Source: a virus
Reading direction: 5' to 3' (one strand)
IMG/VR virus record: IMGVR_UViG_3300036790_000806
Span: 1 to 25,780 of that record
Length of the DNA: 25,780 nucleotides
In this document: in pieces, positions 1-25,780 of the stretch
Layout of the letters: each line of letters starts with the position of its first letter
Numbering within the stretch: position 1 is the first letter of the stretch
Made by a program: the position numbers and the translations under genes
The notes under the pieces: model-generated
What the model was told of the DNA's origin: nothing
Database searches by the model: none
Seen by the model: only the letters and a program-made list of their open reading frames with translations

Positions 1-2487
1 CTATTGGACCAATCCATTGATGATGGTGAAGGTCGTATTTGCGCACCCTGTTGGCGCGCCTCCGGTGACTGAAGTGCAGGATGTCACCACCATACTCCCG
101 GTAAGTCCTGTGCCCGCAGGCGCGGTATTCGTGCACGTTGCGGCTCCCGTGGTCGGTGAGCACGAGATGCCAGATCCTCCCGTGATCGAAGTCACACCGG
201 TATTCCTCCCCGGCGCTCCTTGGAGTATCCAATTTGAAGGCACGCCGAGGATCACACCCACAGCCTCGAAAGTTGCCGATTTTCCAGGGGTCCATGCCTG
301 GCCCAGCATATTGCCGTCGAACTGCTCTAATATCGGCACTGGACCCGTGCCGTTGATATTTAACGTGTTTACCCCCGTCTGAAGGGAGTGACTCAGCAGG
401 ACAGGCACTTTCATCCCTGTCACGATGGGCATTGGCAAGCCGGTGGCGGCGTCATATAAATCAGCCACCAAGGCGTTATTAGCGCTTCCCGCGATCTCCT
501 GTACAAGATTTGTGTCCTGGCTTTGAGTTACCGAAGGGCTCGATATGGTCGATTCGACGCCCGCGAAACTAATCCCGGCTGTCTGCGACAAAGGCCAGGG
601 GTTGTAGCATGGGATCACCGTTTCAGCGATTGTCATGTTACTGCACTCAATGTGAGTGCCATCGCCGTTATCGATGATCGCTTCATTAAGCGCGTTGCCG
701 AATCGACTCCAGGCGATTGTGGCGGCCTTCGGTCCGAGCCCACTCATAGGATCCCGCGCAAACACCACAGGGGTAGCGGTTGAGCCCGTATCGAGCGTCG
801 CACCTTCAATGCGGAGCTGGTAGCTGCCATACAGGCCGAGAATGACCGGACTCGCCACGCCGATCGCCGAAGTCAAGTACCCGCCGTGGATCAAGGTATT
901 TGCCGATTTATCCCGCACCGCCGCTGTATAACAGGCCTCGTCGTCCACGCCGTTGAGCATCACGTTGGACGAATTCAGAATGTCCGTGCAAATATTGTTC
1001 GTCTCGCTCGTTCCGCCCGCCACTTCGATCGCCGTGCTTGCGTTGATCCATATGCCTGTGCCGCCCGTGCCATATCCGAAAGTGACGGCAGTTGAGCTAA
1101 GCGCTGCAGTCGTCGGCAGCGAAAGGACGATAGATGCCGTACCGCCTCCGGATGCAATTGTGGTGGCAGGGGCGATCCCAACCCCTTGTACATATTGACC
1201 GTTCACGGTTCCGACGCCGCTGGCGACGGCAAGTGATGTGCTTCCGCTCGTTGCGGTGCCTGTGGTGACAGCCAAGGCCCGCTGCGAGATCGCGACGTAC
1301 TCGATGCGTGGAGCATTCGCCCGAATGCCATTGGAACTGAGAATTTCGAGGCCGGTGGAAGGTTCAAGACCCATTCCCCACGCCGCTGCGTCATGTGTGA
1401 CGTGCAGCGACTCCAGCGTCCCTATGACGCAGGTGTCGACCAGCACCGCCGTCGCCCCGCCAGCCGCGCGCACGTCACGCACAACGAAGTGCTCGGCCTG
1501 GTACAGGTGGATCGCGTTAGTGACCAGCGCATTATTCCCGTAGATTGTGCAGCCGTCGAGTACCTGCCAGCTTCCCAATCCCAGCCCCGCGTTGCCCATG
1601 TAGACAAAATCTGTAAGAGCGCCGCTCCCCGCGTATTGGACTACGACGCCCCGGTCGCAATATAAGCCGGAGTAGGGGCGCGTGATTGCGATCTGACTGA
1701 GGGCCATGTACGGCGCGCCGTTACTTGTTTCCGGCAACCGGCATGAGTTCCACACGGCATAACAGGCATTGATCGCGGGAACCACGTCCTCAGTGCCCGC
1801 GTTCACGGCATCCGCATTGGCCGCGAAGTCGAGCACGCTCTTGGAATCGCGCGCCTTGTCCTCCAGGCTGCGCCCCACCGCGTTTACCCCTGCCGCTATA
1901 AAAGAAGGCGGTGTGGCTTTGCCCGTTGCCGACACTGACCAGGTATCGGCCGCCGTGTGGCCCGTCGTCGCGGCCCACTGCACCGTCAGCCCGTCATTTC
2001 CTGTCGCCACGCCGCCGGATGTCCAGGTGCCGGGGTCCGACGCGACAGGAACCGAAAAATGAGAGGAATCGATTACGGTGACAGGTAAAAGCGTCACATT
2101 GTAGCCGCTCGGGCTGGCACCGCCGACGGTTACCAGCGTGCCGGTTGCCATCGCGTGCCCGACATCGGTAAACGTAACGCGCCCTGCGCTCCAGCTCGCA
2201 CCGGTGATGAAACCAGCGCCATAATACAGCGGCTGAGGCGCGGACGTCATGGCGAAGGGGCCGATCGGAGCCACGCCGTCGCGGTCGTAATTGACGGTGT
2301 CAGTTCCTCCCGTCGCGGCGACGGTGATCGTATAGCGATGATTTCGCGGCAGGCCCACATAAGAGCCCGTAACGGCAATATCATTCAGCCCTGTGCCGAC
2401 GAATGCCGGAGCGCCAATCTCCGTTCGAACGATCTGCCCGTGGACGATGAAGCAACTGCAAAGAAGGAGGAACGATAGTTTTCTCAT
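1..2487 (-). CDS. Beta-helix tailspike/receptor-binding protein with signal peptide (828 aa)
   Basis: Complete: ATG 2485-2487, TAG at 1-3. Residues 1-18 read as a Sec signal peptide (MRKLSFLLLCSCFIVHGQ). Residues ~95-165 carry a beta module common in phage tail proteins (VTFTDVGHAMATGTLVTVGG, then IDSSHFSVPV). GRSLEDKARDSKSVLDFAAN (206-225) is the entry to a right-handed beta-helix of the pectate-lyase type, with turns such as FVVRDVRAAGGATAVLVD. A later Ser/Thr module (~405-470) and a Cys-bearing tail follow. Such spikes bind or cut surface polysaccharide; no catalytic residues can be assigned by eye. It follows the hub gene by ATGA overlap, the usual place of a receptor-binding protein. Confidence 0.8.
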   Translation of the reverse strand: MRKLSFLLLCSCFIVHGQIVRTEIGAPAFVGTGLNDIAVTGSYVGLPRNHRYTITVAATGGTDTVNYDRDGVAPIGPFAMTSAPQPLYYGAGFITGASWSAGRVTFTDVGHAMATGTLVTVGGASPSGYNVTLLPVTVIDSSHFSVPVASDPGTWTSGGVATGNDGLTVQWAATTGHTAADTWSVSATGKATPPSFIAAGVNAVGRSLEDKARDSKSVLDFAANADAVNAGTEDVVPAINACYAVWNSCRLPETSNGAPYMALSQIAITRPYSGLYCDRGVVVQYAGSGALTDFVYMGNAGLGLGSWQVLDGCTIYGNNALVTNAIHLYQAEHFVVRDVRAAGGATAVLVDTCVIGTLESLHVTHDAAAWGMGLEPSTGLEILSSNGIRANAPRIEYVAISQRALAVTTGTATSGSTSLAVASGVGTVNGQYVQGVGIAPATTIASGGGTASIVLSLPTTAALSSTAVTFGYGTGGTGIWINASTAIEVAGGTSETNNICTDILNSSNVMLNGVDDEACYTAAVRDKSANTLIHGGYLTSAIGVASPVILGLYGSYQLRIEGATLDTGSTATPVVFARDPMSGLGPKAATIAWSRFGNALNEAIIDNGDGTHIECSNMTIAETVIPCYNPWPLSQTAGISFAGVESTISSPSVTQSQDTNLVQEIAGSANNALVADLYDAATGLPMPIVTGMKVPVLLSHSLQTGVNTLNINGTGPVPILEQFDGNMLGQAWTPGKSATFEAVGVILGVPSNWILQGAPGRNTGVTSITGGSGISCSPTTGAATCTNTAPAGTGLTGSMVVTSCTSVTGGAPTGCANTTFTIINGLVQ

Positions 2488-5400
2488 GGAATTGGTTGAT
2501 CTCCTGTACTGGAAAGCAAAATGTGATTACCCGCGCCGTCGTAGTAGATCATCGCTGTGACCTGCGTGTTTGGCGGAGATTGTTCGGTGCTCAGGGCGAA
2601 AGTGAGCCCGTCGCCCGGAATCATGGCGTGGCCGCCGACACCGTCCTGAGAAACGGTCATCACCCACAGGAACGCCCCCAGCCCGGATGTGTTGATGGCT
2701 GAAATGCGGGTGTGCTCGGTCAGGGTGACCTTCATAGTGCGCGCAACCGTGAAATCGAGGCCGGCTGCGGCATCCACGACGGCGGCCGTAAAGTGAGGCA
2801 GGAAGGACGAACCCGCCGACACCCCCGTGGGAATCAGGCCGCCCACGCTCTGCGAGTAATTAATCGGGTCCTGATTCGATACCGCCGAGCCCGCATAAAC
2901 GACGACGTTAAACAGCGCGATATTGGCGTTTTGGAGCTGCTCGGTCGCGCCCCACGACGCGGCGTCGGCCGTCGCGAAAAAGTTGAGTGGAAAGGTGTAG
3001 GTGAAAGCGGCGCTGACAAGCTTATAGATGCCGTCGCCAATTGCGTGATTCTCGGCCGCCGTCAGTCCCAACGCCCGCTCGACCGCGACGTCGGCAGACG
3101 TTGCATCGGCGGTAACAAACATCATTTCCCCACCGGCCAGAATCCAATCGCCGTTCCTAATGATGCCGGTCATATCGGCGTCGAGATGGATCGTCTCCGC
3201 CGCGCCGGACACAGCCGTGTTTGCCAGCGCGGCCGTCAAATGGGCGGTTGGCGAGGCAGTGGCGTCCTGATAGAGAACCACAATCACAGCGGAGGTGATC
3301 TGTGACGTTCCCGTGATTGAGGCAAAGGTAACAGGCTTCCACGTCACAGTGCCCCCGCCTGCGCTCTTGATCCCGGAGATCGGCGTCGGAGGTGTGGGAC
3401 CGGAGAACACAGCCGGTACCGTCACAGTCACCTGAGGAGCCGTATCGTCATACAGGCCCGTGTCATAGAGCTGTCCGACGATGTCCACTTCGTCGTCGGC
3501 CGTGAATCCAAGCTCGATCGCGCGGAAAGGAACGGCCTGCAACCCATGCTCGACGGCATCCACCGCGATCACGTCAGCGATTTCAATCGCCGAAGCCGAA
3601 ATATCGCCCCTCAGTGAGACGAAAATGCCCTGCCCGCGATACATGGCCAATTGCCACTGTCCGACGCGCCACGCCTGAAAGTAGCTGTCGATCGCCGAGC
3701 CGTCGAAATCCTGATCGTTGACCTTGCGAACCTTCGCCTGGTTATCGAAATCGTTGACGTAGAGCGTGCGCTGCGTGACCGCGGGGCTGTCGGGGTATTT
3801 GACGTTCACCCGGTTAATGGAAGACTGGCGATCGCTGAGCGGGTACTGGACGGGCGTCGTGCCGACAATGTTCGAGTCGTTGAAATACATCGACACCTTA
3901 AGCAGCTCGTCGCCGATGGCGTGATTTTTCGTGGCCGCGGCCGCAAGTGTGAGGCGGTCGGAGAGAACGACCGCGACCCTAAGCACTTCCGCGTTGATAG
4001 TGAACGTCGAAGCGATAAACAGGTCTCCAACACCGAACTGGCTCGGATCGGCGCACAGAATCTGCATCGCCCCCGGAACGCTGGCCGTCGACACGGCGGT
4101 GTGAGGGTTTGCCCGCTCACTGCAGATTTGAATTTTCCCCTGCTTGTTGATCTTCAGATAGCCGCGGAACGCAGGCAGGATCGTCTGATACAGAAGGTCA
4201 ATTGACGACGCCTGCTGGGCGATCGCGAGGTTCACGGTGAACCGCTTTACATTGACGATGTCGGGAGCGCGGGAAGTGTCGTCATCGACGCCGACAACAA
4301 AGGTTGCGTACGGGCCGTCCGCGGTCGGATCCTGAAACTGCACGCAGGTGCTGCGATAAGCGCGGTAATTATCCCCAATCGTCATCCCTGTCGGAAGAGA
4401 GGTGGGCGCGTAGATTTTCTGACAGTTGGTCGGGTCTTCAATGAACTCGTCCGTATAGGCCGATTCCACGTAATTCTGCACGTCGTCGAAGAAATCCCAC
4501 GGAATGCCCATCCCGCCTTCGGCCAGTGGAAGCGTCATCAACGCACGCGCGTTCCAGATCGCGTTATCGGTCCAGGTCTTTACAACCCACGCCCCGGTTC
4601 CATCGAATTGATCGACCAGGAGGCCGCCGATCATCGCGGTGACGCTCGGAGCCGGATCGTCAGCGCCGACCGTGGATGGAATTGCCACCCCGAGATATGC
4701 GAGAAGGCTATACGGATATGAGGGCAGAATTGTGTCGGGTAACTGCGACCCCGTGCCTCCCAGATCCCCGAGATGCCCCTCGACGCCGGTGATGGTTACG
4801 TTGTTGGCAGTGAAGAACTCAAACCAGCCTATTGGCCCGACACAGAATGCGACCAGGGCCGCGAGATACGGGCCGAATGTCATTGAGTCTTCATCCGCGT
4901 GCTCCAGCGGTATCCCCTGCAGGAGCGCGCGCCCCAGCACGATAGGAATGGGCACGTCATACGGGGTATCGTCAAGCGAGCTGTAGGAGACCGTAATAGT
5001 GCTGGTCTTTTTTCGCGAGAAAAACAGCAGAAAACGGGATTGAGTGACCTCTTTATATTGATAAGTCCCCGTGACAGGCATGAAGCGGAAACCACCGAAC
5101 TTGTCGGTATTGGCGAGAGAGGCGCAGTTCGACCAGGAATGATCGCAATCGGTGGCTGTGCCGGAATATGTGCATTCGGGACCCCTGAACGGCCAGGGGC
5201 AGGTAGCGCCGAAAAGCCGGGCCGGGATATCGGAATCGATGCTGCCCAGATATTCGAGCGCGACAATTTCGCACACGTTCTCATCCACATTGCCCGGCCG
5301 CTGGATCTGACCGATAAAAAGGGGCAGCGAGTCGTCTGTAACGGTCCGGTCGATCTTACGGATCGTCAGGATGCCGCCCTCGACATCGTTCACCGCGATG

Positions 5401-5642
5401 AGCTGCGCGAGAGTGAGATCGACGTTTGAAAAGGTGACCGTCACCTGATCGAACTGTTCGCTCATATAGCGCTTGACGTCGGAGCGCGTCATCACGTAGG
5501 GAAGGTAGTGTTTGCCGTTCCAAGTGATGTCCTGATCCGAGTAGTAATAAGTGCCGCTGTCGAGCTGCAGCTCGTAAAGATCGACCGGTTGATTCGTCTG
5601 CGCGGCGAAAGCGGCCGCCAGATCGGGCAGCAGATCGATCAC
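2484..5642 (-). CDS. Tail tip/hub protein with gpL-like cysteine domain (1052 aa)
   Basis: GTG start at 5640-5642 overlaps the previous stop. Residues 1-185 match the minor tail protein L plan (VDLYELQLDSGTYYYSDQDI at the start; FGATCPWPFRGPEC later), with cysteines 148, 157, 166 and 173 spaced like those that hold an iron-sulfur cluster in lambda gpL. A central part (~200-760) looks like a tail hub (SINRVNVKYPD, then VSLRGDISASAIEIADVI). Two copies of a ~60-residue beta module ending NHAIGD (about residues 525-585 and 815-880) follow, then a Thr/Ser-rich end. In lambda these functions are on separate proteins L and J, so this is a fusion. It overlaps the tailspike gene by ATGA. Confidence 0.85.
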   Translation of the reverse strand: MIDLLPDLAAAFAAQTNQPVDLYELQLDSGTYYYSDQDITWNGKHYLPYVMTRSDVKRYMSEQFDQVTVTFSNVDLTLAQLIAVNDVEGGILTIRKIDRTVTDDSLPLFIGQIQRPGNVDENVCEIVALEYLGSIDSDIPARLFGATCPWPFRGPECTYSGTATDCDHSWSNCASLANTDKFGGFRFMPVTGTYQYKEVTQSRFLLFFSRKKTSTITVSYSSLDDTPYDVPIPIVLGRALLQGIPLEHADEDSMTFGPYLAALVAFCVGPIGWFEFFTANNVTITGVEGHLGDLGGTGSQLPDTILPSYPYSLLAYLGVAIPSTVGADDPAPSVTAMIGGLLVDQFDGTGAWVVKTWTDNAIWNARALMTLPLAEGGMGIPWDFFDDVQNYVESAYTDEFIEDPTNCQKIYAPTSLPTGMTIGDNYRAYRSTCVQFQDPTADGPYATFVVGVDDDTSRAPDIVNVKRFTVNLAIAQQASSIDLLYQTILPAFRGYLKINKQGKIQICSERANPHTAVSTASVPGAMQILCADPSQFGVGDLFIASTFTINAEVLRVAVVLSDRLTLAAAATKNHAIGDELLKVSMYFNDSNIVGTTPVQYPLSDRQSSINRVNVKYPDSPAVTQRTLYVNDFDNQAKVRKVNDQDFDGSAIDSYFQAWRVGQWQLAMYRGQGIFVSLRGDISASAIEIADVIAVDAVEHGLQAVPFRAIELGFTADDEVDIVGQLYDTGLYDDTAPQVTVTVPAVFSGPTPPTPISGIKSAGGGTVTWKPVTFASITGTSQITSAVIVVLYQDATASPTAHLTAALANTAVSGAAETIHLDADMTGIIRNGDWILAGGEMMFVTADATSADVAVERALGLTAAENHAIGDGIYKLVSAAFTYTFPLNFFATADAASWGATEQLQNANIALFNVVVYAGSAVSNQDPINYSQSVGGLIPTGVSAGSSFLPHFTAAVVDAAAGLDFTVARTMKVTLTEHTRISAINTSGLGAFLWVMTVSQDGVGGHAMIPGDGLTFALSTEQSPPNTQVTAMIYYDGAGNHILLSSTGDQPIP

Positions 5643-5995
5643 GCAGTTACTTCCTGCAGCTCGACTGTTCCGTCGTAGAAGTTATAGCCGCTGTTCTTGA
5701 ACGATGGAACGGCGTTATAGCGGACAAGAATTACTTCGGCGCGGTCGGGGTGCGTCCAGTGAAACGAATCGCGCGTCGCGTTCTGGCCTGCAAAATGGTT
5801 AACAATATTCAACCGCTCCGCGTTCGTGATCGGCAGATCGGAACCGAAACTCAGCTTGAATATGCGTTTCTTGCCCGATCCCTTCAGCCGCCGTTGCTCA
5901 CTGCCGTCGCGATGCGTCGAGACAAGTACTTCAGGCGCGATCTCGGTCTCTTCGATCGGATAGGAAGGGAGCGGAGCGCCGGGGAAATCAGCCAT
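5639..5995 (-). CDS. Minor tail protein (gpM/DUF2460-like, 118 aa)
   Basis: ATG at 5993-5995 overlaps the tape measure stop by 8 bases. The protein starts MADFPGAPLPSYPIEETEIA and is beta-rich, with KKRIFKLSFGSDLPITNAER and FHWTHPDRAEVILVRY. Proteins of this size and opening just after the tape measure are distal or minor tail proteins that attach the tip to the tube. The end overlaps the hub gene (GTGA). Family placement between gpM-like and DUF2460-like is unresolved. Confidence 0.7.
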   Translation of the reverse strand: MADFPGAPLPSYPIEETEIAPEVLVSTHRDGSEQRRLKGSGKKRIFKLSFGSDLPITNAERLNIVNHFAGQNATRDSFHWTHPDRAEVILVRYNAVPSFKNSGYNFYDGTVELQEVTA

Positions 5996-8735
5996 TCGCC
6001 ACCTGCTTGATCACGGTTCGCAGCGTGCCGTTCCCCGATACGTCTTTACTCACCGCATTAACCACAAATGCGCTGGTGGGCCTGACTTCGAGCTGGACTA
6101 TATGCTGCGTCGGCTGAGCCTGGCCGGAGTTTTGCGCACCTCCGGAAGCTCCCACGTTGATAGTCGCCGGGTTGACGTTCGTAGAAGACGAGCCGGAAGA
6201 CGCCGGCGAGGCGGCCGCGCTCGGCGCCGCGCTCGATGAACTCGACGCCCCCGAAAGAGCGCCACCGAGGGCCGCGAGAGCGGCTCCCGCAGCTATCGCT
6301 TCGATGCCGGTGGCGAAATTCGCGCCCATCAGCCGGCCGGTAAGCGTCAGCGCCGCCGCGCACTCCGCCACGCCAGTCTGAATTAACATGACCCCCATGT
6401 GTGTGAACATCTGCCCGATCATCGAAACAAACGACGCCAGCAGTTTCTTGCCTGCGTTATCCTGCCCACTCGTCAAATCCGAGAAGAAGGTACTGAATGA
6501 CTGCCCCGCCTGGGACGAGAACTGCTTGACCTGATTTTTCATCTGGGTCATGGCGTCCTGGAAGGGGTGAAAGTTCATCTTGTTGAGCTTGTCCAGCTCA
6601 ACCTGCAGTTTGTCGATCTGATTGAGTTGGTCCGTACTGATAATCGGCTGCGCCTTAAGTTCGGCGAGCTTCTTTTTTATGGTGTCGATTACAGCCGGAA
6701 GCTGACCCAGCACCGCCGCGGCGGTCTGCCCCGAAATGGTTCCTTTTGCGGCCATCTGGACAGCCTGCTGAATCTCCCTGGCCGTCGCGATCGCGTCCGA
6801 GATGGCCTTTTTCTCCTGCTCCTTGCGGAGTTGCTCGCGCTTTTGCGCCGCTTCCGCCTCCTGCCGAAGCTCCTCATTGTTGAGTTGCTGGATTGCGGTC
6901 AGATACTCATTATTCGCCTCGATTTGCAGTCGGATTGTCTCGGCACTATCGCCGCTGGAAAGCTCCTGTATCTTCTCCAGATGCTGCCGGAGTTGCTCTT
7001 CCGCCTTGCTGTATCCGGACGACGAGGCGTCGAGGAGTTGATTTTCAAAGTCGCGAACTTTCCCCAGGCGCTGCTGCTCGGCAGCATCGGCCTGAGCCTG
7101 CTCCTGATCGCGCGCCGCCTGGCGGCGCTGCCGGAACGCCGCCCAGATCCGCTCGATATCCGCTATGCGCTGCTCGTTCGAGACTTGAGTCTGGCGCGCA
7201 ATCTCAGCACCCTTTTGTGCCGCTTCCTCCATCTCCTTTTGTTCCGGAGTAGCAACCGACTGGCTGTTCTGAAACATGATGCCGCGCAGCGTTTCGAGCT
7301 GCTGCGCCAGCGCCTTCGCCGATTCCTCGGCATCTCTGGAAGTATCTGCATTGGCTTTCAGCGCGCCATTTGCAGTGATTGTCTTGCCCCGTAAGGCTTC
7401 CATCTCATTCGCGAGTTTCGTTGTTTGTGCCGCGAGATCGGAAGCCATCTTTGCGCCCTTACCGACGCCATCGAAGGAAGCCTTAAACGCTTTATCCGCG
7501 GACTCCGCCACATGTTGCGCTTTATCAGCGAAGGTATCGAGCCATCGCGTGACTCCGGCAAATTCACCCGAGACAGATTCAAGGATCTGGCTTAGCGTCG
7601 CCAGCACCTTCGCAATAATCGCTGTACCACCTGCAAAGACGTTCACTCCCGCGAGAAAGTCAGCTTTCATTGCAGCCCAAACGTTTTCCCAGATCGGCGC
7701 GAAGAAGGCGATATTACTCGCCAGCGCGGCGATGGAGCGAAGCAGGGAAATCAGCGCCGCATTCGTTGCCAACGCAACCTGTGTGACCTTATCGTCGGAA
7801 ACCGATAGTCCCAGCAGTTGCTCCTGCAGATCCGCGAGAAGCGCCTGCAGGACGGAAGATTGTAATACCGCAGCGCCGAATTGATCGGTAAGGTCTTTCT
7901 GAGCGTTCTTCGCGGCCGTGAGCACTTCGTCCAGCGTCAGATAGCTCGGCCCCAGCCGTTCCACGGCCTCGCTGGTCTTGCCCAGCAGTTCGTTGTAGAA
8001 CGCCGTGAGTTTCGAACTGTCGGCGATCTTGGCCGCACTCACATCCATCTCGGACGCCATGGCGCTCACGGCGTCCGTTACCGCCAGATGGACGCCGATC
8101 GCCGGGCCGAGCGCGCGCGACTGTCCGCGGATAAGAGCTTCAGTGAGCGCGTCCTGCGCGGCTACGGCGTCCTTGCCCTGCGACTTGGCGAGACGGCCGA
8201 CATTCTCCACCAGCTTGAGATATTGCTCGCCCTCCAGTGGCAACGCAGCAGACATAACGCGCGAAGCGTTACTCATCAGCTTTGTCGCCCCTACTTGTCC
8301 CTCCGTGGCATTTCGAAGCGCAACGAGCGAGACGGCCTGATTACCAGCGGCGGCCGTCAGTGCGTCGAAGGACTGCTTAACCTGGAAATATTCGGAGGCT
8401 TCCCTTACAGTCTCCGCCACAAAATCCGCGCCTGCCTTTGCTGCGCGAATGAAGACCTCAGTCGCCGCGATTCCAAATGCGGCCGCGCCCAGGCTCATTT
8501 TTTTGAACGAACTATCGCTCTCATCGGCCGCTTTGGATAACTGCGACCGCCACGACTCCAGCGAACCCACGGTCGATTCAAATGCCGCATCGATCCCGGC
8601 GGCGGCCGCCGCGCCGCCGTCCTTCATCGAGGAGAAGGCATTCTGCATCAGTTTGCGCGTGTTCTCGACTCCGGCTTCAATGCCGTCCTCATACTTTGAC
8701 CGGAGAACCGCCTCAACTGTGTTATTCGCTGCCAT
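5988..8735 (-). CDS. Tail tape measure protein (915 aa)
   Basis: Sets tail length and is ejected ahead of DNA. It is long and mostly helical, Ala/Gln/Glu-rich, with coiled coils (roughly 480-650, e.g. AAQKGAEIARQTQVSNEQRI) and hydrophobic stretches near residues 330-390 and 790-850 (VMLIQTGVAECAAALTLTG; GIEAIAAGAALAALGGAL) that could cross a membrane. The end is Ser/Ala-rich then beta. The ATG at 8733-8735 has only a weak GAG upstream. It follows the chaperone extension by a 126-base space and overlaps the next gene by 8 bases. By the usual rule of about 0.15 nm per residue, the tail would be near 135 nm; no sheath gene is present. Confidence 0.93.
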   Translation of the reverse strand: MAANNTVEAVLRSKYEDGIEAGVENTRKLMQNAFSSMKDGGAAAAAGIDAAFESTVGSLESWRSQLSKAADESDSSFKKMSLGAAAFGIAATEVFIRAAKAGADFVAETVREASEYFQVKQSFDALTAAAGNQAVSLVALRNATEGQVGATKLMSNASRVMSAALPLEGEQYLKLVENVGRLAKSQGKDAVAAQDALTEALIRGQSRALGPAIGVHLAVTDAVSAMASEMDVSAAKIADSSKLTAFYNELLGKTSEAVERLGPSYLTLDEVLTAAKNAQKDLTDQFGAAVLQSSVLQALLADLQEQLLGLSVSDDKVTQVALATNAALISLLRSIAALASNIAFFAPIWENVWAAMKADFLAGVNVFAGGTAIIAKVLATLSQILESVSGEFAGVTRWLDTFADKAQHVAESADKAFKASFDGVGKGAKMASDLAAQTTKLANEMEALRGKTITANGALKANADTSRDAEESAKALAQQLETLRGIMFQNSQSVATPEQKEMEEAAQKGAEIARQTQVSNEQRIADIERIWAAFRQRRQAARDQEQAQADAAEQQRLGKVRDFENQLLDASSSGYSKAEEQLRQHLEKIQELSSGDSAETIRLQIEANNEYLTAIQQLNNEELRQEAEAAQKREQLRKEQEKKAISDAIATAREIQQAVQMAAKGTISGQTAAAVLGQLPAVIDTIKKKLAELKAQPIISTDQLNQIDKLQVELDKLNKMNFHPFQDAMTQMKNQVKQFSSQAGQSFSTFFSDLTSGQDNAGKKLLASFVSMIGQMFTHMGVMLIQTGVAECAAALTLTGRLMGANFATGIEAIAAGAALAALGGALSGASSSSSAAPSAAASPASSGSSSTNVNPATINVGASGGAQNSGQAQPTQHIVQLEVRPTSAFVVNAVSKDVSGNGTLRTVIKQVANG

Positions 8736-8861
8736 ATAATCAGCTCGGGATGCTTGCCTTGGCCATCGTCGTCTTCTTCGCCGCCGTATTAGCCTGGCGG
8801 GTCGTCGCGAAGACGGCGTTGCGGGCCGCTGTCCTCGCGATCGATCTGGCGATTGCGCCTC

Positions 8862-9586
8862 TCAGACTGATGCTTTGGGCATTGCGGCTTCGATGTCCCT
8901 CACTTCGTAAAACCGCGTGATTACCGCGATTGCCTGCCAGTCCTCGAATCCCAACCCTTCTCCGCTCAGGTCGTAACCCGCTTTGTGCCAGCCATAGAGA
9001 CGCGTCAGGTTGTCCGTCCAGGTCCTGAACTCCCACGGGAAGTGGGCTTCCAGCTTGCGGAATTTGCAGATCCGGCAGTAACCTTCGTCGTCCCGATTGA
9101 TGGCTGGACATTCGTCGCACGTCTTTTCCTGTTCGGCGTAATCGGCCTGGAGATAGTCGAGAACCAGCGCCGCTAGTTTTTTGTTGCGCCTTCGTCTTCG
9201 CCCACGTTGGCGGAATCCTCAAATTGCTGGGCGGCGCTGGATTTCCAGCTCAACGGGATCAGATCCTTCCACGACTGGACCGGCTCGCCCTGAATTCCCG
9301 ACCAGTAAGTCTTGTCCTGATCTTCGAGCACCGTCCGCGCGTTCAGCGGCTTTTCCACGCCGTCCGCGCCCACGTAGGTCGCGTTCTCGATGTCGATAGC
9401 GATCTTGTCGATGAATTCCTGCCGCGCTTCATAGACATGGGATTTCACCTTGTTGCGTTTCGTCTCGAAGCGCGCGTTGAGAAATTTGCTGAGTTCGGCG
9501 GCCGAGGGAACCCGGCACACGAAAACAACTGTTTCGCCGCTCACATCGACGGCGATTCTGCGATTGGGGGATGCTGCTAATGGCAT
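8862..9586 (-). CDS. Tail assembly chaperone, -1 frameshift (GT-type) product (~241 aa)
   Basis: After slipping at 9176-9182, the -1 frame is open for 104 more codons to TGA at 8862-8864. The added part begins LAALVLDYLQADYAEQEK and holds two CxxC pairs (TCDECPAI and GYCRICKF), a likely zinc knuckle, followed by a conserved-looking helical part (WTDNLTRLYGWHKAGYDL, then FEDWQAIAVITRFYEV). The long form links tape measure and tube subunits in lambda-type assembly. The extension has no start codon of its own that would explain its length. The order short chaperone, extension, tape measure is standard. The zinc pairs are an uncommon addition. Confidence 0.85.
9173..9586 (-). CDS. Tail assembly chaperone, short (G-type) product (137 aa)
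   Basis: The start is ATG 9584-9586, with GAGGAG nine bases upstream (9596-9601); a longer open frame upstream is less likely because it would overlap the esterase end. The protein begins MPLAASPNRRIAVDVSGET and has the helix and strand pattern of tail assembly chaperones, with a charged end (EDEGATKN). Such proteins bind the tape measure during tail assembly. The last codons before the TAG are ACA AAA AAC, a slippery heptamer, so a fraction of ribosomes should continue into the next frame. It lies directly before the tape measure, as in lambda-like phages. Confidence 0.8.
   Translation of the reverse strand: MPLAASPNRRIAVDVSGETVVFVCRVPSAAELSKFLNARFETKRNKVKSHVYEARQEFIDKIAIDIENATYVGADGVEKPLNARTVLEDQDKTYWSGIQGEPVQSWKDLIPLSWKSSAAQQFEDSANVGEDEGATKN
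9176..9182 (-). promoter_or_regulatory. -1 programmed ribosomal frameshift site A AAA AAC
   Basis: The heptamer is in the correct phase: zero-frame codons ACA AAA AAC, then TAG (9173-9175). Tandem -1 slippage gives AAA AAA then CTA. Four bases after the heptamer a stem can form: GGC-(G)-CTGG (9171-9164) with CCAGGCC (9150-9144), seven pairs with one bulge and a 13-base loop. A GAAGG lies about seven bases upstream and could act as a stimulating Shine-Dalgarno-like site. Confidence 0.85.
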
Positions 9587-9614
9587 TGAACTGTTCTCCT
9601 CTTTTTCTAAAAAT

Positions 9615-10826
9615 TTAAAACGCCCAGCCCGCCGGATGGGGGCCAAGAATGAACTCGAAAGCGTTGCTGATTGCGGTGTCGTTTATTCCTGCGCCGAGCC
9701 CGCCCTCGTGCGTGGCATCGGCTCCGGTTGCAATAACATAAGTCGGCGTCATGGGGCTGCTCAGCGCGGCATATGCTGCCATCGTGCAGACTTCCTGTCC
9801 GCCCGCCCCCGAGTTCCACGTAGGTTGCACTATCGTGTCCGAAGCACCCCAAAGGAAGTACCAATTGGGACTGAGGAACGCGGCGTTGGCGTTCGTAATG
9901 TTCTGGCAGGGACTGCCGTGGAGCGCGGCATCATTCGCGCGTATAGTGGCAAGGACATTGCTGTCCAACTGCTGCTGTATGGCCTGCGTAAAGGGCGCGG
10001 CTCCATTGCCGTCGTAGCCGCTATTACCGGAAGGCAACGCCCAGGACATCGCCGGCCAGAGAGACGCACCTACGAAGCCGCCGGAAGGATAGGCAGCCGG
10101 GGCCGTGCAGGTTCCCGATGTTCCGTAGAATGAATTACTCGTATTGCCAACAACCCAAGCTGTGTTTCCGCCCCACGACGGTCCCATCGCGGCGAGTATT
10201 GACGGAGCGACTTGCGGCCCTCCGGAAATAAGGCTCGGAAGGTTTGCGAGAACCCACCAGGCTGCGCACTTGGCGTCCTGTGCGCCGGCCGGAAATGTGT
10301 TCGTGCCTATTGCCGTGGCGAGACGATAATCGACCATGACGATGCCGACCCCGACGCCTCCGAGCCGATTCCGCCGCCGCGCATATTTTTGGACCGATTC
10401 GACGGCAACCAGCGGGGTGTCTCCGGCCCCGAAGCAGCCCTCCCGATACCCCCCGAATCCGCCGCCCCCGTGGTAGCAGATCACCCACTGGATTCCAGCC
10501 AGATCAACGTTGGTGGGCCAGAACACGTCCAGGCAGTCGACACTCCCAAAGGTTGCACCTGTTGTGCAGGGAAAATCGGAGTCGTAGATTTGAGCGAATA
10601 GGCAACTCACCGAGGATGTGGTGCCGTCCGCATACATGATGGTTGTGTTGGGGATACTGTACGGCGTTGAAGAGCTTGCCGCCGCTCCGCAGTCAACCCA
10701 TGGTGCGATTCCGGTGTGGGGATCGACGGCCGGGCAGCCGCTCTGGTCGTTACGGTTGCAGCCTGAGCCGAACGCGGAAGGCACGGAGGCAAGAGCGAAA
10801 AACAAGATCAGCAGTGGGCTTTTCAT
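9615..10826 (-). CDS. Secreted alpha/beta-hydrolase, probable carboxylesterase (403 aa)
   Basis: Residues 1-20 form a Sec signal peptide (MKSPLLILFFALASVPSAFG). The mature enzyme has the oxyanion-loop motif YHGGGGFGG (118-126), strand IVMVDYRLA (162-170), the nucleophile elbow GPSWGG with S217, D330 in WGASDTIVQP and H373 in ATHEGG. This Ser-Asp-His triad and HGGG motif define the hormone-sensitive-lipase/polysaccharide-esterase side of the fold. About twelve cysteines suggest disulfides outside the cytoplasm. It lies between the collagen-repeat gene and the tail chaperone, starting two bases after the previous stop. It may deacetylate or otherwise de-esterify a surface polymer. A fibre-borne enzyme and a lysogen-exported enzyme are both possible. 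Confidence 0.8.
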   Translation of the reverse strand: MKSPLLILFFALASVPSAFGSGCNRNDQSGCPAVDPHTGIAPWVDCGAAASSSTPYSIPNTTIMYADGTTSSVSCLFAQIYDSDFPCTTGATFGSVDCLDVFWPTNVDLAGIQWVICYHGGGGFGGYREGCFGAGDTPLVAVESVQKYARRRNRLGGVGVGIVMVDYRLATAIGTNTFPAGAQDAKCAAWWVLANLPSLISGGPQVAPSILAAMGPSWGGNTAWVVGNTSNSFYGTSGTCTAPAAYPSGGFVGASLWPAMSWALPSGNSGYDGNGAAPFTQAIQQQLDSNVLATIRANDAALHGSPCQNITNANAAFLSPNWYFLWGASDTIVQPTWNSGAGGQEVCTMAAYAALSSPMTPTYVIATGADATHEGGLGAGINDTAISNAFEFILGPHPAGWAF

Positions 10827-10828
10827 GG

Positions 10829-12346
10829 TTAATTGGGGAAATACCCGGAAGCGCCGATCAACGACGCCGAGTTACCCGCCTGCGTCGTCTGGTTATAGAG
10901 AACATTCGGGTAGAGGCTTCCTGTAGTGGCAATCCCGGTAACGATGCCGGATAGCTGGTTGCCCCGGACCTGACCATTTGAAGCGTTCCAGAATCCGTTG
11001 CTTCCCGCTCCGCAGGAAAGCGTACCCGGCGTGCTCACGATGCAATCCACCACGATTTCCCAGTTGCATACGCCGCTTGCGAAGCACAGCGTGGCCGTGA
11101 GGTAGTCGGTCAAAGCGACACAGCCGGTGCCTGCTCCGGTGCATAGCGCCGAATTAAACGACGCACTGGAATTGGTGCTGCTTACGGTCTGATCTACTTT
11201 GAATCGCAGTAGAAACTCGCGGCCTGTCGTAAGGGCGCTTGCAGGGAAATTGACGCCGCTGTTCATGGCAAACGGCTGGTTAGCGCCGCTACTGCTCAGC
11301 TTGTCCGTGGTGTCCGAAGCGTTCGCGAATGCCGCGAACATCGCGTTTTTGGCAAAGCAGTTGGTTACCTGCGCGCAGGTATAGTCCCCGGTACCTGCGA
11401 CGACAGCGCCAGTCCGCGGCGATCCCGATGGTCCGAAGCTGCTGACGCCGCTCGCGCCACCTGCAGCCGCATTAAAGCCGGGCCAAATAAGCACCGTGAA
11501 AGTCGCGTTTGCCGCAGCTCCGGTGTCGGCAGTGCCGATTACCCATCCGCTGGAGGGAGCCGTTGCGCCCGCGTCTCCGCATCGACCACCGGTGGTCGGC
11601 GAATTGACAACGAAATGACCTTGCGTGACGCCAGCGGAATCTGCCTGGCAGGTCGCCGTGCCCGCCACGGCGACGGTCGGGCTGCCGGCCGTTCCGGCCC
11701 CACTCACGACAATTCCAACCGGAATGGCGGTGTCGCTTGTTGTGGCGTTTACAAAGCTGCCGGATACCAGTTTCACGGTGCCGTTTAGCGTGGTGCCCGT
11801 GCCGGCATCGTTAGGTATGCTCGTTACTACATTGCCTGTTCCGGCCGCCCCCGCGGCTCCCGTTGGACCTGTGGATCCCGTTGGTCCGGTAGGCCCGGTC
11901 GCTCCTGTCGGTCCTACAGGCCCCAGCGCACGATGCCCGGCGTAATTCGATCCATCCGTCCAGATTGTCCAACCGTCCGCGTTCGAACCACTGAGGGCAA
12001 CCATCGCGGTGGGCGCGCTCGCTGAGTTATTGAGAGTCAGCCCGTTCAGCGCGATCGAAAGAGTGGTCGAAGTGCTCCAATTAACCAGGCCGAACGGGCA
12101 TGAGTCTATTGGCGGATTCGCAAGCGTGACAGTCAGCGAAGAACCGTTGAATGGCACCATCTTTCCGCACCAACCCGACTGGACCGTTTGCGATGTCGTA
12201 TAGACCGGCAGAAAGTCGCCCAGTCCGGCCGCTGGTCCGGTTGGACCGGCCGGCCCCTGAGGACCGGTTGGACCCGCTCCGCCGCTTGGGAACGGCGCCT
12301 GTGCAAACAGGGATACCGAAAAGAGAAGAATCCCGATGCCCTTCAT
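10829..12346 (-). CDS. Secreted collagen-repeat protein, fibre-like (505 aa)
   Basis: The first ~17 residues are a Sec signal peptide (MKGIGILLFSVSLFAQA). Two Gly-X-Y collagen-like runs follow: residues ~22-39 (GPTGPQGPAGPTGP) and ~143-171 (GPTGATGPTGPTGSTGPTG), separated by a beta domain. Residues ~180-505 are Ser/Thr/Gly-rich and beta-rich with several Cys pairs, and end ASGYFPN. Collagen repeats trimerise and are common in tail fibres. The signal peptide and the cysteines are unusual for a virion protein made in the cytoplasm. ATG directly follows the TGA of the preceding gene, in frame. It may be a fibre or a secreted surface protein. Confidence 0.75.
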   Translation of the reverse strand: MKGIGILLFSVSLFAQAPFPSGGAGPTGPQGPAGPTGPAAGLGDFLPVYTTSQTVQSGWCGKMVPFNGSSLTVTLANPPIDSCPFGLVNWSTSTTLSIALNGLTLNNSASAPTAMVALSGSNADGWTIWTDGSNYAGHRALGPVGPTGATGPTGPTGSTGPTGAAGAAGTGNVVTSIPNDAGTGTTLNGTVKLVSGSFVNATTSDTAIPVGIVVSGAGTAGSPTVAVAGTATCQADSAGVTQGHFVVNSPTTGGRCGDAGATAPSSGWVIGTADTGAAANATFTVLIWPGFNAAAGGASGVSSFGPSGSPRTGAVVAGTGDYTCAQVTNCFAKNAMFAAFANASDTTDKLSSSGANQPFAMNSGVNFPASALTTGREFLLRFKVDQTVSSTNSSASFNSALCTGAGTGCVALTDYLTATLCFASGVCNWEIVVDCIVSTPGTLSCGAGSNGFWNASNGQVRGNQLSGIVTGIATTGSLYPNVLYNQTTQAGNSASLIGASGYFPN

Positions 12347-12760
12347 TCAGTAAGTCCCCGTCATGTAGCCGTTGAGTCCCGCGCCGTCGGCAACCCACCT
12401 GACGCCGCCTTCGCAAGACACCCCATCCGCGGGGAGCTGCACGGGAACGTTATTCGCGCCGGCGGTGTACCCCGGAATGGTCGCCTTCACGAAGATGGTT
12501 CCCGTCGTCTTGCAGGTGACAGTGACTGTGACCGAAGTCGAAGCGTTAGTGTTGACAAACCAAATGCTCCTGACGATGACTCGCGACTGCCTGTCCGCCG
12601 AGGGGGTCATTGCATCGGCGATAGTGGTCGGAACCGCGGCGAGCGGAATGTAATCGTGATGCGTGACGGCGTCCGGCATAGCGGCTTGCTGGGCGAGGAG
12701 CGGTGAAGCGATCAGCGAAGCGACCGCAAGAGTGAAAGCGAATAAGAGCAGGAATCGCAT
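12347..12760 (-). CDS. Small secreted beta-rich protein (137 aa)
   Basis: Residues 1-24 are a clear Sec signal peptide (MRFLLLFAFTLAVASLIAS, cleavage probably after LLAQ). The mature part is beta-rich: SRVIVRSIWFVNTNASTSV, TVTVTCKTTGTIFVKATIPG, and a last strand DGAGLNGYMTGTY, with two cysteines (C83, C116) that could form a disulfide after export. Its ribosome site AAAGGAG (12770-12776) overlaps the stop of the tail tube gene and matches those of the capsid and tube genes, so it is probably made in quantity. It may be a surface or decoration protein; no family was recognised. The next gene starts directly after its stop. Confidence 0.7.
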   Translation of the reverse strand: MRFLLLFAFTLAVASLIASPLLAQQAAMPDAVTHHDYIPLAAVPTTIADAMTPSADRQSRVIVRSIWFVNTNASTSVTVTVTCKTTGTIFVKATIPGYTAGANNVPVQLPADGVSCEGGVRWVADGAGLNGYMTGTY

Positions 12761-12775
12761 GTTTGTTTTCTCCTT

Positions 12776-13789
12776 TCAGGCCGTGGCCAGATAGCTGTGC
12801 GCGAAAAGGTTCGTTACCCGGATATCGCACCCGCCGAAGGTCGGATCGCTGAGGACGGCGAACTTGCCCGCGATTTTGAGAATTCCATCCGCGACGCCTT
12901 TCTTCGTATCCTTGAAGACCGCACGCGGCAGCACGATATCCACCGTGTAATTCGCGGCGCCATTGGCGACGCCGCCGACGATGGGGATATGAACCACATA
13001 CTCGGTTCCCGCAAGCAGAGCGGCGCGCTGGGAACGATCTTCGAGTTCGATCTCAGCATCCAGTTCTACGGAATAGGTCAGGCCGCGGCGAATCGCTCCG
13101 ACATTGCCGGTTGAATCGCCGACGTTATATTTGCCCTTTCCGTTGTTTTTGAACGCGAACTTGAAATTAACGAGCTGAGCGGAAATCGCCGTCGCGCCGG
13201 TGACGGCCGTCCCGTCGTAAGCTCCGCCCATCGCGAAGTTGCAATCGCCATAAGCGAGATACGATTCCGGATTCGCGGCGGGCTTCGCAGTGGCATCCGC
13301 GCCTTCGGATGCGCGGCCCATCAGATCGGCCTCAAACTCCACAAACTGCCCGCGGGAGCCCGACAGCGTAAATCCGGTGCACGCCACGCCGGGATATGCA
13401 AACTGACTGCTGCCGTCGTTTTCCACCAGCGTCCGATAGGGAAGCTCCACTATCCCGCTGTTCATCTGCAGCTTGTGACTGTAAGCCGTGGTCGCGCCGA
13501 CGACGGTCGCCGTGTCTTCGCCCATCGCCATGGAGGCGAAGAGCGCTACCACCGTGGGCGTCGCCTTGCATTTGTGCTTCCCCGAGAACTTCATATTGAG
13601 GAGCTTATGTTTCGTCGGCAGCAGGCTCCCCGTGATTTCCGTCGTGTTCTCGAAGAACGTCTCCGGATCGGGCTCCATCAGATCGGTTCCCTCGAAATTG
13701 AGCAGCTCCGTGACGGTCTGGGCCGTGCCGATTGCCGTCTGGCAGAGGTCCGAAACCGCCCGCCAGCCGCCGGTTAATGATTGAGGCAT
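12776..13789 (-). CDS. Major tail tube protein (337 aa)
   Basis: Forms the stacked rings of the tail tube. ATG at 13787-13789 follows AAAGGAG by nine bases (13799-13805), a strong site suited to an abundant protein. The sequence is almost all beta strand, with tube-protein features: TEITGSLLPTKHKLLNMKFS, a region GVACTGFTLSGSRGQFVEFE, and the last strands IPIVGGVANGAANYTVDIVL. It stands between the tail terminator and the chaperone, separated from the chaperone by three secreted-type genes. At 337 residues it is longer than compact tube proteins, so it may include an extra surface domain. Confidence 0.8.
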   Translation of the reverse strand: MPQSLTGGWRAVSDLCQTAIGTAQTVTELLNFEGTDLMEPDPETFFENTTEITGSLLPTKHKLLNMKFSGKHKCKATPTVVALFASMAMGEDTATVVGATTAYSHKLQMNSGIVELPYRTLVENDGSSQFAYPGVACTGFTLSGSRGQFVEFEADLMGRASEGADATAKPAANPESYLAYGDCNFAMGGAYDGTAVTGATAISAQLVNFKFAFKNNGKGKYNVGDSTGNVGAIRRGLTYSVELDAEIELEDRSQRAALLAGTEYVVHIPIVGGVANGAANYTVDIVLPRAVFKDTKKGVADGILKIAGKFAVLSDPTFGGCDIRVTNLFAHSYLATA

Positions 13790-13807
13790 CGTGAAATTCT
13801 CCTTTTC

Positions 13808-14281
13808 TTACGCCAATGGCGTGATCTTCGTTATTTTTGCGGCCGTGGTCCCCACGGCGAAGCAGTGCGGATCATCCTGCAGCGTCGTTACGCTGGATGT
13901 AACGTTGCCAAACAGCAGCGTGTTATTGCCGATCGTGTTGCTCGATCGCCGGAGACGGTCCAGTACATCTTCAATGGCTTCCTGCAGCCCCTTGGCCGCG
14001 AGCTGCGCATCCTTGCGATTCAGCGCCTTCGTGATGACCACAATCGAAACCGGAATTTCATGCTGTGTTTCCGAAGCCGTGAACGGGCTCCGTTGTGTCG
14101 GATCGAGCGTCGCGGACAAATTAATGGCGGGCAGCTCGGTCGGCCGGAATCCCTGCGTAAGCTTTTCCCCGGTAAACAGGCAGTCACGGATATCCGCCTC
14201 GAACGTCCTGACTGACGAAAGGCCGTCCTCGGCTTTTAACAGCGCAAGCAACGCGGCTTCCAGGTCGCTCTGTATGCTCAC
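13808..14281 (-). CDS. Tail terminator-like / minor tail protein (157 aa)
   Basis: Starts by ATGA overlap with the gp10-like gene and ends just before the tail tube gene. The N-terminal helix (SDLEAALLALLKAEDGLSSV), central strands PELPAINLSA-like and IPVSIVVITKAL, and a helix KGLQEAIEDVLDRLRRSS fit the alpha/beta plan of tail terminators and Gp37/DUF1834-like proteins. These cap the tail tube and join it to the head. Assignment is mainly from order (gp10-like, then this, then tube protein), with the fold read by eye. Confidence 0.6.
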   Translation of the reverse strand: MSIQSDLEAALLALLKAEDGLSSVRTFEADIRDCLFTGEKLTQGFRPTELPAINLSATLDPTQRSPFTASETQHEIPVSIVVITKALNRKDAQLAAKGLQEAIEDVLDRLRRSSNTIGNNTLLFGNVTSSVTTLQDDPHCFAVGTTAAKITKITPLA

Positions 14282-14772
14282 GCGATTCCTTTCGCCAGCT
14301 CCTCGCGCACGATGACCTCGTAGCGCGGGATAAACTGCCGGATCGCATTAGCGAACGGCGCGCGGGCCTGCATCCCCTGAATGACGGCACGCTTACGAAT
14401 CAGGGCTTTGCCGTTGCCGTCGAACGCGCCCCACCACAGGGCCTTCTTGTTCGTCGGCAGAATCGTGATCGGCTGGCCCTTCGGACCGAAGACGCCCGTT
14501 CCTTCTTCGAGGTACCGCGCGTATTCGAGCGGCGTGCCGACGCGGCCTTCGCCGATGTCATTGGAGATTTGCTGAATCAGCGCCGTGATCGACCGGACAT
14601 ATGTGCTGGTCTTCTTCGGGGCCAGATCCTGCACCAGCGCGAGAAATTCGAAGACGCCGCGCTTCAGCGCGCTCGCCGGGACGCGGCGGATCGTCGAACC
14701 ACGCTCCGTGAGGAGCTGGTTAACCTGAGCGCTCAGCTCGTCCGGATCGTCGAATTGGAAGTCGGCAGGCAT
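14278..14772 (-). CDS. HK97 gp10-like neck/tail-completion protein (164 aa)
   Basis: Residues 81-115 carry the recognisable core of the gp10-like family: PLEYARYLEEGTGVFGP, followed by QPITILPTNKKALWW. The rest is helical with a basic C-terminus. These proteins join head and tail or help finish the tail. ATG follows the TAA of the glucosaminidase with no gap, in the same frame; the end overlaps the next start (ATGA). The length is usual for the family. Confidence 0.8.
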   Translation of the reverse strand: MPADFQFDDPDELSAQVNQLLTERGSTIRRVPASALKRGVFEFLALVQDLAPKKTSTYVRSITALIQQISNDIGEGRVGTPLEYARYLEEGTGVFGPKGQPITILPTNKKALWWGAFDGNGKALIRKRAVIQGMQARAPFANAIRQFIPRYEVIVREELAKGIA

Positions 14773-15270
14773 TTACGTGATGTTGACCAGGGGTTTGCGC
14801 GCCTGGGCGATCGCGCCGCGCACTTCGGACATTTGCAGGATGCGCGCCAGTTTAGTGCTGTACAGAAGATTGTTCGGCGCATAACGCGGGGCGATCCGCT
14901 GCATAAGCATTGCCTTGTCGCCATCTTTCAGGTATTGAGCCCAGGCGGCCGCGTAGGGCTGCGCCGAGGTAATGAGCGCGGCGTGCCGGTCGAAACATGC
15001 CTGCAGCGTCGGAAACACTTCGAACTGCTGCTCTTCCGTGACAGGTTGAGCGTTTGGGTGAGGGACTTCCTGAGTGGAGAGTGTTTGCGATGCCGTTCCC
15101 GTCGTGGCTTTAATGCCGAAGCAGTTATTGCCCGGCGCGTGTTCTCCCCACCCGGATTCCAAGGCCCACTGTGGAACGGTGAGTTCAGCCGGAAGTTTGG
15201 TGGTCTTCTCGCTGGCGACGGCCGAAGCCGCCGCCAGTCCGAGAGCCGATAATTGTGCGGCGCTCAACAT
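14773..15270 (-). CDS. GH73-type N-acetylglucosaminidase, candidate endolysin (165 aa)
   Basis: Cleaves the glycan strands of peptidoglycan. The family signature is clear: VPQWALESGWGEHAPGNNCF (33-51) followed by GIKA, in which E38 is the expected catalytic acid; later segments FPTLQACFDRHAALI and YAAAWAQYLKDGDKAM match the FlgJ/endo-beta-N-acetylglucosaminidase fold. Residues 1-20 are Ala-rich and mildly hydrophobic without a proper signal peptide. It lies after a possible holin and a terminator-like hairpin, and its TAA directly abuts the ATG of the next gene. It could be the endolysin or a virion-bound wall-piercing enzyme, since it sits within head-tail joining genes. Confidence 0.85.
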   Translation of the reverse strand: MLSAAQLSALGLAAASAVASEKTTKLPAELTVPQWALESGWGEHAPGNNCFGIKATTGTASQTLSTQEVPHPNAQPVTEEQQFEVFPTLQACFDRHAALITSAQPYAAAWAQYLKDGDKAMLMQRIAPRYAPNNLLYSTKLARILQMSEVRGAIAQARKPLVNIT

Positions 15271-15288
15271 TCCTTCCCTCTCTTTGTC

Positions 15289-15326
15289 AAAACGTTCCCG
15301 GCGCGCTGTCGGGCGCGCCGGGGAAC
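15289..15326 (-). terminator. Terminator-like hairpin between the membrane protein and glucosaminidase genes
   Basis: On the minus strand CCCGGCGCGC (15322-15313) pairs perfectly over ten bases with GCGCGCCGGG (15306-15297) around a six-base loop. After a single bulged base, three more pairs follow (15324-15326 with 15294-15296). A G and then UUUU (15292-15289) follow the stem. This is the best intrinsic terminator shape in the window, though its U-run is short. A ten-base palindrome, CCAACGTTGG, abuts it at 15326-15335. It might attenuate transcription between the head and lysis/tail genes. Confidence 0.5.
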
Positions 15327-15338
15327 CAACGTTGGCTG

Positions 15339-15635
15339 TTAACCCTCGGGCTGGGGATCGTCCCTGATCTGCGTCTTCTCCGGCTGTTCCTCAGTCTCGG
15401 CCTGAGCTTCCGCGACGGGAGCTGCGGGCTGCGTGGCCGCGGTCACTGCCTGATCGACGGTCCCGAGCACGGTCGCGCCTCCGGCCATCGCCGCCCCAAC
15501 CGAGGGATGGGAAGCGCTGATTACCTGCCCTGTGGCCTGCAGTCCGACTGTGAGCAGTGCGAGGAAGATTCCCCAGTTAAAAGAAGCGTGCGCCGGGTGG
15601 GCCGGATTCGCCGCGGGATTCGTTGTATTGTCCAT
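15339..15635 (-). CDS. Small membrane protein (98 aa), possible holin
   Basis: ATG at 15633-15635 with AGAAAGG upstream. Residues 1-18 are polar, ~20-40 form a membrane helix (WGIFLALLTVGLQATGQVI), ~47-65 a second weakly hydrophobic Gly/Ala-rich stretch, and the last 35 residues are Ala/Pro/Glu-rich and likely disordered. It lies directly before the glucosaminidase gene, which makes a holin role reasonable. The charged C-terminus and weak second helix would fit a class II-like or one-helix holin. Alternatively it is a membrane protein unrelated to lysis. Confidence 0.5.
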   Translation of the reverse strand: MDNTTNPAANPAHPAHASFNWGIFLALLTVGLQATGQVISASHPSVGAAMAGGATVLGTVDQAVTAATQPAAPVAEAQAETEEQPEKTQIRDDPQPEG

Positions 15636-15660
15636 TTGTTTTACCTTTCTTCTTTCTTTG

Positions 15661-16545
15661 TTAAACCGCTTTCACTCCCTGTTTCCGATACCTGTTCGCA
15701 GCGATCCGCGCGGCAGGCGCGATAGGAAGCTGCGTATATTGCGTCGTGGAATTGACCACGGAATTCGTGTCCGAGACGAGTCCCTGCTTGCCGAGGGTGT
15801 TGCGCAGGAACCCAACCTGCACCATGCAGGCAACGGAGAGATCGCCGGGCACATTCGTGAATCCGGCGATATAACTAACCGAAACGTTTTGACGGCCCCA
15901 GCCGAAGATCTCGCATTCGGCGCGCAGCCGCGGGTTCCAATCCAGCGCGAGCGTGTCGTCGAACGCGATGTATTCCGGGTAAATCTTCAGCGTCGAGACA
16001 TCCACCGGCTGGCCGTCGATCGATAAGACAGACACCGAAACAATCGGCGCGTGCCTGAGATAAAGCTGGAAACCACCATCGCCGTCATAAAGCTCGCCGT
16101 CAAGCGCTATCGGCTGGATATCGAGGGTGACAATCCGCGCAATTTGAGCGCTGGCGATCAGGATGAGCTGCCGGAGTTGATCGTCCATGTCCGTTTCATC
16201 AGCGCCGAGGCCGAGCGAACGTTTCAGTGCGGACAACCCGCACAGCGGGAATGCCTGTGCGACGGGAGGCCAGGCGTTGAGGTTGAGCGCGGAAGCGGCG
16301 GAAGGGTCTTCGGTGGGATTCGCCACTGTGATCGACAGCGCGATCGCATCGCCGCCGAAATCCGGCACCGTCGCCAGAATTTGTATGTCGCTGACTACTT
16401 GAACATTTAAGCCGGGCAGCGCGAGGGAAGCACCCGCGAATAGCACAACGGCGCCCGCAACGAAACCCGTACCGGTCAGAGTGATCCGATCGCCGGGGTT
16501 TGCGGAAGCGGGAGCGACGTTAGTGATATTCGCGGATGAGGGCAT
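15661..16545 (-). CDS. Head-tail connector (gp6-like adaptor) with N-terminal IPT/TIG Ig-like domain (294 aa)
   Basis: Residues ~5-90 form an IPT/TIG-type immunoglobulin-like domain: ITNVAPASANPGDRITLTGT, then GFVAGAVVLF and SDIQILATVPDF, ending with beta strands. Such domains are typical of secreted and surface proteins. Residues ~103-294 look like a gp6-type head-tail adaptor: CGLSALKRSLGLGADETDMD, DDQLRQLILIASAQIARIV, and a long beta/helix remainder. The adaptor docks below the portal and closes the head. A typical adaptor is 100-200 residues, so the extra domain is an addition that would project from the neck. The start is an ATG ten bases after the previous stop, with AAGGCGG upstream. 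Confidence 0.7.
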   Translation of the reverse strand: MPSSANITNVAPASANPGDRITLTGTGFVAGAVVLFAGASLALPGLNVQVVSDIQILATVPDFGGDAIALSITVANPTEDPSAASALNLNAWPPVAQAFPLCGLSALKRSLGLGADETDMDDQLRQLILIASAQIARIVTLDIQPIALDGELYDGDGGFQLYLRHAPIVSVSVLSIDGQPVDVSTLKIYPEYIAFDDTLALDWNPRLRAECEIFGWGRQNVSVSYIAGFTNVPGDLSVACMVQVGFLRNTLGKQGLVSDTNSVVNSTTQYTQLPIAPAARIAANRYRKQGVKAV

Positions 16546-16555
16546 TTATGCCGCC

Positions 16556-16837
16556 TTATTCCTCGCGTTCTTTGGGCTTGCGTCGCAGCTCGAACTTCGC
16601 CTTGAGTTTCGCGGCCGCGTCGTTCGTAGCCGCCAACGTCGGGAAGAATTTCACAGGCGAGGTTTCCTCGCATGCAAGATCCTCGACGTCCGCCGGGACT
16701 TTCAAAGGCTGCAGCGGGCGGAACCGATAATCGCCCAGTGTGAGAGAGCCGGTTTCCTGCTGATATAGGCCGAATACTACAGGGCCTTCGTCTTTTTTCT
16801 TTTTGCTGTCGGGGACAGCAACGGGCGCTTCAGTCAT
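16556..16837 (-). CDS. Hypothetical small protein after the capsid (93 aa)
   Basis: ATG at 16835-16837 with AAAGG upstream; TAA at 16556-16558. The N-terminus is charged (PDSKKKKDEGP), the middle is probably beta-rich (VVFGLYQQETGSLTLGDYRF) and the end is a basic helix (AAKLKAKFELRRKPKEREE). No recognised domain. Genes of this size directly after a capsid gene often encode head decoration or head-completion proteins, but there is no sequence evidence for either. The gene is preceded by two hairpins and followed ten bases later by the connector gene. Confidence 0.65.
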   Translation of the reverse strand: MTEAPVAVPDSKKKKDEGPVVFGLYQQETGSLTLGDYRFRPLQPLKVPADVEDLACEETSPVKFFPTLAATNDAAAKLKAKFELRRKPKEREE

Positions 16838-16854
16838 TTCTTTTTGCCTTTCTG

Positions 16855-16883
16855 CGCGGCGGCTCTATTCGGTGGCCGCCGCG
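16855..16883 (-). other. Nine-pair GC hairpin before the 93-aa gene
   Basis: CGCGGCGGC and GCCGCCGCG pair perfectly around an 11-base loop, ending 17 bases before the start codon of the next gene. With the tetraloop hairpin just upstream it fills most of the 113-base gap. It may limit read-through or translation from the capsid gene into its neighbour. There is no U-tract on the minus-strand side. Confidence 0.45.
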
Positions 16884-16897
16884 GCTTTTCTAACCGT

Positions 16898-16915
16898 CCA
16901 CGCCTTCCGGCGCGG
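16898..16915 (-). other. Stem-loop with GGAA tetraloop after the capsid gene
   Basis: In the minus-strand RNA, CCGCGCC and GGCGUGG pair (seven pairs, one G-U) around a GGAA loop of the stable GNRA class. It begins 36 bases after the capsid stop. No U-run follows, so it is more likely an RNA-stabilising or processing element than a terminator. Confidence 0.45.
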
Positions 16916-16950
16916 CTACGTCACTTCATCTACGGGGGGTATAGCTTGCT

Positions 16951-18528
16951 TTACGCCTGCACCTTCGCGTGATCGTAAATTGCGATGGCGTCGGCATTCT
17001 CGATAGCCGCCGTCGCGCGCATCGACAGAATGTAACTGGTACGGCGCAGGCGCGGCTCACGGAACGGCTCGATCTTGATCTCGCGGTGGATACCGAAGAT
17101 CAGATTCTGCAGGTTCGTCAGCATCACGAAGGTGCCGTCCGTATAGCCGGTCGATGAATACGTGAACGCCTGCGTCGTCGACATGTTGGGCATCTTCGCC
17201 ACCGGCACGTTGCGGATCGGGAGATCCACTGCGCCCGTGATGGCTTTGATGGCATCGGGAATTGCGATGGCGGCGATCGTATCGACGTAATCGAGATTCA
17301 GATCGTTCGCGAGGATCGCCCGCATCTGCGTTACGTCCTGCCGATATTTGATGGGGAGTGCCTTCAGCAGCTTCGTCATCTTCTTGCCCGGAGGCGCCGC
17401 GCCTGCCCAATACCGGTCGGTATCGGCCATTCCCTCGATCACATGCGCACCGTTGGCCTTGGCCAGCTTGTACCAACCGTCCCAGCGGTCGAGAATGCCG
17501 GTGTCGGCGACCGCCGTGTCGGCGAGCATGGCCGCCGTCTCGATCTCGTTGGCTGCCGAGCGCCCGATCATGCCGAGCAGGTGCTGTACGAATGCCTCGC
17601 CCTCGATGTTGTCTTCGAGGGTGTCATCGCCGATCGCGACGATTGCCAGCATTTCCTGCGCAGTGAGAAGGACCTGCGACGGACCCGACAGCGAGACCGT
17701 ATCACCCGGATCGACGCCCGGCGTTCCCTTGACAAGGACTTTGCTGCCGAGGCCGATCTTGTCGATTTTGTAGGTCGAGTTCGGCATCGTGACCGTGCGA
17801 CACATCTTCAGCACCGTTGAAAGATCGAAGATGTAGTCGATGAAATTACCCGCTTCTTCATTGGCGAGACCGTAGGTCCAGCCGCTCGAAGTGAGGGTGG
17901 CTTTCGTGAGCCGTTGTCCGTTGGACAGTTCCGAACGAGCTGAAAGAAACTTCGTGAATTCCGGAAACTTCATGTCACCTCCGCTGATTTGCGCGACGCT
18001 GCCGATCGACTTGTCGAGACGCCGGGAGCCGGTGGATGTCTTTTCGACTACGGCAATGCGGCCGTCGAGCGCCGCGACGGCTTTCATCAGCGGCTCCAAT
18101 TCCGCCTTCAGCGCCTTCGAGATGACTTCGCTGTCAGCGGCAGGCACCGGAGCGGGAGCCACTTCCTTTTTCTCGACGGAATCAGAAACGACGATCACCA
18201 TCGGCGCGTCGCTATCCGTTCCCGTACCGTCCGGTAGCTCCGTTACGGTCGATGTGGCGCTGGAAGTTGAGCTGTATGTGGAAGACGAATCGTAAGTCGT
18301 CGTCGCCTTCCGGATCGCTTCATAAACGGCGTCCTTGATAAACGCCGCCTTGGATTTCTTCTTCGGCCCTTCCGGAGCCTTTGTCTCTGCCATTGCGTCT
18401 TTCTCCTTTGGTTGGTTTTTAGGTGTGGACTTATAGAACAAAGCCACGGCTCCGGGGTTGGCCGGCTGTACGTCGTCGCCCCGAACAATCGAAAACTCGT
18501 CAAGTACCAGATTTCTGAGAATGCCCAT
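16951..18528 (-). CDS. Major capsid protein with N-terminal scaffold-like region (525 aa, or 480 aa from the inner start)
   Basis: Builds the icosahedral shell. Residues 1-45 carry a sequence (VLDEFSIVRG, then QPANPGAVALFYKS) that normally ends XkdF-type proteases. From Met46 a Ser/Thr-rich linker (~80-100) and a helix with heptad character (~131-175, EVISKALKAELEPLMKAVAA) look like a scaffolding region. From about residue 190 to the end lies the HK97-fold shell domain, with MCRTVTMPNSTYKI and late strands IHREIKIEPFREPRLRRTSY. Two starts have good ribosome binding sites: ATG 18526-18528 (AGGAGGTG, 11 bases before) and ATG 18391-18393 (AAAGGAG, 9 bases before). The inner start is the likelier main capsid start; the long form would carry the protease tail. 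Confidence 0.88.
   Translation of the reverse strand: MGILRNLVLDEFSIVRGDDVQPANPGAVALFYKSTPKNQPKEKDAMAETKAPEGPKKKSKAAFIKDAVYEAIRKATTTYDSSSTYSSTSSATSTVTELPDGTGTDSDAPMVIVVSDSVEKKEVAPAPVPAADSEVISKALKAELEPLMKAVAALDGRIAVVEKTSTGSRRLDKSIGSVAQISGGDMKFPEFTKFLSARSELSNGQRLTKATLTSSGWTYGLANEEAGNFIDYIFDLSTVLKMCRTVTMPNSTYKIDKIGLGSKVLVKGTPGVDPGDTVSLSGPSQVLLTAQEMLAIVAIGDDTLEDNIEGEAFVQHLLGMIGRSAANEIETAAMLADTAVADTGILDRWDGWYKLAKANGAHVIEGMADTDRYWAGAAPPGKKMTKLLKALPIKYRQDVTQMRAILANDLNLDYVDTIAAIAIPDAIKAITGAVDLPIRNVPVAKMPNMSTTQAFTYSSTGYTDGTFVMLTNLQNLIFGIHREIKIEPFREPRLRRTSYILSMRATAAIENADAIAIYDHAKVQA
18403..18409 (-). promoter_or_regulatory. Strong ribosome binding site for the inner capsid start
   Basis: AAAGGAG lies nine bases before the ATG at 18391-18393. 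The same AAAGGAG-N9-ATG arrangement precedes the tail tube gene and the small secreted protein gene, and a near copy precedes the chaperone. This supports translation of a 480-residue scaffold-capsid product starting MAETKAPEG. Confidence 0.7.
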
Positions 18529-18903
18529 TTACGCTTCCACCTCCTGCGCCCATCCGCCGATCGAGAAACCGCTGATGTCGCCGTTGCGCGCCGACTCTTT
18601 GAGTTCGTCGGAATTGAGCTTCACGCCGACATACCAGCGGAGCTTCATTCCGACGAAATGGAATGTCGATTCGACCAGGACACACGGCGCCGGTTCGCCG
18701 TCGTGGTTGTCCTGTATCGAGGCGGCGTTCGCGTAGTAGTCCTGTATGAATTGGTAAACGGCGGAGACCAACTCATCCTGCGGAACGGTGTCGCCCTGCA
18801 GATCCTCGATATCTGCCACCGAGGCATATCCCCAGATGATGCCCAGTTCATCGGATTTCCGGACAACCTCCATCCGGACGCGCACTTGCTTCGACTCAGC
18901 CAC
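18529..18903 (-). CDS. XkdF-like prohead protease, N-terminal domain (124 aa)
   Basis: GTG start at 18901-18903. The sequence matches the plan of the PBSX XkdF-type (Peptidase U35-like) prohead proteases: IIWGYASVADIEDLQGDTV (22-40), a His in SIQDNHDGEP (H67), the strand CVLVES (74-79) and the late motif GDISGFSIGGWAQEVE (108-123). These enzymes process scaffold and capsid proteins during head maturation. It is short for the family, because the usual C-terminal segment with a 'S.V....PAN' pattern is missing here. That segment appears immediately after the TAA stop, in the same frame, at the start of the next ORF. So the protease is either naturally divided, shortened, or joined by read-through. 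Confidence 0.8.
   Translation of the reverse strand: MAESKQVRVRMEVVRKSDELGIIWGYASVADIEDLQGDTVPQDELVSAVYQFIQDYYANAASIQDNHDGEPAPCVLVESTFHFVGMKLRWYVGVKLNSDELKESARNGDISGFSIGGWAQEVEA
18538..18545 (-). promoter_or_regulatory. Ribosome binding site for the outer capsid start
   Basis: AGGAGGTG, a full match to the anti-Shine-Dalgarno core, lies inside the end of the protease gene, 11 bases before ATG 18526-18528, which directly follows the protease TAA. It supports a second, longer capsid-frame product, at somewhat long spacing. Confidence 0.5.
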
Positions 18904-19099
18904 GGATCGACCCCTTTCCCGGCCCTGAGGGGCGTCCCAATTCGATTTGGGACACTTGCGAGGCAGTGGCGGGCGCGGAATCGCCCGGATCGCTTAAAAC
19001 GTCCCGTAGCCGTTTTGTTTCGCGAACATTTCGGCAAGGCTTTGTTCGGAGAACGCAACCGGCCAGAAATGATTCGGCGAAGACGGATGCTTTCTTCAT
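18896..19099 (-). CDS. Hypothetical basic small protein (67 aa), reading frame uncertain
   Basis: The ATG at 19097-19099 overlaps the previous TGA in ATGA fashion, so I prefer it to the ATG three codons earlier. The protein begins MKKASVFAESFLAG, becomes strongly basic (RNVRETKRLRDVL) and ends Gly/Pro/Ser-rich. The stop overlaps the protease GTG by 8 bases. Composition of the second half is not very protein-like. The alternative frame across 19000-19090 reads NHFWPVAFSEQSLAEMFAKQ, which looks more like a folded protein. I therefore treat the gene as probable but the frame as open. Confidence 0.45.
   Translation of the reverse strand: MKKASVFAESFLAGCVLRTKPCRNVRETKRLRDVLSDPGDSAPATASQVSQIELGRPSGPGKGSIRG
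18934..18953. repeat. Near-perfect 20-base palindrome
   Basis: GTCCCAA, six central bases TTCGAT, then TTGGGAC: all pairs match except one at the border of the centre. It lies inside the doubtful 67-residue ORF, 30 bases before the protease start. It could form a hairpin ahead of the protease ribosome entry region or be a protein site; chance is also possible. Confidence 0.4.
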
Positions 19100-19488
19100 G
19101 CCGCGCAAGCCTCCTCAAGCGACCGAGTGGTGAAACGGACCGTTTCGGCGTGCCACGGATCGGAAGCGGGAATCGCCCCGGCATCAAACAGGAACGCTCC
19201 CTTGGTCTTCAGGAAATTAAGCAGCTCGGCCACGACTGGCGATTCCATCAGTACGGCGGAGTGAAAAGGATCACCCACATGCCCGCGTTGTTTCAGCACG
19301 GGGAACGATCGCCCGGAGATCCGGATCATTCGAATCAACCCGTCAAACTCGATAAACGCAAGTCGCGGCGGCCGCGTGAGCGAAACGGAATCCAGCCCGA
19401 TCACGCTCTCGACCTCGACACGGCGGGCGCATCCCTCGAACTGCCCGAACTGATCGTTGCACTGGAACGTCACAGTGACGGATTTCAC
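19096..19488 (-). CDS. Hypothetical protein in head module (130 aa)
   Basis: GTG start at 19486-19488 overlaps the stop of the minor head protein gene (GTGA). The sequence is predicted mixed alpha/beta, with one CxxxxxxxxxC near the start (C9, C20) and a final helix LEEACAA. I do not recognise it. It might be a small head accessory protein given its place between the minor capsid protein and the prohead protease. The same frame continues open for 32 codons after its TGA with a protein-like sequence (see findings). Confidence 0.7.
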   Translation of the reverse strand: MKSVTVTFQCNDQFGQFEGCARRVEVESVIGLDSVSLTRPPRLAFIEFDGLIRMIRISGRSFPVLKQRGHVGDPFHSAVLMESPVVAELLNFLKTKGAFLFDAGAIPASDPWHAETVRFTTRSLEEACAA

Positions 19489-20393
19489 GCGCCCTCCCAG
19501 ATCTGATCGGGATCGATCTCGAAATCATCGCTGACAATAGGCGAGATCCAGCAATGGCAATTCACCAGCTCGTCTGCAGGCAGCGACGGGTCGAGCGGAT
19601 GATCCGCGCTGTAGCCGCCACAGTCGAATGCGTCCGCGATCCCGATCACAGCGCCGGAAAGATCGGCATGATCCTCGCGCGTATCCTGCCCCGTGACGTT
19701 CCACCGCTTATTCTCGACGCCGTTGCGCCGGTAGGTTTCAACCTGCGCAACCTCCGAAGCAATACCTGTCTCGGTAAGCGCGAACCTCTGCGCCTGCCAA
19801 TCCGTCTTGACGTCCAGGTCGCCGCGGAGCTGCTGGATGAAGTCGGCGTTATATGGATTGCGGCCGAGATCGTAAAACTGGTTCACAATCGTGTCGAAAA
19901 CCGAATCGATGTGATTGCGCGTGGCAAAGACGGCGGCGGATGTGCGATCGAGGAGCTTCTCGCGGATCTGCTCGTTCTTCAGCTCAAAGTCTGGCGCGCC
20001 CACGCCGATCTGCTGCAGAGCGAACTTCGCCGCCTCGTTGAATGTGTCAAACGACGTGCCCTCGACAATGGTTTTCGCCTGCTTGTCCACGTCGCCGAAG
20101 AAATCGAAGTTGGTGAGCAGGTTCGCGATGAAGGTCTTGTCCGAATCGGTCATCGCTTTGCGCAATGACCTGGCGAACGAATCGGCGGCGACCTCCAGTT
20201 GGATGTGACGCTGGATCTTCTTCCAGCCCTCATGCAGCGAGAGAAACGCAAACAGCGCATCGAGCCCATCCGACCAGTAGGAGACGACTTCTTTCTTCAG
20301 CGGAATCAGCGCCGCCGTGCGATTGAATCGCCGCGGCTGATTGACCCGCCTGATGACGGTGGCGAATGCGCTGTACGCCTGCACTTTTGTCAT
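19485..20393 (-). CDS. Phage head morphogenesis / minor capsid protein, Mu F / SPP1 gp7 type (302 aa)
   Basis: The N-terminal 200 residues are helical. The C-terminal third contains the family signature: NVTGQDTREDHADLSG, then HPLDPSLPADELVNCHCWIS, where the paired Cys-x-Cys close to the end is characteristic of Mu gpF/SPP1 gp7-like proteins. Members are incorporated in few copies in the prohead and affect DNA delivery. Position directly after the portal is the usual one. The acidic tail (DDFEIDPDQIWEGA) may contact the portal or scaffold. No fused toxin domain or ADP-ribosyltransferase motif is apparent, unlike in some relatives. Confidence 0.9.
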   Translation of the reverse strand: MTKVQAYSAFATVIRRVNQPRRFNRTAALIPLKKEVVSYWSDGLDALFAFLSLHEGWKKIQRHIQLEVAADSFARSLRKAMTDSDKTFIANLLTNFDFFGDVDKQAKTIVEGTSFDTFNEAAKFALQQIGVGAPDFELKNEQIREKLLDRTSAAVFATRNHIDSVFDTIVNQFYDLGRNPYNADFIQQLRGDLDVKTDWQAQRFALTETGIASEVAQVETYRRNGVENKRWNVTGQDTREDHADLSGAVIGIADAFDCGGYSADHPLDPSLPADELVNCHCWISPIVSDDFEIDPDQIWEGA

Positions 20394-21808
20394 CGAGCGC
20401 CCGCCATTTCGCGAATCTGCTTTTGCAGGCCGCCGAGATCGTCCGCCGTCGCCGTCGTCGCTGTCTTATAAGGCAGCACCTGTTCGGACCCGGCAATCGG
20501 TGGCAACTCGGGAAACCTCTTCGCCGCCACGGCGCCCGGAGTGACAACCTGATGCTCCAGATAGATCGCATCCACCTGCGCGTCCTGAAGGACGTCGTCC
20601 GTGTTATACGGCTCAAACTCGAAATGGAAGTCGCCGGGCGCCGTGTCGAATGCATCGACAATGAGGCGGTCTATGTGGCTCGTTACCTCGTTCCGGCCGG
20701 GCGTGACGACGGAGTCCTTGTACTCATCGTTCTGCTCGCCGCCATCCTTGCCGCCGAGCTTCCCCGTCTCGTGAATCCCCGCCTTCGAAGGAGGGACGCC
20801 GTGCGCCTGCAGAATCTCATCGCGGCAATCTGTGCGCAGGAGGCGGAATGAGCCTTCCTTTGCGTTGTCGCTGGTGAGCTTGTCGAACTTGATCGTTGCG
20901 CCGTCCGGCGTGCGAAGGACCAGCGTTTTATGCGACTTCCCCTTCAGGTGCCGCTTGAAATAGTCGCGGATTTTCTCGTCGGCGTCGTCATCCCACTCTC
21001 CGCTCAGCGTGACCGCATAATCCGGCACGGCATTGTTATTGAAGAAGTTCATATTGAACTCCGCCAGCAGGACCGAGATCACAATCGAATTCCAGGCGGG
21101 CATGATCGAGGGGATGCCGTAGTAGAGCGACCACGGGAAGTATTGGGTGAAGTGAGTGACGGAGGAAACGCCGTCCGCTCGCAGCGGATCGGTCGGCTTC
21201 AGATCGTCAAACTTTGCGGGATCGATGCCATATCGCCGAAAGTGCGCATATTCCCCGTTCTTTTGCTGAACGAAGCCCATATCGTCGAGGCGTATCCACA
21301 TCTCGGTGCTTGGAATGTGGGCAAACTCAGCCGGCCGCCCCGTCGCATCGGGAATGATTTCCATGTAGGCGTTGCCGATTGCCTCGTAATCGGTCCAGAC
21401 GTTCTCCATTCCCTTGGAGAAGCTGCGATCTTTGAAGGCGTGCTTCACCCACTCGACAATTTCCGCTCTCTTTGCCGTGCCCCCCGCGCCGGTGATTTTC
21501 CACGGCCCACCCGCGATGTCCTTCGCTTTTGCCCGGACGGCGCGGCAGTGATACGTGTTCAGCGACGTGGCGTAGGCGTAGAGGTAGAAATCGAATGGCC
21601 GCGCCGCGCACGTGACGCCGCCGAGCGTGACGCCGTACTTGTCTTTCAGGCGCTTGCTGCCGGTCGATGCCGAGGGCGCGTCGGAAAGGGCCTTGCCGAT
21701 CTCGAAATACTCGGACGGACCGGCGAGGCCGGCCAGCGCAAGCTGCCCGTTTACTTTCGCAATCGCTCCGGTGGAGGAATCGAGAACGAAGACGCGGGCG
21801 ACGCTCAT
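20390..21808 (-). CDS. Portal protein, PBSX family (472 aa)
   Basis: Portal proteins form the dodecameric ring at one head vertex through which DNA enters and leaves. The core of this ORF fits the PBSX/HK97-type family: an N-terminal wing with FDFYLYAYATSLNTYHCRAV (~72-91), a middle TDYEAIGNAYMEIIPD (~139-154) and the hallmark stretch YYGIPSIMPAWNSIVISVLL (229-248) followed by NFFNNNAVPDYAV. The C-terminal third holds the HGVPPSKAGI segment seen in the clip region of this family. Length is normal. It follows the zinc-ribbon-like gene by ATGA overlap and passes by the same overlap into the minor head protein gene. Confidence 0.92.
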   Translation of the reverse strand: MSVARVFVLDSSTGAIAKVNGQLALAGLAGPSEYFEIGKALSDAPSASTGSKRLKDKYGVTLGGVTCAARPFDFYLYAYATSLNTYHCRAVRAKAKDIAGGPWKITGAGGTAKRAEIVEWVKHAFKDRSFSKGMENVWTDYEAIGNAYMEIIPDATGRPAEFAHIPSTEMWIRLDDMGFVQQKNGEYAHFRRYGIDPAKFDDLKPTDPLRADGVSSVTHFTQYFPWSLYYGIPSIMPAWNSIVISVLLAEFNMNFFNNNAVPDYAVTLSGEWDDDADEKIRDYFKRHLKGKSHKTLVLRTPDGATIKFDKLTSDNAKEGSFRLLRTDCRDEILQAHGVPPSKAGIHETGKLGGKDGGEQNDEYKDSVVTPGRNEVTSHIDRLIVDAFDTAPGDFHFEFEPYNTDDVLQDAQVDAIYLEHQVVTPGAVAAKRFPELPPIAGSEQVLPYKTATTATADDLGGLQKQIREMAGAR

Positions 21809-22017
21809 CTGTACCTCTGATTGGTTCGCGGATTCGTATCAAGCTCTTCAGACTGTTTCGTCCGCATCGCCTGTTTACAACGCGAACAAGTTACTGCCGC
21901 AGCGCTCAGCGTCCATGTCGCACACCGCAGATTTACCGGGCGCGGATTACCCCCAGAGCACAATGCGGACACATCTCCGTTCGGGGCGACCAGCATTGCC
22001 ATGTGAACCGTCTTCAC
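21805..22017 (-). CDS. Zinc-ribbon-like microprotein (70 aa) between terminase and portal
   Basis: GTG start at 22015-22017 overlaps the terminase stop, and the TGA at 21805-21807 overlaps the portal ATG, so the gene exactly bridges the two. The protein has H5, C20 and a CxxC pair at C44/C47 (VTCSRCKQA), with an extra C32. This matches the general plan of widespread small phage and actinobacterial proteins with one His and three Cys that probably hold a zinc ion. The polar tail after residue 52 looks disordered. Function unknown; the double coupling makes it a real gene and suggests a role in, or timing with, head assembly or packaging. Confidence 0.75.
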   Translation of the reverse strand: MKTVHMAMLVAPNGDVSALCSGGNPRPVNLRCATWTLSAAAVTCSRCKQAMRTKQSEELDTNPRTNQRYR

Positions 22018-23483
22018 AGGATTCGCACCCGCCCCTTCTTCCCCTTCTTCCCTCTCAGCAGGCGGATCGCGCGCTCGACGGCATCCGGGCCGTCGTCATG
22101 GGAATCGCGGGAGCAGCCGAGCGCCTCGAATTCGTCCATGCACTTCTGAACGTCGGGCGTCCAGTACGAACTGCTCGCCGACGGGAAGTAAATTCGGCCC
22201 TGCTCGGCCATCGGCGCGAGTGTCGACATGCGCTTCAGCTTGTCGCTGCTGAGATCCTCGGCGGCGACGGCGGGAATCTGCAGATTGCTCTTCGCGCTTT
22301 CCTCATCCACAAGCTGCTTGAGCGCCGTCTGGTAAGCGATGGTCTCGATGCCGAACTTCCGGATACGCGGGAACTCGCGGCACGTCGCGATCACGAGCTG
22401 CACCTGCTGCTGGATCTTCAGCTTCTTCAGGACCATCCGCAGGATGTAATAGTTGCCGCCGCGCTCGCCGACGACGGCGACGGCCGTGTCGTCATTCTTC
22501 GCCTTGAGCCCGATCGCGGGATCGATCGCCGCGACCTCATCCAGTTCGCCTTCGACGTCTTCGTCGCGGAAGTACTTCCAGTTGTTATTGCTGAAAATCT
22601 GATCCTCTTCGTTCGCCGGGTTGTTTTGAAACTCGGTTTCGAAGTTGCGGGCGCCAATCTCTTTCTTTTTGGCTTCGAGCCGCGAGAGTGGCCAGCGTGC
22701 GGGCCATAGCGGCTTGCCGTCCTCCTGAATCGCCTTCCAGACGCGCGTGAAGAAAACATCGGTCTGCGCGAGAAGGCGGACCAGCACGGAGTCGTGATGC
22801 AGAATCGTGCCGATCATGAAGAACTTGCCGTCCGGCCCGACGATGTTCAGTACAACGCGCTTCAGCCAGCGCTCGAGCTTGTCGCGGCGATCCCGGCTCT
22901 CGACCAGCTCGTCATCTTCGATATCGTCGGCAATGACGAGATCGGGCCGGTATTGCTTGTAGCGCATGCCGCGCATGGACTGCCCGCGGCCGCGCCCAAC
23001 CACCTTGATACCGGTTGATGTGACGAACTCACTCTCGGCCCACTTGCGGTTACCGACAAGGTCGCCGAAGTCCTCGCGGATCAGCTCGTTTTCTTCCAGC
23101 TCCTGGCGGATGTCATCAACATTCTGCGCCGCGACCTGGTCGGCCTCGCGGATGATGACGACGAAGTGCCGGAGGCCGTAGCAGATCTGATGGAGCGGGA
23201 AGGCGAAACTGACGTGGGTGGACTTGGCATGCTCGCGGGGCGCGGCCGCAACCCCGCGATCATGCGCCTGCACCATCTCGATCAGCTCCTCATGGAACTC
23301 GGCGCCCTGAGCCGAGAAGTAAGGAGCCAGATAGTACCGGCAGAAGAAACTAAAATCGTGCCGCCCGCGCTCGATGCGCTCGGCCTTCGAAAGCTTGGAG
23401 CCGCCCACGCCGCCGACGAGCCGCGCCGCGCGCTGGCCGACTTCTTCGGAGGTGATCCCGCGGACTGGGGTACGCTTCTTCAT
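22014..23483 (-). CDS. terL: Phage terminase large subunit (489 aa)
   Basis: This is the ATP-driven DNA packaging motor and nuclease. Residues 81-89 (APREHAKST) form the Walker A loop, 182-192 (LVIADDIEDDE) the Walker B strand with its catalytic acid. The C-terminal RNase H-like nuclease has acidic residues in AAIDPAIG (D321), GIETIAYQ (E380) and SHDDGPDAVERA (D463/D464/D467). Length and motif order match the family whose C-terminal domain is known from archaeal phage psiM2 and many prophages. The segment SMRGMRYKQYRPD just before Walker B is typical. It begins by ATGA overlap with the coiled-coil gene and ends by GTGA overlap with a microprotein gene. All key residues appear intact. Confidence 0.95.
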   Translation of the reverse strand: MKKRTPVRGITSEEVGQRAARLVGGVGGSKLSKAERIERGRHDFSFFCRYYLAPYFSAQGAEFHEELIEMVQAHDRGVAAAPREHAKSTHVSFAFPLHQICYGLRHFVVIIREADQVAAQNVDDIRQELEENELIREDFGDLVGNRKWAESEFVTSTGIKVVGRGRGQSMRGMRYKQYRPDLVIADDIEDDELVESRDRRDKLERWLKRVVLNIVGPDGKFFMIGTILHHDSVLVRLLAQTDVFFTRVWKAIQEDGKPLWPARWPLSRLEAKKKEIGARNFETEFQNNPANEEDQIFSNNNWKYFRDEDVEGELDEVAAIDPAIGLKAKNDDTAVAVVGERGGNYYILRMVLKKLKIQQQVQLVIATCREFPRIRKFGIETIAYQTALKQLVDEESAKSNLQIPAVAAEDLSSDKLKRMSTLAPMAEQGRIYFPSASSSYWTPDVQKCMDEFEALGCSRDSHDDGPDAVERAIRLLRGKKGKKGRVRIL

Positions 23484-23800
23484 TTCGCGAACCTGTCCAT
23501 TGCCGGTCGCCGGGCCAGTTCGGCGCGGAGCGCGTCGATCGTATCGTTGTGCTGGTCGACAACCGTTTGCAGCCGCGCCGCCTCGGCATTCTTAATGCGG
23601 GTCAGCTCCGCGACCGGACCGGACGCGCCGCGGTATACGTCTGTGACGATCGGGTTCTCACCGGCGACCATTTCCCTGATGCACTGCAGCTCCGCTTCCG
23701 CATTGAGGTAGGCCTGCGCGAGCGGGCGAATACCATCCATCAGGTTGTCGGCGGGAACGCTGCCGTAAAGGATTTTCTGCGCGACTTCTTTCGATGTCAT
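23480..23800 (-). CDS. Hypothetical coiled-coil protein between terminase subunits (106 aa)
   Basis: ATG at 23798-23800 overlaps the previous stop (ATGA), and its own TGA overlaps the terminase start in the same way. The sequence is charged and mostly helical; the last 40 residues (LTRIKNAEAARLQTVVDQHN and onward) have a heptad pattern. No motif identifies it. Its tight coupling on both sides implies it is made in step with the terminase. It could be an accessory packaging factor, or the real small subunit if the upstream 171-residue protein is not. Confidence 0.65.
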   Translation of the reverse strand: MTSKEVAQKILYGSVPADNLMDGIRPLAQAYLNAEAELQCIREMVAGENPIVTDVYRGASGPVAELTRIKNAEAARLQTVVDQHNDTIDALRAELARRPAMDRFAK

Positions 23801-24312
23801 TGGCCGAACTTCTCCGCTACGGATTCAGCCGCCTGCCCGATCGCGGCCGCGTTTTCTTCCATTGCCAGTGCGAGGCCGGGGATCTGGCGCATCTCGATCA
23901 ACAGGAACTCAATCGCGTCGTTCAGCACTCGCGTGGCGACCTTATCGGCGTCGCGACCGGCGAAGTGCTCGCGGGCCAGCTCGGCGATCCGCTTGGCGAT
24001 CGCACCGAATGCGTAATACGTCTGGTTGTCGGCGGCGTCTTCGGTGATCAGCTTGAACAGCCGCTTCCGCGCCTCTTCCAGGTCCATCAGCAGGGTCTGG
24101 TTGATCGCGCGGCAGGTGTCCTCGAATTCGCGCAGCTTGGCATCGGCAAGAGCGCGGCGCTGACGCCAGTCGTTCTTCGTCTCCCACTCGTCCCACGTGG
24201 ACCCGGCGAATCCCGCATAGACCTTGCGGATCTCCGGCAGCGCCTTCGCCTTGGACCAGCCGCGGGCGTAGAAGCTGTAGACGAAATCGACCGCTTTGGC
24301 GTCGTATGCCAT
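23797..24312 (-). CDS. Candidate terminase small subunit (171 aa)
   Basis: The start is taken at ATG 24310-24312 because the sequence from MAYDAKAVDF onward is protein-like, while the 19 codons before it overlap the preceding ORF. Residues 1-50 look like a helix-turn-helix (ARGWSKAKALPEIRKVY, then WDEWETKNDWRQRRAL), followed by long helices to the end. This resembles DUF1804-type and other small terminase subunits, which bind the packaging site and form a ring. It ends with an ATGA overlap into a small coiled-coil gene that in turn overlaps the large terminase, the expected place for a small subunit. The fold call is by eye; a general DNA-binding accessory protein is the alternative. Confidence 0.5.
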   Translation of the reverse strand: MAYDAKAVDFVYSFYARGWSKAKALPEIRKVYAGFAGSTWDEWETKNDWRQRRALADAKLREFEDTCRAINQTLLMDLEEARKRLFKLITEDAADNQTYYAFGAIAKRIAELAREHFAGRDADKVATRVLNDAIEFLLIEMRQIPGLALAMEENAAAIGQAAESVAEKFGQ

Positions 24313-24319
24313 CGGGAGC

Positions 24320-24451
24320 TTATGCCTGAACCGTCCTGTCGTTGATGGAGCGGAGCATCTCCAGCTCAATGCGCGATCGCTCCAATACGAGCGTCCGTTT
24401 CACGCGCTGACATCTGCGCACGAAGAGCAGCTCACGCAGGTGGATGACCAG
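24320..24451 (-). CDS. Possible small overlapping ORF (up to 43 aa)
   Basis: Between the membrane-coiled-coil gene and the next gene an open frame ends at TAA 24320-24322. It has no ATG start that leaves a useful protein. A CTG at 24449-24451 has GGAG nine bases upstream and overlaps the previous gene by 20 bases; a GTG at 24419-24421 would give 33 residues. The product is basic and helical (RTLVLERSRIELEMLRSIN). It fills an otherwise empty 119-base interval, which argues mildly for coding. It may be only an open frame by chance. Confidence 0.3.
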   Translation of the reverse strand: MVIHLRELLFVRRCQRVKRTLVLERSRIELEMLRSINDRTVQA

Positions 24452-24656
24452 GCTGTTTGTCTCCAGCCATTTCGGCCATGAGGGAATCAAGCGCTCGGGA
24501 GCGCTGCTCGGTGAGCTGCTCGAGGCGTCCGTGCAGCAACTGGTTTTCGCGGTAGAGCGTCCGGACCGCATAGAGGAGTCCGAGGCAGGCGAATATGAGA
24601 AGCGCGGTCGCGAGGCCGTAACTTTTTGAGATCGCATCGAACTCACTTACCCCCAC
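24432..24656 (-). CDS. Membrane-anchored coiled-coil protein (74 aa), spanin- or holin-like
   Basis: I chose the GTG at 24654-24656, which overlaps the end of the preceding gene by 14 bases; a longer reading to 24755 would overlap that gene far more and adds an unlikely sequence. The protein has a short N-terminal segment, one membrane helix at about residues 12-31 (YGLATALLIFACLGLLYAV) and a heptad-like helix (ENQLLHGRLEQLTEQRSRAL) to about residue 60. A single anchor followed by a coiled coil is the build of inner-membrane (Rz-type) spanins and of some phage membrane accessory proteins. No outer-membrane partner lipoprotein was found nearby, so the lysis role is only a possibility. Confidence 0.6.
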   Translation of the reverse strand: MGVSEFDAISKSYGLATALLIFACLGLLYAVRTLYRENQLLHGRLEQLTEQRSRALDSLMAEMAGDKQPGHPPA

Positions 24657-24936
24657 GCCGCGCACCCTGCCGGACCCTCTCGGCCAGCGACAAATCGTTA
24701 TCCAGCAGATCGTGTTCGCGATTGATTTCGTTGTAGGCGCGGAGCACGCTGACAACGCCTTCGTCGGCTACACGGCGGGAGGTGTCCTGCGTTCGCGCTT
24801 CGTGCCGTCGCAGGAGATTGTTGAGGGCAGCGGCCGCTTCGATGATCAGCTCATCGCGGCGCGTGCGTTCGTCTTCCGGCTTGGCGAAGATTTCCTTCTC
24901 AAGCCACTCGTCAATTTGTTCGCGCAGACTGGCCAC
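24643..24936 (-). CDS. Hypothetical helical protein (97 aa)
   Basis: GTG start at 24934-24936 with AAAGGG eight bases upstream; TGA at 24643-24645. The protein is highly charged and helical throughout, with no cysteine, no hydrophobic segment and an Arg-rich end (RQGARRGGK). The middle segment (ELIIEAAAALNNLLRRHEAR) is amphipathic and could self-associate. The end overlaps the next gene by 14 bases, suggesting translational coupling to a membrane-anchored protein. I do not recognise the family. Its place just before the terminase genes is where many phages carry small lysis or packaging accessory proteins. Confidence 0.65.
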   Translation of the reverse strand: MASLREQIDEWLEKEIFAKPEDERTRRDELIIEAAAALNNLLRRHEARTQDTSRRVADEGVVSVLRAYNEINREHDLLDNDLSLAERVRQGARRGGK

Positions 24937-25059
24937 GGTGCCCTTTCAGATCGCTTGGCGACGCGCGAAGACAGACAAGCTGATCTGGCGCGCCGCCATC
25001 AACAGGAGTGATGCGATTGAAGCCAGAATGCCAGAGGCGCGGGAAATTGCCTATGCCAT

Positions 25060-25079
25060 TTCGGGCGTTTCGGGCGTTT
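25060..25079 (-). repeat. Tandem copies of AAACGCCCGAA downstream of the HTH gene
   Basis: On the minus strand two overlapping copies of AAACGCCCGAA occupy 25069-25079 and 25060-25070, a 9-base period. They start 15 bases beyond the stop codon of the helix-turn-helix gene. A third copy is at 25353-25363, just upstream of that gene. The copies are direct, not inverted. They could be operator half-sites for the neighbouring protein; this is inference from position only. Confidence 0.5.
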
Positions 25080-25082
25080 CGA

Positions 25083-25100
25083 GTGGAATTATTTTAAAAG
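25083..25100 (-). promoter_or_regulatory. Weak candidate promoter -10 region
   Basis: The minus strand reads TTTTAAAATAATT here, an AT-rich island in GC-rich DNA that contains the -10-like hexamer TAAAAT. It overlaps the end of the helix-turn-helix gene and lies just before the tandem AAACGCCCGAA copies. The expected -35 position (around CGCAAG) does not match a sigma-70 consensus. It could start the transcript for the packaging and head genes that follow, but a tract that merely encodes lysine/asparagine codons is equally possible. Confidence 0.2.
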
Positions 25101-25342
25101 GGATTTACTTCGACTTGCGGAGCCCGATTGCGCCCCGCTTCGATCAGCGAATAGAGGCTTTTTTTGTCTACACGCCAACGGCCAACGGGCTTGAACGCCA
25201 GCACGCGATCGTCTTCACACCAGCGGCGCATCGTTTTCTCCGACACTTTGGCGATCCGCGCGGCCGTGAACGTGTCCAGCGATTCGTCCAGGGGAAGGAC
25301 GAGGTTGAGTTTGAGCTGGATGGGGACGGGCGGGCGATCCAT
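25094..25342 (-). CDS. Excisionase-family / MerR-like helix-turn-helix protein (82 aa)
   Basis: Residues about 24-65 form a winged helix-turn-helix of the excisionase (HTH_17) type: the recognition region reads TAARIAKVSEKTMRRWCEDD, followed by the typical wing KPVGRWRVDK and a last helix KSLYSLIEAG. Such proteins bind DNA as small regulators or directionality factors. The N-terminal 20 residues and the tail look unstructured. There is no clear Shine-Dalgarno sequence before the ATG (25340-25342). Instead a copy of the motif AAACGCCCGAA lies 11-21 bases upstream, and two overlapping copies lie just past the stop. That placement suggests, but does not prove, a regulator flanked by its own operators. 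With no integrase in view, 'excisionase' describes the fold and not the job. Confidence 0.75.
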   Translation of the reverse strand: MDRPPVPIQLKLNLVLPLDESLDTFTAARIAKVSEKTMRRWCEDDRVLAFKPVGRWRVDKKSLYSLIEAGRNRAPQVEVNPF

Positions 25343-25352
25343 ATGGGGAAAG

Positions 25353-25363
25353 TTCGGGCGTTT
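25353..25363 (-). repeat. Third copy of AAACGCCCGAA, 11 bases before the HTH start codon
   Basis: This copy lies where a ribosome binding site would be expected for the helix-turn-helix gene and matches the two copies beyond that gene's stop in all 11 positions. Protein binding here could hide the translation start region or block transcription. It also lies just past the stop codon of the 37-residue membrane protein gene. Confidence 0.4.
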
Positions 25364-25369
25364 TCGGTT

Positions 25370-25483
25370 TTACTCGGGCATCGCTACCAGCAGCGCGATC
25401 GTGAGACCGAAGAGAAGCCAGAGGACCACATCGAGAAAATACCCGGCTATTATGTCAATCCGAAGCTTTTTGTCGTAACCCAT
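25370..25483 (-). CDS. Small single-pass membrane protein (37 aa)
   Basis: ATG at 25481-25483, TAA at 25370-25372. The N-terminus is charged (MGYDKKLRID), followed by one hydrophobic helix at about residues 11-34 (IIAGYFLDVVLWLLFGLTIALL) and a two-residue polar end. An AGGAG lies 12 bases upstream of the ATG, slightly far. It sits in the short space between the GemA-like gene and the helix-turn-helix gene, in the same orientation. Small membrane proteins of this kind in phages can be holins, superinfection-exclusion peptides or membrane modulators; nothing here selects among these. It is probably co-transcribed with its neighbours. Confidence 0.5.
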   Translation of the reverse strand: MGYDKKLRIDIIAGYFLDVVLWLLFGLTIALLVAMPE

Positions 25484-25516
25484 AGAGTTCCAGTACTCCT
25501 AACCGTTTAAATCCGC

Positions 25517-25780
25517 TTATTGGTGCAGGCCGTCGCGGCGATTCATCGCTTTGAGAGCCCAAAACACTTTGTTGAAATCGCTCAGCGTCACGAGCACCGG
25601 CTTGCCGAGCTGGCGCGCAATGAAGCCGGTGAGCGTGGCATCGTCCCACTGACGGAGATCGGCGGCTTCGCGGAGCATCTGCCTCTCGCGATCCGTGGCG
25701 GGATAGATTGCGTCGGCGCTGGCGTCATGATTCCGGCGTCCATGCGCCGCCTGCGCATCGCGGCGACGCCAGTTCGAATG
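25517..25780 (-). CDS. GemA/Gp16-like phage protein, C-terminal part (runs off the right edge)
   Basis: An open frame of 87 codons enters from the right edge and stops at TAA 25517-25519; its start lies outside the window. The last ~50 residues read as a small helical domain with the pieces DDATLTGFIARQLGK and KVFWALKAMNRR. This resembles the C-terminal domain of the GemA/Gp16 (DUF1018) proteins common in Mu-like transposable phages, where a helix ends in a 'kVI.ALKAM..R' pattern. It is followed 33 bases later by a small membrane protein. The family call rests on pattern memory only. An unrelated small helical phage protein is the main alternative; the reading frame itself is well supported by length and composition. 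Confidence 0.5.
   Translation of the reverse strand, partial: HSNWRRRDAQAAHGRRNHDASADAIYPATDRERQMLREAADLRQWDDATLTGFIARQLGKPVLVTLSDFNKVFWALKAMNRRDGLHQ

Follow-up and report, generated by a model that had tools for sequence, protein, structure and literature searches.

The stretch of DNA analysed (the window), 25,780 bases long, is a virus record from IMG/VR. It has 26 genes on the minus strand, among which family searches identified those for a terminase, a portal, a Mu-F protein (PF04233), Neck1, a tail tube protein, an L/J-like tail tip protein (hereafter J) and a glucosaminidase (Table 1). From position 1958 to 25780 it is almost identical to a 37-kb record, IMGVR_UViG_3300036820_000641 (G001), gene products of which resemble a transposase and its ATPase partner, as judged by eye from size, position and appearance and without a family match. 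These products, the Mu-F protein and the terminase, which shares approximately 30% identity with the terminases of transposable Pseudomonas phages, make the window phage a probable transposable siphophage. A second record, IMGVR_UViG_3300033817_000038 (G002), encodes a tube protein and a terminase that are 62-69% identical to those of the window. Comparison of the terminase with bacterial genome contigs returned distant matches only; going by the style of the leaders described below, the host is suspected to belong to the Acidobacteriota. Between the window and G001, the tape measure gene (window 5988-8735) differs at 178 of 2748 bases, with 101 nonsynonymous differences, and its flanking genes differ at none.

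The probable tail assembly chaperone gene ends (window 9173-9185, minus strand) with the -1 slippery heptamer placed directly before TAG, and a -1 shift at this site opens a frame of more than 100 residues that resembles the second part of the chaperone in G002. The heptamer and this frame together probably constitute a classic tail chaperone frameshift.

Table 1. Features of the window. Positions of the 137-, 505-, 403- and 828-residue proteins are those of the list of open reading frames; numbers after "signal peptide" are scores, and a slash marks the predicted cleavage site.
Feature	Position	Strand	Basis
Tail tube protein, upstream of the cassette	12776..13789	minus	PF18906 (2.7e-10); phrog_290 (3.9e-16)
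137-residue protein, no family	12347..12760	minus	Signal peptide 12.6; model all beta behind a leader helix (pLDDT 48)
Predicted signal peptide of the 137-residue protein	12692..12760	minus	MRFLLLFAFTLAVASLIASPLLA/Q, after LLA; authors' reading
505-residue collagen-like/tail-fibre-like protein	10829..12346	minus	phrog_8745, tail fiber (2.7e-08); weak Collagen match; signal peptide 11.2
Predicted signal peptide of the 505-residue protein	12302..12346	minus	MKGIGILLFSVSLFA/Q, after FA; authors' reading
403-residue predicted esterase	9615..10826	minus	BD-FAE (2.5e-06); phrog_3341 (7.5e-06); signal peptide 12.1; PDB esterases
Predicted signal peptide of the 403-residue protein	10767..10826	minus	Likely cleavage MKSPLLILFFALASVPSAFG/S; scorer
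Probable tail assembly chaperone	9173..9586	minus	Position; AAAAAAC before stop; same position in G002, L036 and L038
Tail tip protein, J/L-like, 1052 residues	2484..5642	minus	Phage_tail_L (4e-06); phrog_778 (1.5e-15); phrog_31 (1.2e-14)
828-residue probable tail spike (receptor-binding protein)	1..2487	minus	4-bp overlap with J; signal peptide 12.0
Predicted signal peptide of the 828-residue protein, residues 1-17	2437..2487	minus	Likely cleavage MRKLSFLLLCSCFIVHG/Q; scorer; unchanged in the G001 spike
N-terminal region of the spike, to approximately residue 177, no cysteine, common to G001	1958..2436	minus	DNA and protein alignment
Swapped C-terminal part of the spike, all 13 mature cysteines	1..1957	minus	Unlike G001

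Signal Peptides of Four Tail-Region Proteins

Signal peptides were scored by custom rules, not by SignalP, on the basis of a basic n-region, an uncharged hydrophobic core and small residues at positions -3 and -1. On two stretches of the E. coli K-12 chromosome used for calibration, annotated exported proteins mostly scored 10-14 and most cytoplasmic proteins gave no match, with a few membrane proteins scoring as well. Among the open reading frames of lambda, HK97 and D3112, the strongly scoring coding sequences include those of Lom, Bor, RexB and the spanins, and none encodes a tail structural protein. In the window, the four proteins originally predicted to carry Sec signal peptides, and exactly those four of the 26, gave scores (Table 1), while the same scorer found no match in the other 22 genes. 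Given that 35 of 11,000 shuffled window proteins (0.3%) scored at least 11, the occurrence of four signal peptides among 26 genes lies far beyond chance.

The cleavage sites of the 505- and 137-residue proteins were read by eye, the scorer having favoured nearby positions. A lipobox is absent from all four leaders, and the full n-h-c anatomy with a cleavage site is present in four unrelated proteins, one of which is an esterase. As expected for exported proteins, the mature parts are rich in cysteine, which accounts for 39 of their 1798 residues (2.17%) compared to 44 of 6028 (0.73%) elsewhere, an approximately three-fold enrichment (p=1.3e-6). Judged from these features of their sequences, the four leaders very probably function as Sec signals.

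The Three-Gene Cassette

The genes for the 137-, 505- and 403-residue proteins lie between those for the tail tube, assigned by Pfam and PHROG, and the chaperone, assigned by its position and slippery site, and their order is that of the original prediction. The 403-residue protein matches PF20434 (BD-FAE) with 27.6 bits against a cut-off of 26.8, and it contains the nucleophile motif GPSWG, which fits the pattern GXSXG, with candidate Asp and His residues; by family match and motif it is a predicted BD-FAE-type, or alpha/beta hydrolase, esterase. With the 137-residue protein, Pfam, PHROG and further family searches gave no match. Of the domain types first proposed, family matches were obtained for the esterase and, weakly, for the collagen repeat of the 505-residue protein; a beta-helix in the 828-residue protein found no counterpart in Pfam.

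The genes are co-directional and tightly packed, with gaps of 15 bp between tube and 137, 0 between 137 and 505, 2 bp between 505 and 403, and 28 bp between 403 and chaperone. Good ribosome-binding sites are found at the 828 and 137 starts, and the 505 and 403 genes start at or just past the preceding stop. Around the cassette, a search confined to sigma-70 and terminator consensus sequences detected nothing like a promoter or a terminator beyond chance level which, together with gaps of 0-28 bp, favours late lytic expression over that of a moron expressed in the lysogen.

Both the window phage and G001 carry the cassette between tube and chaperone. In G002 and two further relatives (L036 and L038), all approximately 60% identical, the chaperone directly follows the tube and the cassette is absent from that position. 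Searches of IMG/VR with each of the three proteins found no relatives other than those of the near-identical G001, and neither the phage collection nor plasmids contained a match to the 505- or 403-residue protein. The cassette is an optional, lineage-specific insertion within the late tail operon. A foreign composition was considered and rejected, as its G+C and third-position G+C contents lie inside the range of the other genes and match the rest of the phage. As an optional insertion between conserved genes the cassette is moron-like by position; it was not classed as a strict moron because control signals of its own were not detected.

The Probable Tail Spike

While the cassette is a lineage-specific insertion, the gene for the 828-residue protein occupies the standard spike slot beside J. 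The J gene is almost unchanged between the window and G001 (27 of 3159 bases differ), and the DNA of the two corresponds as far down as window position 1958 and differs below it. The G001 counterpart, a protein of 920 residues, has the same leader and N-terminal region followed by a different C-terminal part; in this part lies RVSVKDFGGLGDG, the linker of spikes of the pectate-lyase type, and its match to phrog_1171 is weak (0.0012). In both mature proteins, all of the cysteines are located after residue 226. The 828-residue protein itself matched no family in Pfam and other family searches and nothing in the phage collection, and its N-terminal region retrieved from IMG/VR only G001 and three proteins that matched weakly through a generic repeat domain. 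Replacement of the C-terminal part beside a nearly unchanged J is the usual behaviour of receptor-binding proteins, which suggests this function for the 828-residue protein, and its location, its modularity and the linker motif of its sister make a receptor-binding tail spike its most likely identity. G002 has no separate spike with a signal peptide and possesses a longer J instead. A 214-residue open reading frame of G002 (L018; 34796-35440), flanked by a lysin-like gene and a large gene of the tail region, has an internal start that by eye reads as a signal peptide, MRALFLIILTCASLAGQ.

Recurrence in Other Phages

The best distant match of J was found in the phage record MW202444, where J is followed by the gene for a 1253-residue fibre with the leader MRKILLVLTLLFATIPALA/T. 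The last 60 residues of this fibre, a query that is uninformative on N-termini, were used to search IMG/VR, and 20 distinct full-length proteins with the same fibre tip were recovered. Seventeen of the 20 carry a signal peptide compared to 16 of 183 other open reading frames (at least 100 residues, same strand, same loci). The two counts allowed for start codons in slightly different ways, and the 20 proteins include related ones and so represent fewer than 20 independent events. Tail spike or fibre families were matched by three of the 17, these being the protein at L063 (phrog_2234, 8.8e-15; also PF12708) and, more weakly, those at L064 and L068. Behind its leader, the L063 protein has a domain resembling the start of a leaderless fibre at L052, a locus with three fibre genes sharing the same start; at L051, a terminase gene lies close by in the same direction.

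The fibre tip itself comprises 46 residues with four invariant cysteines (YCSDCTIANPCAGxGTGAxAKRLNGxWVCN) and is C-terminal in many uncultivated phage proteins (loci L047-L072, e.g., L049:5213-5350 and L063:8043-8180). It matched no Pfam, PHROG or NCBIfam model in the scanned proteins, and its structure model, like that of the 137-residue protein, is of low confidence. When bacterial genomes were scanned with a profile of the tip, the 399 from one phylum yielded nothing, and the 294 from a second phylum a single partial match covering 18 of 46 positions. The cysteines of the tip were rejected as proof of export, since leaderless versions retain all four.

Three further arrangements were observed. 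At L047:5609-8156, three consecutive genes encode signal peptides, the last of them with the fibre tip, in a row resembling that of the window. An unrelated phage contig (L042:3167-3721) has a signal-peptide gene between what by gene order appear to be tube and chaperone, the latter followed by an apparent tape measure gene; this is the slot of the cassette. A prophage-like stretch of a bacterial genome (L076:1133-6294) contains tube, chaperone, tape measure and J genes and then a number of genes with signal peptides, together with a fragment of an integrase gene. The open-access literature, to which the search was mostly confined rather than subscription journals, yielded no precedent for Sec signals on tail fibres.

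Proposed Export of Late Tail-Region Proteins

Tail fibres and spikes are taken to assemble in the cytoplasm. The four genes of the window are proposed to encode late phage proteins that are exported by the Sec pathway of the host. Cassette and spike proteins would be made during lytic growth and then translocated, to fold with disulfide bonds outside the cytoplasm and be retained at the cell surface or in the periplasm. Following export, the 828-residue spike would be added to the tail tip, and the simplest occasion for this would be lysis, which mixes virions with periplasm. The cassette proteins (esterase, collagen-like fibre and small beta protein) would act on or coat the surface polysaccharide of the host, whether as additional components of the tail or through changes to receptors that spare progeny from loss on debris. 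A late Sec-exported spike that becomes virion-borne after export, accompanied by surface-acting cassette proteins, is considered the best explanation, tentatively and at somewhat below an even chance. Features evident from sequence underlie it: the signal peptides, the organisation of the operon, the inserted cassette and the replaced domain of the spike. The arrangement in MW202444 of J followed by a signal-peptide fibre, as in the window, also counts in its favour, as do the frequency of signal peptides among the fibre-tip proteins, the spike match at L063 and the likeness of the L063 and L052 domains. Counting against it, the 828-residue protein has no family match, G002 has a longer J in place of a separate signal-peptide spike, pectate-lyase-type spikes and esterases are ordinary secreted enzymes too, and we know of no mechanism for attachment outside the cytoplasm in the window phage. 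The signal peptides, the discrete inserted cassette and the cysteine-rich mature parts support the claim that the tail region contains an export module. With respect to its two proposed forms, a fibre or spike set added outside the cytoplasm fits the 828-residue protein better, by location, modularity and linker, and display on the lysogen surface fits less.

The four proteins could instead be secreted late and remain outside the virion, where the esterase would strip or mask receptors and the collagen-like fibre coat the cell, thereby blocking superinfection and re-adsorption as does T5 Llp, an exported lipoprotein that blocks the receptor (PMC9586334); the 828-residue protein would then be a secreted enzyme or adhesin. 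The signal peptide on the esterase and the occurrence of PF12708 in both signal-peptide spikes and secreted polysaccharide enzymes are in keeping with this alternative, which we nevertheless consider rather unlikely given that the constant N-terminal and replaced C-terminal parts of the 828-residue protein, beside J, look like those of a virion-bound receptor-binding protein, and that the leader at L063 precedes a domain which starts a leaderless fibre at L052. Lysogenic conversion of the moron type, with expression from the prophage and display on the lysogen, has its model in lambda Lom, a lysogen-expressed protein with a signal peptide whose gene neighbours J (PMC12309495). HK97 gp15, an annotated moron product from the equivalent tail region, the optional nature of the cassette and the signal-peptide genes after J in the host-associated stretch L076 could all be accommodated by it, but the failure to find promoter- or terminator-like elements above chance (sigma-70 consensus only) and the short gaps and coupled starts, which fit a late operon, make it improbable. 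That the leaders are hydrophobic anchors or trimerisation helices of a tail assembled in the cytoplasm would agree with the constant N-terminal region of the spike, as in virion-binding domains, and is very improbable in view of their complete anatomy and cleavage sites, present in four unrelated proteins of which one is an esterase, the cysteine enrichment of the mature parts, and the L063 leader ahead of a domain that elsewhere begins a leaderless fibre.

Beyond the window, late export of spikes may extend to a widespread class of tailed phages that makes Sec-exported, disulfide-bonded receptor-binding spikes and fibres and adds them to the virion outside the cytoplasm, a possibility suggested by the sequences, with the balance leaning against it. 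This wider pattern in uncultivated phages is a more interesting result than the window alone. Spikes with export signals would mean a second assembly route involving oxidative folding and attachment after lysis; otherwise, phages would secrete a large and so far unrecognised set of surface proteins. Either outcome would change how receptor-binding proteins from uncultivated phages are identified and expressed.

Comparison with Known Systems

Lambda Lom and T5 Llp are the known exported proteins most readily compared to those of the window. Like the latter, Lom is exported by means of a signal peptide and encoded in the tail region adjoining J (PMC12309495); unlike them, it is an outer-membrane barrel expressed from a single gene in lysogens and is neither a spike nor an esterase nor a collagen-like fibre. 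The gene for Llp, a small lipoprotein that is exported, is located just downstream of that for the receptor-binding protein pb5 (PMC9586334), and hence Llp shares with the window proteins export and a receptor-binding neighbour. It acts in the infected cell and is small and lipid-anchored, whereas the window proteins are large and have no lipobox. Lom and Llp thus provide precedent for exported proteins encoded beside receptor-binding genes, although neither is a spike.

With respect to position, the cassette resembles the HK97 gp15 moron, also an optional gene within the stretch of tube, chaperone and tape measure. The gp15 gene has 63 codons, lies between chaperone and tape measure and is followed by an annotated terminator, whereas the cassette consists of three large signal-peptide genes in the slot between tube and chaperone and has no terminator of its own. 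D3112 and B3 resemble the window phage in their terminase (approximately 30% identical), Mu-F protein and similar order of head and tail genes; in D3112, however, the chaperone directly follows the major tail gene and the tail genes lack signal peptides. RcapMu, a transposable phage, has among its tail genes one for a DUF303 protein (annotated maturation/adhesion), a member of an esterase-type family. It differs from the 403-residue protein in its location after J, its lack of a signal peptide and its family. The pectate-lyase-type spikes (PF12708, phrog_2234 and phrog_1171) are similar to the 828-residue protein in that they are modular, with a constant N-terminal and a replaced C-terminal part, and adjoin J. 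The tail structural genes of the isolate phages scored here have no signal peptide, whereas spikes of the window type carry one.
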